Below are positions 1 to 64,000 of a stretch of DNA of 64,000 nt, piece after piece. The notes under the pieces were generated by a model. That model saw only the letters and a program-made list of their open reading frames with translations. It was not told the DNA's origin and searched no databases. A program made the translations under genes and the position numbers. This stretch comes from Curvibacter sp. (GTDB taxonomy: Bacteria; Pseudomonadota; Gammaproteobacteria; Burkholderiales; Burkholderiaceae_C). The stretch's first letter is position 1, and every line of letters begins with the position of its first letter. Location: the NCBI GenBank assembly GCA_020248905.1, contig JADCGR010000054.1, positions 1-64,000 on the forward strand, in the 5' to 3' direction.

Positions 1-152
1 CGGCGATGATCATGAGCCTGGTGCAGTCCGCGCGCTTGAACGGACACGAGCCATGGGCGTACTTGAAGGACGTCCTCGAGCGGCTGCTCGAGCATCCGAA
101 CCACCGCATCGATGAGCTGTTGCCGCACCGCTGGACGCTTGCGACGCCCTGA
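1..152 (+). CDS. IS66-family transposase, C-terminal fragment
   Basis: The open frame runs in from the left edge, so only the last 49 residues are visible. They match the C-terminal element of IS66 transposases: a stretch reading SARLNGHEPWAYL, then a short helix rich in Leu and Arg, and the family ending DELLPHRW just before the stop. Most of the gene, including the DDE catalytic core, lies outside the window, so intactness cannot be judged. The stop is 67 bases before the presumed right end of the element. In complete IS66 elements two small accessory genes precede the transposase gene. Confidence 0.85.
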   Translation, partial: AMIMSLVQSARLNGHEPWAYLKDVLERLLEHPNHRIDELLPHRWTLATP

Positions 153-219
153 TCACCTGATCTCAACTTGATCAGCACATTGGCACGCACAGGTCAATGT
201 GGCGTGCCTGGCCGCTTAC
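1..219 (+). mobile_element. IS66-type insertion sequence, right end
   Basis: The element enters from the left edge. Its right terminus is placed at 219 because, read outward-in on the minus strand, the sequence begins GTAAGCGGCCAGGCACGCC, and IS66-type terminal inverted repeats begin GTAAGCG. The transposase stop lies 67 bases inside, as expected. IS66 elements normally duplicate 8 bp of target, which would make 220-227 one copy. The partner copy and the left end are outside the window, so this cannot be checked here. Beyond 219 the sequence is the 3' end of a decayed lipoprotein gene. Confidence 0.75.
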
Positions 220-568
220 GCTCCAGTTGCTGTATCGGCCAGCCTCCATAAAGGGACAGCTTTTCCCTCCCACTACCAGCTCACTACCTTGCTTTCCGAA
301 TTCACCTTGAGAATCCTCACGGAGGACCAGTTTGAGACGCCGCCGCCAGAGACGCCGCAGGCATCGCGAGTTGAATGTTTCTGTACTAGAAGAGTAGCTT
401 CCCGTTTGCAACGACTCGCTATTCGCGCGGATAGCCCCACCGAAGAATCACGTCGTTGACCGATACACCGGTCCAAGAGGACATGATTCTGTCCATCGTT
501 CCAAAACCACTACTTACACATCCGGCCGAGAGCGTCGCGAGAGCTGCAGCAAGCACTAAACGAGACAC
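220..568 (-). pseudogene. Decayed small lipoprotein gene
   Basis: Read from a GTG at 568, the minus strand gives a lipoprotein signal (LVLAAALATLSAGC, lipobox Cys about residue 17), then SWTGVSVNDVILRWGYPRE and an in-frame TAG at 421-419. Homology-like sequence resumes in another frame with a Gly-rich stretch and VRILKVNSESKVVSW, followed by TAG at 275-273. It continues in a third frame as SCPFMEAGRYSNW, directly against the IS66 terminus. That order (lipobox, GYP, a C-x-R/V-x-L-x-V strand, CPF, YSNW) is known to me from small periplasmic lipoproteins of about 130 residues in Burkholderiales. At least one stop and two frameshifts make it non-functional. The function of the intact family is unknown to me. 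Confidence 0.6.
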
Positions 569-596
569 GTAGCATCACTGATCTGCGCCAACAACA

Positions 597-1190
597 CTAT
601 TCCTTTGCCACGAGCAATGTTTCAGGCGCATGATCGGCGGACTTTTTCAGACATTCCTTCGCCGGCCGGTCGAGTACCCCTAGAGCCGCCGATAGGATCT
701 CGAGCCAGTATCTCTCGTATTGAATGCCGGAATGCAAGACCAGACGCCTTAGCGCCGCTTCTCGGGTTCTCGGTACACTTGGGAAGTCGCGGCTCTCGAT
801 GCGACCGTAGAGCGCCAACTTCTCTTTGTGAAGGTCAATGCGACTGCGGATCTCCTTGACGAGCCCAGTTGGCCCGATCACGGCCTCCGCCCACAGGCGC
901 ACCATCAATTCGTCACGCATTGGCTTGGGATCTTGCTGTTCAGCAACCCAGCGCTGCAACTCCTTGCGCCCGGCGGGAAGCACCCGGTAGACGCGCTTGC
1001 GGCCGCGTCCGCTCTCGGGCGGCAACGACTCCACCCAACCAGCAACTTCGAGGCGGCCCAGTTCGCGGTAGATCTGCTGGTGGGTGGCGTGCCAGAAGTA
1101 GCCAATTGACCGGTCGAATCGGCTGGCCAAGTCGGAGCCGCAGGCGTCCTGTTCGATCAGGGCTGTGATGAGGGCATGGGGTAGAGACAT
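597..1190 (-). CDS. PadR-family transcriptional regulator
   Basis: This 197-residue protein has the PadR layout. An N-terminal winged helix (residues about 1-80) contains the wing segment GWVESLPPESGRGRKRVYRV, and a helical C-terminal dimerisation domain of the Vir_act_alpha_C type follows. PadR proteins are usually ligand-responsive repressors. I chose the ATG at 1190 (MSLPHALITALIEQ) because the PadR fold starts there; the frame could extend upstream to 1241 but would then overlap the probable operator. The gene is divergent from the dienoyl-CoA reductase gene, and the region between carries two near-identical palindromes, so it most likely represses that gene and itself. The effector is unknown, perhaps an aromatic acid or an acyl-CoA. 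Confidence 0.85.
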   Translation of the reverse strand: MSLPHALITALIEQDACGSDLASRFDRSIGYFWHATHQQIYRELGRLEVAGWVESLPPESGRGRKRVYRVLPAGRKELQRWVAEQQDPKPMRDELMVRLWAEAVIGPTGLVKEIRSRIDLHKEKLALYGRIESRDFPSVPRTREAALRRLVLHSGIQYERYWLEILSAALGVLDRPAKECLKKSADHAPETLLVAKE

Positions 1191-1236
1191 GACGATTGGT
1201 GAGGTGCAGCCTAATTGTATAAAAACATCACTTTTA

Positions 1237-3325
<2,089 letters not shown>

Positions 3326-3651
3326 CCGCCGACTCTCAGCACGCTTTCCCACCTTCGCGCATGAGTTGCGGTATGAAAGTCAAGGACAGCATAGTCACTT
3401 GCTCGGGCAACACTGGTCTGACCGTCGTCATAGCATTGCGGAGCAGAAGCGCCGAGACCCCGCTACTCAAGCCACACAACATGCCTCAGTATGGGATAGG
3501 GATACGGATTTGGCGACCTTGATTTCGCATCACAGTGCGGATCAACTTTTTTCTCTCGAATCAATAAATAGGAATTAGCAGTGATCTATCGTGCAATTGT
3601 GGGCGCAGGTGCGTCGTCCATGCTTGAGTGTTTCTCGTACTGGGTGACGTC
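3326..3651. other. Intergenic spacer between fadH-like gene and coupled operon
   Basis: I see no convincing gene in the first 250 bases. Short open frames there lack a ribosome site and resemble no family. The spacer becomes AT-rich at 3540-3575, where a promoter for the downstream operon would be expected, but no clear -35/-10 pair stands out. The last 75 bases hold a short possible leader frame, listed separately. Confidence 0.5.
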
Positions 3652-3655
3652 ATGA
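3581..3655 (+). CDS. Possible 24-residue leader peptide
   Basis: A GTG-initiated frame of 24 codons is preceded by AGGAA at 3570-3574 with six-base spacing. It ends in a TGA that overlaps the ATG of the flavoenzyme gene (ATGA at 3652-3655). The peptide (VIYRAIVGAGASSMLECFSY and four more residues) matches nothing I recognise. ATGA overlaps recur at every junction of this operon, so a translated leader that couples ribosomes into the first large gene is plausible. It could equally be the tail of a lost gene or chance. Confidence 0.3.
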   Translation: MIYRAIVGAGASSMLECFSYWVTS

Positions 3656-5169
3656 CGGAGCGTGACGTTGTTGTAATCGGTGCCGGAAATGGCGGATTGG
3701 CGGCGGCGGCAGCACTCCAGCGTAAGGGTCTCAGGACCCTACTGCTTGAGCGGCACAACATTCCGGGCGGCGCTGCCACTTCTTTCGTGCGAGGAGACTT
3801 TGAGTTTGAGGTGGCTCTTCACCAGCTTTCCGGAGTAGGTACCGAGCACAACCCGTTCATGTTGCGACAGTTCTTCGACGAGATCGGGCTATCTGAACGC
3901 GTGACTCTGGTGGAAGAGCATGAGCTCTACCGCTACATCGTTCCCGGTCATATCGACATTACGCTGCCCGCTGACATGCGCGGCATCGCCCGCGTTCTGT
4001 CGGAGCGCTTCCCAGCAGAACGGAAGGCCATCGAAGATTATCTTCGGACGTGCGCGCTATTAGCGATGGAGTTCTACGTCTCGCTTCCCCAGGTTCTGAG
4101 GACTAACGTCCCCGAGGATCTACTGAGGAAGTGTCCGACTTTCGCTAAGCACGGTATGCGCTCGTGCCGCGCAGTAGTGAATGATTTCTTTAAGGACGAA
4201 ACGCTCAAGGCGGTGCTGCTGGGGTACTGGGGATATCTTGGCGTGCCCGGCTCGAAATTGCCTTTTGCTGAGCTTGCAGGGATGTTCTACACTTACGCCG
4301 AACATAAACCGTGGCACGTTATCGGTGGATCCCAGGCTATCTCCAACGCATTGATCCAAGCGTTCCTGGAAGCCGGCGGTGAAGTCCAGTTCAATACTGC
4401 GGCGACGCGCATTCACACCACCAACGGAGTAGTGAACGGAGTCACCACCGCGAACGGCGAGCACATCTCGTGTCGAGTGGTCATCTCAAATGCGAGCTCG
4501 GTACATACTTACAACGAGCTGCTCGATCTCGAAGAAACGCCAGAACAGATCCGCCAAGAGTTCAGACAAAGCCGCCCCGGCGTCTCAGGCGTGATCCTCT
4601 ATATGGGTCTTGACTGCCCGCCGGAGAAACTTGGTATTACGACAGCCTCGACGTTTATCAACACCACACTCGACGATGATGCAGTACATGATCAGGGCTA
4701 TACGCTTGACCCGCCGAAGGGCGCCCTGCTGACCTCGTATACCTCGGCCCACCAGTCGTTTTCTCCGCCAGGCAAGACCAATGCATCGCTCATGTCGCTG
4801 CAATACTCAGCACCGTGGGAGGCTCTGGATACTGAGCAGTACGCTGCTGCCAAGTATCGATTCGCTCAGGAGCTTCTGGCGTTGGCTGAACGCGTCTTTC
4901 CAGGTTTGCGCGACCACATAGAGGAACTCGAGATTGCAACTCCCCTGACCGTGATGCGTTACTTGAATACGCCCGGCGGCGCCATCTACGGATTTCAGCA
5001 GACGGAGATTCAATCCATTCCGCTGGAGCGGAAGCCTCTAGCGGTAGACGGCCTGTATTTAGCTGGCGCGTGGGCGACGATCGGCGGCTTCCAATCCGCG
5101 TACCACAGCGGCCAGTTCACTGCTCGCGCTGTGGCTCGGCGCTTTGCAAAGGAAGGGGTTGCAGCATGA
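3652..5169 (+). CDS. CrtI/RetSat-like FAD-dependent oxidoreductase
   Basis: The 505-residue protein starts with a dinucleotide-binding motif, VVIGAGNGGLAAAAALQRKG, then a Glu-Arg that would contact the adenosine ribose and the PGG(A) stretch typical of phytoene desaturases, carotenoid isomerases and retinol saturases. The C-terminus carries the second FAD contact (GLYLAGAWATIGGFQSAYHS). The family acts on long isoprenoid or other polyunsaturated chains, either removing or adding hydrogen. No carotenoid genes are nearby. The neighbours (2Fe-2S reductase, acyl-CoA synthetase, dienoyl-CoA reductase) point to breakdown or saturation of an unsaturated lipid acid instead. The start at 3652 was chosen over an upstream GTG because of the ATGA coupling. 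GC is about 54%. Confidence 0.75.
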   Translation: MTERDVVVIGAGNGGLAAAAALQRKGLRTLLLERHNIPGGAATSFVRGDFEFEVALHQLSGVGTEHNPFMLRQFFDEIGLSERVTLVEEHELYRYIVPGHIDITLPADMRGIARVLSERFPAERKAIEDYLRTCALLAMEFYVSLPQVLRTNVPEDLLRKCPTFAKHGMRSCRAVVNDFFKDETLKAVLLGYWGYLGVPGSKLPFAELAGMFYTYAEHKPWHVIGGSQAISNALIQAFLEAGGEVQFNTAATRIHTTNGVVNGVTTANGEHISCRVVISNASSVHTYNELLDLEETPEQIRQEFRQSRPGVSGVILYMGLDCPPEKLGITTASTFINTTLDDDAVHDQGYTLDPPKGALLTSYTSAHQSFSPPGKTNASLMSLQYSAPWEALDTEQYAAAKYRFAQELLALAERVFPGLRDHIEELEIATPLTVMRYLNTPGGAIYGFQQTEIQSIPLERKPLAVDGLYLAGAWATIGGFQSAYHSGQFTARAVARRFAKEGVAA

Positions 5170-6362
5170 CCGTCAACAATTTCTTTGAGCACGTTGCAGG
5201 GTACGACGAATTCCTCCAGCGTCGTGGGAACAACCTGGCGAATGGCTCAGATTTCACCGATCAGCGCGGTTGGGTGCAGACGCAAATCAACGCTCTGCAT
5301 CCGCACCGGATTTACATGGTGGTGTCCGAAATCATTGACGAAACTCAGACCGCGAAAACAATTCGTCTGCGCTCGAAGGATGGTCGTGCGCTCCCAGTCT
5401 TCCATGCTGGTCAATATGTCAATGTGTTCGTAACAGTCGATGGAGTCAATACCGCACGGCCATTCGCAATCTCCTCGGCGCCGACAGTGCGATCACACTA
5501 TGACTTGACTGTACGGGCTGTCCCGAACGGATTCGTGAGCCCTTATTTGCTGTCAGGCCTTCAAGTCGGGCAGGAGCTCACGACCACCGGACCAATGGGA
5601 ACGTTTCACTACAATCCGGTCTTTCACGGGGAGGACCTCGTCTTCCTCGCCGGCGGTTCGGGAATCGCGCCGGCGATGAGTATGATCCTCGCCTTCGCCG
5701 CAGCACCGGTGCGCCCTCGCATGCGGCTTATTTATGGCTCGCGATCGGAGACCGACATCATCTTTCGCGAGCGCCTGAAGGCATTGGCCGCGGAGCATGA
5801 CTTTCTCACCGTGACCGAAGTCATCTCTGAACCATCTCCAGGGTTCGTCGGACGCTCCGGATTTCTTGACAAGCGCCTGATACAAGAAATTGTCGGTGAC
5901 GTTACCAACATCGTGTTCTTCGTTTGCGGGCCGACGCCGATGAACGACATGTGCCTATCCTCACTTAGGGCCCTCGGTGTGCGGCCCGGCCGTATTCGTG
6001 TGGAGGCCAATGGCCCACCGCGCTGTCCGGCGCATCAGACCGGATGGCCGCAAGAGATAACCCCTGATCATCGTGTCACCGTCCGCGTGCTCGGCAGGGG
6101 TAAATTCACCTCGGTGAGCGGTGAACCGATATTGACTGCCCTTGAGCGCAACGGATATGCGGCAGAGAATGCCTGCCGCTCGGGGGATTGCAGCCTTTGC
6201 CGCGCGCGATTGGTTTCCGGTCGTGTGTTCCATCCCCCACAGACCAAGCTGCGCGCGTCGGACAAGAAGTTCGGATGGATCCACAGTTGCGTTGCGTACC
6301 CGCTGGAGGATGTTGAAGTAGATCTTTGTGGTGCCAATCAATCGAAAGGAGAAATAGCATGA
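5166..6362 (+). CDS. Ferredoxin--NAD(P)H reductase with C-terminal 2Fe-2S domain
   Basis: The 398-residue protein has an N-terminal extension of about 45 residues, an FAD-binding barrel with RPFAISSAP near 100, an NAD(P) domain with LAGGSGIAPAMS and the C-terminal VFFVCGPTPMN, then a plant-type ferredoxin domain with cysteines in CRSGDCSLC and a fourth in HSCVAYP. This is the layout of KshB/PaaE/VanB-type reductases that pass electrons from NAD(P)H to an oxygenase. No oxygenase lies in this operon. The start overlaps the flavoenzyme stop (ATGA), so the two are probably made in step, and the flavoenzyme could be the electron acceptor. That partnership is inference. Confidence 0.8.
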   Translation: MTVNNFFEHVAGYDEFLQRRGNNLANGSDFTDQRGWVQTQINALHPHRIYMVVSEIIDETQTAKTIRLRSKDGRALPVFHAGQYVNVFVTVDGVNTARPFAISSAPTVRSHYDLTVRAVPNGFVSPYLLSGLQVGQELTTTGPMGTFHYNPVFHGEDLVFLAGGSGIAPAMSMILAFAAAPVRPRMRLIYGSRSETDIIFRERLKALAAEHDFLTVTEVISEPSPGFVGRSGFLDKRLIQEIVGDVTNIVFFVCGPTPMNDMCLSSLRALGVRPGRIRVEANGPPRCPAHQTGWPQEITPDHRVTVRVLGRGKFTSVSGEPILTALERNGYAAENACRSGDCSLCRARLVSGRVFHPPQTKLRASDKKFGWIHSCVAYPLEDVEVDLCGANQSKGEIA

Positions 6363-8179
6363 TGACGCATTGCGCTATGGTCGACATCATCGAGAAATGG
6401 TCCCAGACCAAGCCGAACGAACCGGCACTTTTCGACATGCGGCCTGGAGGGAGCTGGGCTACTCAAGACTGGAAGACTTTTTGGCACCGGGTCAGGGCCG
6501 TTGGGCGTGGGCTGATTGCTATCGGGGTGGAACCGGGCGATCGCGTTGCGATGATCGCCAAGAACCGGTCCGAGTGGCTGATCTGCCAGCACGGCATCGC
6601 TGCAGCCGGCGCCATCCTCTGCCCTATTTACGCGACGAATCTGTCCCATCAGGTCGCGCACATCATTGAATCCTGCGGGGCCGACATACTGATTCTCGAC
6701 GAGCGCGAACAGCTAGAAAAACTTCGCGCCGCCCAGGCGAATGGGCAGGCAAAGCTGCGTACCATTGTCACCATGGACTCTCTCCGAGGAGGCGACGACG
6801 TGATGACTCTCGCTGATCTCGAAGCAAGCGGTCATGAAGACCTCGATCGCGTGCTTGACCAACGCTTGCGACAGGTGAACGTTGATAGCCCAACGATGCT
6901 TATCTTCACGTCTGGCACCACTGGTCTGCCCAAGGGGGCTGAAATCACGAATCGAGGTGTCCGCGCCCTGATGTCGAATGTTATGGCGATTTTTGGCGAG
7001 GCGATGGGTGAAGGCGAACAACGTGTTGTCAGCTATCTTCCGCTTTGTCATGCCGCCGAGCAACTGTTCACCAACTACATCGGCCTGACCATCGGCGCGC
7101 AGATCTATTTCTGCCGCGAGATGGCAGAGTTAAAGGCCCATCTGGCCACTGCGCGCCCGACATACATCCTTGGCGTTCCGCGAGTCTGGGAAAAATTCGA
7201 GTCTGCGATGCGCGCCCAGTTCGCGAAGGCCACCGGGCTCAAGTCACGCATGATTTCTTGGGCGCGTGGCGTGGAGCTAGAGTGTATGCGGCGGGAGATC
7301 GAAATTGGCGAGCCGCATTGGCCTACCCGCCGTAAGATCGCGCGCAAACTGGTGATCGACAAGATTCTCCTTTCGCTCGGTCTCGATGACCTACGCCTGG
7401 CTTGCAGCGGCGCGGCACCCATTTCTGAGGAGTCGATCTGGTTCTTCGCATCGATAGGACTACTGATCCACGAGGGTTTCGGGATGACGGAGACCTCAGG
7501 ACTGGCCATCACTCAGCCGTTACGTCGCATTCGAGTGGGCACCGTTGGCAAGCCGATTCCTGGCGTCGAAGCGAAGGTATCGGAAACGGGCGAACTATTG
7601 CTTCGCGGCCTCAACATGGTACGCGGCTACTTCCTTATGCCAGAGCATAGCCGCGATTTGTGGTCAGACGAATGGATGCGCACCGGTGACATGGCCTCGA
7701 TTGACTCCGACGGTTTCGTAACCATAACGGGTCGGATCAAGGAATTGATCATTACTGCTGGCGGCAAAAATGTAGGCCCGGTAGAGATCGAGAACCATTT
7801 ACTTCAAATAATTGGTATCGGGCAGGCGATCGCCGTGGGTGACCGACGGCCCTATCTCGTCGCAGTCATGACGCTGGACTCTGAGTCCTTGCCACAGCTT
7901 TTAAGGCAGGCAGGCGCGGCGACTACCCTCACCGCAGCGGAGGCTTCGGCCGACCCTAAAGTAAGAGCATTGGTGTGGGCCGAGCTAGAAGAGAAGTGCA
8001 ACAAGAAGCTTGCGCGCTATCAGCAAATCAAGAACTTCGCTTTGCTCCCTGAGCCATTCAGCGAAGCAGGCGGGGAACTGACACCAACTCAAAAACTTAA
8101 GCGCAGTGCGGTACATGAAAGGCACAAGGCCATCATCGACGCACTTTATCAAAGTGTAGACCCGCGAGTCACCGCATGA
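6359..8179 (+). CDS. Long-chain acyl-CoA synthetase (AMP-forming)
   Basis: The 606-residue enzyme belongs to the ANL superfamily. It carries the phosphate loop IFTSGTTGLPKGAEIT near 182, the adenine-binding GFGMTETSG near 374, the RTGD hinge aspartate near 440, and GRIKELIITAGGKN containing the conserved Lys. It activates a carboxylic acid to its CoA thioester through an acyl-adenylate. Closest in style are FadD15-type long-chain or steroid-acid ligases; the substrate cannot be read from sequence. AGGAG at 6347-6351 and the overlap with the preceding stop (ATGA at 6359-6362) set the start, although a second ATG three bases later is possible. The gene is part of the coupled operon. Confidence 0.85.
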   Translation: MMTHCAMVDIIEKWSQTKPNEPALFDMRPGGSWATQDWKTFWHRVRAVGRGLIAIGVEPGDRVAMIAKNRSEWLICQHGIAAAGAILCPIYATNLSHQVAHIIESCGADILILDEREQLEKLRAAQANGQAKLRTIVTMDSLRGGDDVMTLADLEASGHEDLDRVLDQRLRQVNVDSPTMLIFTSGTTGLPKGAEITNRGVRALMSNVMAIFGEAMGEGEQRVVSYLPLCHAAEQLFTNYIGLTIGAQIYFCREMAELKAHLATARPTYILGVPRVWEKFESAMRAQFAKATGLKSRMISWARGVELECMRREIEIGEPHWPTRRKIARKLVIDKILLSLGLDDLRLACSGAAPISEESIWFFASIGLLIHEGFGMTETSGLAITQPLRRIRVGTVGKPIPGVEAKVSETGELLLRGLNMVRGYFLMPEHSRDLWSDEWMRTGDMASIDSDGFVTITGRIKELIITAGGKNVGPVEIENHLLQIIGIGQAIAVGDRRPYLVAVMTLDSESLPQLLRQAGAATTLTAAEASADPKVRALVWAELEEKCNKKLARYQQIKNFALLPEPFSEAGGELTPTQKLKRSAVHERHKAIIDALYQSVDPRVTA

Positions 8180-8985
8180 GCCTACGCAACGCTACCGAAT
8201 GCTTTCTCGAAGAGTGCGATGTGCTGGCGGCACTGCTGGCGGATTTGCCGGAGGATGGATTCAACGCAACGACCCAGTTCAAGGATTGGAGCATCATCGA
8301 CATACTTGCCCACTTGCATCACCTCAATGCCGCTTGCGAAGCGAGCCTGGACGGCCAGGTCGCATTCGATGCATTTATTGCACCGATGATCCGGAACATG
8401 GCGACGGGCGGCATGCGGGCGGCGCACCGTATCTGGATCGGTGATTGCTCAGGGTCGGCCTTGCTATCCGCATGGCTAACTGGTGCTAATCGCCTCGCTC
8501 GCAAGGCGGTAGCAGCAGACCCTGAAGTACGGTTTCCATGGTTTGGGCCACCGATGAAGTCACTTTCCGCCATATCGGCCCGCCAGATGGAGACTTGGGC
8601 GCACGGGCAGGAGCTCTTTGATCTTCTCGGGGTGGAGCGTATCGAGACAGATCGCATCCGTAACATTTCCCATTTGGGCGTCATCACCATTCCGTTCGCG
8701 TTTCGCATCCGTCGTCTTGAAATCCCCGATCCGCCGATTTGCGTTTCGCTAGTGGCGCCTTCCGGCGCAGTGTGGACGTGGAACGACGGAATTGCTGCAA
8801 CTGACCGCATTTCCGGCAGCGCGGTTGACTTCTGTCGCACCGCAACTCAGACCCGCAACGTGGCGGACACTCAGCTCTTTCTCACCGGAGAGTTCGCTCG
8901 AACCTGGGGCCGTATCGCGCAATGTTTTGCTGGCGGTCCCGAGGACCCACCTCCGCCGGGAAGCCGCTTTCGTTCGGTAGGTTGA
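8176..8985 (+). CDS. TIGR03084-like DinB/maleylpyruvate isomerase-fold protein
   Basis: The 269-residue protein looks like the TIGR03084 family. Its N-terminal four-helix domain resembles mycothiol-dependent maleylpyruvate isomerases and DinB proteins (FKDWSIIDILAHLHHLNAA), and it has a second conserved METWAHGQELFD segment. The His residues in HLHHLN, and the Trp-Ala-His of the second motif, could bind a metal. The biochemical function of this family is not established. The start overlaps the acyl-CoA synthetase stop by ATGA, which makes this the last gene of the four-gene coupled operon. Its presence suggests a thiol- or CoA-linked isomerisation or transfer step, which is inference. Confidence 0.65.
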   Translation: MSLRNATECFLEECDVLAALLADLPEDGFNATTQFKDWSIIDILAHLHHLNAACEASLDGQVAFDAFIAPMIRNMATGGMRAAHRIWIGDCSGSALLSAWLTGANRLARKAVAADPEVRFPWFGPPMKSLSAISARQMETWAHGQELFDLLGVERIETDRIRNISHLGVITIPFAFRIRRLEIPDPPICVSLVAPSGAVWTWNDGIAATDRISGSAVDFCRTATQTRNVADTQLFLTGEFARTWGRIAQCFAGGPEDPPPPGSRFRSVG

Positions 8986-9031
8986 GACCTTGATGCCGCC
9001 ACTATTCCAACTGCACGAGAGGAGTACAGCG

Positions 9032-9067
9032 ATGCGAGCTAATGAGTGCAAGTTCGCCCCCCGCTGA
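9032..9067 (+). pseudogene. Possible truncated 5' end of a fifth operon gene
   Basis: A strong ribosome site (AGAGGAG at 9018-9024) is followed by ATG at 9032 and only eleven codons (MRANECKFAPR) before TGA. Immediately after it the sequence changes to the backbone 3' end of a convergent gene. A well-formed start with so short a frame, at the end of a foreign-looking operon, suggests a gene cut off at the recombination junction. It could also be a chance start. Confidence 0.3.
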
Positions 9068-9100
9068 TCGTCAGACGCCGAGCCGAAGTTCTCACGGGCC

Positions 9101-9876
<776 letters not shown>

Positions 9877-9880
<4 letters not shown>

Positions 9881-10314
9881 GTGATGGACTCCATTACGGG
9901 CAGGGCGTCCAGCCGCGTCGCTACGGGCACGCCCTGAAGATTCAAACGCTTTTTCAGTTTGAGGACGGCGTGGTCCTTGCTCAGCAGCGCAGCGCGGTGG
10001 GCAACGGCGAGGTCGATGAATTTCTGGTCGTCCGGGTCGCGGCAGACCATGGGGGCCCTCGGCGCAACGTCGAGCACCTGCGCCTGTCGGTCAAAGGCGG
10101 CCAGCACATCGGCAGCGGTGAGGTGGTCATGGTCCAGCCGGGTCACGAGGTGTGGATAGAGCAGCACCCGCGCCAGCTCCTCGCGCATCACGGGCGTGGC
10201 GATCCAGCGCAGCGCGCCGTCGTCCAGGGCCTGCTGCAGCGCGGGCGTGGCCGGATCGTCAAAAAGCAGCAGGTCGAGCACGACATTGGTGTCGAGCACG
10301 ATGGGGGTGCTCAT
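9877..10314 (-). CDS. PIN-domain ribonuclease-like protein
   Basis: This 145-residue protein is a PIN fold of the TIGR00305/PIN_3 type. It has an N-terminal acidic VLDTNVVLDLL, an internal Glu in MREELARVLL, and a C-terminal acidic pair in RDPDDQKFIDLA, all expected metal ligands of a Mg-dependent RNase. I chose the ATG at 10314 because the fold starts there and the ATGA overlap couples it to the upstream rlmL-like gene. No antitoxin gene adjoins it, which argues against a simple toxin-antitoxin pair. Setting it between an rRNA methyltransferase and a SEC-C protein suggests RNA metabolism instead. Confidence 0.75.
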
Positions 10315-11567
10315 GGGGCGGGTACGTCCGGCCGGGCCCGTGCGCAGCCCTTGATCATCTCGAACTTGAAGAGCCGACATTCCAGCGGTCCATTCCACAT
10401 CGGTACGCGACGAGATTCCTTCAGGCGCATCTTGCCGGGCAGCTTGAGGTCGGGGGTGAGCATCCAGGCCGTCCATCCGCTGTAGTTCTTCTTCCAGTGC
10501 GTGGCGAGCTTGCTGAAAAAGGCATTGTCCTCGTCTGCGCCCGTCTCGGGCAGCTCGCGGGCACCCCAGCGCGCCTTGCCAGCAAAGCCGCCGGCCTCGA
10601 TGCGTTCACCGTACGGCGGGTTGATCAGCATCACGCCGGGCGTGGCGCAGGGCGGCATGCGCTGCAGCGCGTCGCCGCCACGGAACTCGATCACATCGGC
10701 CACGCCCGCGCGCTCGGCATTGCGTTGCGCGAAGTCCACCATGCGGTGCGATACATCGCTGCCGTAGATCAGCGCGGCCTGGCCCGGCTCGGGTTTGACC
10801 ACAGCCTCGGCAGCCTCGGCCTTCATGGCTTTCCATTCAGCCGCACGGAAGGGCTTGTATTTCTCGAAGGCAAAACGGCGCAGCGACCCGGCGGCGATGT
10901 TGCAGGCAATCTGCGCCGCCTCGATGACCACGGTGCCACTGCCGCAGCAGGGGTCGTACAGCGGCGCCAGATCGCCCTCGCCTTCGGCCCAGCCGCTCGC
11001 GGCGATCATGGCCGCAGCCAGGGTTTCCTTGAGCGGCGCATCGCCCTTGTCCTCGCGCCAGCCGCGCTTGAACAGCGGCTCGCCCGAGGTGTCGATGTAG
11101 AGCGAGCACTGGTCGGTGGTGAGGTGGGCGTAGATGCGTACATCGGGCCGCTGGGTGTTGACGTCGGGGCGCACGCCCCCCGAGGTTTCGCGAAAGCGGT
11201 CGCACACAGCGTCTTTCACCTTCAGCGCTGCGAAGTTCAGCGAAGTCAGCGGGCTGTGCTGGGCGGTCACTTCCACCTTGATGCTCTCGCGGGGCGTGAA
11301 CCACTGTTCCCAGGGCACCGCCATGGCCGCGCGGTAGAGATCCTGCTCGCTGCGGTAATCGGTGTGCGAGACCAGCACGAGGACACGCTGCGCCAGTCGG
11401 CTCCAGAGGTTGAGCCGCATGGCCTGCGCAAACGAGGCCCGCACGGCCACGCCGCCACGCTGCTTCGTGATGCAGCCCGGCGGCAAATCGGTGATGCGCA
11501 GGATCTCCGGCGCCAGGTAGTCCTCCACACCGGCGGCGCAGGGCAGGAAAAGCGTGAGTTGGTTCAT
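10311..11567 (-). CDS. rlmL: THUMP-domain 23S rRNA guanine-N2 methyltransferase (RlmL N-terminal type)
   Basis: The 418-residue protein begins with a THUMP RNA-binding region (about 1-165) and continues into a class I methyltransferase with the SAM motif YDPCCGSGTVVIEAA and the catalytic NPPYGER. This matches the first half of E. coli RlmKL, which makes m2G2445 in 23S rRNA. The RlmK half is absent, as is usual when the two are encoded separately. It is the first gene of a chain coupled by ATGA overlaps to the PIN and YecA genes. The start is the first ATG and is immediately followed by conserved sequence. Confidence 0.8.
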   Translation of the reverse strand: MNQLTLFLPCAAGVEDYLAPEILRITDLPPGCITKQRGGVAVRASFAQAMRLNLWSRLAQRVLVLVSHTDYRSEQDLYRAAMAVPWEQWFTPRESIKVEVTAQHSPLTSLNFAALKVKDAVCDRFRETSGGVRPDVNTQRPDVRIYAHLTTDQCSLYIDTSGEPLFKRGWREDKGDAPLKETLAAAMIAASGWAEGEGDLAPLYDPCCGSGTVVIEAAQIACNIAAGSLRRFAFEKYKPFRAAEWKAMKAEAAEAVVKPEPGQAALIYGSDVSHRMVDFAQRNAERAGVADVIEFRGGDALQRMPPCATPGVMLINPPYGERIEAGGFAGKARWGARELPETGADEDNAFFSKLATHWKKNYSGWTAWMLTPDLKLPGKMRLKESRRVPMWNGPLECRLFKFEMIKGCARARPDVPAP

Positions 11568-11691
11568 GTTTCGATGGATACGCAGGCACCTGCGGAGCTG
11601 GCTTCGCCAGGCCGCGGGGTGCGCCCCCTCCCCGCAGCAGAGGGGCGATGGCGAGGCGACCGCAGGTAGCGCACGCTGGGGGTGGAGGCGC

Positions 11692-13254
11692 TCATAGCAC
11701 CTTTCTTAAATTCGCGGGAGCGATCTTCAAGGCCTCGCGGTACTTGGCCACAGTGCGCCGCGCGCATTCGATGCCCTGCTCCTTGAGCATCTCCGAGATG
11801 TGGCTGTCGGACAGAGGCTTTTTCGCGTTCTCGGCGCTGACGAACTGCCGGATCAGCGCCCGCACCGCCGTGCTTGACGCATTGCCACCCGACTCCGTGC
11901 CCAGGCCCGAGCCGAAGAAGTACTTCAGCTCGTAGGTGCCGAAGGGTGTGCTCATGTACTTGGCCGTGGTCACACGGCTGATGGTCGATTCATGCAGGCC
12001 CAGCTCGTCGGCGATCTCGCGCAGCACCAAGGGGCGCATGGCCAGCTCTCCGTGCATGAAAAAATTCTTCTGCCGCTCCACGATGGCACTGGACACGCGC
12101 AGGATGGTGTCAAAGCGCTGCTGGATGTTCTTGATGAACCAGCGGGCCTCCTGCAGGCGCTGCTGCAGCGCCAAGTGGCCCTGGGACTTGTGGCCCTTGA
12201 GGGCGTTGGCGTAGATGTCGTGCACGCGCAGGCGCGGCATGACATCCGGGTTGAGTTGCACGCGAAAACGTGTCTGGGCGCCGCTGCCGGTACGCAGCAC
12301 AAGGACATCCGGGGCGATGATGTGGCGCTCGACGTCAACAAAGCGGCGACCGGGCTTGGGCTCCAGGCGTGCGATCAGCGCCAGTGCCTCTCGGGTCAGC
12401 GCCTCGCTGCCCCCGCCGAGCTGGGCCAGTCTGCGAAGGTCGCGCCGGGCCAGCAGTTCAGGGGGCTGCTTCACCAGGCGCAGGGCCAGGGCCAGGGCCA
12501 GCAGCTCCGATTCGGTGGCATCCACCCCGCGCTTTAGCTCGGCCTGCCGGATCTGCAGTTGCAGGTGCAGGCACTCGGGCAGGTTGCGCGCGCCCACGCC
12601 TGCGGGCTCCAGGCTTTGCAGCAGGCGCAGCGCCAGCCGGAAGTGCTCAAGCACGGCCTCGCGCTGGTCCAGGTCGCCGCCGGCCAGCGCCTCGGCGAGG
12701 GCCTCAAGCGAGTCTTCGAGATAGCCGTCGTCATTGAGCGACTCGATCAGAAAGAGCAGCGCCGCCCGGTCCTCAGGGACGAGACGCAGCGTATGTGCCT
12801 GCCGCTTTAGGTGATCCTGCAGTGACTCCTGGCTGCGCGCGAGTTCGGTGGCATCGACTTCGTCGTCGTCACGCGTGCTGTGACGCGCAGGCGCGTCGCC
12901 GCCCCATTCGCTATCGTCGGGCGTGAAGTCCACGGCGCCGTCGCCGTCCCAGTCGCCATCACGCGCCAGATCGACCGAAGCGGGCGGTTCGTCAGAGCTA
13001 TCGGTCGCCGTCGCGCTGCTGCCGTGGTCATGGTCGGCCTCGTGCGGACTGACCGGCGTGTCGGCGTGCTCAAGGCCGTAGGCCTCGCGCTCCACGCTGT
13101 CATCGGCGCGCTCCAGAAAAGGGTTTTCGTCGAGCAGCTGCTCGACTTCCTGGCTCAGCTCCAGGGTCGAGAGCTGGAGCAGGCGGATGGACTGCTGCAG
13201 CTGGGGCGTGAGCGCCAGGTGCTGGGAGACCCGCAGCGACAGTCCCTGTTTCAT
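11692..13254 (-). CDS. rpoN: RNA polymerase sigma-54 factor
   Basis: The 520-residue protein shows the sigma-54 order. A Gln/Leu-rich region I (LSLRVSQHLALTPQLQQSIRLL) touches activators. An acidic, low-complexity region II follows (about 55-150). Next are the core-binding region, the DNA-binding helix-turn-helix, and the C-terminal RpoN box ARRTVAKYRE near residue 498, which reads the -24 element. It directs transcription of nitrogen, motility and other activator-dependent genes. Region II is long and unusually acidic, hence the size slightly above E. coli RpoN (477). The gene lies downstream of lptA-lptB as in many Proteobacteria, but hpf does not follow it. Confidence 0.97.
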   Translation of the reverse strand: MKQGLSLRVSQHLALTPQLQQSIRLLQLSTLELSQEVEQLLDENPFLERADDSVEREAYGLEHADTPVSPHEADHDHGSSATATDSSDEPPASVDLARDGDWDGDGAVDFTPDDSEWGGDAPARHSTRDDDEVDATELARSQESLQDHLKRQAHTLRLVPEDRAALLFLIESLNDDGYLEDSLEALAEALAGGDLDQREAVLEHFRLALRLLQSLEPAGVGARNLPECLHLQLQIRQAELKRGVDATESELLALALALRLVKQPPELLARRDLRRLAQLGGGSEALTREALALIARLEPKPGRRFVDVERHIIAPDVLVLRTGSGAQTRFRVQLNPDVMPRLRVHDIYANALKGHKSQGHLALQQRLQEARWFIKNIQQRFDTILRVSSAIVERQKNFFMHGELAMRPLVLREIADELGLHESTISRVTTAKYMSTPFGTYELKYFFGSGLGTESGGNASSTAVRALIRQFVSAENAKKPLSDSHISEMLKEQGIECARRTVAKYREALKIAPANLRKVL

Positions 13255-13311
13255 GCGAACGCCATTCGATCAAGCCAGAGGCTGTGCAAAATGCTGTCCG
13301 TGAGCGCCGCC

Positions 13312-13380
13312 GTGCCGCCCCAAGGCGCGGGGGCCCCCTCGGGGGGCAGCGAGGACACGCCAGTGCCGAGCGTGGGGGCC
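13312..13380. repeat. GC-rich intergenic repeat, Comamonadaceae type
   Basis: Between lptB and rpoN lies a GC-rich segment with the hairpin GGGGGCCCCCTCGGGGGG (about 13329-13346), followed by a tail ending in GAGCGTGGGGGCC. Sequences of this type are scattered between genes in Acidovorax-like genomes, to my knowledge. A related tail is seen at about 11675-11691, on the other side of rpoN. It may act as a transcript-stabilising hairpin. No coding frame is supported here. Confidence 0.45.
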
Positions 13381-13384
13381 ATGG

Positions 13385-14236
13385 TCACATCTTGAAGTGC
13401 TCGCCCAGGTAGACCCGGCGCACGTCGGTGTTGTTGACGATGTCGGCCGGCGTGCCCTCAGCCAGGACACGGCCCTCGCTGATGATGTAGGCGTGGTCGC
13501 AGATGCCCAGGGTCTCGCGCACGTTGTGATCGGTGATCAGCACTCCCAGGCCGCGCGACTTGAGGAAGCTGATGATGCGCTGGATCTCGATCACGGCGAT
13601 CGGGTCGATACCGGCGAAAGGTTCGTCCAGCAGGATGAAGCGGGGCTGAGTCGCCAGCGCACGCGCGATTTCCACGCGGCGGCGTTCGCCGCCGGAGAGC
13701 GCCAGCGCTGGCGACTTGCGCAGCTTCTCCACGCGCAGGTCCTGCAGCAGATCGGTGAGACGGCGCTCAATCTCGTTCTTGCCCAGCGGCTTGCCGTTTT
13801 CGTCCAGCTGCAACTCCAGCACGGCACGCACATTTTCTTCCACGTTGAGCTTGCGGAAGATCGACGCCTCCTGCGGCAGATAGCTAAGGCCCATGCGCGC
13901 GCGCTGGTGGATGGGCATGTGCTCCACGCGCGCGCCGTCGATCAGGATCTGGCCGGCGCTGGCGCGCACCAGGCCCACGATCATGTAGAAGGAAGTCGTC
14001 TTGCCTGCGCCGTTGGGCCCCAGCAGGCCTACGACCTCGCCCTTGCGCACCGTCATCGACACGTCCTTGACCACCTCGCGGCTGCCATAGAACTTCTTGA
14101 GGTGCTGCGCTTGCAGCCGGCTGTCTGCGGGCGCAGGTCCGGTGTCGGGGCTGTCGCCCATGCCCCTCAGTGTGCCGGGGTCGGTGTCGGGCTGGCTGGC
14201 GAGGGCAGCGGCCGCAGTGGCCATGCGGTTGCTCAC
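13385..14236 (-). CDS. lptB: LPS export ABC transporter ATP-binding protein
   Basis: This is a 283-residue ABC ATPase with Walker A GPNGAGKTT, signature LSGGERRRVE, Walker B FILLDEP and switch histidine ITDHNVRET. It powers lipopolysaccharide extraction by LptFG at the inner membrane. It is about 40 residues longer than E. coli LptB because of a Pro/Asp-rich N-terminal extension; a later start (ATG for MGDSPDTG) is possible. The selected start overlaps the lptA stop by ATGA, which supports it. lptA, lptB and rpoN run in one direction and are probably cotranscribed. Confidence 0.95.
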   Translation of the reverse strand: MSNRMATAAAALASQPDTDPGTLRGMGDSPDTGPAPADSRLQAQHLKKFYGSREVVKDVSMTVRKGEVVGLLGPNGAGKTTSFYMIVGLVRASAGQILIDGARVEHMPIHQRARMGLSYLPQEASIFRKLNVEENVRAVLELQLDENGKPLGKNEIERRLTDLLQDLRVEKLRKSPALALSGGERRRVEIARALATQPRFILLDEPFAGIDPIAVIEIQRIISFLKSRGLGVLITDHNVRETLGICDHAYIISEGRVLAEGTPADIVNNTDVRRVYLGEHFKM

Positions 14237-14826
14237 CTGCGTCCCCCGCCCAGGCTGTCGTCGCTGCGCAGAGGGGCGCCCGGGCGGGCGGGCTCCGAAG
14301 CCGCGCTGCGCGGCGTGAGCGTGGCACGCACGCGCTCGCCGCCGCGCTGGGCACCGCCGTCGACGGTGAAGACATCTGTGAGGCTGTTGTACTGAATGTG
14401 GGTGCCGGTCACCACATCGGTCACCTGCGTGCCGCGAAGGCGGCGCAGCTGGGCGTCCTTGATGAGCTTGAACAGGTCGGCCTTGCCGTCGTACTCGATG
14501 GTCTCGCTCTCGCCCTCGATGAACTCGTTGTCACCGTCGCGCTTCTGACGAAAGAAGGCACGCTGGCCCGGCAGGGCCGTCACCACCCCGTACTGATAAC
14601 CCTGGGGATCCTGGCGCACATCGATACGTGCGCCGCGGATGATGATGGTGCCGCGCGTGAGCACCACGTTGCCGGTGAAGACGCTGACCTGCTTGAGGTC
14701 GTCGTAGCGCAGCGCATCGGCCTCGATGTTCATGGGCTGCTGCCGGTCGCCCTTTTCGGCGCTGGCGGCACCGGCTGCGAACACGCAGATGGTGCACAGC
14801 AGGAGCCGGAGTAGGGGGAAGGTCAT
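14233..14826 (-). CDS. lptA: LPS transport periplasmic protein
   Basis: The 197-residue precursor has a signal peptide (MTFPLLRLLLCTICVFAAGA, cleavage near ASA-E) and an OstA/LptA domain with repeats of the type MNIEADALRYDDLKQVSVF and GNVVLTRGTIIIRG. LptA forms the beta-jellyroll bridge that carries LPS across the periplasm. I chose the ATG at 14826 because the signal peptide starts there. The C-terminal tail is Arg/Pro-rich. The gene that usually precedes lptA, lptC, is not present; the neighbour is divergent gshB. Confidence 0.93.
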   Translation of the reverse strand: MTFPLLRLLLCTICVFAAGAASAEKGDRQQPMNIEADALRYDDLKQVSVFTGNVVLTRGTIIIRGARIDVRQDPQGYQYGVVTALPGQRAFFRQKRDGDNEFIEGESETIEYDGKADLFKLIKDAQLRRLRGTQVTDVVTGTHIQYNSLTDVFTVDGGAQRGGERVRATLTPRSAASEPARPGAPLRSDDSLGGGRR

Positions 14827-14961
14827 AGAGGCACGAATCTTGCTGCAGCGCGTCCGGGGCATTGTAATCGGGTCCGGGCGCTGGTCCGGCTTTTGCTTGG
14901 GATCGGCGTCCGGGCCGTGATTCGTGAGAGACTTCCCGACTGTCCTCACGACGCACGCCCC

Positions 14962-15918
14962 ATGAACCTGCTCTTCGTCGCCGACCCGCTGGAAACCTTC
15001 AAGACCTATAAGGACAGCACCTACGCCATGATGCGCGAGGCGCAGCGGCGCGGCCATACGCTGGCGGCGTGCGAACCCCGGCACCTCGGGTGGCTGGCCG
15101 CGACCGGCGTGACGGCCCCGGTGCGCCGCATCCGGTTAACGGGCCACGAGGAACAGTGGTTCCACGAAAGCCCGTTGCCGCCGCAGCGGCGCATCACCGC
15201 TCTGCGCGACTTCGACGCCGTGCTCATGCGCAAGGACCCGCCTTTCGACAGCGAGTTCTTCTACGCCACCCATCTGCTAGAGCGCGCCGAGCGCGAGGGC
15301 GCGCGGGTCTTCAACCAGCCGCGCGCGCTGCGCGACCACCCGGAGAAGCTCGCCATTCTTGAATTCCCGCAGTTCACGGCCCCCACCCTGGTCACACGCG
15401 AGCCGCAGGCCGTGCGGGACTTCCACGCCGAGCACCGCGACATCATCCTCAAGCCGCTGGACGGCATGGGCGGCATGGGCATCTTCCGCGTCAAGGACGA
15501 CGGCCTCAACCTCGGCGGCATTATCGAGACGCTGAACCGCCACGGCGAGCAGACGGTGATGGTGCAGAAATTCCTGCCCGCTATTCGCGAGGGAGACAAG
15601 CGCGTGCTGCTCATCGGCGGCCAGCCCGTGCCTTTCTGCCTGGCACGCATACCCCAGGGCAGCGAAGTGCGCGGCAATCTGGCTGCGGGCGGCAAGGGCG
15701 TAGCCCAGCCACTCAGCGCGCGCGACCGCGAGATCGCGCAGGCGCTGGGCCCGGTGCTGGCCGCCCGGGGCCTGCTGCTCGTGGGCCTGGACATCATCGG
15801 CGAGCACCTCACCGAGATCAACGTCACCAGCCCGACGTGTTTTCAGGAGATTACCGACCAGGCGGGGTTTGATGTGGCGGGGATGTTTATGGATGCGCTG
15901 CTGGCTGCTGCCAGCTAA
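14962..15918 (+). CDS. gshB: Glutathione synthetase
   Basis: This 318-residue ATP-grasp ligase joins gamma-glutamylcysteine and glycine. It has the family start NLLFVADPLETFKTYKDST, the ATP-grasp loop KPLDGMGGMGIFRV, and the metal-binding end DIIGEHLTEINVTSPTCFQE. The length matches E. coli GshB (316). The ATG at 14962 was preferred over upstream codons because conservation begins there. It is divergent from lptA across 135 bases and is unlinked to gshA, which sits near 55 kb in this window. Confidence 0.97.
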   Translation: MNLLFVADPLETFKTYKDSTYAMMREAQRRGHTLAACEPRHLGWLAATGVTAPVRRIRLTGHEEQWFHESPLPPQRRITALRDFDAVLMRKDPPFDSEFFYATHLLERAEREGARVFNQPRALRDHPEKLAILEFPQFTAPTLVTREPQAVRDFHAEHRDIILKPLDGMGGMGIFRVKDDGLNLGGIIETLNRHGEQTVMVQKFLPAIREGDKRVLLIGGQPVPFCLARIPQGSEVRGNLAAGGKGVAQPLSARDREIAQALGPVLAARGLLLVGLDIIGEHLTEINVTSPTCFQEITDQAGFDVAGMFMDALLAAAS

Positions 15919-16102
15919 GCGCGGCTTTCAAAAGGAATCTCGGTTGCATTGAATTGCTCGCGGCTGGCTGGGTTCGACCCACGGCGGAAGTAATCGCCGC
16001 AAGATCGGACGCCAGCAAAGCCGTCTCTAGAAGCGACGCGCAATGACCAGCGTCCGTCCCTCAGATCCACAAGATTGACCGGCGGCGTCTGTGACTTGTC
16101 GG
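15919..16102. other. Intergenic segment with hairpin, possible dispersed repeat
   Basis: No supported gene. A 63-codon minus-strand frame spans most of it but has no ribosome site or recognisable family. The segment contains a short hairpin, TGGGT-TCG-ACCCA near 15968, and a stretch around 16010-16075 that looks like decayed repeat sequence. It lies between gshB and a low-GC orphan gene, so it could mark an insertion edge. Confidence 0.35.
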
Positions 16103-16729
16103 TCAAGTCTGCTTCGCCTCTATTGCTGCCAACAATTTCCGAGCGCTCTCGAGAAATTGTGGAACTTCGTCGGGGGTTAGATTTGTCGCGTGCCCGATCA
16201 GGGACGCAAGTTTTTCCTGAAGTTGCGCTTCTTGAGCCTTTCCGTCAATGTGCGCAATGAGCTTGTCGCGTAACGTCATTAGGCGGAGAAACAAGGCGTC
16301 AAATGAAACGCGCGCTGGACCGTCTGGGAACGCGATGGCGAGGCAATCATCCAAGAGGGTGCGCATCGACTGGTTATCAGCGACCGCCCCTGGATCGCGA
16401 TTTCCAGTTTTGAACAGCGTCATGAATGCAATAACAGCGGAGTCCCTGAGCGCCATAGCGATCTCGAATCCCTCCACCACGCTCGGGAACGGCAGAGGTT
16501 TGCCGTGATCTTCGGCCGCTATCGATGTGGCCATTTCAGTGGCCCAGTCTTTAGCGCGTTGCGATGTCGTCAGCATGAGAATGCAGCGATTTAGGGCCAT
16601 AACCCAAAGCGCCTTTCGCAAGCTTCTCTCCAGCTCTGCGTCACTTAGGTTGCCATCGTGGAAGACGTGCAATCCCTTTCCCGCAGGTAGCGGAACAATT
16701 TCGCTTGGAACTGCTTGCTCGTTGTTCAT
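16103..16729 (-). CDS. Hypothetical protein, possible HEPN-like
   Basis: I do not recognise this 208-residue protein. It is mostly helical and soluble, with no signal peptide or membrane segment. Near residue 155 it has LRLMTLRDKLIAHIDG, where R-x5-H sits on a helix in the style of HEPN ribonuclease motifs (R-x4-6-H) seen in AbiU2/AbiV-like and other defence proteins. Only this one motif supports the idea. GC is about 53%, well below its neighbours, and it stands alone between gshB and an amidotransferase gene, which suggests acquisition by transfer. A non-enzymatic role is equally possible. Confidence 0.5.
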   Translation of the reverse strand: MNNEQAVPSEIVPLPAGKGLHVFHDGNLSDAELERSLRKALWVMALNRCILMLTTSQRAKDWATEMATSIAAEDHGKPLPFPSVVEGFEIAMALRDSAVIAFMTLFKTGNRDPGAVADNQSMRTLLDDCLAIAFPDGPARVSFDALFLRLMTLRDKLIAHIDGKAQEAQLQEKLASLIGHATNLTPDEVPQFLESARKLLAAIEAKQT

Positions 16730-16811
16730 GGATCGGTTCTGACTAGTAAATTTCCCAAGAGGCTCTAAAGAACAGCGACCGCAAGTGTCTATTCGTAGCC
16801 GTTTGCGTAGA

Positions 16812-17576
16812 TTACCCGCTCAAAACCCCACCCAAAAACACCTTCAACTCCCCCGGCTCTATCGTCGTCCAGGTCTCGCCCTTGGTCAGTGGTGTCGTCA
16901 CCACCAGAGCGATGCGGTCGCCCGGCGCGGCGTGTTCCGCGAAGTTCACGCTCAGGTCTTCATCACGCAGCGATGCGCTGCCGAAGGGATGCTGACGCAC
17001 CACGTAGCAAAGATGGGTGGAAGCATGGGCCCACAGCGCCTCGCCGTTGCTCAGCAGGAAATTGAACGTTCCGTGCCGGGCGATCTGCGGCGCGAGCTCA
17101 CGCAGCGTGAGCGTGAGTTCCCCCACGGGCGGGACATCGACATGGGACTTGGCCAGCTCCTGCATCAGCCAGCAGAAGGCGCGCTCGCTGTCGGTGGTGC
17201 CCACGGGGCGGAAGCTGCCGTGCAGGTGCGGCTTGTAGTCCTTCAAGTCGCCGTTGTGCGCGAACACCCAGTACCGGCCCCAGAGCTCGCGCACGAAGGG
17301 ATGGCAGTTCTGCAGCGCGACCTCGCCCTGTGTGGCCTTGCGGATATGCGAAATCACGTTCTGGCTCTTGATGGGGTACCGGCGGATCAGCGCCGCCACC
17401 GGCGACTCGGCGGCCGACTGGTGATCCACGAAATGCCGAAGCCCCTTGTCTTCGAAGAAAGCGATGCCCCAGCCATCGCCATGGTGATCGGTGCGTCCGC
17501 CACGCTCGGCAAACCCCGCGAAGCTGAACATCACATCGGTCGGCACATTGCAGTTCATGCCCAGGAGCTGGCACAT
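16812..17576 (-). CDS. yafJ: Class II glutamine amidotransferase (YafJ-like)
   Basis: The 254-residue protein begins MCQLLGMNCN, so Cys2 becomes the N-terminal nucleophile after Met removal, as in Ntn-type glutaminases. Further family marks are RGGRTDHHGDGWGIAF, the segment SHIRKATQGEV and FAHNGDLKDY. Such stand-alone YafJ/Gat-2 proteins hydrolyse gamma-glutamyl amides; the physiological substrate of YafJ is uncertain. The start is fixed by the need for Cys at position 2. It lies downstream of the MFS gene with a nine-base gap, so the two may share a transcript. Confidence 0.9.
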   Translation of the reverse strand: MCQLLGMNCNVPTDVMFSFAGFAERGGRTDHHGDGWGIAFFEDKGLRHFVDHQSAAESPVAALIRRYPIKSQNVISHIRKATQGEVALQNCHPFVRELWGRYWVFAHNGDLKDYKPHLHGSFRPVGTTDSERAFCWLMQELAKSHVDVPPVGELTLTLRELAPQIARHGTFNFLLSNGEALWAHASTHLCYVVRQHPFGSASLRDEDLSVNFAEHAAPGDRIALVVTTPLTKGETWTTIEPGELKVFLGGVLSG

Positions 17577-17585
17577 GTTTCAATC

Positions 17586-19076
17586 CTACCGCTTGAGGTT
17601 TGGCACGCCTCGCATCTGCCAGGCTGCCAGCATGGCCAGCGCGCAAACACCGGCGAGCATCATGAAGGTTTCGTCGAAGGCGATGGTACGTCCCGGGCTG
17701 CCCTGCGGGCGGGTCAGGGTGTCTCCATGCGCGGCAACGCGCCATTCCAGAACGATGCCGCACAGGCTCACGCCGACCGCACCGCCGAGCATGCGCAGGA
17801 AGTTGATGGCGCTCGAGGCCTGAGAGATCAGGCGCGGCTCCAGGCCGCTCATCGCGCCATTGTTGAGCGAAGGCAGGATGAAACCCAGACCGATGCGCCC
17901 CACCACCCCCCAGGCCACCAGCAGCGCCAGCAGGGTGCCCCGCGCCAGCCCTGGCACCAGAGTCAGCATGAGCGCAAACGACAGGGCCAGCAGCGCCAGC
18001 CCGATGCAGATCAGCACCCGGATCGGCCAGTGATCCGACAAGCGCCCGGCCAGTGGAATCGTCAGCGCCAGCACCAGGCCTGCGGGCAACATGATGGTGC
18101 CGACATGCGAAGCCGAGAACGACTGCGCCATCTGGATATACAGCGGCAGCAGATAGGTGGAGCCGAACATGGCGATGCCGTAGATGAAGGCCACCAGGCT
18201 GCCCATGGCGAAGGCGCGGACGGTGTAGAGCTCGGGGTGCATCAGCGGCATGTCGCCGCGCCGGGCCTGGCGCCGCTGCCAGACCACGAAGGCCGCAAAG
18301 CTCCCCGCCGAAAGCGCCAGCAGGCTTGCAGCCGATACGCTGACCGACACGTGCAGCTCGACCATGCCCTTGAGCAGGCTCAGCGTGCCCAGCCCGGCCA
18401 GCAGCAGTCCCTGCCAGTCCAGCCGGTGCGCCCGCGGATCGGGCGTCTCACCACCGGGTGCGGTCGTGGGCACGTAGCGATAGGCCAGCCACACCGATGC
18501 TATGCAAAAGGGCACCACCATGAAGAAGATCGAGCGCCAGCCGAAGCCGTCCACCAGCAGGCCGCCGATGCTCGGACCCAGCGCTGGCGCCAGCACCACG
18601 CCCATGCCGAAGATGCCAGCGGCACGCCCGCGCTCGTGCGCCGAGAAAGCCCGCATGATGATGATGGCCGGTATGGGCTGCACCACGCCTGCGGCCAGGC
18701 CTTCCACCACGCGCGCGGCCAGCACCAGGTCGAAGCTGCTCGCCAGACCACCGGCCACGCCGCCGACCAGCAGCACCCCCATGGCCACCACGTAGGTGCG
18801 CCGGTAGCCGTAGGCGCCCAGCAGCCAGGGCGTGCACAGCATGGCCACCGTGGTCGCCGCCATGAAGCCCGACGTCGCCCACTGGGCGCGCTCCTGGCCC
18901 AGCACGAACTGATGGCTCATGTCCGGGATGGCGACGTTGATGATGGTCGACGACATGATCGAGGCCATGGTGCCGACCATCACTGCAAACAGCAGCAGCC
19001 AGCGGTAACGCTTGCCGTAACGCGCCTGCATCTTGGACAGCGTGGCAGGGCGCGACACGACCTCAGTCCGCCCCAT
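17586..19076 (-). CDS. DHA2-type MFS drug:H+ antiporter
   Basis: The 496-residue inner-membrane protein has about 14 hydrophobic segments, as expected of the DHA2 family. It has TM1 text ASIMSSTIINVAIPDM, the motif-A-like loop GYRRTY, and motif C GVVLAPALGPSIGG, which marks antiporters. EmrB-like members export hydrophobic drugs, usually with a membrane-fusion partner; none is encoded here, so it may act alone. The start overlaps the end of the CDF transporter gene by 14 bases, so the two are probably cotranscribed. The substrate is unknown. Confidence 0.88.
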   Translation of the reverse strand: MGRTEVVSRPATLSKMQARYGKRYRWLLLFAVMVGTMASIMSSTIINVAIPDMSHQFVLGQERAQWATSGFMAATTVAMLCTPWLLGAYGYRRTYVVAMGVLLVGGVAGGLASSFDLVLAARVVEGLAAGVVQPIPAIIIMRAFSAHERGRAAGIFGMGVVLAPALGPSIGGLLVDGFGWRSIFFMVVPFCIASVWLAYRYVPTTAPGGETPDPRAHRLDWQGLLLAGLGTLSLLKGMVELHVSVSVSAASLLALSAGSFAAFVVWQRRQARRGDMPLMHPELYTVRAFAMGSLVAFIYGIAMFGSTYLLPLYIQMAQSFSASHVGTIMLPAGLVLALTIPLAGRLSDHWPIRVLICIGLALLALSFALMLTLVPGLARGTLLALLVAWGVVGRIGLGFILPSLNNGAMSGLEPRLISQASSAINFLRMLGGAVGVSLCGIVLEWRVAAHGDTLTRPQGSPGRTIAFDETFMMLAGVCALAMLAAWQMRGVPNLKR

Positions 19077-20190
19077 GCCCTCGCAGCGTCACGCGCACTG
19101 GCTGCGCCGTGAGGGTGCCCAGCGCGGCCTGCAGCGCCAGCGCAAGGGCGGCACGGTCCGCAGCGGGCATGACCGTGGCCGCCAGCACGTCCACCTCCAG
19201 CCCGCTCTCCAGGTAGTGCAGTTGCAGCGCTGCCGGCTCGTGACCCAGCACCTCGCGCGCGCAGGCCAGCACCTGCGGGCGCGGCGGCAGCGCGAGCAAG
19301 CGCGGCAGGTGCCGCACATGCCCCGGGTCCACGTGCACCGTGCACTCGTCCACGCGGTGCGCGGCCCTGACCCGCGCGGTGATCTGCTCGGCGATGTAAT
19401 GGCCTTCGGACACCGACAGGCGCGGATCGACCTCAACGTGCATGTCGATCACCGCCCAGTCGCCCATGCGGCGCGTGCGCAGGTTGTGCACCTCGTCCAC
19501 ACCGTCCACCGCCACGATGGTCTGGCGGATGCGCTCGATCTCCTCGGGGTCCAGCGCATGGTCGGTCAGGCTGTGGAAGGCTTCCAGCGAGAAGCTCCAG
19601 CCTGACTTGACGATCATCACGCCGACGATGATGGCCGCCACCGCATCCATGCTGTGCCAGCCCAGCAGGTTGGCCGCGACGCCCACGGCCACCACCAGCG
19701 AGGACGCCGCATCGGCGCGGGCATGCCAGGCGTTGGCAATCAGCATCGCGCTCTTGAGGCGCTCGCCGATGCGGCGCATATAGTGGAACAGGCCTTCCTT
19801 GGCCAGCAGCGTGATGATCGCGGCCAGCAGCGCCAGCGGATGCACGGCTGCATCGGCGCTGCCCTCGTGCAGGCGCAGGCCCGCACTCCACACCATGCCC
19901 AGCCCCGTGGCCAGCAGGATCAGGCCAATGGCCAGCGCGGCTGCCGTCTCGAAGCGGGCATGCCCGTAGGGGTGGGTGTCATCGGCCTCGGCATGCGAAT
20001 GGCGCGCAGCCACCAGCACCACCGCGTCCGCCACCAGATCCGAAAGCGAGTGCAGGCCGTCGGCCACCAGGGCCTGCGAGCGGGAAAACACGCCGATCAC
20101 GACCTGCGCCGTCGCCAGGAAAAGGTTGACCCAGACACTCACCCACGTCGAGCGCAGGGCCTGTCGCTGTTCTTCCTTGGTGCGAACCAT
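19063..20190 (-). CDS. Cation diffusion facilitator (metal efflux)
   Basis: The 375-residue protein has a six-helix transmembrane domain (about 15-215). Candidate metal ligands are ADGLHSLSDLVAD in TM2 and NAWHARADAASS in TM5. A cytoplasmic CDF-C domain follows (about 220-300), then an extra C-terminal segment of about 75 residues. CDF proteins exchange Zn2+, Co2+, Fe2+ or Mn2+ for protons. The DxxxD/HxxxD pairing fits Zn or Fe/Mn types but does not settle the metal. It overlaps the downstream MFS gene. The C-terminal extension is longer than in most family members. Confidence 0.88.
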   Translation of the reverse strand: MVRTKEEQRQALRSTWVSVWVNLFLATAQVVIGVFSRSQALVADGLHSLSDLVADAVVLVAARHSHAEADDTHPYGHARFETAAALAIGLILLATGLGMVWSAGLRLHEGSADAAVHPLALLAAIITLLAKEGLFHYMRRIGERLKSAMLIANAWHARADAASSLVVAVGVAANLLGWHSMDAVAAIIVGVMIVKSGWSFSLEAFHSLTDHALDPEEIERIRQTIVAVDGVDEVHNLRTRRMGDWAVIDMHVEVDPRLSVSEGHYIAEQITARVRAAHRVDECTVHVDPGHVRHLPRLLALPPRPQVLACAREVLGHEPAALQLHYLESGLEVDVLAATVMPAADRAALALALQAALGTLTAQPVRVTLRGHGAD

Positions 20191-20206
20191 GGCGATTCAA
20201 GAAGCC

Positions 20207-20425
20207 TCAGGCCCGGGAGCCGCGGGCGCAGACCTCGCAGATGCAGGCCAGGTCGCGCGCGGCCGGCGGCACTCGCGCGAGCAGCTCCCAAGAGAAGGTC
20301 TGCGACGCACACCAGCAGGGCGCTTGCGCCTGCCCCGTCGCCCGTGCGATCTCCTGGGCACAGGCGTTGGGCTGGTGGCAGAGGGGACAGCGAGAGGCGT
20401 CGACGAAGATCGGGGCGGTGTGCAT
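20207..20425 (-). CDS. Small cysteine-rich CWC protein
   Basis: The 72-residue protein matches the cysteine-rich CWC family. It has SRCPLCHQPNACA near residue 12, the naming triplet APCWCA near 42, and a C-terminal CICEVC. Six or more cysteines suggest a zinc-binding ribbon. No function is established. The ATG at 20425 was chosen because the upstream part of the frame has no family similarity. It ends 16 bases before the CDF gene starts and may be cotranscribed with it. Confidence 0.75.
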   Translation of the reverse strand: MHTAPIFVDASRCPLCHQPNACAQEIARATGQAQAPCWCASQTFSWELLARVPPAARDLACICEVCARGSRA

Positions 20426-20494
20426 GGCAGGGTATGCCCCGCAGTGTAGCGCCCGCTGCAGGTTTAGACTGGTCCGCCAAGACTCGCGACCAAC

Positions 20495-22015
20495 ATGCCA
20501 CCCCTCGCGCGCGCCCACCTGCGCCCATCCGTGCTGCTGGCCCCGCTCCTGCTGGGTCACAGCCTGCTGCATTTTGGGCTGGCTCTGGTGATCGGGCTGA
20601 CGCCGGACGAGGCGTTGCATGCGCTGTCCGCGCTGCACCCGGACTGGTCCTATCTGGATCACCCGCCGCTGATCGGCTGGCTGCAATGGCCGCTGGTGGC
20701 GCTTGGCGCCAGCGAGGGCTGGCTGCGCCTGCTCCCGCAGATTTTCTGGGTGCTATCGGCGGGGCTGATCTACGACGTGGCACGCCGCCTGCACCGCCTG
20801 CTGGTGCCCGCCTTTGTCACGGCCGACGCCGCTGGCTGGTGGGCCGTGCTGGCCTATAGCCTGGCACCGCTGCTGCACCTGCTGGGCATCGGCCTGCTGC
20901 CCGATAGCCTGCTGATGCTCTGCACCGCCGCCCTGCTTTGGCAGAGCCTGCGCCTGCTGGATGTCTACGTTGTGCAGCGGCGCGCCGAATGGCTGCTGCT
21001 GGGCGTCATCGTCGGCCTGGCCGGGCTGTCGCAGTACACCGCACTGCTGGTCGTTCTGCCCGCGCTGGCCGCGCTGTTCAGCCGGCATGGCGCAGCCCTG
21101 CTGCGCCACAGCGGTCCCTGGCTTGCTGCCTTGCTCGCGCTGCTGCTGGTCGCGCCCGTGCTGGCCTGGAATATGCAGCACGACTGGGTAGCCCTGCGCC
21201 AGCCCCTGCAGGCGCTGATAACCAGCCCCTGGGAGCCGGGGCGCCTGCTGACGTTCCTGCTGGCCCAGGCCCTGCTCTACCCGCTGCTGCTGCTCGGGCT
21301 CTTCGGCCTGCGCCATGGCGTGCTCGGCGGCCTGGAGCTGGATCGCTCGCTGGCCTGGCTGCTCGCCATGTGCGCGCTGCCACTGGCCGTGTTGGCTTTG
21401 CTGGCCGGCAGCAATACCAGCCTCACGCTGTGGACGGCGCCGGCCTGGGCAGTGCTCGCGCCCTTTGCTGGCCTGGGCCTGGCGGCCCTGTGGGCCAGCG
21501 GGCGGCGCACGCTGATCTGGCAACTGGGCGCCTGGCAGGCGGTGGCCATCGCCCTGCTCTACCTGTTGATGCTGCTGGCCGGCCCGCCCTGGCTGGCCAG
21601 CGAGGAGCCCGATCGCAGTAATGCCTTCAGCGAACTCTACGGCTGGCAAGAGGCGGGCCTGCGGGCCCAACAACTCGCCCGCGAACACAGCATCCCGCGC
21701 CTGGCCGTGCAGCACCGCAGTCTGGCGACGCGCCTGGCCTGGTATGCGCGCCCGCTGCCGGTCTATGTGCTCGCGCCCGACGCCAACCAGATTGCGCTGT
21801 GGAATGGCCTGCTGCGACGCCACTACAGCGCCATCGTGCTCGACTGGTCGCAACAGGCGTATGAACTGCCCGTGGGCGAAGGGCTGTTCGAGCGCTGCGA
21901 GCTTGGCGACAGCTGGGACGTGCAGCACGCGGGGCGCGTGGTCTCGCGCTTTCGTCTCTACCGCTGCTACGGCTGGGGCGGTCAGCCCGCGCCGCGCCGC
22001 CTCGACGCCTCATGA
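20495..22015 (+). CDS. GT39/ArnT-like integral membrane glycosyltransferase
   Basis: The 506-residue protein has roughly a dozen transmembrane segments. An acidic motif TPDEALH (about 36) and WSYLDHPPLIGW (about 50) lie in the first periplasmic loop, as in PMT/ArnT-type transferases that use polyprenyl-phosphate sugar donors. A soluble periplasmic C-terminal domain of about 120 residues follows. Such enzymes glycosylate lipid A or cell-surface proteins. No adjacent undecaprenyl-phosphate sugar synthase is present, so donor and acceptor are unknown. It is divergent from the CWC gene across about 70 bases. Confidence 0.8.
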   Translation: MPPLARAHLRPSVLLAPLLLGHSLLHFGLALVIGLTPDEALHALSALHPDWSYLDHPPLIGWLQWPLVALGASEGWLRLLPQIFWVLSAGLIYDVARRLHRLLVPAFVTADAAGWWAVLAYSLAPLLHLLGIGLLPDSLLMLCTAALLWQSLRLLDVYVVQRRAEWLLLGVIVGLAGLSQYTALLVVLPALAALFSRHGAALLRHSGPWLAALLALLLVAPVLAWNMQHDWVALRQPLQALITSPWEPGRLLTFLLAQALLYPLLLLGLFGLRHGVLGGLELDRSLAWLLAMCALPLAVLALLAGSNTSLTLWTAPAWAVLAPFAGLGLAALWASGRRTLIWQLGAWQAVAIALLYLLMLLAGPPWLASEEPDRSNAFSELYGWQEAGLRAQQLAREHSIPRLAVQHRSLATRLAWYARPLPVYVLAPDANQIALWNGLLRRHYSAIVLDWSQQAYELPVGEGLFERCELGDSWDVQHAGRVVSRFRLYRCYGWGGQPAPRRLDAS

Positions 22016-22073
22016 GAAGGTATTGACCGACAATCACAATCTCGATACGCCGCCTTCACGCGCGAGAAATCTC

Positions 22074-22754
22074 ATGATTCTTTACGACCTGGTCAACGCC
22101 AAGCGCGTCCACTTCTCGCCCAACAGCTGGCGCGTGCGCCTGGCCCTGCTGCACAAGGGCCTACCCTTTGAGGTGAAGGACGTGCTGTTCACGGGCATCG
22201 CCGATATCCGCCCCGGCGGCGACAAGCTGACCATCCCCACCATCGCGCACGCGGGCCGCTTCGTGACTGATAGCTGGGCGATCGTGCAGTACCTGGACAC
22301 GACTTTTCCCGACACCCCGCGCCTGCTCACGCCGGAATCCATGCCCGTCGTCAAGTTCTTCCAGTACTGGGTGCAGACCGCACTGCACGGCCCCATCGCC
22401 CGCATGGTGCTGCTCGATCTTTACGAGGGCCTGGACCCGGCCGACCAGCCCTACTTCCGCAGCTCGCGCGAGAAGAGCTACCAGACCACGCTGGAAGCGC
22501 TACAGGCCGGCCGCGAGGACCGCCTTGAAGCCTTGCGCCGCGGCCTGCAGCCCCTGCGCCTGGCGCTGGCCCACCACCCTTACGTCGCAGGCGAGCAGCC
22601 GGGCTACGCCGACTACCTGGCCTTCGCCGCGTTCATGTGGGCGCGCGTCAGCAGCCGCTTCGAGCTGCTCGCCGACGACGACCCGGTCCATGCCTGGCGG
22701 GAGCGCTGCCTGGACCTGTACGGCGGCGCGGCGCGCCGTGAACCTGTGGCCTAG
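22074..22754 (+). CDS. Glutathione S-transferase family protein
   Basis: The 226-residue protein starts with a thioredoxin-fold domain (MILYDL...SPNSWRVRLALLHKG), with Ser in the position of the usual catalytic Ser/Cys, and continues with KLTIPTIAHAGRFVTDSWAIVQYLD, which binds glutathione. A helical C-terminal domain follows (about 95-215). It resembles beta-etherase (LigE/LigF)-like GSTs more than the general detoxification classes. The ATG at 22074 was chosen because the GST fold begins there; a longer upstream frame overlaps the glycosyltransferase gene in another frame. The substrate is unknown. Confidence 0.85.
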   Translation: MILYDLVNAKRVHFSPNSWRVRLALLHKGLPFEVKDVLFTGIADIRPGGDKLTIPTIAHAGRFVTDSWAIVQYLDTTFPDTPRLLTPESMPVVKFFQYWVQTALHGPIARMVLLDLYEGLDPADQPYFRSSREKSYQTTLEALQAGREDRLEALRRGLQPLRLALAHHPYVAGEQPGYADYLAFAAFMWARVSSRFELLADDDPVHAWRERCLDLYGGAARREPVA

Positions 22755-22791
22755 GGTCTGCTCACACCCGTGCCAGGCGGAAGGCCGCGTG

Positions 22792-23535
22792 ATGCCCGAG
22801 ATCCTGCCCATGCTGCTGATCTGCGCCGTCGGCCTGGGTGCCGGCGTGCTCGGCGGGGTGATCGGCTTCGGCACCACCATCCTGCTCATGCCGCCGCTGG
22901 TGTACTTCTACGGCCCCATGACGGCCGTGCCCGTGATCGCGCTGGTGGCCATCGTGGCCAATCTTGCGCGGGTCGCGTTGTGGTGGCGCGAGATCGACTG
23001 GAAGCTTTGCTGCGTCTACGCCGCCACGAGCGTGCCTGCCGTGGTGCTGGGCGCCAACACGCTGGTGCGGTTCAACCCGCGCGTCATCGAGCTCATCCTG
23101 GGCAGCTTCCTGCTGCTCATGATCCCCGCGCGGCGCTGGCTGCGGCGCATGCATTGGAAACCGCACCTGGGCCACATGGCCCTGGTCGGCGCGGGCATCG
23201 GCTACCTCACGGGCATCGTGGCCTCTACCGGCGCCCTCAACACGCCCTTCTTCCTGGCCTACGGCCTGCTCAAGGGGGCTTACATCGGCACGGAGGCCGC
23301 CAGCTCGCTGGCCGTCTTCCTGGCCAAGGGCGCGGCGTTTCAGCAGCTGGGCGTGATCGACACAAGCGCCATCGGGCAGGGCCTGCTCATTGGCGTCTTC
23401 GTGTTCGCGGGCTCCACCCTCTCCAAGCGCCTGGTGCTGCACCTGCCCGAGCACCGCTTCCTGCAGCTGATGGAAGGCGTGATGGGGGTGGCGGGCCTGT
23501 CCATCCTGTGGATGGCATGGCCCGCGCGCGGCTAG
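22792..23535 (+). CDS. TSUP (TauE/SafE) family transporter
   Basis: The 247-residue membrane protein has seven or eight hydrophobic segments in two similar halves, each opening with a Gly-rich helix (GAGVLGGVIGFGTTILLMPP and GAGIGYLTGIVASTGALNTP). This is the signature of TauE/SafE exporters of sulfite, sulfoacetate or other organosulfur anions. No sulfur metabolism genes adjoin it, so the substrate is open. It starts 37 bases after the GST gene and may be cotranscribed with it. Confidence 0.85.
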   Translation: MPEILPMLLICAVGLGAGVLGGVIGFGTTILLMPPLVYFYGPMTAVPVIALVAIVANLARVALWWREIDWKLCCVYAATSVPAVVLGANTLVRFNPRVIELILGSFLLLMIPARRWLRRMHWKPHLGHMALVGAGIGYLTGIVASTGALNTPFFLAYGLLKGAYIGTEAASSLAVFLAKGAAFQQLGVIDTSAIGQGLLIGVFVFAGSTLSKRLVLHLPEHRFLQLMEGVMGVAGLSILWMAWPARG

Positions 23536-23794
23536 CGGCTGACGCGCCGCAATCCCCGCAGGGATCGGCGTGACCTTGCGCATGACGCGGTCGATGAAGA
23601 CCGCCCCCATCGTCCCTCATGCCATCTCCCGGCCCTCACCCCCCAGGTCATAGGTGGAAGAGCCCTGGCCGATCTCCGCGGCACTGCATCCGGCGCAACG
23701 TTCTGTGGGTGGCCGGGCTGGAGGATCTTTTCGGCGATGCGATTTCGGGAGATGATGCGCACACCTGCCCTTCCCACACACCGACGCCCACACC

Positions 23795-24418
23795 ATGTAC
23801 GTGCCCGCCCACTTTGCCGAAACCCGCCCCGAGGAACTGCAGCGCATCATCCGCGAGCATCCGCTGGGCATGCTGGTGAACCACGGCGCGGACGGCCTGG
23901 ACGCTGACCACATTCCCTTCATGCTGGTTCCCGACGAAGGCGCGCACGGCCTGCTGCGCGCCCATGTGGCCCGCGCCAACCCTGTGTGGCAGCGCTGCCC
24001 CACGGGTACGCGGGTGATGGTGGTGTTTCGCGGCGCCGAGGCCTATGTGTCGCCCAACTGGTACCCGAGCAAGCACGAGACGCACCGGCAGGTGCCCACC
24101 TGGAATTACCAGGTGGTGCATGTGCATGGCACCATCACCGTACAGGACGACGAAAAGTCGGTGCGCGGCATCGTGGCGCGGCTGACGCAGCGGCACGAGG
24201 CCAGTGAGCCCAAGCCCTGGCGCATGGGCGACTCGGCCCCCGAGTACATCGACGGCATGCTGCGCAACATCGTGGGCATCGAGATTGCCATCGAATCCAT
24301 GGTCGGCAAATCCAAGCTCAGCCAGAACCGCGAAGCACGCGACCGCCTGAACGCGGCCGACACCCTGCACGCCGGCGGCCAGCCCGAGCTTGCCAGCGCC
24401 ATGCGGCAGACACCCTGA
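23795..24418 (+). CDS. paiB: PaiB-like FMN-binding protein
   Basis: The 207-residue protein matches PaiB. Its start is MYVPAHFAETRPEELQRIIR, followed by a split-barrel FMN-binding domain with the family motif VSPNWYPSKHETHRQVPTWN near 87 and a conserved C-terminal helix MLRNIVGIEIAIESMVGKSK. In Bacillus, PaiB was named as a negative regulator of sporulation and protease genes, but the fold is that of flavin oxidoreductases, so regulation may be indirect. No PaiA acetyltransferase gene is present. The 259-base spacer upstream has no supported gene. Confidence 0.88.
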   Translation: MYVPAHFAETRPEELQRIIREHPLGMLVNHGADGLDADHIPFMLVPDEGAHGLLRAHVARANPVWQRCPTGTRVMVVFRGAEAYVSPNWYPSKHETHRQVPTWNYQVVHVHGTITVQDDEKSVRGIVARLTQRHEASEPKPWRMGDSAPEYIDGMLRNIVGIEIAIESMVGKSKLSQNREARDRLNAADTLHAGGQPELASAMRQTP

Positions 24419-24442
24419 ACCTGCACACGACCCAGCCCCGCC

Positions 24443-24718
24443 ATGCAGAGCAAGACCTTCACCACCGGCCGCATCCGCCGCGCGGACTACGACGACAAGA
24501 CCCAGCAGCTGGACCTGCACTGGGACAGCAAGACCGTGCTGGCCTACAAGCAGGTGCCGCAGGAAGTGTTTCGCCGCCTGTGCGCCGCACCGAACCCGAC
24601 GACGTATTGGGAGGACCGGATTGCGGAGGAGTATCCGAAGGGCGTGGCGATGGGCAAGGCCTCGGGCTCCGACGATGCGGCGCAGAAGTTTCGGGACTTG
24701 TTTGGTGGCCATGAGTGA
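24443..24718 (+). CDS. KTSC-domain protein
   Basis: The 91-residue protein has a KTSC-like domain: a short beta-strand segment IRRADYDDKTQQLDLHW, then VLAYKQVPQEVFRRLCAA, and the conserved aromatic/Tyr region NPTTYWEDRI. KTSC domains occur alone or beside lysyl-tRNA synthetase-like or phage proteins, and no activity is established. It follows paiB by 24 bases on the same strand and is probably cotranscribed. It is also the last gene before the defence-like cassette. Confidence 0.7.
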   Translation: MQSKTFTTGRIRRADYDDKTQQLDLHWDSKTVLAYKQVPQEVFRRLCAAPNPTTYWEDRIAEEYPKGVAMGKASGSDDAAQKFRDLFGGHE

Positions 24719-24781
24719 CCTCAAGTCCGAACGTATTCAAGGCACAATCAGCGAAAGGGACATCTACGGAATAAGAATCCA

Positions 24782-27700
24782 ATGGCACGGATATTCGACA
24801 ACATCGATCAAGACCTGCTCGCCGCCCTGCGCGCCACGATGCAGGTATCGAAACGGTCAGATTTTTGTGTCGGCTATCTGAACTTGCGTGGCTGGCAAGC
24901 CATTGATGATCTGATTCAACCTTGGGACCCTGCCGCCGGGCAGGTTTGTCGCGTTCTGGTTGGCATGCAGCGTCCCCCGCATGAAGAGATTCGCGAGCTG
25001 TACCGGCAAGCCGATGGTGCCGGTCTGATGGACAACGCCACAGCCAGCCGTCTGAAAACCCAGTTCGCAGCCCATCTGCGCGAGCAGATCACCATGGGTA
25101 TTCCAACCGGCCAGGATGAAGCCGGTCTCCGACGGCTGGCACAGCAACTCCGGGCGGGAAAAGTCATCGTCAAACTTTTCTTGCCTTACCCATTACATGC
25201 AAAGCTGTATTTACTGTTTCGAGACGACGTCAACAACCCTATCACTGGCTTTGTTGGCAGCAGCAATCTGACGCTATCGGGTCTGTCTCGACATGGCGAA
25301 TTGAACGTCGACGTACTGGACCATCTGGGCACCGAAAAACTGGCTCAGTGGTTTGCCGCGCGCTGGGCTGAGCGTTGGGCGCTCGATGTGTCCGCCGATC
25401 TCGCAACGATTATTGAGAGCAGCTGGGCGCGCGAAGAGGCCATACCGCCGTACCACATCTACCTGAACATGGCCTACCACCTGAGCACCGAGGCGCGTGC
25501 CGGTCTGAGCCAGTTCCGCCTGCCGGGTCGCTTTGAGCAGGAGCTGTTCGAGTTTCAGAAGAGCGCGGTGAAGATTGCCGCCCGACACCTGCATCGGCGG
25601 GGTGGCGTAATGATTGGCGACGTGGTCGGCCTGGGCAAGACCATGATGGCCACGGCATTAGCGCGCATGTTCGAGGACGATCTGGGCTACGAAACCCTGA
25701 TCATTTGCCCCAAGAATCTGGAACCGATGTGGGAGCGCTATCGAACGGAATATGGCTTGCGCGGAATGGTGCTGCCGGTATCCCAGGTCACCAAGAAGCT
25801 ACCCGACCTCAAACGCTATCGCCTGGTATTGATCGACGAGAGTCACAATCTACGCAACCGTGAAGGCCGACGCTACAAGGCGATTGCGGATTACATCAAG
25901 AGCTGCGATGCCAAGGTCATCCTGCTGACGGCCACGCCTTACAACAAGAACAAGACCGACCTCTCCTCGCAACTGCGCCTGTTCATTGACGAGAAGGCCA
26001 ATATCGGCATCCGCCCCGAGCGATTCATGCGCAAGACCGGCATGAGCGAAGCGGAGTTCGAGCGCAAGTTTCAATGCAAGGTGAACTCGATTCTCGCGGT
26101 TGAGAAGAGCGATGAGTTCGACGACTGGCGTGAGTTGATCCGCTTGTACATGGTGCGCCGCACGCGCAGCTTCATCATCCAGCACTACACCGAAGCCGAC
26201 AAACATGGCCGGCGCTTCATTTCGGGGCGTGACAAAGAGAAACGCTACTTTCCCCTCCGTAAGCCTGTTTCGCTCACGTTTTCGGTGGATGACGCAGACC
26301 CGACCGATCGCTACGCGCGCCTGTACTCGCAAGAAGTTGTCGACCAGATCAACACCCTGCACGTACCGCGTTACGGCTTGGGGTTGTATGTGGACCAACA
26401 GGCGGAGAAGGCCGCAAGTACCGCTGAACGCAAGCAGATCGAAAACCTGGGGAGAGCCGGCAAGCGTCTGATGGGCTTCTGCCGCACCAATCTTTTCAAG
26501 CGGCTTGAGTCCAGTGGCTTTTCGTTCCTGCAGTCCATCGATCGCCATATTCTGCGCAATCAGGTTTACTTGTACGCCATTGAGAACGGGCTGGATCTCC
26601 CGGTCGGCGTACTCGATGCCGGCTTGTTGGATCTGGAGCGCGTGGACGAAGATGCAGAGGGCCTGGAAGGCGATCCTGAAGATTTGCTTGATGGTCTGGT
26701 CGAGGCGGTGTCCGAAGAAGACACCGCACCGGCTACGCTGGTACGCGCAAAGCTGGTGTATGAACAGTACGCCAACGAATACAAAAAGCGCTTCAAATGG
26801 CTGCGTTCCAGCCTCTTCAAGACCAAGTTGGCTGAAGACCTGGCCCAGGACACCCAGACCCTAACGGAAATGCTGCGCAAATATGGTCCGTGGGATACGG
26901 CACACGACCAGAAGCTCCTCGCCTTGCGCAAGCTCCTGACGCAAACACACGGCAAGGATAAGGCGCTCATCTTCACGCAATTTGCTGATACGGCGCGCTA
27001 TTTGGCCCGTGAACTGCAAAAGTCTGGCATCACCCACGTTGAGGTGGCTACTGGCGCCAGCGCTGATCCCTACTCGCTGGCCTGCCGCTTTTCGCCCAAG
27101 TCCAATAACAAAACGGTTGCGAAGTCGGACGAAGTGCGGGTGCTGATCTGTACAGATGTTCTGTCCGAAGGGCAGAACCTGCAAGACAGCAACGTCGTCG
27201 TCAACTTCGACCTGCCCTGGGCCATCATCCGCCTTATACAGCGCGCCGGCCGGGTAGACCGCATCGGGCAGCAGGCAGAAGAAATCCATTGCTACTCTTT
27301 TCTTCCGGCAGACGGCGTGGAGCAACTCATCCAGCTGCGCGCACGCATTCGCCAGCGCCTGCTGGAAAACGCCGAAGTGGTTGGGACGGATGAGGCTTTC
27401 TTTGAAGATGAAGAAGCAAACACCATCCGGAACCTGTACACCGAGCAACAGGGCGTGCTGGACGACATCGACGACGAGGTGGACCTCGCGTCCTACGCCT
27501 GGCAGGTCTGGAAGCAAGCGACAGAGGGCAACCCAGATCTGGCGCGCACTATAGAGTCGCTGCCGCCAGTGGTCTATTCCGCCAAGGGCTTCCGTCTTGA
27601 TGGCGCGCGCTTCCCGCTGTTGGGGGCTGATGCGGCCCTGGGTGGCGCGCTGGTCTATGTGAAATCCCCTGAGGGCAATGACCACCTAGTCTGGATCGGC

Positions 27701-28165
27701 CCGAACGGCAAGACCGTGACCGAATCCCAGTTCGCCGTGCTGCGAGCAGCCGAGTGTGAGCCCGACACGCCCGCCGTTGCCCGGCGGGAGAAACACCATG
27801 ATTTGGTTGCCGTAGGCCTGCAACTCGCCGTCAGCCAGGACAAGGCCATCGGCGGTGGCCTGGGCCGCCCCAGCAGTCCACGCCGCCGGGCTTATGAACG
27901 GCTCAAGGCCTATGCCACCAGCCAGATGCAAACCCTGTTCCGCGACGAGGAACTGGAGCGCGCGCTGGATGACCTTTATCTGCGCCCGCTACTGGAGACC
28001 GCGGCCGATCTGCTGAACCGCCTGATGCGCAGCGGCGTGAACGACGAAGAACTGGCCGAGGCTGTGAAATCCCTGCGGGAAGAAGGCCGGCTGACCTATG
28101 CGGACGAGGATGCCAGCTTGCGTGAACCGCGCGTGGTGTGCTCTATGGGTCTGATCAGTGAATAA
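24782..28165 (+). CDS. PLD-like nuclease domain fused to SNF2-type helicase (DrmD-like)
   Basis: The 1127-residue protein opens with a phospholipase D-like domain containing one HxK motif (H139 and K141 in PLHAKLYLLF) and the downstream GSSNLTLSG (about 159-167). A superfamily 2 SNF2-type motor follows, with Walker A GDVVGLGKT (279-287), DESH (352-355), LTATP (382-386) and motif VI RAGRVDRIGQ near 820. An acidic linker lies at about 615-655 and a helical C-terminal region of about 250 residues closes the protein. SNF2 motors with PLD domains occur in phage-defence loci; class 1 DISARM uses a SNF2 helicase, DrmD, next to an adenine methylase. It is the first gene of the cassette, 40 bases before the methyltransferase. 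Whether it cuts DNA is unknown. Confidence 0.85.
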   Translation: MARIFDNIDQDLLAALRATMQVSKRSDFCVGYLNLRGWQAIDDLIQPWDPAAGQVCRVLVGMQRPPHEEIRELYRQADGAGLMDNATASRLKTQFAAHLREQITMGIPTGQDEAGLRRLAQQLRAGKVIVKLFLPYPLHAKLYLLFRDDVNNPITGFVGSSNLTLSGLSRHGELNVDVLDHLGTEKLAQWFAARWAERWALDVSADLATIIESSWAREEAIPPYHIYLNMAYHLSTEARAGLSQFRLPGRFEQELFEFQKSAVKIAARHLHRRGGVMIGDVVGLGKTMMATALARMFEDDLGYETLIICPKNLEPMWERYRTEYGLRGMVLPVSQVTKKLPDLKRYRLVLIDESHNLRNREGRRYKAIADYIKSCDAKVILLTATPYNKNKTDLSSQLRLFIDEKANIGIRPERFMRKTGMSEAEFERKFQCKVNSILAVEKSDEFDDWRELIRLYMVRRTRSFIIQHYTEADKHGRRFISGRDKEKRYFPLRKPVSLTFSVDDADPTDRYARLYSQEVVDQINTLHVPRYGLGLYVDQQAEKAASTAERKQIENLGRAGKRLMGFCRTNLFKRLESSGFSFLQSIDRHILRNQVYLYAIENGLDLPVGVLDAGLLDLERVDEDAEGLEGDPEDLLDGLVEAVSEEDTAPATLVRAKLVYEQYANEYKKRFKWLRSSLFKTKLAEDLAQDTQTLTEMLRKYGPWDTAHDQKLLALRKLLTQTHGKDKALIFTQFADTARYLARELQKSGITHVEVATGASADPYSLACRFSPKSNNKTVAKSDEVRVLICTDVLSEGQNLQDSNVVVNFDLPWAIIRLIQRAGRVDRIGQQAEEIHCYSFLPADGVEQLIQLRARIRQRLLENAEVVGTDEAFFEDEEANTIRNLYTEQQGVLDDIDDEVDLASYAWQVWKQATEGNPDLARTIESLPPVVYSAKGFRLDGARFPLLGADAALGGALVYVKSPEGNDHLVWIGPNGKTVTESQFAVLRAAECEPDTPAVARREKHHDLVAVGLQLAVSQDKAIGGGLGRPSSPRRRAYERLKAYATSQMQTLFRDEELERALDDLYLRPLLETAADLLNRLMRSGVNDEELAEAVKSLREEGRLTYADEDASLREPRVVCSMGLISE

Positions 28166-28204
28166 GCTGCCGCATCAGAATTTTCAGAAGAATTGCACCA
28201 ACTC

Positions 28205-31200
28205 ATGACGGTTTTTAACCAAGAACATCTGCAGCAATTTCGCTTCAGGGAGCTGTTTGTCAATGATCTGGGGTGGGACCTTCCCGCCCAGCAGCAGCCA
28301 TTCAGCGTCGAAGTGGCGGATGTGGTTTGGGTGCTGCAAGTCGTTGCCCATAAACGCGGCGTGCAAGTGCTGCATTGCCTGCCCGGCGAAGACGGGCGCC
28401 TGCCTGACTACGCCACGCGCCAGAACATCGAGCGCAAGATCACACCGGATGTTCGCGAGCATCTGATTGTCTTCACCGATGCAGCCCAGACCACGCAGAT
28501 CTGGCAATGGGTTTCCCGGCAGTCCGGCAAGACCGCGCAGTACCGTGAGGTTCATTTCCGCAAGGGAGAAACACCCGAACTCCTAGCCCAGAAGCTGAGC
28601 CGCTTGCACTTCGCCCTAGACGAAGAAGAACTTCTGACCGTGCTGGGCGTGACCCAACGCTTGGACGATGCGGCACCGCGCGAGAAGGTCACCAAGAAGT
28701 TCTACAACGAGTTCGAAAAACAGCGCAAGGCTTTTGCGGCGTTCATCGACGGCATCCCAGGCGACAGCGAAGACCAGCGCTGGTACACGGCCGTGGTGAT
28801 TGACCGCCTCATGTTCCTGTGGTTCCTGCAGGAGAAAGGCTTCCTGGACGGCCAACGCAATTACCTGCAACTCCGGCTGGAAGCCCATCTGGCGGCCGGT
28901 CTTCCCCAGAGCTTCTACAAGCGGTTTCTGTCACCCTTGTTTTTCCGGGGGTTTGCACAGGAGCGCACCCCAGAGATCCAGGCGGCCATTGCCGCCGAGT
29001 TCGGCAACGTGCCCTACCTGAACGGCGGCTTGTTTGCGCAGCATGAACTGGAGCAACAGTACGGGGAAGCGCTCGACATTGCCGACGCTGCCTTCCAGAA
29101 GCTGTTTGCCTTCTTCGATGAGTGGGAATGGCATCTGGACGAGCGCCCGCTCAAGAGCGGCAAAGAGATCAACCCCGACGTGTTGGGCTACATCTTCGAG
29201 AAGTTCGTCAACCAGAAGCAGATGGGGGCGTACTACACCAAGGAAGACATCACCGAGTACATCGGCAAGAACACCATCATTCCCTGCCTGCTGAGCAAGG
29301 TGCGCGCCGAGCATCCGGGCGCTTTCGATGCGCTGGCCTGGCCGCTGCTGCAGCAAAGCGGCGACGCTTACATCTACCCCGCCATGCTCAAGGGAGTGGA
29401 CGCGCCCTATCCGACAGAGATCGCCAACGGGCTGGACACCTCTGCCCCTGACTTGCTGGAACGCCGCAAGCCCTGGAACCGGCGCGCCGATGACGCAGTG
29501 AGCTTGCCCACAGAAATCTGGCGCGAGACCATCGCCCGCCACCAGCGCACGCGCGAGCTTCGCGCCAAGATTGCTGCCGGCCAGTTGCGTGACGCGGGGG
29601 ACCTCATCACCTGGAACCTGAACATCCGCCAGTTTGCGCAAGACCTGATCGAGCGCTGCACGGATGTGGCCCTGCTCAAGAGCTTCTGGTTCAACCTGGC
29701 CGGGCGCCTGCCGCGCCAAAGCAACGAACACTTCCGCCACGGCCTGAGCGTGTTGGACCCGACCTGTGGCTCCGGCGCCTTCCTGTTTGCCGCGCTTAAC
29801 ATCCTCCAGCCGCTGTATGACGCCACCTTGCGCACCCTGCAAGCCGTGCGCACGGATGCCCTGATCACGGGCGAGACCAGCCGGCCGGAAAAGTGGGCCG
29901 AGGTGGACGATATCCTCAACCGCTTCAACGCCGCGGGTAGCGAGCACGCGCAAGACTACGCCGTCATCAAGCACATCATCGTCCACAACCTGTATGGCGT
30001 GGACATTGAAAAGCAGGCGACGGAAATTGCCAAGCTGCGCCTGTTCCTGAAATTGGTGGCGCTGCTGGAACCCGGCGACGAGATCGAGCCGCTACCGGAT
30101 ATCGACTTCAACATCCGCCATGGCAACACCCTGGTGGGCTATGCCACAGCCAACGAAACTGAACAGGCTGTCAAGGGCGCCACCCAGGGCAACCTGTTCA
30201 GCGACGCATGGGAAGACATACGCATTCGCCTGACGGCGGTGGAACAGCAGTACAACAACTTTCAGATCCAGCAGGTTCGGCACCACGGCCATGTGTCAGC
30301 GGCAGACAAACAGGCCCTTACGGAAACGCTGCATGACCTGGAGGAGATGCTGAACTACCACCTGGCGCGTGACTATGGTGTTAACACTACCAAGACCAAG
30401 GATTACGAGGCCTGGAAGGCAAGCCATCAGCCGTTTCATTGGTATGTCGATTTCTATCCTCTGATGGTCGCCGGCGGTTTTGATGTCGCCATTGGCAATC
30501 CTCCCTATGTTCAGCTTTCTGAAATTAAGGACTACGGCGTTTCTCGATATCAATGTGCAAGTTGCGGAAACCTATATGCGGTCATGCTAGAAAGGGCCGT
30601 GGCGTTGAAGCAGGCTAGCGGTAGAACCGGCTTTATCGTTCCGGTTTCAGCAATCTCAACTGACGGCTATTCATCTCTGCAAAATGTCTATTCGAAGGAT
30701 TCGACTCATGTGAGTTGCTTCGATGATCGACCGTCAAGACTATTTGACGGTCTTGAGCATATCCGTCTCATTGTCATCTTTTCCCAACGAGCCGCTCTGC
30801 CAAAGATGCATACGACTCGATATTACAAGTGGACGGCGGAGGAGCGCGCCTACTTGTTTGACAAGCTCGCCTACTTTGATGCACCCGCTTCACCAATTCC
30901 GAATTCGATCCCGAAGATAGGCGACAACATCGAGTCCGTTCTCTTGAGCAAGATCGGAAGTGCTGGCAAGCCAGTTGCTTTGCACACTGCGCGTGGTGGT
31001 GATCATTTTTTGAACTATTCACGAAAAGTCGGCTATTTCCTGCAGGTGTTAGATTTTGAACCCGTGGTTTTGAGCGGTGATGGATCGCGGCGCCCCCCTA
31101 GCGAATTCAAGACGATTTTCTTCGGGACCAAGACCGAAGCGCGCGCCGCATTAGCCATTCTGAACAGCTCTCTTTTTTACTGGTACATCACACTGCTTTC

Positions 31201-31528
31201 GGATTGTCGACACCTGAACAAGCGCGAAATTGAGTCCTTCCCAATTTCATCCAATCTTCTTTCAGCAAACGCCTCACCACTCGTTGACATGGCTGTCCGC
31301 GCGTTAATGGATGGATTAGATGCGCAATCCGAGCACCGTGTGATGAAGTTCCGTCATGACCAGCTCACGGTGCAATGCCTTCTTCCCAAAAAGTCATGGG
31401 AAGAAATCCAGCGTATAGATGAGCTGATTGCTGACGCATTCAAGTTTTCGGCAGCGGAGGCGGACTACATCGCCAACTACGACATCAAGTATCGTATTGG
31501 CGCCGAAATGGAAGACTCGGATGATTGA
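28205..31528 (+). CDS. Eco57I/DrmMI-type adenine-specific DNA methyltransferase
   Basis: The 1107-residue protein has a helical N-terminal region of about 480 residues, then N6-adenine methyltransferase motifs: SAM motif I VLDPTCGSGAFLFAAL near 515 and catalytic NPPY near 765. A C-terminal target-recognition region follows. This is the gamma-type layout shared by type IIG enzymes, PglX and DrmMI. I see no clear PD-(D/E)xK nuclease motif, so it may only modify DNA. GC drops from about 63% to about 46% from roughly 30440 onward, matching the recognition region and suggesting exchange of specificity. The ATG at 28205 is the first; a TTG twelve bases earlier is possible. The 3' end overlaps the next gene by eight bases. 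Confidence 0.88.
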   Translation: MTVFNQEHLQQFRFRELFVNDLGWDLPAQQQPFSVEVADVVWVLQVVAHKRGVQVLHCLPGEDGRLPDYATRQNIERKITPDVREHLIVFTDAAQTTQIWQWVSRQSGKTAQYREVHFRKGETPELLAQKLSRLHFALDEEELLTVLGVTQRLDDAAPREKVTKKFYNEFEKQRKAFAAFIDGIPGDSEDQRWYTAVVIDRLMFLWFLQEKGFLDGQRNYLQLRLEAHLAAGLPQSFYKRFLSPLFFRGFAQERTPEIQAAIAAEFGNVPYLNGGLFAQHELEQQYGEALDIADAAFQKLFAFFDEWEWHLDERPLKSGKEINPDVLGYIFEKFVNQKQMGAYYTKEDITEYIGKNTIIPCLLSKVRAEHPGAFDALAWPLLQQSGDAYIYPAMLKGVDAPYPTEIANGLDTSAPDLLERRKPWNRRADDAVSLPTEIWRETIARHQRTRELRAKIAAGQLRDAGDLITWNLNIRQFAQDLIERCTDVALLKSFWFNLAGRLPRQSNEHFRHGLSVLDPTCGSGAFLFAALNILQPLYDATLRTLQAVRTDALITGETSRPEKWAEVDDILNRFNAAGSEHAQDYAVIKHIIVHNLYGVDIEKQATEIAKLRLFLKLVALLEPGDEIEPLPDIDFNIRHGNTLVGYATANETEQAVKGATQGNLFSDAWEDIRIRLTAVEQQYNNFQIQQVRHHGHVSAADKQALTETLHDLEEMLNYHLARDYGVNTTKTKDYEAWKASHQPFHWYVDFYPLMVAGGFDVAIGNPPYVQLSEIKDYGVSRYQCASCGNLYAVMLERAVALKQASGRTGFIVPVSAISTDGYSSLQNVYSKDSTHVSCFDDRPSRLFDGLEHIRLIVIFSQRAALPKMHTTRYYKWTAEERAYLFDKLAYFDAPASPIPNSIPKIGDNIESVLLSKIGSAGKPVALHTARGGDHFLNYSRKVGYFLQVLDFEPVVLSGDGSRRPPSEFKTIFFGTKTEARAALAILNSSLFYWYITLLSDCRHLNKREIESFPISSNLLSANASPLVDMAVRALMDGLDAQSEHRVMKFRHDQLTVQCLLPKKSWEEIQRIDELIADAFKFSAAEADYIANYDIKYRIGAEMEDSDD

Positions 31529-33044
31529 CCTAAGTCTTGCGCAAGCTTCGTCTCGCATTGCTACCCTGCTGGGGGCACAAGAGAGTCGATCACTCGACTT
31601 CAAGCGTATCGGCAGCAAGCATGGACGTCTGATTGAAACCATTTGCGCCTTCGCCAATTCGGACGGCGGGGTGTTGGCACTCGGCATCGGCGACGCCAAG
31701 GATTTGAAACCCGGCGCAAAACCCGAGAGTCGCCTGTTCGGCATCGAAGAAAACCCCGAAGCGTTTGACGACTTTCGCCGCCAGGTCATGAACCGCTTCA
31801 CGCCGGCGATTGAGCGGCTGCACTGGCTGCGCCTGCCTTGCACCTTGCACAACGGCCAAGCCGGGCATGTCGTGCTGCTACGGGTGGAGAAGAGTGAGCA
31901 GGTTCACTCGGTAGTGGGCAACGGTACGTGGACGCGCATGGATGCGAGCAACCGTGAGCTGGCAGCAGCCGAGATAGCCGACCTGACCTACCAGCGCGGC
32001 GTGAAAAGTGCCGAGACCCTGCCCATGCCGGTAGCGCTGGATTTGCTGAACACGGACGCGTGGCGCAGCTATTGCGGCACACGGGGCTTGGCTGATATGG
32101 ACTTGGCGGTGCGCTTGCCCCGGTTGGGCTTGGCGGTGCCTGGTAAGGGTGGTTTGCAGCCGCTGCTGGCCGCGGTGCTGCTGTTTGCAGACGAGCCTGG
32201 CGCCTTGCTGGCCGGGCAAGGCATGCGAGCGGATATCCGCGTGTTCCATTACAAGGGCAAAGCAGTGTTGCGCAGCGAGGTGCCCAACTTGCTGTTGCCA
32301 CCCAAGACCATCAGTGGCCCGGCGGTGGAGCAGATTGCCAAGGCGCAGGCCTATGTGCTGGAACGCCTGGCCGTGGGCCTGACGATGGAGGGCTCGGGCT
32401 TCAAGACGCGCTATCGCTACCCTGAGCGTGTGATCAAAGAGGCCATTACCAATGCGGTGGTGCACCGGGATTACCGCTTGAATCGCGACATCCACATCCG
32501 CATTTTTGATGACCGTGTGGAGGTGGAAAGCCCGGGGCGGCTGCCGGGCAATTTGACGCCGGCCACCATCGAGAAGGCACGTTCAGTGCCCCGCAACAGT
32601 TTGCTGGCGCAACATTTGCGGGAGTTTCCCAACCCGCCCAATGTGGACGCGGGCGAGGGCGTGCCCATGATGTTTGCGCAGATGTCCCAGGCCAATTTGT
32701 ACGAGCCGCTGTACCGCGAGCAACTGGAGGCGGCCGTGCCCACCCTGGTCGTGACCTTGCTGAATGAAGAGCGTCCGCCGCTGTGGGTGCAGGTGAGCGA
32801 CTGGATAGACCGCAACGGCCCCATAGCCAACAGCAAGCTGCGTGAAATCTCGGGGCTGGACACATTGGCCGCCTCGAAGCAGCTACGGCAGTGGGTGGTG
32901 CAAGGGGTTTTGGTGGCATTGCCCGCGGCGTCTCGCCAGCTAGCCAGCTACACCAAGCCGGAGTTGGCTGGCTTGATGGACTTGACGCATTCATTATCTT
33001 TTGGCTTGGATAATGAAAACGGAAACGGGGAAAAACCTTTATAA
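31521..33044 (+). CDS. AlbA_2 (Schlafen-type) plus GHKL ATPase protein
   Basis: The 507-residue protein has an N-terminal AlbA_2/Schlafen-like domain (about 15-130) with ESRSLDFKR and FANSDGGVLALGIGD. In the middle is a GHKL ATPase of the HATPase_c_4 type, with the N-box EAITNAVVHRDY near 310 and the segment RVEVESPGRLPGNL. The C-terminus looks like a winged helix (about 425-475). Proteins of this build are annotated as putative transcriptional regulators or RecG-like ATP-binding proteins, and several sit in defence islands. Its start lies inside the methyltransferase gene (overlap 31521-31528), so production is coupled. A role as sensor or regulator of the cassette is inference. Confidence 0.82.
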   Translation: MIDLSLAQASSRIATLLGAQESRSLDFKRIGSKHGRLIETICAFANSDGGVLALGIGDAKDLKPGAKPESRLFGIEENPEAFDDFRRQVMNRFTPAIERLHWLRLPCTLHNGQAGHVVLLRVEKSEQVHSVVGNGTWTRMDASNRELAAAEIADLTYQRGVKSAETLPMPVALDLLNTDAWRSYCGTRGLADMDLAVRLPRLGLAVPGKGGLQPLLAAVLLFADEPGALLAGQGMRADIRVFHYKGKAVLRSEVPNLLLPPKTISGPAVEQIAKAQAYVLERLAVGLTMEGSGFKTRYRYPERVIKEAITNAVVHRDYRLNRDIHIRIFDDRVEVESPGRLPGNLTPATIEKARSVPRNSLLAQHLREFPNPPNVDAGEGVPMMFAQMSQANLYEPLYREQLEAAVPTLVVTLLNEERPPLWVQVSDWIDRNGPIANSKLREISGLDTLAASKQLRQWVVQGVLVALPAASRQLASYTKPELAGLMDLTHSLSFGLDNENGNGEKPL

Positions 33045-33101
33045 ATCAATGGGTTGCGCCCTCGCTCATTATCCGGGGAAAGTCGGATGGGTGAGCTCCA
33101 G

Positions 33102-33120
33102 GGTAGACGCCCTGTCTACC
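33102..33120. repeat. Inverted repeat upstream of SLOG-like gene
   Basis: A perfect 7-bp inverted repeat, GGTAGAC-GCCCT-GTCTACC, lies in the 122-base gap between the AlbA_2 gene and the DprA/SLOG-like gene, 47 bases before the latter's ATG. It has no T-tract, so an operator or mRNA hairpin is likelier than a terminator. It is the only gap of this size inside the four-gene cassette. Confidence 0.45.
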
Positions 33121-33166
33121 TTGGGTGGCATGACCCAGGGAGGGGTTGAATGGGGGTAAGTCCTTG

Positions 33167-33673
33167 ATGTCTGCACTGTGGCATCTACAGGGGCGGGAGC
33201 TTCTGACGGGGCGTGGCGCGCGTGCGCTGCTGGACCTTGAGCTGACGGCCTTCTTTGCTTCCCGGCAATGCCCCGGCACGGCCATTCGTGCGGCGATGGA
33301 CTGGGCTTTGCAGCAGGCAAGTGCCAAGCGCGCCATCATCAGCGGCTTTCACTCTCCGCTGGAGCAATCTGTATTAACCGTGTTAATGGCGGCAGGCAGC
33401 CCCACCGTGGTGGTGCTGGCCCGCCCCGTGCAAGACGCCAAGCTGCCGCCAGAGTGGCACGACCCATTGGCGCATAGGCGTATGGCGGTGATAAGCGGCG
33501 TGGACAAAGCCGACCGCCTGACGCAGCAATCAGCAACTGAACGCAATGCTCTGGTGGTGCGACTGGCCCACAGCGTTGTGGTGGCGCATGCCAGCCCGAC
33601 AGGCTCTTTGGCTGCGCAGATGGCGCAGTGGCGGCAAGAAGGGCGACGGGTGGCGCAGCTTGTTGCGCCTTAG
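33167..33673 (+). CDS. Short DprA/SLOG-like Rossmann protein
   Basis: The 168-residue protein resembles the nucleotide-binding core of DprA/Smf and LOG proteins, the SLOG superfamily. It has AIISGFHSPLEQSVLTVL (a Gly-rich turn followed by a helix), a strand reading SPTVVVLARPVQ, the motif LPPEWHDPLAHRRMAVIS, and a distal RNALVVRLAHSVVVAHAS. It lacks the SAM and winged-helix parts of true DprA, so transformation is not its likely job. SLOG proteins in conflict systems are thought to sense or make nucleotide signals. The ATG at 33167 was chosen because conserved sequence starts there. It closes the cassette. Confidence 0.7.
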   Translation: MSALWHLQGRELLTGRGARALLDLELTAFFASRQCPGTAIRAAMDWALQQASAKRAIISGFHSPLEQSVLTVLMAAGSPTVVVLARPVQDAKLPPEWHDPLAHRRMAVISGVDKADRLTQQSATERNALVVRLAHSVVVAHASPTGSLAAQMAQWRQEGRRVAQLVAP

Positions 33674-33788
33674 CGGCCGACCGAAAGCGACGACTGGGGG
33701 TGCGACTCTTTATCTTTGAGGCCAGAAAATGAACCCCTACCTCCTAAAAAATCTTTCTGGGTCAATTAGTTAGGCCACAGGCCATTAT

Positions 33789-34619
33789 CTAGACCTGTAT
33801 ATTCACACAGTCCACCAGGGCCTCCAAAGCACTCCCCACCTCGGTTTCCACCTTGATGCCCAGCAGGGAATCCGCCCGCGTGCGCCCGCGATTCACCGCC
33901 ACCACCGGCTTGCCCGCCGCCACCGCCTCTTCCACAAAGCGGTAACCTGAATACACCATCAGCGAGGAGCCGGCCACAAGCACGGCATCGGCCTGCGCCA
34001 GCGCCTCGCGCACCGCCGCCACACGCTCGCGCGGCACGTTCTCGCCGAAGAACACCACGTCGGGCTTGAGCATGCCACCGCAGGCCGAGCAGGCCGGCAC
34101 GTCGAAGCCCGCGAAGTCCCGGCCCTCCAGATCGGCGTCGCCATCGGCCAGGCTGCGTGCGTCCAGCGCCAGCCAGGCCGGGTTGCGCGCTGTCAGTTCC
34201 TCCTGCAGCGCGCGGCGCGGTGTACGTGCACCGCAGCCCAGGCAACACACGGTGTCGATACGGCCATGCAGGTCCACCACCTTGGCGCTGCCGGCGGCCT
34301 GGTGCAGGCCGTCGACGTTCTGCGTGACCAGCAGGTTGATACGCCCCGCGCGCTCCAGCTGCGCGAGGGCATGGTGCGCGGCCGCGGGTTGCGCATGCGC
34401 CATGGTGCGCCAGCCCAGCATGCTGCGCGCCCAGTAGCGCTTGCGCGCCACCGCGTCGCCCGTGAAGACGTGAAAGCGCATGGGCTCGCGCTGTTTCCAG
34501 GCGCCGTTCTCGTCGCGGTAGTCGGGAATGCCGGCGGCGGTGCTGCAGCCGGCGCCGGTGATGACGAGCAGGCGCGGATGCTGGTGGACGAAGTCAATCA
34601 GAGGCTGCAGATTAGCCAT
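33789..34619 (-). CDS. NAD-dependent protein deacylase (SIR2 family)
   Basis: The 276-residue sirtuin has every hallmark: [16 protein letters not shown] (NAD and flexible loop), [12 protein letters not shown], the catalytic His in DLHGR, two zinc pairs (CLGCG and CSACGG), and VVFFGENVP. The R-x-Y-W helix and the linker resemble class II (SIRT4-like) enzymes, which include lipoamidases and deacylases. It is convergent with the defence cassette, 115 bases beyond its last gene. As it is full-length with no extra effector domain, a housekeeping role is likelier than Thoeris-type NADase defence. Confidence 0.92.
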
Positions 34620-34683
34620 GTGCGGATTGTGCGGGCACGGGCAAGGCTGCGCTGACAGGGGGATTTGCCCTGGGGCCTAAATT

Positions 34684-34702
34684 GTCTTACCATTCGTCTT
34701 AC
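34684..34702 (+). promoter_or_regulatory. Candidate operator of the vapBC-like pair
   Basis: Two exact copies of GTCTTAC (34684-34690 and 34696-34702) stand 12 bp apart just upstream of the ribosome site AGGAG (34706-34710) of the antitoxin gene. AbrB/MazE-type antitoxins commonly bind repeats over their own promoter, so autoregulation through this site is plausible. The spacing is slightly over one helical turn. Confidence 0.4.
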
Positions 34703-34718
34703 TTCAGGAGCTTGCGTT

Positions 34719-34979
34719 ATGGAAACCGTCACACTGTCGAGCAAGGGCCAGTTGGTCATTCCCAAAGAGGTGCGGCGTAGCGCCAAGCTGCAAACGGGCG
34801 ACCAGTTCTCCGTCAGCTACGTGGAGGGAGAAATCCGCCTGCGGCCCCTGCCCGCACCGGGCGTCACCTCGCTGGACGCAGTGGCCGGCTGTCTGGCCAA
34901 GTCTGGCCGCAAGCGCATGAGCGAGGAACAGACGCAGGCAGCCATCAAGGCGCGGCTCAAGACCCGCAACGCCGCATGA
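34719..34979 (+). CDS. AbrB/MazE-type antitoxin (VapB-like)
   Basis: The 86-residue protein starts with a swapped-hairpin AbrB domain (METVTLSSKGQLVIPKEVRR, then GDQFSVSYVEGEIRLRPL). A flexible C-terminal tail rich in Lys/Arg/Ala would wrap the toxin. AGGAG eight bases upstream fixes the start. It overlaps the PIN-domain gene by ATGA, the usual antitoxin-first order. It most likely neutralises the downstream RNase and represses the operon. Confidence 0.85.
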   Translation: METVTLSSKGQLVIPKEVRRSAKLQTGDQFSVSYVEGEIRLRPLPAPGVTSLDAVAGCLAKSGRKRMSEEQTQAAIKARLKTRNAA

Positions 34980-35368
34980 TCGTGCTGGACACCAACCTCC
35001 TGGCGCGTCTGCTACTGCGCGATGATGCGCGCCAGTACGGCCGCGCCCGCGACTTGCTGGCACAGGAGCGCGACTACACCGCGCCCGTCACGGTGATGCA
35101 GGAGCTGGTCTGGGTGCTGGAAGTCAATGATTGCACCCGCGAGGAGATCGCGCACGGCTTGGAGCTGCTGCTGGGTCTGCCTAACTTCAAACCCCAGCAG
35201 CCCGAGGCCCTGCGTCAGGCACTGACCTGGTACGCCCAGGGACTGGACTTCGCAGATGCCTTGCATTTGGCGCTGAGCCAGGGCTGCGAAGGCTTGCTTA
35301 CTTTCGACAAGGCGTTTGCCCGGCAGTCCGTCAAGTTGAAAGCCTTGCCCCCGGTACGTGCCGTGTAG
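34976..35368 (+). CDS. PIN-domain RNase toxin (VapC-like)
   Basis: The 130-residue PIN protein carries the first acidic residue in MIVLDTNLLARLLLRDD, Glu in VMQELVWVLE, Asp in LDFADALHLALS and Asp in LTFDKAFAR, a complete metal-binding set. VapC toxins cut tRNA or rRNA; the target here is unknown. Translation is coupled to the antitoxin gene by a four-base overlap. A strong hairpin terminator follows about 20 bases after the stop. Confidence 0.87.
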   Translation: MIVLDTNLLARLLLRDDARQYGRARDLLAQERDYTAPVTVMQELVWVLEVNDCTREEIAHGLELLLGLPNFKPQQPEALRQALTWYAQGLDFADALHLALSQGCEGLLTFDKAFARQSVKLKALPPVRAV

Positions 35369-35386
35369 GCAACACGCGCTCCATAG

Positions 35387-35413
35387 AAAACGGCGCCCGT
35401 GGGCGCCGTTTTT
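35387..35413. terminator. Bidirectional intrinsic terminator
   Basis: A perfect 12-bp stem (AAAACGGCGCCC-GT-GGGCGCCGTTTT) is flanked by an A-run on the left and a T-run on the right, so it can end both the vapBC-like transcript (plus strand) and any read-through from malate synthase (minus strand). Confidence 0.85.
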
Positions 35414-35421
35414 GCTACGAC

Positions 35422-35469
35422 CCTTCGCCGCTTCGACAGGCTCAGGACAGGCCGGGCTCAGGGCGAAGG
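35422..35469. repeat. REP-like inverted repeat
   Basis: Arms CCTTCGCC and GGCGAAGG bracket a 32-base centre containing CTTCGACAGGCTCAGGAC, followed by a partial copy GGCTCAGG. Sequences of the form 'TTCGACAGGCTCAGGGCGAA' are dispersed between genes in many Burkholderiales genomes, to my knowledge. This copy sits between the vapBC terminator and the 3' end of glcB. Confidence 0.5.
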
Positions 35470-35475
35470 TGAGGG

Positions 35476-37722
35476 TCAGGCGGCAGCCTTCACCTTCAGA
35501 CGCCAGGCGTGCAGCAGGGGCTCGGTGTAGCCGCTGGGCTGCTCCAGGCCCTTGAAGACCAGGTCGGTGGCGGCCTTGTAGGCCATGGAGGTCTCGAAGT
35601 TGCCGGCCATTTTCTTGTACAGTGGGTCGCCGGCGTTCTGCTGGTCCACCACGGCGGCCATGCGCTCGAAAGCCTCGCGCACCTGCTGCTCGGTCACGAT
35701 GCCGTGCAGCAGCCAGTTGGCGATGTGCTGGCTGCTGATGCGCAGCGTGGCGCGGTCTTCCATGAGGCCCACGTTGTGGATGTCGGGCACCTTGGAGCAG
35801 CCCACGCCCTGGTCGATCCAGCGCACCACATAGCCCAGGATGCCCTGGCAGTTGTTCTCGATTTCCTGCGTGATCTCTTCGGCGCTCCAATTGGGCTTGG
35901 CGGCCACGGGCACGGTCAGCAGGCCGGTGAGCAGCTTCTCTTCCAGCACCTTGAAGCTCTTCGCCGTGGCCTGCTGCTCCAGCTCGTCCTGGATGGCGGC
36001 CACGTTGACCTGGTGGTAGTGCAGCGCATGCAGCGTGGCGGCCGTGGGCGAAGGCACCCAGGCGGTGTTGGCGCCGGCCTTGGGGTGCACGATCTTCTGC
36101 TGCAGCATGGCGGCCATGAGGTCGGGCATGGCCCACATGCCCTTGCCGATCTGCGCACGGCCCTTGAGGCCGCAGGCCAGGCCTTCGAGCACATTGCTCT
36201 GCTCGTAGGCGGCGATCCACTCGGTGCCCTTCATGGCAGCCTTGCGGATCATGGGGCCGGCGTGCATGGCGGTGTGCATCTCGTCGCCCGTGCGGTCCAG
36301 GAAGCCGGTATTGATGAAGGCCACGCGGCTCTTGGCGGCGGCAATGCAGGCCTTGAGGTTCACGCTGGTGCGCCGCTCCTCGTCCATGATGCCGAGCTTG
36401 ATGGTGTTCTCGGGCAGGCCCAGCAGCTGTTCCACGCGGGCGTAGAGCTCGCAGGCGAAGGCCACTTCGGCCGGGCCGTGCATCTTGGGCTTGACGATGT
36501 AGATGGAGCCGGTGCGCGAGTTGCGGATGCCCTTCCCGGCGCCTTCGGTGCCGGCTTGCGATTCCTGCAGGCCCTTGCGCAGGTCATGCACAGCCACGGC
36601 GGATGTAATGACGGCGTCCATGATGCCCTCGAAGATCTCGCTGCCGTCGCCACAAAGGATGGCCGGGTTGGTCATCAGGTGGCCGACGTTGCGGATGAAG
36701 AGCAGCGAGCGGCCGTGCAGCTTGATCTCTTCACCGTTGGCGCCCTTGTAGACGCGGTTGGCGTTGAGGCGGCGCGTGAAGGTCTTGCCGCCCTTGGCGA
36801 CTTCTTCGGTGAGCGTGCCCTTGAGGATGCCCAGCCAGTTGTCATAGGCGAGCACCTTGTCATCGGCGTCAACCACGGCCACGGAGTCTTCCAGGTCCAG
36901 GATGGTGGAGAGCGCGGCTTCGATCAGCAGGTCGCTCACGCCGGCGGCGTCACTGCGGCCGATGGGCGTGCTGCGGTCGATCTGGATCTCGATGTGGATG
37001 CCGTTGTTGCGCAGCAGGATGGCCGAGGGCGCGGCGGCGCTACCCTGGTAACCGATGAACCTGCTGCCATCGGCCAGATGGGCCTTGCTGCCGTCCTTGA
37101 GCGTGACGACTAGCTTCCCGCCTTCCACGGCGTAGCCCGTGGAATCGAGGTGCGAGCCCTTGCGCAGGCCGGCTACGCGGTCGAGCACATGGCGCGCGTA
37201 TTCGATGACCCGGGCACCGCGCACGGGGTTGTAGCCCTTGCCGTCGGGGCCGGCCTTGGTCGCGCCGCCGGCTTCGGGCAGGGCGTCGGTGCCATAGAGC
37301 GCGTCGTACAGCGAGCCCCAGCGCGCGTTGGCGGCGTTGAGCGCATAGCGCGCGTTGAGGATGGGCACCACCAGCTGCGGGCCGGCCTGCACGGCAAGCT
37401 CCGCGTCTACATTGGCGGTGTCACATTCCACATGGTCGGGCACGGGCACGAGGTAGCCGATCTTCTCAAGAAAGGCGCGGTAGGCCTTCATGTTCCTGAT
37501 GGGGCCGGGGTTGGTCTTGTGCCAGGCGTCCATCTCGGCCTGCAGGCGGTCGCGCTCTTTGAGCAGGGCTGCGTTCTTGGGGCCCAGCTCATGGGCGATG
37601 GCGTCAAAACCCTTCCAGAAATCGGCGCTGCGGATGCCCGTGCCGGGCAGCACCTTGTCTTCAATGAAGCGGTACAGATTGGTGGCGACTTGCAGGCGAT
37701 GGGCCTGGGTGCGTTGCGTCAT
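35476..37722 (-). CDS. glcB: Malate synthase G
   Basis: The 748-residue enzyme condenses glyoxylate with acetyl-CoA to malate. It has the MSG-type clasp and TIM-barrel sequence: [32 protein letters not shown], the [20 protein letters not shown] segment with catalytic neighbours, and the C-terminal acidic plug. E. coli GlcB has 723 residues, so the length is ordinary. The start at 37722 has GGAGG nine bases upstream. It lies 32 bases after the haloacid dehalogenase gene on the same strand; a shared operon would link glycolate or glyoxylate formation with its use. Confidence 0.96.
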
Positions 37723-37754
37723 GGTGAGGGTCCTCCAGGTTTTTTGAAATCGGT

Positions 37755-38480
37755 TCAGGCAGCGGGCGCGAAAAAGTCCAACACATCCGTGAGCGTGCGG
37801 CCCGTGCGGGTGGGCTGGGTGCCCAGCTCTTCGAAGGGCAGCGCGTAACGGTTGACCCACAGGGTCTGATAGCCGTACCAGGTGGCCGCCAGGGCGTCCC
37901 AGCTGTTGCTGCTGACAAAGGCGATCTGCGGCGCGCGCAGGCCGGTCGCCTGCTCGCCCAGGGCATAGGCCTCGGGGTGGGTTTTGTACTTGCGCACGGC
38001 GTCCACGCTGATGACGTGGTCCAGCAGGCCGTCCAGGCCCGCGCTGCGCACAGCAATGCCCAGCATTTCGGGGTCGCCGTTGGACAGAATGCCGGTGGCG
38101 ATGCCGCGGCTTTTCAGCGCCTGCAGTACCTCGCGGTTTTCGGGGAAGGCGCTCAGGTGCCGGTACTGGTTCATGAGCTGTAACTCGGCCTCGGGGTTGA
38201 GGGTGAGCTGCAGGCGCTTGCAGGCGTAGCGCAGGCTGGCCTGCGTGAGCTGCCAGAAGGGCTGGTAATGCGCGCCGTGGTTGCTGGTGGTGACCAGGCG
38301 GGTGTATTCGATCTGCTTGTCGCGCCACAGCAGGCTCAGGGCCTCGCCCCGGCCCGGGAAGAGCTGCTCCGCCACCAGGCCGACGCTGTAGACATCAAAC
38401 AGCGTGCCATAGGCGTCAAACAGCACGGCCTGGGGCTGCTGTCGGGATGTGGCAGTGGCGCTGGCGCGGGATTTTTCCAT
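37755..38480 (-). CDS. Haloacid dehalogenase, type II
   Basis: The 241-residue protein is an L-2-haloacid dehalogenase-like HAD hydrolase. It has nucleophile D22 in [21 protein letters not shown], Lys in [10 protein letters not shown], and [16 protein letters not shown], where Ser-Asn and Asp fit the dehalogenase motif. It would turn 2-haloalkanoates into hydroxyacids such as glycolate, which fits with malate synthase downstream. The start is unsure. GGAGGTGA lies about 25 bases before the chosen ATG, so initiation at a GTG six bases earlier, or an unusual codon nearer the SD, is possible. The divergent LysR gene may control it. Confidence 0.85.
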
Positions 38481-38495
38481 GCGCACACTGTATTT

Positions 38496-38552
38496 GATAC
38501 TTTCACCTCCATTAATATCAAAAATATCTCTAAATTGAATCAAAAAAGTATC
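38496..38552. promoter_or_regulatory. AT-rich control region with inverted repeat
   Basis: Arms GATACTTT (38496-38503) and AAAGTATC (38545-38552) bracket a strongly AT-rich stretch between the dehalogenase gene and the divergent LysR gene. The region is far poorer in GC than anything around it and also contains ATTAATAT and AAATATC. It is a likely LysR operator plus back-to-back promoters, although no clean -35/-10 pair was assigned. Confidence 0.45.
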
Positions 38553-38667
38553 TAATTAGTGCGGCGCACAAATCTGATGCGTTTTCAGGTATCGCCGGCC
38601 AGAAACTGGCTTCTGGCGGCATCCGGCGGCTTACCATCCCCATGGTCATTCTTTGCGCCCCTTCTTC

Positions 38668-39600
38668 ATGAACATGCCCTTTGATCTGGTGGATTTGCGC
38701 CTGATGGTGCGGATCGCCGAGGCCGACAGCCTGACCAAGGGGGCCGAAGCCGCCCATATGTCGGCGCCGGCGGCCAGCACACGGATCAAGAACATCGAGG
38801 AAAGCCTGGGCGTCAAGCTGCTGCAGCGCAGTTCGCAGGGGGTGACGCTCACCCCGCCGGGCCAGGCCTTTGTGCACCACGCCCGTCTGGTGCTGGGCCA
38901 GCTGGAGCATTTGCGGGCCGACCTGCGCGAGTACGCGCGCGGCATCCGCGGCCACCTGCGCGTGCATGCCAACACCACGGCGCTGGGTGAGTTTTTGCCG
39001 CCGGTGCTGCGCCGCTACCTGCTGGACCACCCGGATGTGAACGTGGACCTGCAGGAGCGCCTGAGCCACGACATCGTGCGCGCGGTCTCCGAGGGGCAGA
39101 CCGACATCGGCATCGTGGCCGGCCTGGTGCGCACCGAGAACCTGCAGGTGCTGCCCTACCGGCGCGACCGCCTGGTGCTGGTGCTGCCGCGCGGCCATGC
39201 GCTGGCCGCCCGCGCCAGCATGGCCTTTGCCGACACGCTGGACTTTGACCACGTGGGCCTGGCCGAGAGCAGCGCCATCCGCGCCTTTTTGCAGCAGATC
39301 TGCGAGGGGCTGCACCGGCCCATGCAGCAGCGCATCCAGGTCAGCAATTTTGAGGCGGCCTGCCGCATGGTGGAGGCGGCCGTGGGCGTGGCCATCCTGC
39401 CCGAGTCGGCCGCGCGCCGCCACGCGCAGACCATGGCCATTGCCATCGTCCCGCTGGCCGATCCCTGGGCCGAGCGCGCGCTGCAGATCGTGGTGCGCAG
39501 CCTGGACGCGCTGCCGGCCTACGCCCGGGAGCTGGTGGACCTGCTGGTGGAAGACGCGCGCACGGACGGGCAGACTGAGGCCAGGCCTCGTTACGCTTGA
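38668..39600 (+). CDS. LysR-type transcriptional regulator
   Basis: The 310-residue regulator has the N-terminal winged helix (VDLRLMVRIAEADSLTKGAE, then AASTRIKNIEESLGVKLL) and a periplasmic-binding-protein-like effector domain (about 95-295). It is divergent from the dehalogenase-malate synthase genes across 187 bases with an AT-rich inverted repeat, so it probably regulates them in response to an organic acid. Two ATGs (38668 and 38674) are possible starts; neither has a strong ribosome site. Confidence 0.88.
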   Translation: MNMPFDLVDLRLMVRIAEADSLTKGAEAAHMSAPAASTRIKNIEESLGVKLLQRSSQGVTLTPPGQAFVHHARLVLGQLEHLRADLREYARGIRGHLRVHANTTALGEFLPPVLRRYLLDHPDVNVDLQERLSHDIVRAVSEGQTDIGIVAGLVRTENLQVLPYRRDRLVLVLPRGHALAARASMAFADTLDFDHVGLAESSAIRAFLQQICEGLHRPMQQRIQVSNFEAACRMVEAAVGVAILPESAARRHAQTMAIAIVPLADPWAERALQIVVRSLDALPAYARELVDLLVEDARTDGQTEARPRYA

Positions 39601-39691
39601 TACGGGATCGGCCTTGCCCACCGGGCGGGTGGCCGTGGCTATCGTAACCTCCACGCTCGTGGAGCCCCAGCCGCGAACGCGAACTTCACTC

Positions 39692-40528
39692 CTACTTCTG
39701 AGCCCGGTTTGAGCCGCCGACCGGCGCGTAGGCGGCGCGGTTGGCGTGCAACCACTGCTCTGCGGCTTGAGCGTCGTGCTGTGCCGGATGGAAATCGGCG
39801 CGCAGATAGTCGCGCCAGGGCGTGAAGGTGCGGCGCACCAGCCCCTGCCGGCCGAAGAGGAAAACGGCCGCCCCCTGCCAGGTACCCCAGCGCCACAGGG
39901 TGCGGTCACGGCGCAGGTTGAGGACGGTCTGGCGCAGCAGGTCCGTGACAAAGAACACGGTCACGCGGCGAAACCACCGCAGGCGCCATTCCTCATTGCC
40001 CCCCAGGGCCCGGTAGAGATCGAAGGCCACGTTGCGGTGCTCCGATTCTTCGGCGCTGTGCCACAGCCACAGCGTAGCGAGCCGGGGGTCATCGTTGCCC
40101 AGCACATCGGGGTTCTTGAGCAGCCAGTCGGCAAAGATGGACGTGAAATGCTCGTTGGCCGCAGTGATGCCCAGAGCGTGCCGCGGGTCCAGCCCGGCGA
40201 GCTGCCTGAGACGCTCCTGCGCGCGCGGGCCCCAGCGGTTCTCCAGGCCCAGCCGCTCCAGTTGCTGGTTGTACAGCTCGTGCAGGCGCCGGTGCGTTGC
40301 CTCCTGCCCCACAAAGCCCTGCACCTGCTCTGAGAAAGGCGCCTGCACATCGGGTGACAGGGCCTGGCTACCCTGGCGCACGGCGTCGATGAAAAATTGC
40401 TCACCGACCGGGAAGCTCATGGACAAGGCGTTGAAGAAGGCCGTGCGGAACGCATCGCCCGCGCACCAGTGGCGCGCCATGGGCGCATTCATGTCCACAA
40501 GAAGGCGTCGAACGACAAGCTGGGTCAT
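39692..40528 (-). CDS. PF10118-like metal-dependent hydrolase
   Basis: The 278-residue protein is helical and carries the metal-ligand pattern of the PF10118 family: QEATHRRLHELYNQQ (Glu and His), ANEHFTSIFADW (Glu-His) and HSAEESEHRNVAFDLY (Glu-x2-Glu-His), a ferritin-like di-metal arrangement. Members are called 'predicted metal-dependent hydrolase' without a known substrate. An N-terminal start at 40528 gives the conserved length. It is transcribed toward the convergent LysR gene, and upstream lies the terminator of the Bug-protein operon. Confidence 0.78.
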   Translation of the reverse strand: MTQLVVRRLLVDMNAPMARHWCAGDAFRTAFFNALSMSFPVGEQFFIDAVRQGSQALSPDVQAPFSEQVQGFVGQEATHRRLHELYNQQLERLGLENRWGPRAQERLRQLAGLDPRHALGITAANEHFTSIFADWLLKNPDVLGNDDPRLATLWLWHSAEESEHRNVAFDLYRALGGNEEWRLRWFRRVTVFFVTDLLRQTVLNLRRDRTLWRWGTWQGAAVFLFGRQGLVRRTFTPWRDYLRADFHPAQHDAQAAEQWLHANRAAYAPVGGSNRAQK

Positions 40529-40623
40529 GGGTGTGGGCTTGCAGGCCGGCAAACAACAGATCTGGCCCATGTTACCCGCACCCGCCTTTGGCTGACCCAT
40601 TGTGTCTGACCCATACGCCAAAG

Positions 40624-40651
40624 AAAAACGCCGGGCTTGCCCGGCGTTTTT
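40624..40651. terminator. Intrinsic terminator of the acyl-CoA operon
   Basis: A perfect 13-bp stem (AAAAACGCCGGGC-TT-GCCCGGCGTTTTT) lies 20 bases beyond the stop of the Bug-protein gene. On the minus strand the hairpin is followed by a T-run, so it ends the five-gene operon. Confidence 0.88.
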
Positions 40652-40670
40652 CATGGAGGTGGGTGGTCGC

Positions 40671-41657
40671 TCAGTCGGCGAACTGGCCAGCGGCGCGGAT
40701 GGCCTTGCCCCACTTGTCGACTTCCGCGACGAGCCAGGCGCGCTGGCCGTCACCCGTCTGGCGCGAGGCGGGTGAAATCTCGCCACCCAGTTCGGCCATG
40801 CGCTGGGCAAAGGCCGGGTCCTTGAGCGCTTCACGCATCGCGTCGCCGAACTTCTGCAGCACTGCTGCAGGCGTGCCCTTGGGGGCGTACACGCCGTGCC
40901 ACACCGTGACTTCAAAGTCCTTGAGGCCACCTTCAGCCAGCGTGGGCGCATCGGGCAGGGCCTTGATGCGCTGCTTGGTCGTCACGCCGTAGAGCTTGAC
41001 GGTGCCGGCCTTGATCTGCGCGACGGTGTTGGTCGTCTGGTCGCACAGCAGGTCCACCTGACCGCCCAGCAGGGCGTTCATGGCGGGGCCAGTGCCCTGG
41101 AAGGGAATGGTGGTCAGGTCGGTGCCAATAGCCTGCTGGAACAGCGTGCCGCACAGGTGCGAGACGGCACCCAGGCCGGCGTTGGCGAGGTTGACCTTGT
41201 CCTTGTTGGCCTTGACGTAGGCAATAAGCTCAGGGAGGTTCTTGGCCGCCATGTCCTTGCGCGCGACGAGGGTCATGGGCACATCGACCACGTTGCCCAC
41301 GTGCTCGAAATCAGTCACGGGGTTGTAGGCCAGCTTGCGGTAGAGGGCCGGAGCGGTGGCCATGCCGTTGTGATGGATGAGGAAGGTGTAGCCGTCGGCC
41401 GGGGCCTTGCCCACGAAGGCAGCGGCAATGGTGCCGCCCGCGCCGGCGCGGTTCTCGACCACGACGGTCTGTCCCAGGGACTTTCCCATGGTGGCAGCCA
41501 GGGTGCGGGCAACGATGTCGGTGGGGCCACCCGCTGAGAACGGTACGACCAGCGAGATGGGCTTGGTCGGATACGACTGGGCCAGGGCAGCACCGCTGCC
41601 TAGCGCCAGGGTGCAGGCCGCAACAGCGACCGTGAAGATGCGGCGATTCAGAGTCAT
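40671..41657 (-). CDS. Bug-family (TctC) periplasmic binding protein
   Basis: The 328-residue precursor has a signal peptide (RRIFTVAVAACTLALGSGAALA, in part) cut before QSYPTKPI, and the Bug fold with the hallmark loop VVPFSAGGPTDIVARTLA, GQTVVVENRAGAGG and ADGYTFLIHHNG. Bug proteins capture carboxylates; many lack the TctAB membrane partners locally, as here. It is the last gene of the operon, so its ligand may be the acid degraded by the CoA enzymes upstream. The start at 41657 fits the signal peptide. Confidence 0.92.
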   Translation of the reverse strand: MTLNRRIFTVAVAACTLALGSGAALAQSYPTKPISLVVPFSAGGPTDIVARTLAATMGKSLGQTVVVENRAGAGGTIAAAFVGKAPADGYTFLIHHNGMATAPALYRKLAYNPVTDFEHVGNVVDVPMTLVARKDMAAKNLPELIAYVKANKDKVNLANAGLGAVSHLCGTLFQQAIGTDLTTIPFQGTGPAMNALLGGQVDLLCDQTTNTVAQIKAGTVKLYGVTTKQRIKALPDAPTLAEGGLKDFEVTVWHGVYAPKGTPAAVLQKFGDAMREALKDPAFAQRMAELGGEISPASRQTGDGQRAWLVAEVDKWGKAIRAAGQFAD

Positions 41658-41759
41658 GGAAGTCGTCCTCTTGTTAGCAATGAAAGGGAGGCGAGGATAC
41701 TCGCTCACTTGTTTCACCACGACAAGCGGGGTCATCCCTAGGATGTGGTTACCACGTAG

Positions 41760-43118
41760 TCAGGGCAGCAAGCGCCCGACGTGCGGCCACTGCGCCACCG
41801 TCCAGAGCCGGGCCATGGCCGCGCGCATCTGCGCTTCGCTGGCGGCGCCCTGATACAGCGCCAGACGCAGCGCCTTGTCTTCCAGCTCGGCCCGGCTGAG
41901 CGTGTTGCCAGGATCTCCCTTGGGCTCGTCGACGCGGCCATGCAGCACACGGCCATCCGAGGTTTCCACCCTGACCTTGCCGATCCAGCGCGCCGGATAA
42001 GCGGCATCGACCTCGGGGTCGAGTGCCATCATCACCTTGTCGCGGAAACCCACGACCTCGCCGGACTTGAAACTGGCGTCGAACTCGCCCAGGCCGGCGC
42101 GTCCCAGCACGGCCACCAGACCCAGCACCGTGCCCATGCTGAACTTGCTTTGGTGCACGGTCTGGGGATCGGTCACCGGGCCCAGCACATCAATGGCACC
42201 CTGGTGCACCAGCGCCGTGACGCGCTTCACGTCAGCGGCCTTCAGCCCGTGCTGTTGCAGCACCTGCTGCAGCGCGTCCGCCGCCGGATGCGTGTGGCGG
42301 CAGGAAGCGTGAAACTTGAAGGAGGTCTCGGCCAGGGTCCAGCGTGTGCCCAGACCGTCGGTGAGCTTGTCCACACTGGCGTCACTGGACATGCCGGCCG
42401 CCAGGCCTTGCGGGCCCTCCAGGATGCGGCGGGCGCCGGTGAAGCCCTGTTGCGCGAGATAAGCGGCCGTCAGGCCGGCACCGGCGGCGTGCGCCGTGTG
42501 CAGCTGCTTGGAGTCCGCCGCGTCACGCAGGAATTCCCACAGGCCCGCGGACTGCGTGCCGGCCGAGCCGAAGGCGTGCAGCATCTGCTCGGGCGTGAGT
42601 TTCAGCAGACGGCCTACGGCGGCTGCGGCCGCCAGCGTGCCTGCCGTGCCTGTGGTGTGGAAGACCTTGTAGTGGGAGCGGCCGAGGAATTCGCCCACAC
42701 GGATGCCGACTTCGTAACCTGCCACGCAGGCGGTGAGCAGCTCCCGGCCGCTACGGCCCAGGGCCTGCGCCACCGCAAGTGCGGGCGGGAATACCACCGT
42801 GGCCGGATGGAAGACCGAACCGTTGTGCACATCGTCCTGCTCGGCCACGTGCGAAGCTGCGGCATTGGCCATGGCCGCGAGCATCGGGCTGCCGGTGCGG
42901 CGGTGGATCAGGATCTCGCTGGGCCCCTGCGCGGGTCCCATGCTTTCGGCGAACCCCGTCAGGATCTCGACGGCGCGCGCGTTCTTGCCAGCGAGACAGG
43001 AGCCGAACCAGTCCAGCAGAAGATCCTCGGCCCGGCGGATCACTGGCTCGGGGATGGCGTCAAACTCCAGTGTGGCCGCGAATTCCGCCAGTGCTTGGGT
43101 GGAGGGTTGGACGCTCAT
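41760..43118 (-). CDS. MmgE/PrpD family protein
   Basis: The 452-residue protein matches the MmgE/PrpD fold. Its start is a helical AEFAATLEFDAIPEPVIRRA, the conserved LLLDWFGSCLAG follows, then AASHVAEQDDVHNGSVFHPA with the family's DD..H segment, and later KFHASCRHTHPAADAL. PrpD dehydrates 2-methylcitrate, but distant members act on other hydroxy-dicarboxylates. Methylcitrate-cycle genes are absent, so a different hydratase or dehydratase activity is likely. It follows the CoA-transferase gene by two bases, so the two are cotranscribed. Confidence 0.85.
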   Translation of the reverse strand: MSVQPSTQALAEFAATLEFDAIPEPVIRRAEDLLLDWFGSCLAGKNARAVEILTGFAESMGPAQGPSEILIHRRTGSPMLAAMANAAASHVAEQDDVHNGSVFHPATVVFPPALAVAQALGRSGRELLTACVAGYEVGIRVGEFLGRSHYKVFHTTGTAGTLAAAAAVGRLLKLTPEQMLHAFGSAGTQSAGLWEFLRDAADSKQLHTAHAAGAGLTAAYLAQQGFTGARRILEGPQGLAAGMSSDASVDKLTDGLGTRWTLAETSFKFHASCRHTHPAADALQQVLQQHGLKAADVKRVTALVHQGAIDVLGPVTDPQTVHQSKFSMGTVLGLVAVLGRAGLGEFDASFKSGEVVGFRDKVMMALDPEVDAAYPARWIGKVRVETSDGRVLHGRVDEPKGDPGNTLSRAELEDKALRLALYQGAASEAQMRAAMARLWTVAQWPHVGRLLP

Positions 43119-43120
43119 GC

Positions 43121-44320
43121 TCAGATGACCTTGTCGTTGCGCAGTTGTTCGATGTCGTTCGCGGCGTAGCCCAGCTCGTGCAGGATGGCCGCGCTGTGCT
43201 GGCCCACGGCGGGGATGGGATCCATACGCACCTGGGTGCCGTCATGTGCCCCCGGTGGCAGCAGCGCGGGCACGGGACCGACCGGGGTGCTGACCTCGGT
43301 CCAGCGCTGGCGTGCGGCCAGTTGGGGATGGCCCCAGAGGTCGGCCATGGTGTTGACCTGGGCATTGGCGATGCCGGCGGCCTCCAGCCTTTCGATCACC
43401 TGCGCGGCTGTCAGCGTGCTGAAGGCACTTTCGATCAAGGCCCTGACCTGGCTGCGTGCGGCGGAGCGCTTGGCATTGGCGTCGAAGCGCGCGTCCCGGG
43501 CCAGCGCGGGCTGCAGCAGCACCTGCTGGCAGAACACGGCCCATTCGCGCTCGTTCTGCAGTCCCAGCATGACGCTCTTGCCGTCGCCCGCCACAAAGGG
43601 CCCGTAGGGATAGATGGTGGCGTGCGAGGCGCCCGCGCGCGGCGGCGGTTCCGCGCCCTCATAGGCGTAGTACATGGGAAAGCTCATCCACTCGGCCATG
43701 CTCTCCAGCATGGAGATATCGATGCGTCGCCCCACGCCGGTCTTGCCACGCTGCAGCAGCGCGGTGAGGACATTGGTGTAGGCGTACATGCCGGCAGCAA
43801 TGTCAGCGATCGAGCAGCCGGCCTTGGAGGGCTCGTCCGGCGTGCCGGTGATGGAGAGAAAGCCCGATTCGCTCTGGATCAGCAGGTCGTAGGCCTTTTT
43901 GTCGCGGTAAGGGCCGCTGTCGCCATAACCGGAGATGTCGCAGACGATGAGGCGCGGGTGCCTCTCGTGCAGGGCGTCGAAGGACAGGCCCATGCGCGCG
44001 GCCGCGCCAGGCGCGAGGTTCTGCACCAGCACGTCGGCAGTGCCGAGCAGCTTGTCCATGATTTCACCGGCCTTCGGGTGCTTGAGGTCCAGCGCCAGGC
44101 TTTCCTTGGAGCGGTTGGTCCAGGTGAAATGCGAGGACAGGCCGTTCACGCGGCTGTCGTAGCCGCGCGCAAAGTCGCCCGCCTCGGGCCGCTCGACCTT
44201 GATGACGCGTGCGCCCTGGTCCGCCAGCTGGCGTGAGCAAAACGGTGCGGCAATGGCGTGCTCCAGCGCGATGACGGTGATGCCCTCCAGTGGTTTCATG
44301 TCGTTCTCAAAGTTTTCCAT
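43121..44320 (-). CDS. Class III (CaiB/BaiF) acyl-CoA transferase
   Basis: The 399-residue enzyme has the family III signature: GARVIKVERPEAGDFAR, LDLKHPKAGEIMDKLL, DVLVQNLAPGAAARMGL, and DKKAYDLLIQSESG with the likely catalytic Asp. It moves CoA between carboxylic acids, activating the pathway substrate without ATP. A second in-frame start seven codons later (MKPLEGITVIALE) is closer to most relatives, and neither start has a strong ribosome site. It sits between the acyl-CoA dehydrogenase and the MmgE/PrpD gene. Confidence 0.9.
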   Translation of the reverse strand: MENFENDMKPLEGITVIALEHAIAAPFCSRQLADQGARVIKVERPEAGDFARGYDSRVNGLSSHFTWTNRSKESLALDLKHPKAGEIMDKLLGTADVLVQNLAPGAAARMGLSFDALHERHPRLIVCDISGYGDSGPYRDKKAYDLLIQSESGFLSITGTPDEPSKAGCSIADIAAGMYAYTNVLTALLQRGKTGVGRRIDISMLESMAEWMSFPMYYAYEGAEPPPRAGASHATIYPYGPFVAGDGKSVMLGLQNEREWAVFCQQVLLQPALARDARFDANAKRSAARSQVRALIESAFSTLTAAQVIERLEAAGIANAQVNTMADLWGHPQLAARQRWTEVSTPVGPVPALLPPGAHDGTQVRMDPIPAVGQHSAAILHELGYAANDIEQLRNDKVI

Positions 44321-44461
44321 TGGTGACTGTTGTGTCTGCCGAAGTGGGCAATGCCGGGGGGCCGATGTGGCAAAGCGCAGCGCCTCTGAGGCCCCGTGCC
44401 TGCCCCTGCCCCGGCGCGCGCGCCAGACCCCATGAGGTCGCCCTGTCCGCGGGAGAACCGG

Positions 44462-45619
44462 TCAGAAAGAACGAGGCAATCCCAGCACATGCTCAGCCAC
44501 ATAGGAAAAGATCATGTTGGTGGAAATCGGGGCGACCTGGTAGAGGCGCGTCTCGCGGAACTTGCGCTCGATGTCGTATTCGCAGGCAAAGCCGAATCCG
44601 CCGTGGGTTTGCAGGCATACGTTGGCAGCTTCCCAGCTGGCCTTGGCGGCGAGGTACTTGGCCATGTTCGCTTCTGCACCAGCGTTCTGGTGTGCGTCGA
44701 TCTTCCCGCAGGCCTTCCAGCGCATGAGGTTGGCGGCCTCCAGCTCAATGAACGCTTCGGCGATGGGAAACTGCACACCCTGGTTCTGGCCGATGGGACG
44801 ACCGAAGACCACGCGCTCGCTGGCGTACTTGCGCGCGCGGTCGATGAACCAGTAGCCGTCGCCGATGCATTCGGCGGCGATCAGCGTGCGTTCAGCATTC
44901 AGCCCGTCGAGCAGGGTCATGAAGCCCCTGCCCTCTTCGCCCAGCAGCGCGTCCTCGGGGATTTCCAGGTTGTCGAAAAAGAGCTCGTTGGTCTCATGGT
45001 TGACCATGTTGAGGATGGGGCGCACGGTGAGGCCCTTGCCCACCGCCTGATGCAAGTCCACCAGGAAGCAGGACAGGCCATCGGAACGCTTCTTCACCTG
45101 GTCGGCGGGCGTGGTACGTGCCAGCAGGATCATGAGGTCGCTGTGCTGGATACGCGAAATCCATACCTTCTGGCCATTGATGACCCAGCGGCCGTCCTTG
45201 CGCACGGCAGTGGTCTTGAGCTTCGTGGTGTCGCTGCCGGTCGTGGGTTCGGTCACGCCCATGGACTGGATGCGCAGTTCACCAGAGGCAATCTTGGGCA
45301 GGAACCGTTCCTTTTGCTCTTTCGAACCACTGCGCACGATGGCATTCATCACGTACATCTGCCCATGGCAGGCGCCTGAGTTGCCGCCCGAGCGGTTGAT
45401 CTCCTCCATGATGACCGAGGCCTCGGCCATGGACAGGCCCGAGCCACCGTACGCCTGCGGGATCAGCGCGGCCATCCAGCCGGCCTTGGTCAAGGCATCA
45501 ACGAATTCCTCCGGGTAGCCGCGCTGCTCGTCGATCTTGCGGTGGTATTCGTCGGGGAACTGGGCGCAGAGATCGCGCACCGCGTCGCGGATGTCCTGGT
45601 ACTGGTCAGTCTCATTCAT
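44462..45619 (-). CDS. Acyl-CoA dehydrogenase
   Basis: This 385-residue FAD enzyme shows the ACAD pattern: QAYGGSGLSMAEASVIMEEI, the flavin loop GVTEPTTGSDTTKLKT, VWISRIQHSDLMILL, and the C-terminal THGGFGFACEYDIERKFRE with a Glu where the catalytic base lies in many family members. It oxidises an acyl-CoA to the enoyl-CoA and passes electrons to ETF. The operon partners suggest a short or branched acid. A 140-base gap separates it from the CoA-transferase gene. Confidence 0.92.
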   Translation of the reverse strand: MNETDQYQDIRDAVRDLCAQFPDEYHRKIDEQRGYPEEFVDALTKAGWMAALIPQAYGGSGLSMAEASVIMEEINRSGGNSGACHGQMYVMNAIVRSGSKEQKERFLPKIASGELRIQSMGVTEPTTGSDTTKLKTTAVRKDGRWVINGQKVWISRIQHSDLMILLARTTPADQVKKRSDGLSCFLVDLHQAVGKGLTVRPILNMVNHETNELFFDNLEIPEDALLGEEGRGFMTLLDGLNAERTLIAAECIGDGYWFIDRARKYASERVVFGRPIGQNQGVQFPIAEAFIELEAANLMRWKACGKIDAHQNAGAEANMAKYLAAKASWEAANVCLQTHGGFGFACEYDIERKFRETRLYQVAPISTNMIFSYVAEHVLGLPRSF

Positions 45620-45637
45620 CGGGTTTTGTCGTTTTCT

Positions 45638-46489
45638 TCAAGGGAGTTCAGCGCTGGCCTGCATGGTGAGCCAGCCCTCGTGGTCGCGGCCCCAGAGCGT
45701 GACGGTCTCGCCCTCGCGCTTGCCGCAGACCGTGAAGGGATAGGTGTCAAACGTGGGGCGCACGGCCTTGAAGCTGAAACGCTTGACCGTGGCGTCGGGC
45801 AGGTTCCTGCGCAGCAGGTCCATGAGCAGGGTTGCGATCAGCGGGCCGTGCACGATGAGGCCGGGGTAGCCCTCAACGCCGGTCACGTAGCTGCGGTCGT
45901 AATGAATGCGGTGGCCATTGAAGGTGAGCGCCGAGTAGCGAAACAGCAGCACCGGATCGGGCACGATCTCGCGGCTGAACTGTTCGTCCCTGGGCGCGGG
46001 AATGGGCGCGGGCTGCGGCGCATCGGACGCAGGCGCATCACGATAGACGATGTCGTGCTCCTCCGAAAGCGCGAGCCCCCGCGCGTTGCTGAATTCATGG
46101 CGCACGCAGACGAAAACCAGTACGCCAGTGCGACCCTCCTTGAGCGTCACGTCCTTGATGGTCGAGACACGCGTGGCCGTCTCGCCAACGCGCAAGGGCT
46201 GGACAAAATCGAGCCGCCCGCCCGCCCACATGCGCCGCGTCAACGGCACCGGTGGCAGGAAGCCGCCGCGGCGGGCGTGCCCGTCCTCGCCGATCTCGCT
46301 GTGGCGCGTAAGCGGGGTGAAGTAGATCCAGTGCCACAGCGGTGGCAGCGCACTGCCATCGCGGGGGACGGGGTCGTCGCGGTCCAGGGTGGCCGAGAGG
46401 GCGGCCATGGGTGCGGCGGTGATCAGGTCTTCGCGCTTCTCGCTGCGACCGATCCAATCGCGCAAGGTGATCATTTCAGGATGGTGCAT
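45638..46489 (-). CDS. MaoC/FAS1-like double hot-dog dehydratase (mesaconyl-CoA hydratase type)
   Basis: The protein of about 283 residues has two hot-dog domains. The N-terminal one is FAS1-dehydratase-like (MITLRDWIGRSEKREDLIT, WHWIYFTP). The C-terminal one has the hydratase residues in HYDRSYVTGVEGYPGLIVHG. This is the build of mesaconyl-C4-CoA hydratase and related beta-hydroxyacyl-CoA dehydratases. It would hydrate the enoyl-CoA made by the acyl-CoA dehydrogenase 18 bases downstream. The start could be 46489 or 46474, as relatives begin close to MITLRDW. It is the first gene of the operon. Confidence 0.85.
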   Translation of the reverse strand: MHHPEMITLRDWIGRSEKREDLITAAPMAALSATLDRDDPVPRDGSALPPLWHWIYFTPLTRHSEIGEDGHARRGGFLPPVPLTRRMWAGGRLDFVQPLRVGETATRVSTIKDVTLKEGRTGVLVFVCVRHEFSNARGLALSEEHDIVYRDAPASDAPQPAPIPAPRDEQFSREIVPDPVLLFRYSALTFNGHRIHYDRSYVTGVEGYPGLIVHGPLIATLLMDLLRRNLPDATVKRFSFKAVRPTFDTYPFTVCGKREGETVTLWGRDHEGWLTMQASAELP

Positions 46490-46580
46490 GACCACCATCA
46501 TGCAGCCACGGGGGCCGCCGTGCCATTTACATTTGGTCAACAGTCCGTTAGGCAGGGTTTAACGCCGCCTCGTGAGGGCC

Positions 46581-47840
46581 TCAGAGGCTGCCAAGCATGC
46601 TCTGGCCAGGCTGGTAGGACAGGACCCGGTCACGCCCGCCATGCATGGCGGCACACAGGGCGTTGTCGGCCCGCGCGATCAGACGCTTGGCGTCTTCGCC
46701 CGGCTCCATCCGGGCGACGCCGATGGAGATCGTGACCCCGAACTCGACGCCCGTCTCGTTGCGCAAACGTAGCTGGCGGACCGCCTGATGCACGCGCTCG
46801 TCGACTTTGAGGGCACGTGGCAGGGAGGTGGACGGCAGCAGGGCGAAGAACTCCTCACCCCCCAGCGACCGAAGAGATCGCTGCCGCGCAGGGTCTCCAG
46901 CACTTGTTACGCCAGACAACGCAGCACCTCGCCGCCCGCGGCGTGTCCTTGCAAATCGATCGCGCTTGAAGTGGTCGATTCCATCAACAGGACGCAGAGG
47001 TCGCCGGCGTGACGCTCCCAGACCTTGACCTGGCGACGCAACTCGCCCTCATGTGGCCCCTTCGGAACATGCCGGTCAGGCCGTCGCGGGTGGCCAGTTC
47101 GGCGAGCTTGCGCTTGGTCGACTCCAGGTCCACGGACCTTTGACGCAGGGCCTCGTGCATGCGCAGTTCCTCGCGGACACTCAGGTTGAGCTGGTCCGGC
47201 CGCATGCGCTGGTTCACTGGGGGCCTTGCCCACTCCAGGGTACGGCGATGCGCGCCGCAGCCGCACACCAGCAGCATGGGCGCGTCAGTCGGGAACGCAA
47301 TATCGGCCACCACGCCCAGATCCTCCATGAAAGCCGGGTAATGACAATTGAGCTGGGACAGGGTACCTGCGACGATGACGAGCATGAAGCGAGCGTAGAT
47401 TCGCGGCTCAATCCCCTGCGCGCTCAGAAGGAAGGACGCCAGGGCGATGATGAAGATCAGCCGCGTGATGAAAGGGTTGTCCGCGACTCCCGTACCGAGA
47501 AGCGCGATGGTCGCGACCCACACCCGTGCGGTCGCCACCACACGCAGCTACTCCAGCCATTGACGCACGCGGCCAAGTTGCGCCTGCGGCTTCGCCAGAT
47601 ACAACTGGGCGACACCAACGCGAAAACTGAGGACCACATCGGCCGAGACGGCCCAGGCCCACAAATGCTCCGCAGGCTGAGCCGCCCAGTGGGCCCAGAT
47701 GATCAGCGCCACCGGCAGGAAACCGAGCAGCGCGGACTCGCGGCTGCGTGCAATAGCTCGCGCATGACGCGCGCGCGGACCGGCGCCTCTGGCAGCGAGG
47801 TCAGCTGGACCGAGGCCCCGGGCAAGGTGATGGGCCGCAT
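46581..47840 (-). pseudogene. Diguanylate cyclase pseudogene (GGDEF), many frameshifts
   Basis: The minus strand holds pieces of one membrane-bound diguanylate cyclase spread over all three frames. They are an N-terminal MRPITLPGASV (ATG at 47840), a membrane region with GFLPVALIIWAHW, a TAG at 47550-47548, a second hydrophobic part TRLIFIIALASFLLSAQG, a coiled linker, RDGLTGMF, the pieces VLLME and DLQGHAAGGEVLRCLA, and the active-site loop GGEEFFALLP (about 46862-46846) through to the end. At least four frameshifts and one stop separate them. Adjacent genes are intact, so assembly error is unlikely. When intact it would have made cyclic di-GMP; the GGEEF site itself survives. Confidence 0.8.
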
Positions 47841-47931
47841 GACCTATGACGCGCTCAAAATAGCGCCAAAGAACGATGCAATGTAAACCATCAGCGAGTC
47901 ATTCTGTACGACAAAGTTTAAGATCGGCAGT

Positions 47932-48906
47932 ATGGACAAGCTCAAGCAAATGGAGTCCTTTGTATCGGTGGCCACCCGGGGCAGCCTCACGGCTGCGGCC
48001 CACGCGGAAGGCGTGGCACCGGCCATCATGGGCCGGCGGCTGGACGCCCTGGAGGAGCGCCTGGGCGTCAAACTCTTGGTGCGCACCACGCGGCGCATCA
48101 GCCTCACGCATGAGGGTAGCGCTTTCCTGGAAGACTGTCAGCGCCTTTTGACGGATGTCGCGAACGCGGAGGCGAGTGTCTCAGCGGGCGGCGTCAAGGC
48201 CAGCGGGCATCTGCGCATCACGGCGCCGGCCGGCTTTGGCCGACGCCACGTCGCGCCCCTGGTACCCAGGTTCCGCGAGCTGCATGCCGATGTGACAATC
48301 TCGCTCAACCTGAGCGACCGCGTGGTCGACATCGCGGGTGAGGGTTACGACTGCGCCGTGCGCGTGGGGGACATGCCCGACTCATCCCTGGTCAGCGTGC
48401 GCATGGCGGACAACCGGCGCCTCTGCGTGGCCACGCCCGAGTACCTGCAAAAGCATGGCGCTCCCCAGTCGCCTCAGGATCTGGCGCGCTTTGATTGCCT
48501 GGTGCTCTCCAGCGATGCGTCGCAGACCCGAGGATGGGCGTTCCGCGTGCCACGCCAACCCCAGGGTCGAGGGCCGGAGGCGGGCCAGCCTGGCACGGGC
48601 TGCGCCGAGGGCGAGTCCGAGGTGATCCACTTTCGCCCGGGTGGGCCCATGGACTGCTCCGATGGCCAGGTGCTGCACAACTGGTGCCTGGCGGGCTACG
48701 GCATCGCCTGGCGCAGCACCTGGGAGGTGGAGCAGGACATTGCCGCAGGTCGACTGGTGGCCGTGCTGGAGGACTACGCGGCGCCCCCCAACGGCATCTA
48801 CGCGGTTTTTCCGCAGCGCAAGCACCTGCCGCTGCGTGTGCGTCTGTGGGTGGATTTCCTCAAGCATCACTACGGGCAACCCGGCTTCTGGCACACGCGG
48901 CGCTGA
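47932..48906 (+). CDS. LysR-type transcriptional regulator
   Basis: The 324-residue protein has a LysR winged helix (DKLKQMESFVSVATRGSLTA, MGRRLDALEERLGVKLLVRT) and an effector domain with GHLRITAPAGFGRRHVAPLV near 90. It belongs to the CrgA/DsdC-like subgroup common in Burkholderiales. A Pro/Gly-rich stretch near 205-225 (PRQPQGRGPEAGQPG) is longer than usual. It diverges from the acyl-CoA operon but is separated from it by the dead diguanylate cyclase gene, so a regulatory link to that operon is possible but unproven. Confidence 0.88.
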   Translation: MDKLKQMESFVSVATRGSLTAAAHAEGVAPAIMGRRLDALEERLGVKLLVRTTRRISLTHEGSAFLEDCQRLLTDVANAEASVSAGGVKASGHLRITAPAGFGRRHVAPLVPRFRELHADVTISLNLSDRVVDIAGEGYDCAVRVGDMPDSSLVSVRMADNRRLCVATPEYLQKHGAPQSPQDLARFDCLVLSSDASQTRGWAFRVPRQPQGRGPEAGQPGTGCAEGESEVIHFRPGGPMDCSDGQVLHNWCLAGYGIAWRSTWEVEQDIAAGRLVAVLEDYAAPPNGIYAVFPQRKHLPLRVRLWVDFLKHHYGQPGFWHTRR

Positions 48907-48910
48907 AAGC

Positions 48911-48946
48911 AGCAAGCCCCGAGGACGGGCGCCCGCGGGGCTTGCT
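48911..48946. terminator. Hairpin between convergent LysR and psiF-like genes
   Basis: Arms AGCAAGCCCCG (48911-48921) and CGGGGCTTGCT (48936-48946) form a perfect 11-bp stem around a loop that itself contains the palindrome CGGGCGCCCG. No T-run follows, so termination may be partly factor-dependent. It sits just after the LysR stop. Confidence 0.55.
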
Positions 48947-48980
48947 GCAACGAAGGCGCGCCTGCGCGCACCTGCCGTGT

Positions 48981-49286
48981 TTACTTCTTGGGTGCGGCGG
49001 CGCTGTCGGCCATGCACTTCTTCACGTGCGCAGCCTTGGCCGCGCCATGAAGGTTCTTGTCGGCGGCGGACTTCTCGCACGCGGGGCTGGGAGCGGCCTC
49101 GGCGGGCTTTGCCTTGAGGCACTCGCCCATGAAAGCCTTGCGCTCCTCGCCCTTTTTCTCGCCCGCCTGCTTGTTGCACGCTGCCATCTTGTTCTGCTGG
49201 GCCGTGGGCTCCTTTTTGTCGTCCGCATAGGCGGTGCCAAGAGCCAGGGCAAGGGCCATGGCCAGCAGGGGAATCAGCTTTTTCAT
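48981..49286 (-). CDS. PsiF-repeat periplasmic protein
   Basis: The 101-residue precursor has a clear signal peptide (MKKLIPLLAMALALALGTAYA) and two PsiF-type repeats, each with Cys pairs: MAACNKQAGEKK...FMGECLK and ACEKSAADKN...KKCMAD. E. coli PsiF is induced by phosphate starvation; its role is unknown. GGAGA nine bases upstream supports the ATG at 49286. It is transcribed away from argS, with about 145 bases between them. Confidence 0.85.
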   Translation of the reverse strand: MKKLIPLLAMALALALGTAYADDKKEPTAQQNKMAACNKQAGEKKGEERKAFMGECLKAKPAEAAPSPACEKSAADKNLHGAAKAAHVKKCMADSAAAPKK

Positions 49287-49430
49287 GAGGTCTCCTTTGG
49301 GGGTTGAGGGATGAATTCCGTGTCGGACTCCAGCATACAACGAGAGCAGCGTCCATCCGGCTGACAAAGCGTTACCCCGGGGGGTACGTGCATAGGGCTC
49401 GCTGCAGACCCGGTCGGTAGAATCGTGGCC

Positions 49431-51128
49431 ATGTTGTCTGTCAAGAATGAACTGCTGCAGACCCTCGCCATCGTGCTGGAGCAGCTCGTGCCCGGCGCGG
49501 GCGCGCGGGCGACCTTTGAGAACCCCAAGATGGCGGAGCATGGCGACCTGGCCACCACGGCCGCCATGCAGCTGGCCAGGTCACTGAAACAGACCCCGCG
49601 CCAGGTCGCCGAGAGCCTGCGCAGCGCGCTGCTGGCCACGCCGGCCTTCTCGACCTGGGTGGAGGCCGTGGAGATCGCGGGGCCCGGCTTCCTCAACATC
49701 CGGCTCAAGCCTGCGGCCAAGCAGCAAGTGGTGCGCGAGGTGCTGTCGCGCGGCGCCGCCTACGGTCACCAGACCGCCCGCGGCCAGCGCATGATGGTGG
49801 AGTTTGTCTCGGCTAATCCCACGGGCCCGCTGCACGTCGGGCATGGCCGCCAGGCCGCGCTGGGCGACGCGATCTGCAATCTCTACGCCACCCAAGGCTG
49901 GGAGGTCTATCGCGAGTTCTACTACAACGATGCGGGCGCGCAGATCAACACCCTAGCCAACAGCGTACAGCTGCGCGCGCGGGGCTTGAAGCCGGGCGAT
50001 GCCGGGTGGCCGAGCGGCGAGAACGCAGCGGCCTACAACGGCGACTACATCGCGGACATCGCGTCCGATTTCATGGCACGCAAGTCGGTGCAATCCGACG
50101 ACCGCGAATACACGGCCAGTGGCGACGTGAACGACCTCGATGGCATGCGCCTGTTTGCCGTGGCCTACCTGCGCCACGAGCAGGACCTGGACCTGCAGGC
50201 CTTCGCGGTGAGGTTTGACAACTATTACCTCGAGTCCAGCCTCTACACCAGCGGCAAGGTCGATGCGGCCGTGCAGAAGCTGCGCGACGCTGGCAAGACC
50301 TACGAGCACGAGGGCGCACTCTGGCTCAAGTCCACCGACTACGGCGATGACAAGGACCGCGTCATGCGCAAGGGCGACGGCAGCTACACCTATTTCGTGC
50401 CGGATGTGGCGTACCACATCACCAAATTCGAGCGCGGCTTCGAGAAGGTCGTGAACATCCAGGGCACGGATCACCACGGCACGATTGCGCGTGTACGCGC
50501 CGGCCTGCAGGCCGTCGGCCTGGGCATCCCCCGGGGCTTTCCCGACTATGTGCTGCACACCATGGTGCGGGTGGTGCGCGCAGGCCAGGAGGTGAAAATC
50601 TCCAAGCGTGCCGGCACCTACGTGACCCTGCGCGACCTGATCGAGTGGACCAGCAAGGACGCGGTGCGCTTCTTCCTTCTGAGCCGCAAGCCCGATACCG
50701 AATACACCTTCGACGTCGACCTGGCCGTGCAGAAGAACAACGACAACCCGGTCTACTACGTGCAGTACGCGCACGCGCGCATCTGTTCGGTGATCAACAC
50801 CTGGCGCGAGAAGGAAGGCGGACACCGCAGCGCACTCAAGGAAGTCGATCTCTCGGTACTCGACAGCCCGGCGGCGCAGAGCCTCATGCTGCAGCTGGCC
50901 CGATACCCGGAGATGCTCACGGCCGCGGCGCAGGACTTCGCGCCGCACGACGTGACCTTCTACCTGCGCAACCTCGCGGCCAGCTACCACAGCTACTATG
51001 ATGCCGAGCGTATTCTTGTTGAAGACGAGAAGCTCAAGCTGGCCCGGTTGGCCCTGGTGGCCGCCACCGCGCAGGTGCTGCACAATGGCCTGGCGGTGCT
51101 GGGCGTGAGCGCACCGCAAAAGATGTGA
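49431..51128 (+). CDS. argS: Arginyl-tRNA synthetase
   Basis: This 565-residue class I synthetase has an N-terminal Add-1 domain for the tRNA D-loop (about 1-110), the HIGH-type motif [14 protein letters not shown], a KISKRAG sequence in the KMSKS position (unlike many ArgRS, which lack a clear one), and the C-terminal DALR anticodon domain (about 445-565). The start at 49431 was preferred over a GTG two codons earlier. The neighbouring SPOR and dsbA genes follow in the same direction, as in related genomes. Confidence 0.97.
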
Positions 51129-51173
51129 GCGGCGCGCAGCGCGCCGGCCAACAAGGACGAAGCAGAGCACCCC

Positions 51174-51752
51174 ATGAAACAGCAACGCGGCGGCACCCTC
51201 CTGGGCCTGATCATTGGCATCGTCATCGGTCTGGCCATGGCGCTGGTGGTGGCCCTCTATGTGACCAAGACTCCCGTGCCCTTCCTCAACAAGGGCCAGA
51301 ACCGCACGCCCGAGCAGGACGCAGCGGAAGAGAGGCGCAACAAGGACTGGGACCCGAATGCGCCCCTCAAGGGCAAGGCGCCCACCGCCGCCGCGTCCAA
51401 GCCCGCTACCCCCGCGCCGGCCATGAAGCCGCCTGCCAAGGCCGAGGGCAAGGACAGCAAGCCGCCGGCCGATCCGCTGGGCGACCTGGCCAAGGCCAAG
51501 GCCGGCACGGCCGATCCCTTTGCGTATTTCATCCAGGTTGGCGCCTTCCGCACCGCCGAGGACGCCGAAACCCAACGCGCCAAGCTCACACTGACCGGCG
51601 TTGAGGCCAAGGTCACCGAGCGCGAGCAGGCTGGCCGCATGATCTACCGCGTACGCGTGGGCCCTTACGACAAGAAGGAAGACGCGGAGAAGGTCAAGGG
51701 CCAGATCGAGGCCGCCGGCCACGAGACCGCCCTCGTACGCGTGCAGCGCTGA
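51174..51752 (+). CDS. SPOR-domain (FtsN-like) membrane protein
   Basis: The 192-residue protein has a short cytoplasmic start, one transmembrane helix (about 9-30, GLIIGIVIGLAMALVVALYV), an Ala/Pro/Lys-rich periplasmic linker (about 55-110) and a C-terminal SPOR domain (about 115-190) with YFIQVGAFRTAEDAE and YRVRVGPYDKKEDAE. SPOR domains bind denuded septal peptidoglycan, so a role in division is likely. It lies 45 bases after argS and before dsbA. Confidence 0.9.
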   Translation: MKQQRGGTLLGLIIGIVIGLAMALVVALYVTKTPVPFLNKGQNRTPEQDAAEERRNKDWDPNAPLKGKAPTAAASKPATPAPAMKPPAKAEGKDSKPPADPLGDLAKAKAGTADPFAYFIQVGAFRTAEDAETQRAKLTLTGVEAKVTEREQAGRMIYRVRVGPYDKKEDAEKVKGQIEAAGHETALVRVQR

Positions 51753-51807
51753 ACTTTTCCCCTCGGCGCGTGTCAGACGGGCGCTGATTGAACTGGAGTG
51801 GATGCAG

Positions 51808-52449
51808 ATGATGAAACGTCGTGATTTCTCCCTTGCCTGTGGCGCTGTCCTTGCGGGCGCCACCTTGCCCGCCGCAGCGCAGATGCGCTTTGATGCTGGC
51901 AAGGATTACCTGCCCCTGGACAAACCCGCCCCCGTCGAAGCGCCTGCGGGCAAGATCGAGGTGGTCGAGTTCTTCTGGTACAACTGCCCGCACTGCAACG
52001 CCTTTGAGCCTGTGCTGGAAAGCTGGATCAAGCGCCAGCCCCGCGATGTCGCGGTGCGCCGTGTGCCGGTGGCCTTCAACAGCGCCTTCCAGCCGCAGCA
52101 GCAGCTGTATTACACGCTTGAAGCCATGGGACTGGTGGAAAAGCTCCATGGCAAGGTATTCCAGGCCATCCACGTCGAGCGCAAGCGCTTGGAGAAGGCC
52201 GATGTGATCGCCGACTGGATCGCGACCCAGGGGGTGGACAAGGTCAAGTTCGTGGAACAGTTCGCCTCGTTCAGCGTGGCGTCCAAGGTGGCGCGCGCCA
52301 GCCAGCTGACGGCCGCCTACCGCGTGGAAGGCGTACCCGCCATGGGCGTGGCCGGCCGCTTCTACACCGACGGCTCGCTCAGCCGGAATATGGAGCGCTC
52401 GCTGCAGGTGGTGGACTATCTGGTGGGTGAAGTGCGCAAGGGACGTTGA
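51808..52449 (+). CDS. dsbA: Periplasmic thiol:disulfide oxidoreductase
   Basis: The 213-residue precursor has a signal peptide with twin arginines (MKRRDFSLACGAVLAGATLP) and a thioredoxin fold with the active site CPHC in FFWYNCPHCNAFEP. The cis-Pro loop EGVPAMGVAGRF follows an inserted helical domain. DsbA introduces disulfides into exported proteins and is re-oxidised by DsbB. GGAG at 51795-51798 fits the ATG at 51808 best; starts at 51802 and 51811 are possible. An intrinsic terminator follows the stop. Confidence 0.93.
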   Translation: MMKRRDFSLACGAVLAGATLPAAAQMRFDAGKDYLPLDKPAPVEAPAGKIEVVEFFWYNCPHCNAFEPVLESWIKRQPRDVAVRRVPVAFNSAFQPQQQLYYTLEAMGLVEKLHGKVFQAIHVERKRLEKADVIADWIATQGVDKVKFVEQFASFSVASKVARASQLTAAYRVEGVPAMGVAGRFYTDGSLSRNMERSLQVVDYLVGEVRKGR

Positions 52450-52473
52450 CTGCTTCATCTTGCTGCGCAAGGG

Positions 52474-52502
52474 GCCCGCTTTCGAGCGGGCTTTCTTTTT
52501 TT
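52474..52502 (+). terminator. Intrinsic terminator after dsbA
   Basis: The stem GCCCGCT-TTCG-AGCGGGC with a UUCG-type tetraloop is followed directly by a run of ten T with one C. It lies 25 bases after the dsbA stop and should end the argS-SPOR-dsbA transcript. Confidence 0.92.
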
Positions 52503-52522
52503 CGATCTTTTTTCCAAACGTT

Positions 52523-52585
52523 GCCCGCCGGGGCGAGACCCGGCGGGCGTGGTGCTTTTCTTTGCTTCGCGAAAGCAAAGCACCC
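52523..52585. repeat. Intergenic hairpin pair, possible dispersed repeat
   Basis: Between the dsbA terminator and the kup 3' end lies a perfect 10-bp hairpin (GCCCGCCGGG-GCGAGA-CCCGGCGGGC, 52523-52548). An imperfect one follows, built on CTTTGCTT and AAGCAAAG around TTCGCGAA (about 52559-52580). Segments with the 'ttctttgcttc' motif recur between genes in Burkholderiales, to my knowledge. The remaining sequence up to 52675 shows no gene. Confidence 0.45.
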
Positions 52586-52675
52586 AAAAGAAGGGCGAGC
52601 CTGGTGTCGGTGAGCCCGGCTACGCCAGGGCGAGGCCCGGCTTGCCACGCATGCGCAAGAGCACGCAGAAGCAAA

Positions 52676-54544
52676 TCAAATCTCGATCTTCGACCCCAAC
52701 TCCACCACCGCGTTGTTCGGCAGGTTCAGAAACTCCGCCGCCGCACTCGCGTTGTGATGCATCTGCGCAAACAGCTTCTCGCGCCACGCGGACATGCCGC
52801 GACCAATCGTGGGGATGACGATGTCGCGCGACAGAAAGTAGCTGGTGGTCATCGCGTCGAGTGTGCAGCCGAGGTTGCGGACCTGCTCAAGTGCCGCCGG
52901 AAGATCGGGGTCGTTCTTGAAGCCGTAGTGCACCATCACCTGCCAGCAGTCATGCCCCAGGGGCTGAATCTCGATGCGCTTGTCCAACCCGATCCACGGC
53001 ACCTCATGGTGACGCACCGTCACGAAGAGGTTGTTGTGATGCAGCACCTTGTTGTGCTTGAGGTTGTGAAGCAGGGCGTTGGGCACACTGCCGGGCTCGG
53101 CGGTGAGGAATACGGCCGTACCCTCGACCCGAACGGGCGGGCTGATAAAGACCGCATCGAGAAAACTGGGCAGGTCCAGCGCGTCCTGCTGCATCGCGGC
53201 GTTAAGCTGCGAGCGGCCCTGCTTCCAGGTCGTCATGAGGATGAAGATGAAACCCCCGATGACCAGTGGGAACCAGCCGCCGTCGTGGAGCTTGAGCAGG
53301 TTCGAGGTGAAGAAGGCCAGATCGACCACGAAGAAGAAGCCGGTCGATACGAGGCACAGCCACAGCGGGTACTTCCAGCCGTAGCGGATCACGAAGAAGG
53401 TCAGCACCGTGGTGATCAGCATGTCCAGGGTCACCGCAATACCGTAGGCTGCGGCAAGGTTGCTGGAGGAGCGGAAGAAGAGCACCGCCAGCACGATGGC
53501 CACGAACAGCCCCCAGTTGACGAAGGGCATGTAGATCTGGCCGGTTTCCTTCACGCTGGTGTGCTGCACCTGCAGGCGCGGCAGGTAGCCGAGCTGGATG
53601 ACCTGCTTGGTCACGCTGAAGGCGCCGGTGATAAGGGCCTGCGATGCGATCACCGTGGCCATGGTCGCCAGCACCACCAGGGGCAGCAGCGCCCAGTCAG
53701 GCGCCATCAGATAGAAGGGGTTCTTCACCGACGCGGGCTGGGCCAGCAGCAGCGCGCCCTGGCCGAAGTAGTTGAGCGTAAGCGCCGGCATGACCACCGA
53801 GAACCAGGCCAGTCGAACCGGCTTCTTGCCGAAGTGGCCGAGGTCCGCGTACAGGGCTTCGGCCCCGGTGACACAAAGCACCACGGCGCCCAGGATGATG
53901 AAGGTGGTCCCCGGGTGCTGTACGATGAAGCCGACCGCGTAATGCGGGCTTAGCGCCCACAGGATGGCCGGGTTATCTGCGATCTGGGCCACGCCGAGCA
54001 CACCGATGCTCACGAACCAAAGCAGCGTGATGGGACCGAAGAACTTGCCGATGCCTGCGGTACCGCGCTTTTGCACGGCGAACAGCGCGAACAGGATGAT
54101 CAGCGTCAGCGGGATCACGGCCTTCTTGAAGGCTGGCGAGACGATCTCCAGGCCCTCCACGGCCGACAGAACCGAGATCGCGGGCGTGATGACACCGTCG
54201 CCGTAGAAAAGACAGGTACCGAAGATGCCCACCAGCAGCAGCACACCACGCAGCTGGGGCCTGTCTTTCACCGACTGCGAGGCCAGGGCCAGCATGGCGA
54301 CCAGCCCGCCCTCGCCATGGTTGTCAGCCCGCAGGATCAGCGTCACGTACTTCAGCGAGACGATGACGGTGAGCGTCCAGAAGAAGATGGAAAGGATGCC
54401 GTAGACATTGACCGGCGTGAACTCCACGTGGCCCGAGCCGAAGACTTCCTTGAGGGCGTAGAGGACGCTGGTACCGATGTCGCCATAGACGACGCCGATA
54501 GCGCCGATCACCAAGGCGGCAAGCGAGGATCTGGATGCGCTCAA
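52676..54544 (-). CDS. kup: KUP-family potassium:proton symporter
   Basis: The 622-residue protein opens with the KUP signature [20 protein letters not shown], has about 12 transmembrane helices (1-440) and a cytoplasmic C-terminal domain of about 180 residues. The sequence [17 protein letters not shown] and the [19 protein letters not shown] segment are family hallmarks. It brings in K+ with H+ at low affinity. The length equals that of E. coli Kup (622). It is transcribed from the spacer before gshA, and no operon partner is evident. Confidence 0.96.
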
Positions 54545-54683
54545 GTGTGCTCCCCGCTTTCAGCGGCGGGGTTCCGGCAGATGCGAAGCCAATATTTTGC
54601 GCCCGGCCGTGATGCCTACAAGCCTTTGGAGCGCCGGAAACGCTGAAGCGAGGTCAAATGTTGCGCCGCAGCAACCAGCCCGC

Positions 54684-55979
54684 TCAGGCGTAAACCTCGG
54701 CCTGAGGGTCCGTCGCCTCCAGCTCGTAGCTGGCCGCCAGCATGGCCAGGCGACCAATCACGCCATACATGTAGAAACGGTTGGGCGCATTGGCGCCGGG
54801 CTTGGCGCCGGGCTGGGGCAGATGGGTGCTCTGTTCGAAGGCCAGGGGCACGAAGCTCGCGCCCGGTGCGTTAAGGTTCTCGTCGACGCCGCGCTCGGCG
54901 TGGATGCGGTAGAAGCCCCCCACCACGTAGCGGTCCATCATGTAGACCACGGGCTCGGCGACGGCATCGTTCATACGCTCGTTGGTCAGCACGCCTTCCT
55001 GGATGATGACCTCGCTGACCTCCCGGCCGTCCTTGATCACGCTCATCTTGTTGCGCGTGCGGCGGTTGATGTCGTCCAGCTCCTTCACATCGCGCACGGT
55101 CATGATGCCCATACCATAGGTGCCGTTGTCGGCCTTGACGACGACGAAGGGCTTTTCCTTGATGCCGTATTCCTTGTACTTGCGACGGATCTTGGCCAGC
55201 AGAGCGTCCACATTGCTGGTTAGGCAGTCCATGCCCGATCCCTCGGTGAAGTTGACCTCACCGCAGCGGTTGAACATGGGATGGATGAGCCACGGGTCGA
55301 CGCCCAGCAGCTTGCCGAAGCGCTTGGAAACTTCCTCGTAGCTCTGGAAGTGATGGCTCTTGCGGCGCACCGACCAGCCGGCATGCAGCGGTGGCAGCAG
55401 GTACTGCTCGTGGATGTCCTCCAGGATGCCCGGGATGCCGGCGCTGAGATCGTTATTGAGCAGGATGGTGCAGGGGTCGAAGTCCTTGAGCCCGAGCCGG
55501 GTCTTGCTGCGGATCACGGGCTCCAGTGTCACGGCCTCTCCGCCCGGCAGCTCGATCGTGGTGTTCTTCTTGATCTCTGGGCTGATGGAGCCGATGCGCA
55601 CGTTCAGGCCCGCCATGTGGAAGATGCGCCGCAACTGCGCCACATTGCTCAGGTAGAAGGTGTTGCGCGTATGGTTCTCGGGGATGAGCAGCAGGTTGCG
55701 CGCCTCGGGGCAGATCTTCTCGATTGCCGCCATCGCGGCCTGCACGGCCAGCGGCAGCATCTCGGGCGTGAGGTTGTTCCAGCCGCCCGGGTAGAGGTTG
55801 GTGTCCACCGGGGCGAGCTTGAAGCCGGCATTGCGGATGTCCACCGAGCTGTAGAAGGGCGGCGTGTGTTCCATCCACTCCAGGCGAAACCAGCGCTCGA
55901 TGGCGGGCATGGAATCGAGGACGCGCTGCTCGAGTTCGTTGATCGGGCCGGTCAGGGCGGTGACGAGATGCGGAACCAT
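54684..55979 (-). CDS. gshA: Glutamate--cysteine ligase, betaproteobacterial type
   Basis: The 431-residue enzyme belongs to the proteobacterial GshA group (TIGR02049), unrelated in sequence to the E. coli type. Marks are FKLAPVDTNLYPGGWNNL, ENHTRNTFYLSNVAQL, FNRCGEVNFTEGSGMDCL and KADNGTYGMGIMTV, the last with a Gly-rich nucleotide loop. It makes gamma-glutamylcysteine, the first step toward glutathione; the second enzyme, gshB, is 40 kb away. The start follows proA by about 30 bases on the same strand, so cotranscription is possible. Confidence 0.94.
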   Translation of the reverse strand: MVPHLVTALTGPINELEQRVLDSMPAIERWFRLEWMEHTPPFYSSVDIRNAGFKLAPVDTNLYPGGWNNLTPEMLPLAVQAAMAAIEKICPEARNLLLIPENHTRNTFYLSNVAQLRRIFHMAGLNVRIGSISPEIKKNTTIELPGGEAVTLEPVIRSKTRLGLKDFDPCTILLNNDLSAGIPGILEDIHEQYLLPPLHAGWSVRRKSHHFQSYEEVSKRFGKLLGVDPWLIHPMFNRCGEVNFTEGSGMDCLTSNVDALLAKIRRKYKEYGIKEKPFVVVKADNGTYGMGIMTVRDVKELDDINRRTRNKMSVIKDGREVSEVIIQEGVLTNERMNDAVAEPVVYMMDRYVVGGFYRIHAERGVDENLNAPGASFVPLAFEQSTHLPQPGAKPGANAPNRFYMYGVIGRLAMLAASYELEATDPQAEVYA

Positions 55980-56010
55980 GGCTGTGGTGCTCTGGGGGTT
56001 GCGGGGGTAC

Positions 56011-57303
56011 TCAGCTGCGGACTTCGCCTTCGCCCAGCACGATGTATTTGAGTGAGGTCAGGCCTTGCAGGCCCACAGGGCCGCGGGCATGAAGCTTGTC
56101 GGTGCTGATGCCGATCTCAGCGCCGAGCCCGTACTCGAATCCGTCGGCAAAGCGCGTGCTGGCATTGACGATGACGCTGCCCGAATCCACCTGAGTCAGG
56201 AAGGCCTGGGCGTGCATGTGGTCGCGCGTGAGGATGGCATCCGTATGGTGGCTGCCATAGCGGTTGATGTGGGCGATGGCCTCGTCAAGTCCGGCCACCA
56301 CCTTGATGGCAATGATGGGCGCGAGGTACTCCTCGTACCAGTCCTGCTCGGTTGCGTCTTTAAGAACGGCGCCGGGGATGCCCTGCAGCAGGGCGCGCGA
56401 CTCGGGGCAGCAGCGCATCTCCACGCTCTTGGCCGCGAACACGGCGCCGATGCCCGGCAGGAAGTCCGCCGCCACGCCGCGCGCCACCAGCAGGCTCTCG
56501 GTGGCGTTGCAGGGGCTGTATTTCTGGGTCTTGGCGTTGTCGGCCACGCGCACGGCCATGTCCAGATCACAGGGATCGTCGACATAGGTGTGGCAGTTGC
56601 CGTCCAGATGCTTGATCACGGGCACCTTGGCCTCGCGGCTGATGCGCTCGATCAGGGACTTGCCGCCGCGCGGGATGATCACGTCCACGTACTCGGGCAC
56701 GGCAATGAGCTGGCCCACGACCTCGCGATCGGTCACGGGCACCAGCTGCACCGCCTCGGGGGGCAGGCCGGCCTGCAGCAGGGCCTGGCGCACCAGAGCG
56801 GCCAGAGCCTTGTTGGAATCGATGGCCTCGGAGCCGCCGCGCAGGATGCAGGCATTGCCGCTCTTGATGGACAGGCTGGCGGCCTCGATGGTGACGTTGG
56901 GCCGACTCTCGTAGATCATGCCGAAGACACCGATAGGCACGCGCATCTGGCCCACGCGGATACCGCTGGGCTGCTGCCGCATGCCGACGACCTCGCCAAT
57001 GATGTCACCCATAGCCGCGAGCTGCTCGCAGCCCAGGGCGACGGTCTCGATGACCTTGGGCGTGAGCTTGAGCCGGTCGACCATGGGTTCGGCGAGTCCA
57101 GCCACGCGCGCGCGCGCCAGGTCTTTCTCGTTCTCGCGGCCCAGAGTCTCGACATTCGCGCGCAGAAGCGCTGCCAGTTCACGCAGGGCAGCATTCTTCT
57201 GTGCGGCGCCAGCCCGCGCCATCCCGGCTGCGGCGGCGCGCGCCCGCTGGCCGAGGCTGCGGGTCAGGTCGCAAAGGCGGGCGTTGGTGTCGGGCGCGTT
57301 CAT
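56011..57303 (-). CDS. proA: Gamma-glutamyl phosphate reductase
   Basis: This 430-residue aldehyde-dehydrogenase-fold enzyme reduces gamma-glutamyl phosphate to the semialdehyde in proline synthesis. The motifs [44 protein letters not shown] and the catalytic Cys in [12 protein letters not shown] are intact. The ATG at 57303 overlaps the holA stop (57300) by four bases, which supports it and couples the two genes. proB is not in the window. Confidence 0.96.
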
Positions 57304-58376
57304 TCTGAAGATTTTCTCACGCCGGCGCGGGGGGCGCAGAGCGCGCACAGTTGCAGGGCCAGGCGCTGCAAGGCCTGCCAACCGTCTGCCGGCCAGTCAG
57401 CCACGCGCAGGCCCTTGACGATGCCATCCACCTGATGCGCCGCCTGCAGCAGCTGTGCCAAATCCGCTGGACTAAGCAAGGGTAGCACGCGCTCGAACAA
57501 CTTTTCCTTGACGCCCCACACGCGCTGCTCGCGCAGCGCCATGGGCAGCGGGCGCCCGGCGGCCATGGCGTCCTTGACGCGCTTGAGCGCCCGTATGTCC
57601 TCGGCCAGGGCGTAGTGCACCAGAACCTCGGCCTCCCCCTCGGCACGCAGTCCGTCGAGCATGCGCTGCACACGCGCGGCCTGCCCGGCGAGCACGGCCT
57701 CGGAAAGCTTGAAGACGTCGTAGCGCGCGACATTGAGCACCGCCGCCTCGATCTGGTCAAAGCCCAGCTCGCCCGCCGGATAGAGCAAGCCCAGCTTCTG
57801 GATTTCCTGGTGCGCCGCCAGCAGATTGCCCTCGACGCGGTCGGCAAAGAATTGCAGCGTACGCTGACCTTCCTCGCCCTCGGCGACGCGTTGCCCCTGG
57901 GCCGCGAGCCGCTGCACGATCCACTGTGGCAGGGCGCGGCGCTCGACCGGGTCGAGCTGCACCGTCACGCCGCAGCTCTCCAATGCTCCGAACCAGGCCC
58001 CTGTCTTCGTCTGCTTGTCCAGCCGCGGCAGCAGCACCAGAGTCAGTGTGCTTTCGTTGGCCTGGGCGGTCTGCGCCAGTTGCTGCAGGGCTGCGCTGCC
58101 GTCCTTGCCCGGCTTGCCCGAGGGGATACGGATCTCGACGATCTGCTTGTCGGCAAACAGACTCAAGCTGCCACCCGCCGCCAGCACCTCGCTCCAGTCG
58201 AAGTGCGCGCCCGAAACCGTGTGTACGGTTCGTTCGGTGTAACCTTGGCTGCGCGCCAAAGCGCGGATGGCATCGGCCGCCTCCTGCTGCAAGAGCGGCT
58301 CATCACCATGCAGCGTGTACAGACTGCGCAGCCCGCGCTTGAGCTGGGCCTGGAGTTGACTCAGTGCAACCTGCAT
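57300..58376 (-). CDS. holA: DNA polymerase III subunit delta
   Basis: The 358-residue clamp-loader wrench subunit has the N-terminal [20 protein letters not shown], a typical HolA start, followed by the [11 protein letters not shown] segment, the [18 protein letters not shown] helices of domain II and a helical collar domain. It opens the beta clamp within the gamma complex. The length is close to E. coli HolA (343). Translation runs into proA through a four-base overlap; lptE lies 142 bases upstream. Confidence 0.94.
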
Positions 58377-58518
58377 AGGTCTGAATCCGGCCCGGTAGCG
58401 ACGATGCTTCTAAGGTTCCTCCTCGGACTGCATGAGGGATCCGACCAGGGAACGACCGGGGCAAAGCCTCGGACTGTAGAGAGTAGCTCACATCCATCGG
58501 CCGAGATCAATATGTGAC

Positions 58519-59016
58519 TCACAGCGACTTCACAGCCTCCAGACGCCGCATGATCTGCTGAACCATGTCAGTCTGCATATTCTTGTACAACAGCGCTTCC
58601 TCGCCCTCCTTGGCAAGAGCAAAGGCTTCATCAAACGTCAAGGTCCGCTGCTGAGTCAACTCGGTCATGGGTATCAGCTCTTTCCCCGTCGGAGTACGTA
58701 ACTGGAACCGGACGACCAATCGTAGCTGGAGTTCGCGCACCTGACCCCTGGCATTCACACCGACCACGGTCCTGATTCTTTGCTCCCCCATGATGTCGAG
58801 TGCAACCTGGGCCTCCTGTCGGCGAGCAGGGTCTGATATCAAAACCAGGCCATCGACCGATCGCAGCATGCGGCGAAGCTCTATCCCCGTCACGCCACTG
58901 GAGTTCGTGTAAATTGAAGCAAACGCATATTTGGGCGGCTGGCGCAGGCCAAAGCCGCAGCCTGCCAGTACGAGCATGGCCGCCAGAACGCACCACAGTC
59001 CCAGGCGCCGCGTCAT
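58519..59016 (-). CDS. lptE: LPS-assembly lipoprotein
   Basis: The 165-residue lipoprotein has a signal ending in the lipobox LVLAGC (Cys20), followed by GFGLRQPPKYAFASIY, which resembles the LptE start GFxLR. LptE plugs the LptD barrel and helps deliver LPS to the cell surface. It lies eight bases after leuS in the usual leuS-lptE-holA order. GC is about 55%, below that of both neighbours, so this allele may have been exchanged by recombination. Confidence 0.9.
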   Translation of the reverse strand: MTRRLGLWCVLAAMLVLAGCGFGLRQPPKYAFASIYTNSSGVTGIELRRMLRSVDGLVLISDPARRQEAQVALDIMGEQRIRTVVGVNARGQVRELQLRLVVRFQLRTPTGKELIPMTELTQQRTLTFDEAFALAKEGEEALLYKNMQTDMVQQIMRRLEAVKSL

Positions 59017-59024
59017 GGTCCGCC

Positions 59025-61808
59025 TCAGATCACCACGTTGACCAGGCGGCCGGCCACGACGATGACGCGCTTGACCGCAGCGCCCTGGGCTTTGACCGCC
59101 TCACTCGCGACCGCAATGGCCTCGATGGCCTCCTTGGCCGCACCAGCGGGCACCAGGATGGCGCCACGCAGCTTGCCGTTGACCTGCAGCATGAGCTCGA
59201 CCTCGTCCCGCTGCAGGGCCGATTCGTCCACTCGGGGCCAGGGTGCGTCGAGCAGCTCGCCCAGCACGCCCGCGTAACCCAGCTCGCTCCAGAGGACGTG
59301 GGTGATGTGCGGCGTGGCCGGATAGAGGCAGCGCAGCAGGATGCCAAAGCCCTCGATCAGGGCCACCTCGGCACCCAGCGTGCCGGTGGCCTTGAAGTCC
59401 TCCAGCGCATTGAGCAGTTTCATGGCACCGGAGACGACGGTGTTGTACTGCATGCGCTGGTAGTCGTAATCCACCTGGCGCAGAATGGTGTGGATCTCTA
59501 GCCGCAGAGCCTTGGCTTCCTTGCCAAAGGCCACGTCTTTGAGGTCTTTCACGCCAGCCACGCTTGCAACGGCTGCCGCCTTGTCCATGCTCGCCAGCTT
59601 TGCGCCAAAGTTCCAGACCCGGCGCAGGAAGCGATAGCTGCCCTCGACGGCTGCATCGTTCCACTCCAGCGTCGCTTCGGGCGGCGCCGTGAACATGGTG
59701 TACAGCCGCGCTGTATCGGCGCCGTACCTCTCGATCAGGTCCTGCGGATCGACACCGTTGTTCTTGGATTTGGACATGGTGCCCACGCCCTCGTAGTCGA
59801 TGGCCGTGCCCGCCGGCAAATCGCCCACCACCTTATTGAGCCGGGCACCGATGATCTTGCCCCCCGCGTCGAGCACATGCTCGACATCCTGCGGCCAGAA
59901 GTACTCCTTGCCGCCCTTGTCGGTGCGGCGCGAGTAGATGTGGTTGAGCACCATGCCCTGCGTGAGCAGCTTGGTAAACGGCTCATCGACCTTGACCAGC
60001 CCCAGATCGCGCATGACCTTGGTCCAGAAGCGCGCGTACAGCAGGTGCAGGATGGCGTGCTCGATGCCGCCGATGTACTGGTCCATCGGCATCCAGTAAT
60101 CCGCCCCATCTGCCACCATTTGGTCGGTGTTCTTCGGATCGCAATAGCGCATGAAGTACCAGGACGAATCCACAAAGGTGTCCATGGTGTCGGTCTCGCG
60201 CCGCGCGGGCTTGCCGCACACGGGGCAGACCACGCCCGCGTGAAAGCCTGCGTGCTTGTGCAGCGGGTTGCCCGAACCGTCGGGGATGCAGTCCTGCGGC
60301 AGCACCACGGGCAAGTCCTGCTCGGGCACCGGAACCGCGCCGTGCTCTGCGCAGTGGATGATGGGTATGGGTGTGCCCCAGTAGCGCTGGCGGCTGATAC
60401 CCCAGTCGCGCAGGCGGAAGGTGGTCTTTTTCTCGCCCAGGCCTTTGGCGGCCAGCAGTGTTGCAACCTTGTCTACGGCACCGTCGGAGGTAAGGCCATC
60501 AAGAGAACCGCTGTTGACGCAAATTCCCCCCTTCATGCCATTCCGCTCGTGCCACTTCGCGACGTCGAAAAAGCGATCCCCCACAGTTTTCAACAACTCA
60601 CCCGTTTGGGCGTCACGGAGCTCTCTTACGGAGTGGCTTGTACTTGGATCCTTGTACTCGTTGACTCGAATTTCGTCGAGCCGAGCGACAACAGGCTTGA
60701 TCGCAATACCGTACTTCTTTGCGAACGCAAAGTCACGCTCGTCATGCGCGGGCACGCCCATGACGGCGCCGTCCCCGTAGCTCATGAGCACGTAATTGCC
60801 CACCCAGACCTCGATCGCGTCGCCGGTCAGCGGGTGCGTCACATACAGACCTGTGGCAAGGCCTTTTTTCTCCTGCGTGGCAAGCTCGGCCTCTGTGGTG
60901 CCGCCCGTCTTGCATTCCTCAATGAAGGCCGCGAGCGCGGGGTTGGTCTTCGCGGCATGCAGCGCCAGCGGATGCTCGGGTGCCACGGCGCAGAAGGTCA
61001 CACCCATGATGGTGTCGGCGCGGGTGGTGAAGACGTAAAGGCGACCGTCGCCGATCAGCTGACTATCGGCGCCCCGGATCTGGTGGGGGAAGGCGAAACG
61101 CACGCCTTCGCTCTTGCCGATCCAGTTCTCCTGCATGAGGCGCACCTTGTCGGGCCAGCCGGTCAGGGTGGCCTTGTCGTTGCCGATCTGGACATGGTTG
61201 AGCAGTTCGTCGGCGTAGGCGGTGATATTGAGGTAGTAGCCGGGAATCTCGCGCTTTTCCACCAGGGCGCCGGTGCGCCAGCCGCGTCCGTCGATGACCT
61301 GCTCGTTGGCCAGTACCGTCTGGTCCACCGGATCCCAGTTGACGACCTGGGTCTTGCGGTAGGCGATACCCCTCTCCAGCATCTTGAGGAAAAGCCACTG
61401 GTTCCACCTGTAGTAGCTGGGGTCGCAGGTCGCGACCTCGCGGCTCCAGTCGATGGCCAGACCCATAGCCTGCATCTGCCCCTTCATGTAGGCGATGTTC
61501 TCGTAGGTCCACTTGGCGGGAGGCACACCATTCTTGAGCGCGGCGTTCTCGGCGGGCAGGCCGAAGGCGTCCCAGCCCATGGGCATGAGAACGTTGTAGC
61601 CGTTCATGCGCAGGTAGCGCGTGAGCATGTCGTTGATCGTGTAGTTGCGCACATGCCCCATGTGCAGCTTGCCGCTGGGATAGGGAAGCATGGAGCAGGC
61701 GTAGAACTTCTTTCTGCTGCTGTCTTCCGTCACGCGGTAGGCATCACGCGCGACCCAGTGGGCATGAGCGCTCTTCTCAACGTCGAGATGGTTGTACTTT
61801 TCTTGCAT
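59025..61808 (-). CDS. leuS: Leucyl-tRNA synthetase
   Basis: This 927-residue class I synthetase has HIGH-type H49-M-G-H52, a CP1 editing domain (about 225-420), the [10 protein letters not shown] catalytic segment, and C-terminal anticodon and leucine-specific domains. At the KMSKS position it reads TMSKS (677-681), with Thr for the first Lys. Residues about 364-443 (60481-60720) are encoded at about 54% GC, against well over 60% on either side. That stretch looks longer than in relatives I remember, which would fit an exchanged or inserted segment. E. coli LeuRS has 860 residues. Confidence 0.96.
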
Positions 61809-61831
61809 GGCTCAGTCCGTCAGGGTCTGCA

Positions 61832-62647
61832 TCAACGCAGACCCAGCACATCGAACATGTCGTAGTGGCCACTCTTGCGGTCGGCCAGGAAGCGCACGGC
61901 GCGCAGCGCGCCCTGGGCGTACGTCACGCGGCTGGCCGACTTGTGCGTGATTTCGATGCGCTCCCCGGTGCCAGCAAAGAGCACGGTGTGGTCGCCCACG
62001 ATGTCGCCGCCCCGGATGGTGGAAAAACCGATGGTCGAGGGATCGCGCTCGCCCGTGTGGCCGTAGCGCTCGTACACGGCACAGTCCTTGAGGTCGCGGC
62101 CCAGTGCGCTTGCAATGACTTCACCCATCTTGAGCGCCGTGCCCGAGGGGGCATCCACCTTGTGTCGGTGGTGGGCCTCGATGATCTCGATGTCATAGCC
62201 GCTCGACATGGCCCGGGCCGCCATCTCCAGCAGCTTGAGCGTGACGTTCACGCCGATGCTCATATTGGGCGAAAGCATGATGGGGATATAGCGCGCAGCG
62301 GCCGCGATCTCGGCCTTCTGCACCTCGCTGAAACCCGTGGTGCCGATGACCAGGGCCATCCCGAACTCGCGACAGGCCTTCAGGTGAGCCATCGTGCCCT
62401 CAGGACGCGTGAAGTCGATGAGCGCGCGCGCGTTCTTCAGGCCAGCGCGCAGATCCGCCGTGATCTCCACGCCGCTGGCGTGTCCCAGAAAGGCGGAGGC
62501 ATCCTGGCCCAGGGCCGGGCTGCCGGCAACGTCCAGGGCGCCGACGAGGCGACAGTCGGGGGCGGCCTGCACGGCCTCGATCAGCATGCGGCCCATGCGG
62601 CCGGAGGCCCCAGCGATGGCAATGGCGTGGGTAGGGATGGCGGTCAT
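61832..62647 (-). CDS. dapB: 4-hydroxy-tetrahydrodipicolinate reductase
   Basis: The 271-residue enzyme acts in lysine and diaminopimelate synthesis. It has the nucleotide loop [16 protein letters not shown], the segment [25 protein letters not shown], and the signature [20 protein letters not shown] with the catalytic His/Lys. The ATG at 62647 was chosen because the Rossmann motif starts close to it. It follows bamE by 13 bases and precedes leuS by 23, so bamE-dapB-leuS-lptE may be one transcript. Confidence 0.97.
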
Positions 62648-62660
62648 GGTGCTTGCGCTG

Positions 62661-63173
62661 TCAGCGGGAAGCCGGTTCAAGCGGCGGATAGCTTGCCGGC
62701 AAGGGCGGGAGGGGCCGCGCCTCGGCGGTCTGCGCCGTCGGTCGCGGGTACTCCTGCAACTTCTCGGGGGGGGCCTCCAGCAGGGGCACCTTGGGCTTCT
62801 CCTGCCGGCCCAGTGTCGACGCGAACTCTGCCTCGCTGGGCAGGGCCTCGGCCTCGAAGCGCTCCAGCACATTGCCCTTGAAAAAGACAGTCACGCGACG
62901 GGCCTGGGGCTCGGCGCCCTGGACCCTGAGGGTGAAGACATAGTCCCAGCGGTCTGCGTGAAAGACGCTGGCCAGCAAAGGGGTGCCGAGGATGTCGCGC
63001 ACCTGGATGCGGCTCATGCCAGGCCGTAGCACAGCCACCTGCTCGCGCGTGACCACATTGCCCTGCACCACGGGGACGCGGTAGGGCGTGCAAGCGCAAA
63101 GCAAGCCCAGCGCCACGGCCAGGATCGACACAACCATGCCCGCTTGCGCGGGAACACGATGAAAAAAGTACAT
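62661..63173 (-). CDS. bamE: Outer-membrane assembly lipoprotein
   Basis: The BamE/SmpA precursor has a lipobox LLCAC and the characteristic [20 protein letters not shown] followed by [20 protein letters not shown] and a strand reading [14 protein letters not shown]. BamE stabilises the BAM complex that inserts beta-barrel proteins. The proline-rich tail (about 60 residues) is typical of betaproteobacteria. The start is uncertain: 63173 gives a signal peptide with a positive N-region, while 63137 gives a minimal one. It is divergent from fur. Confidence 0.9.
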
Positions 63174-63256
63174 GAAAATGGCGCTAGCGATATGATCGGT
63201 CATTGTAGCGGCTGACCCTGCGGCCGCCTCGAACTGCCGCCCCAGGAAGCACGCCC

Positions 63257-63709
63257 ATGAACACCATCGACGAACTCAAGAGCACCGGCCTGAAGGCCAC
63301 GCTGCCCCGCCTGAAGGTGCTCGAGATTTTCCAGAAGGGCGGCCAACGCCACATGAGCGCCGAGGACGTCTTCCGGGTGCTGCTACAGGACCGCTCCGAC
63401 GTGGGACTGGCCACGGTCTACCGGGTGCTGACCCAGTTCGAGCAGGCAGGCATCCTTACACGCAGCAACTTTGAAGGTGGCAAGGCGGTCTACGAACTTA
63501 ACGAAGGCCATCACCACGACCACCTGGTCTGCCTGGACTGCGGCAAAGTCGAGGAGTTTTTCGACGCGCAGATCGAGGACCGCCAGAACGCCATCGCCCA
63601 GGCCCGTGGCTTCAAGCTTGCCGAGCACGCGCTGAGCCTGTACGCCAACTGCACCAAAGACAAGTGCCCGAGCCGGGGCAGTAGCAGCCCGCGCGGTGGA
63701 CCCAACTGA
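63257..63709 (+). CDS. fur: Ferric uptake regulator
   Basis: This 150-residue Fur protein has the winged helix [20 protein letters not shown] and [18 protein letters not shown], the metal cluster [17 protein letters not shown] and a second Cys pair CTKDKC. With Fe2+ it represses iron-acquisition genes. A -10-like TATGAT at 63191-63196 lies upstream. The bamE-fur divergence and the convergence with hprK are common in this group. Confidence 0.97.
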
Positions 63710-63729
63710 GGACGCTGCGCACCGAACAT

Positions 63730-63752
63730 GAACCCGGGCCATACCCGGGTTC
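63730..63752. terminator. Hairpin between fur and hprK
   Basis: A perfect 9-bp stem (GAACCCGGG-CCATA-CCCGGGTTC) lies between the convergent ends of fur and hprK. It is followed only by CTTGTT on the plus strand, so it is a weak intrinsic or a factor-assisted terminator. Confidence 0.65.
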
Positions 63753-63772
63753 CTTGTTGGGCAAGCCGCGTC

Positions 63773-64000
63773 TCAGTTTTCGCCCATGGCCTTGCGATGA
63801 CGCTCGACGAAGTCCTGGTAGGTGTCGATTCCGCGCAGCTGCAGGATGGTGTTGCGCACCGCCGCCTCCACCAGCACGGCCAGGTTGCGGCCCGCCACCA
63901 CTTGGATCACGGCCTTGCGCACCGGAATGCCCAGTACGTCCTGTGTGAGCGGCTCATACGGAATGCGCTCGTAATCACGCTCCAGAGTCTCGCGTCGCAC
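63773..64000 (-). CDS. hprK: HPr kinase/phosphorylase, C-terminal fragment
   Basis: The frame runs off the right edge, leaving the last 75 residues. They match the HprK C-terminus: [20 protein letters not shown], then [28 protein letters not shown] (in part) with the C-terminal signature helix. HprK phosphorylates Ser46 of HPr and, in betaproteobacteria, belongs to the nitrogen-PTS cluster usually near rpoN. The Walker A part is outside the window. Confidence 0.9.

Follow-up and report, generated by a model that had tools for sequence, protein, structure and literature searches.

Type ISP restriction enzymes carry a nuclease (of a type other than HKD), a motor, a methyltransferase and a recognition domain in a single polypeptide, and they require two recognition sites in head-to-head orientation. 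Class 1 DISARM comprises a SNF2 helicase (DrmD) and an adenine methyltransferase (DrmMI), the DISARM PLD protein, DrmC, being encoded by a separate gene. In PMC12839542, type-2 BREX-related systems are described as using an HKD and SNF2 helicase with an N6 methyltransferase, a DUF499 ATPase being central to them and DUF3780 occurring in 98% of taxa. Among the open PubMed Central papers listed by the literature searches, no title or abstract united an HKD-SNF2 protein, the methyltransferase described below and a protein resembling DprA under the name of a single system.

The window, i.e., the whole stretch of DNA analysed here, comprised 64,000 nucleotides of Curvibacter sp. Four genes were confirmed in it, all on the + strand, with open frames at 24782-28165, 28193-31528, 31428-33044 and 33146-33673. 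The original prediction described them as four same-direction genes for a PLD-SNF2 protein, an Eco57I-type methyltransferase, an AlbA_2 plus GHKL protein and a DprA/SLOG-like protein (designated H, M, A and D, respectively), and both the frames and the Pfam matches agreed with this description, the domains of all four proteins each exceeding the curated cut-off.

The H protein (24782..28165, + strand) has 1127 aa and is a fusion of an N-terminal HKD nuclease of the PLD family and a SNF2 motor (Pfam PLDc_2, SNF2-rel_dom and Helicase_C). The nuclease motif, encoded at 25196..25306 (+), consists of HAK (residues 139-141), GSSN (159-162) and GELN (172-175), each residue being shared by no fewer than 99% of the 68 H proteins compared. 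The Walker A motif of the motor, GDVVGLGKT (residues 279-287; 25616..25642, +), was invariant among the 68 proteins at G279, D280, V281, V282, G283, G285 and K286, and 97% of them had L284. Such retention of the HKD residues (H139, K141, N162 and E173) across many phyla, nearly equalled by that of the SNF2 motifs, suggests that H is in use. The relatives of H, both by sequence and by fold, were SNF2 ATPases, with RapA among the best. Its structure model, built from 42 of the 60 listed H proteins and the window's own, was of middling confidence (pLDDT 76.8).

The M gene (28193..31528, + strand; likelier start at ATG 28205 according to the homologue alignment) encodes a predicted N6-adenine DNA methyltransferase (Eco57I, 84.8 bits) with a target-recognition region. 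The catalytic motif NPPY (residues 769-772; 30497..30508, +) had N769, P770 and P771 in 82 of 82 proteins. Residues 791-1060 (30563..31372, +) formed a hypervariable region: in comparison with the proteins of loci L016-L018, identity was 81-90% at residues 161-660, whereas it dropped to 31-56% at 791-860 and 16-40% at 861-1060. The contrast was weaker for L019 (64-74% in the core versus 38-57% in the recognition region). This region probably serves in target recognition, judging by its variability. The AlphaFold model of M, based on 51 of the 75 listed M proteins and the window's own, reached a pLDDT of 86.7, and the nearest solved folds were CamA, BREX PglX/BrxX and the type ISP enzyme LlaGI; when M was compared with the PDB by sequence, two weak and seemingly unrelated matches were obtained. 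By fold and variability, the methyltransferase and the recognition domain share one chain, as in type IIG enzymes.

The genes travelling together were surveyed in 80 loci. Two peptide patterns taken from M had yielded 436 confirmed relatives, of which these were the best 80, and the sample leans towards the closest kin of M because it was picked with these patterns. Most of the loci came from metagenome-assembled genomes, some titles of which may be wrong; L018, titled Cytophagales, resembled the window along its whole length. Some genes were missed by the longest-frame gene caller, and the final counts include tblastn matches. H was found near M in 68 of the 70 loci with enough sequence before M; in L033 and L083, M had no H nearby, and in L032 H was present in pieces only. 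In the opposite direction, M adjoined H in all six genomes found from H alone. H and M were two genes in the window as well as in related loci, and they constitute a conserved pair. The four genes are not equal partners, and their treatment as one unit did not hold, since all four lay within 3 kb in only 5 of the 80 loci; the co-occurrence expected by the original prediction was borne out for H and M, but A (immediately 3' of M in 5 of 72 loci) and D (3' of M and in the same orientation in 47 of 72, counted to the end of the flank examined, 8 of 44 in one tally lying at least 3 kb from M) proved optional. Apart from these four, family clustering revealed no gene family that exceeded 7 of 85 loci.

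D (33167..33673, + strand) is the last gene of the cassette and encodes a DprA-like SLOG protein of 168 aa (DNA_processg_A, 39.4 bits), its likelier start being ATG 33167 within the frame 33146-33673. It is a frequent but not constant third member, present in one of the five helicase-first loci with room for it and missing from all four plasmid loci. Housekeeping DprA was considered and rejected as its identity, a separate DprA gene (248 bits) being found on another contig of the same genome. Among the PADLOC models, D matched PsyrA with 60.2 bits over only about a third of the model and ShosA weakly (16.6 bits). Unlike in PsyrTA and ShosTA, D sits in a restriction operon with no matching toxin identified.

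The A gene (31521..33044, + strand) encodes a 507 aa protein with AlbA_2 and GHKL ATPase domains (SLFN_AlbA_2, 47.2 bits; HATPase_c_4, 60.7 bits). With the start at ATG 31521 it overlaps M (stop codon 31526-31528) by 8 bp, and the predicted overlap of that length is thus real if this start is used; the frame opening at 31428 overlaps more. Elsewhere, in a comparison covering six of the eight other A-bearing genomes, A followed the type I gene hsdS (L197, L198 and L199) or was paired with D alone. In one congener, A was intact and H and M were reduced to their ends. Its slot was occupied in other loci by GmrSD, RhuM, Piwi, or SIR2 with HerA. A is an exchangeable accessory of the H-M core, a cargo gene.

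The cassette is bordered by genes lying outside the system. On the left, a gene of 91 aa (24443..24718, + strand), which we take to be KTSC-like, had 80-93% identity in 5 of 12 congener stretches. On the right, a Sir2-family gene (33789..34619, - strand; PF02146, 151 bits), located near glcB in congeners, had 82-88% identity in 5 of 12. The G+C content in 2 kb windows was 0.54-0.62 in the cassette versus 0.64-0.70 in the adjoining 5-10 kb to the left and right, and values of 0.57-0.58 likewise occurred elsewhere in the window, at about 3-8 kb. A tRNA-Trp at 34322-34395 was considered as the integration site and rejected as probably a false call, lying antisense within the Sir2 frame; tRNA-Trp was called in none of the five congener stretches retaining Sir2, one of which had a tRNA-Val (L177). 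Rfam gave no match at the gathering score between 24000 and 35500. The Pfam scan covered 30 of the 116 frames listed as cassette neighbours.

These features point to a likely interpretation of the locus as a horizontally acquired, ATP-dependent restriction-modification system of type ISP-like character, split over H and M and equipped with a cargo slot. It differs from the type ISP enzymes LlaGI and LlaBIII in the distribution over two genes, the HKD nuclease and the SNF2-like motor. According to this scheme, M would use its variable C-terminal region to recognise an asymmetric DNA sequence and would methylate one adenine, marking the DNA of the host. Where invading DNA is unmethylated, M would recruit or load H, the SNF2 motor of which may travel along the duplex, with the HKD domain then cleaving the invader. 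The most likely ligand of D would be single-stranded DNA or a nucleotide signal, with regulation of the complex or the cargo as its role, and A could be a swappable back-up effector or regulator riding behind restriction systems. On the strength of its sequences, H-M is probably a widespread, poorly catalogued pair combining DNA marking with DNA cutting, which protects the cell from viruses.

It is unlikely that M is instead a self-sufficient type IIG enzyme, with H, A and D as independent defence genes sharing its operon. M did match the PADLOC type IIG model PDLC03628 over the full length with 949 bits (923-1134 bits for three relatives), and its N-terminal 125 residues, modelled as helix, strands, helix and strands, could form a PD-(D/E)XK-like domain. 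However, the family has AxK where (D/E)xK would be expected (A52 in 73, K54 in 76 and an acidic residue at position 52 in none of 82 proteins), and no invariant acid-acid-lysine set was seen in residues 14-130 of these 82 proteins. The almost constant presence of H near M is also not what would be expected of an independent neighbour.

Similarly improbable is the reduction of a DISARM or BREX-related locus by loss of its core genes, in which case H would descend from DrmD or a BREX-related helicase, and M from DrmMI or PglX. In favour of it, H matched DrmD with 123.6 bits and BREX helicase models with 88.8 bits, M matched DrmMI with 75 bits and PglX with 53-70 bits, the fold of M is close to that of PglX, and the type-2 BREX-related systems, as described in PMC12839542, share the HKD-SNF2 fusion and N6 methyltransferase with H-M. 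Nevertheless, the DrmD and PglX scores remained far below the NCBIfam cut-offs (610 for DrmD; 500 for PglX, against 69.5), and that for DrmMI far below the type IIG score of M, so the label 'DISARM-like' was not supported despite the shared pairing of a SNF2 helicase with an adenine methyltransferase. The window's own genome gave no match to MZB/DUF1998 (DrmB), PglZ or DUF499. No DrmA helicase or separate DrmC PLD gene was present among the four proteins and the 10 flanking frames scanned, the PLD domain being located inside H. Searches of the genomes behind 50 of the 80 loci returned 35 MZB and 28 PglZ matches (25 of the latter located), and none of the 60 located out of 63 fell within the stretches of up to 10 kb on each side of the cassettes; the three left out were the second piece of a counted frame, one in G446 more than 1 Mb from the cassette and the weak G451:C61. 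The absence of any further recurrent family around the pair also speaks against lost core genes. Membership in DISARM, BREX and DUF499/Hma systems was therefore rejected on the features tested (DrmB, DrmD, PglZ, PglX and DUF499), in agreement with the original prediction that the locus is neither DISARM nor BREX and that its core is a separate system.

An actual relative of the pair is located on the Synechocystis plasmid pSYSX, where M is 44% and H 49% identical and the order is the same, but H is separated from M by two genes, a short one and a VapC-like one, DUF2513 follows M, and A and D are missing. The pSYSX methyltransferase (WP_011153869) probably corresponds to M.Ssp6803IV, assigned by elimination from a gene table which its source calls incomplete, and the motif GA-m6A-GGC was likewise attributed to it by elimination. 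According to PMC7296061, 1446 of 1451 such sites (about 99.6%) were methylated in wild-type Synechocystis, and PMC6560206 states that this organism expresses no active restriction-modification system despite site methylation. The relative in cyanobacteria could therefore be confined to modification; for H-M in general, a mainly modification or epigenetic role with restriction lost or seldom used is highly improbable given the retention of the HKD and motor residues described above.

The split restriction-modification system favoured here may be extended further, although tentatively and with more doubt than conviction: it could represent a widespread, unnamed class of split ATP-dependent restriction-modification systems in which D senses failed restriction, e.g., in the form of single-stranded DNA that the translocating nuclease leaves behind, and licenses whichever effector occupies the exchangeable slot between M and D (Schlafen-like, Piwi, GmrSD, SIR2 or a reverse transcriptase, acting as a back-up). 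If the split-system interpretation itself is right, a scan with PADLOC models sees M as type IIG, while the helicase partner and the cargo slot lack a full-length model, although the pair occurs across many phyla. The movement of A among the H-M core, operons of type I systems and an arrangement with D alone would provide a handle on the roles of AlbA_2/GHKL and DprA-like proteins in phage defence, and the congener in which A is intact but H and M survive as remnants would be a natural test of the dependence of A on the restriction core.

The four genes of the original prediction were borne out by open-frame positions, all on the plus strand: an HKD nuclease fused to a SNF2 motor (H, 24782..28165), an N6-adenine methyltransferase (M, 28193..31528, likely start ATG 28205), an AlbA_2/GHKL protein (A, 31521..33044) and a DprA-like SLOG protein (D, 33167..33673). 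Pfam matches agreed with the domains assigned to all four genes, and the 8 bp overlap of M and A holds if A starts at ATG 31521. The G+C content of the cassette was 0.54–0.62 versus 0.64–0.70 in the flanking 5–10 kb (2 kb windows). The HKD residues of H (H139, K141, N162 and E173) were kept in at least 99% of 68 H proteins, and the SNF2 motifs of this set were nearly invariant. H resembled SNF2 ATPases by sequence and by fold, with RapA among the best matches and a predicted structure of middling confidence (pLDDT 76.8). Its top PADLOC model was C3a139 'HKD+Snf2' (162.7 bits, model positions 3 to 769 of 948 aligned).

A query built by aligning M to three relatives carried on plasmids yielded 80 genome loci (the best 80 of 436 confirmed relatives) from about 16 phylum-level groups, judged by record titles. 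Of the 70 loci in which 2 kb or more of sequence precedes M, 68 contained H, which was upstream and on the strand of M in 66 and downstream in two (L090, L091); it was not found near M in L033 and L083. D, always downstream on the same strand, occurred in 47 of the 72 loci with 700 bp or more of sequence beyond M; it was no more than 250 bp from M in 18 of these, and in some it was several kb off with intervening genes. A lay within 250 bp after M in 5/72 loci (L016–L019 and L023), and four of these five are the closest relatives. The view of the four genes as one unit was not sustained, as all lay within 3 kb of each other in just five of the 80 loci (L016, L017, L018, L056 and L062). No further clustered gene family was detected in more than seven of 85 loci (the window, four plasmid and 80 genome loci). 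When H was searched first, a draw of 399 genomes from the order gave four others that carry it and a draw of 398 from the phylum gave three others (six distinct genomes, one common to both draws). M adjoined H in all six; among the five loci with downstream room, D occurred in one and A in none, so the M-first and H-first samples disagree on the frequency of D.

Two further arrangements were observed. The Curvibacter genome itself contains a second SNF2 match (G000:C3:67983-73141, open frame 1099 aa) with a weak M match (28% identical, open frame 1301 aa) about 4 kb past it, making another helicase and methyltransferase locus that is possibly a different defence system. On a Haladaptatus plasmid (L015, 8902-16059), a haloarchaeal M relative is convergent, not tandem, with an HKD-SNF2 gene distantly related to H (27% identical).

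The slot after M, occupied by A in the window, was surveyed by scanning 30 neighbouring frames of related loci against Pfam. The occupants included GmrSD (L026, L072, L081), RhuM (L028, L053), DUF3644 (L021, L044), TPR-AlbA_2 (L034, L036) and AAA_21 (L040, L077) proteins, a reverse transcriptase (L045), HNH (L056), SIR2 plus HerA (L059), Piwi (L087) and an MmeI-like enzyme (L092). Matches not resembling defence genes were also obtained (trypsin, HSP70, PEMT and an integrase), and six frames had no Pfam match.

Among 399 genomes of the order, eight others carry a homologue of A (E at most 1e-40), and these include none of the four others that carry H. In three of the six contexts examined, A was located 3' of an hsdS gene (L197, L198 and L199), and hsdR is encoded upstream in the first two; A is therefore common to different restriction systems and is a portable gene. 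In L196 (8757-10985) A directly preceded D without H or M; either A and D may act as a pair by themselves, or the two core genes may have been lost. In L200 and L201 A was interrupted or truncated, with no H, M or D there.

M had no match of comparable score in the 25 congeners searched, which gave two weak matches of 17.6–19.1 bits. Five of the 12 congener stretches next to glcB show glcB, a Sir2-family gene, a 0.8–2.2 kb gap and a KTSC-like gene in that order, with the cassette missing; the window has the cassette between its KTSC-like gene (24443..24718, plus strand) and Sir2 (33789..34619, minus strand). Neither gene was nearby in six other of these stretches. In L017 and L018 a malate synthase gene directly follows the cassette. 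In the congener stretch L183 (2390-4720), an 82-codon frame joins the opening codons of H to the closing codons of M. Downstream of it are a complete A (90.7% identical over 507 residues), a D divided between two frames, and glcB. Deletion of H and M at this locus, with A retained, would explain this most simply; an assembly error is a possible source of the arrangement. Beside the window cassette, MazE-like antitoxin and PIN-domain genes (34665-35368) lie between Sir2 and malate synthase G, and the ARAGORN tRNA-Trp call antisense within Sir2 (34322-34395) is probably a false positive.

The pSYSX plasmid of Synechocystis encodes relatives of H (49% identical) and M (44% identical). M.Ssp6803IV and M.Ssp6803V are reported to be on pSYSX (PMC6604393), and the latter is slr6095-97 (PMC7296061). 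Because the gene table, incomplete by its source's account, holds one other DNA methyltransferase, the M relative, this would by elimination be M.Ssp6803IV, for which PMC7296061 gives the specificity GA-m6A-GGC, an asymmetric site. Against a restriction role there, PMC6560206 states that this strain does not express an active restriction-modification system. Multiubiquitin, E2, ThiF and DUF6527 genes were seen just past this H-M relative (L010, 12769-15390).

On the features tested, BREX was excluded by the PglX score and the absence of PglZ, and DISARM by the DrmD score and the absence of DrmB, neither PglZ nor DrmB having a match in this genome or in the stretches examined around 50 related loci. 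M itself is not new, since an existing PADLOC model covers it as type IIG; no open-access publication naming the H/M/D set was found, mostly judging by titles and abstracts. The sequences themselves show the gene content, the conserved motifs, the pairing of H with M and the diversity of the recognition region of M. H and M are best read as the core of a type ISP-like restriction-modification system divided between two proteins; a DprA-like gene often ends the cassette, a slot accommodates cargo genes, and the roles of A and D are putative. M would recruit H, which would translocate and cleave DNA.
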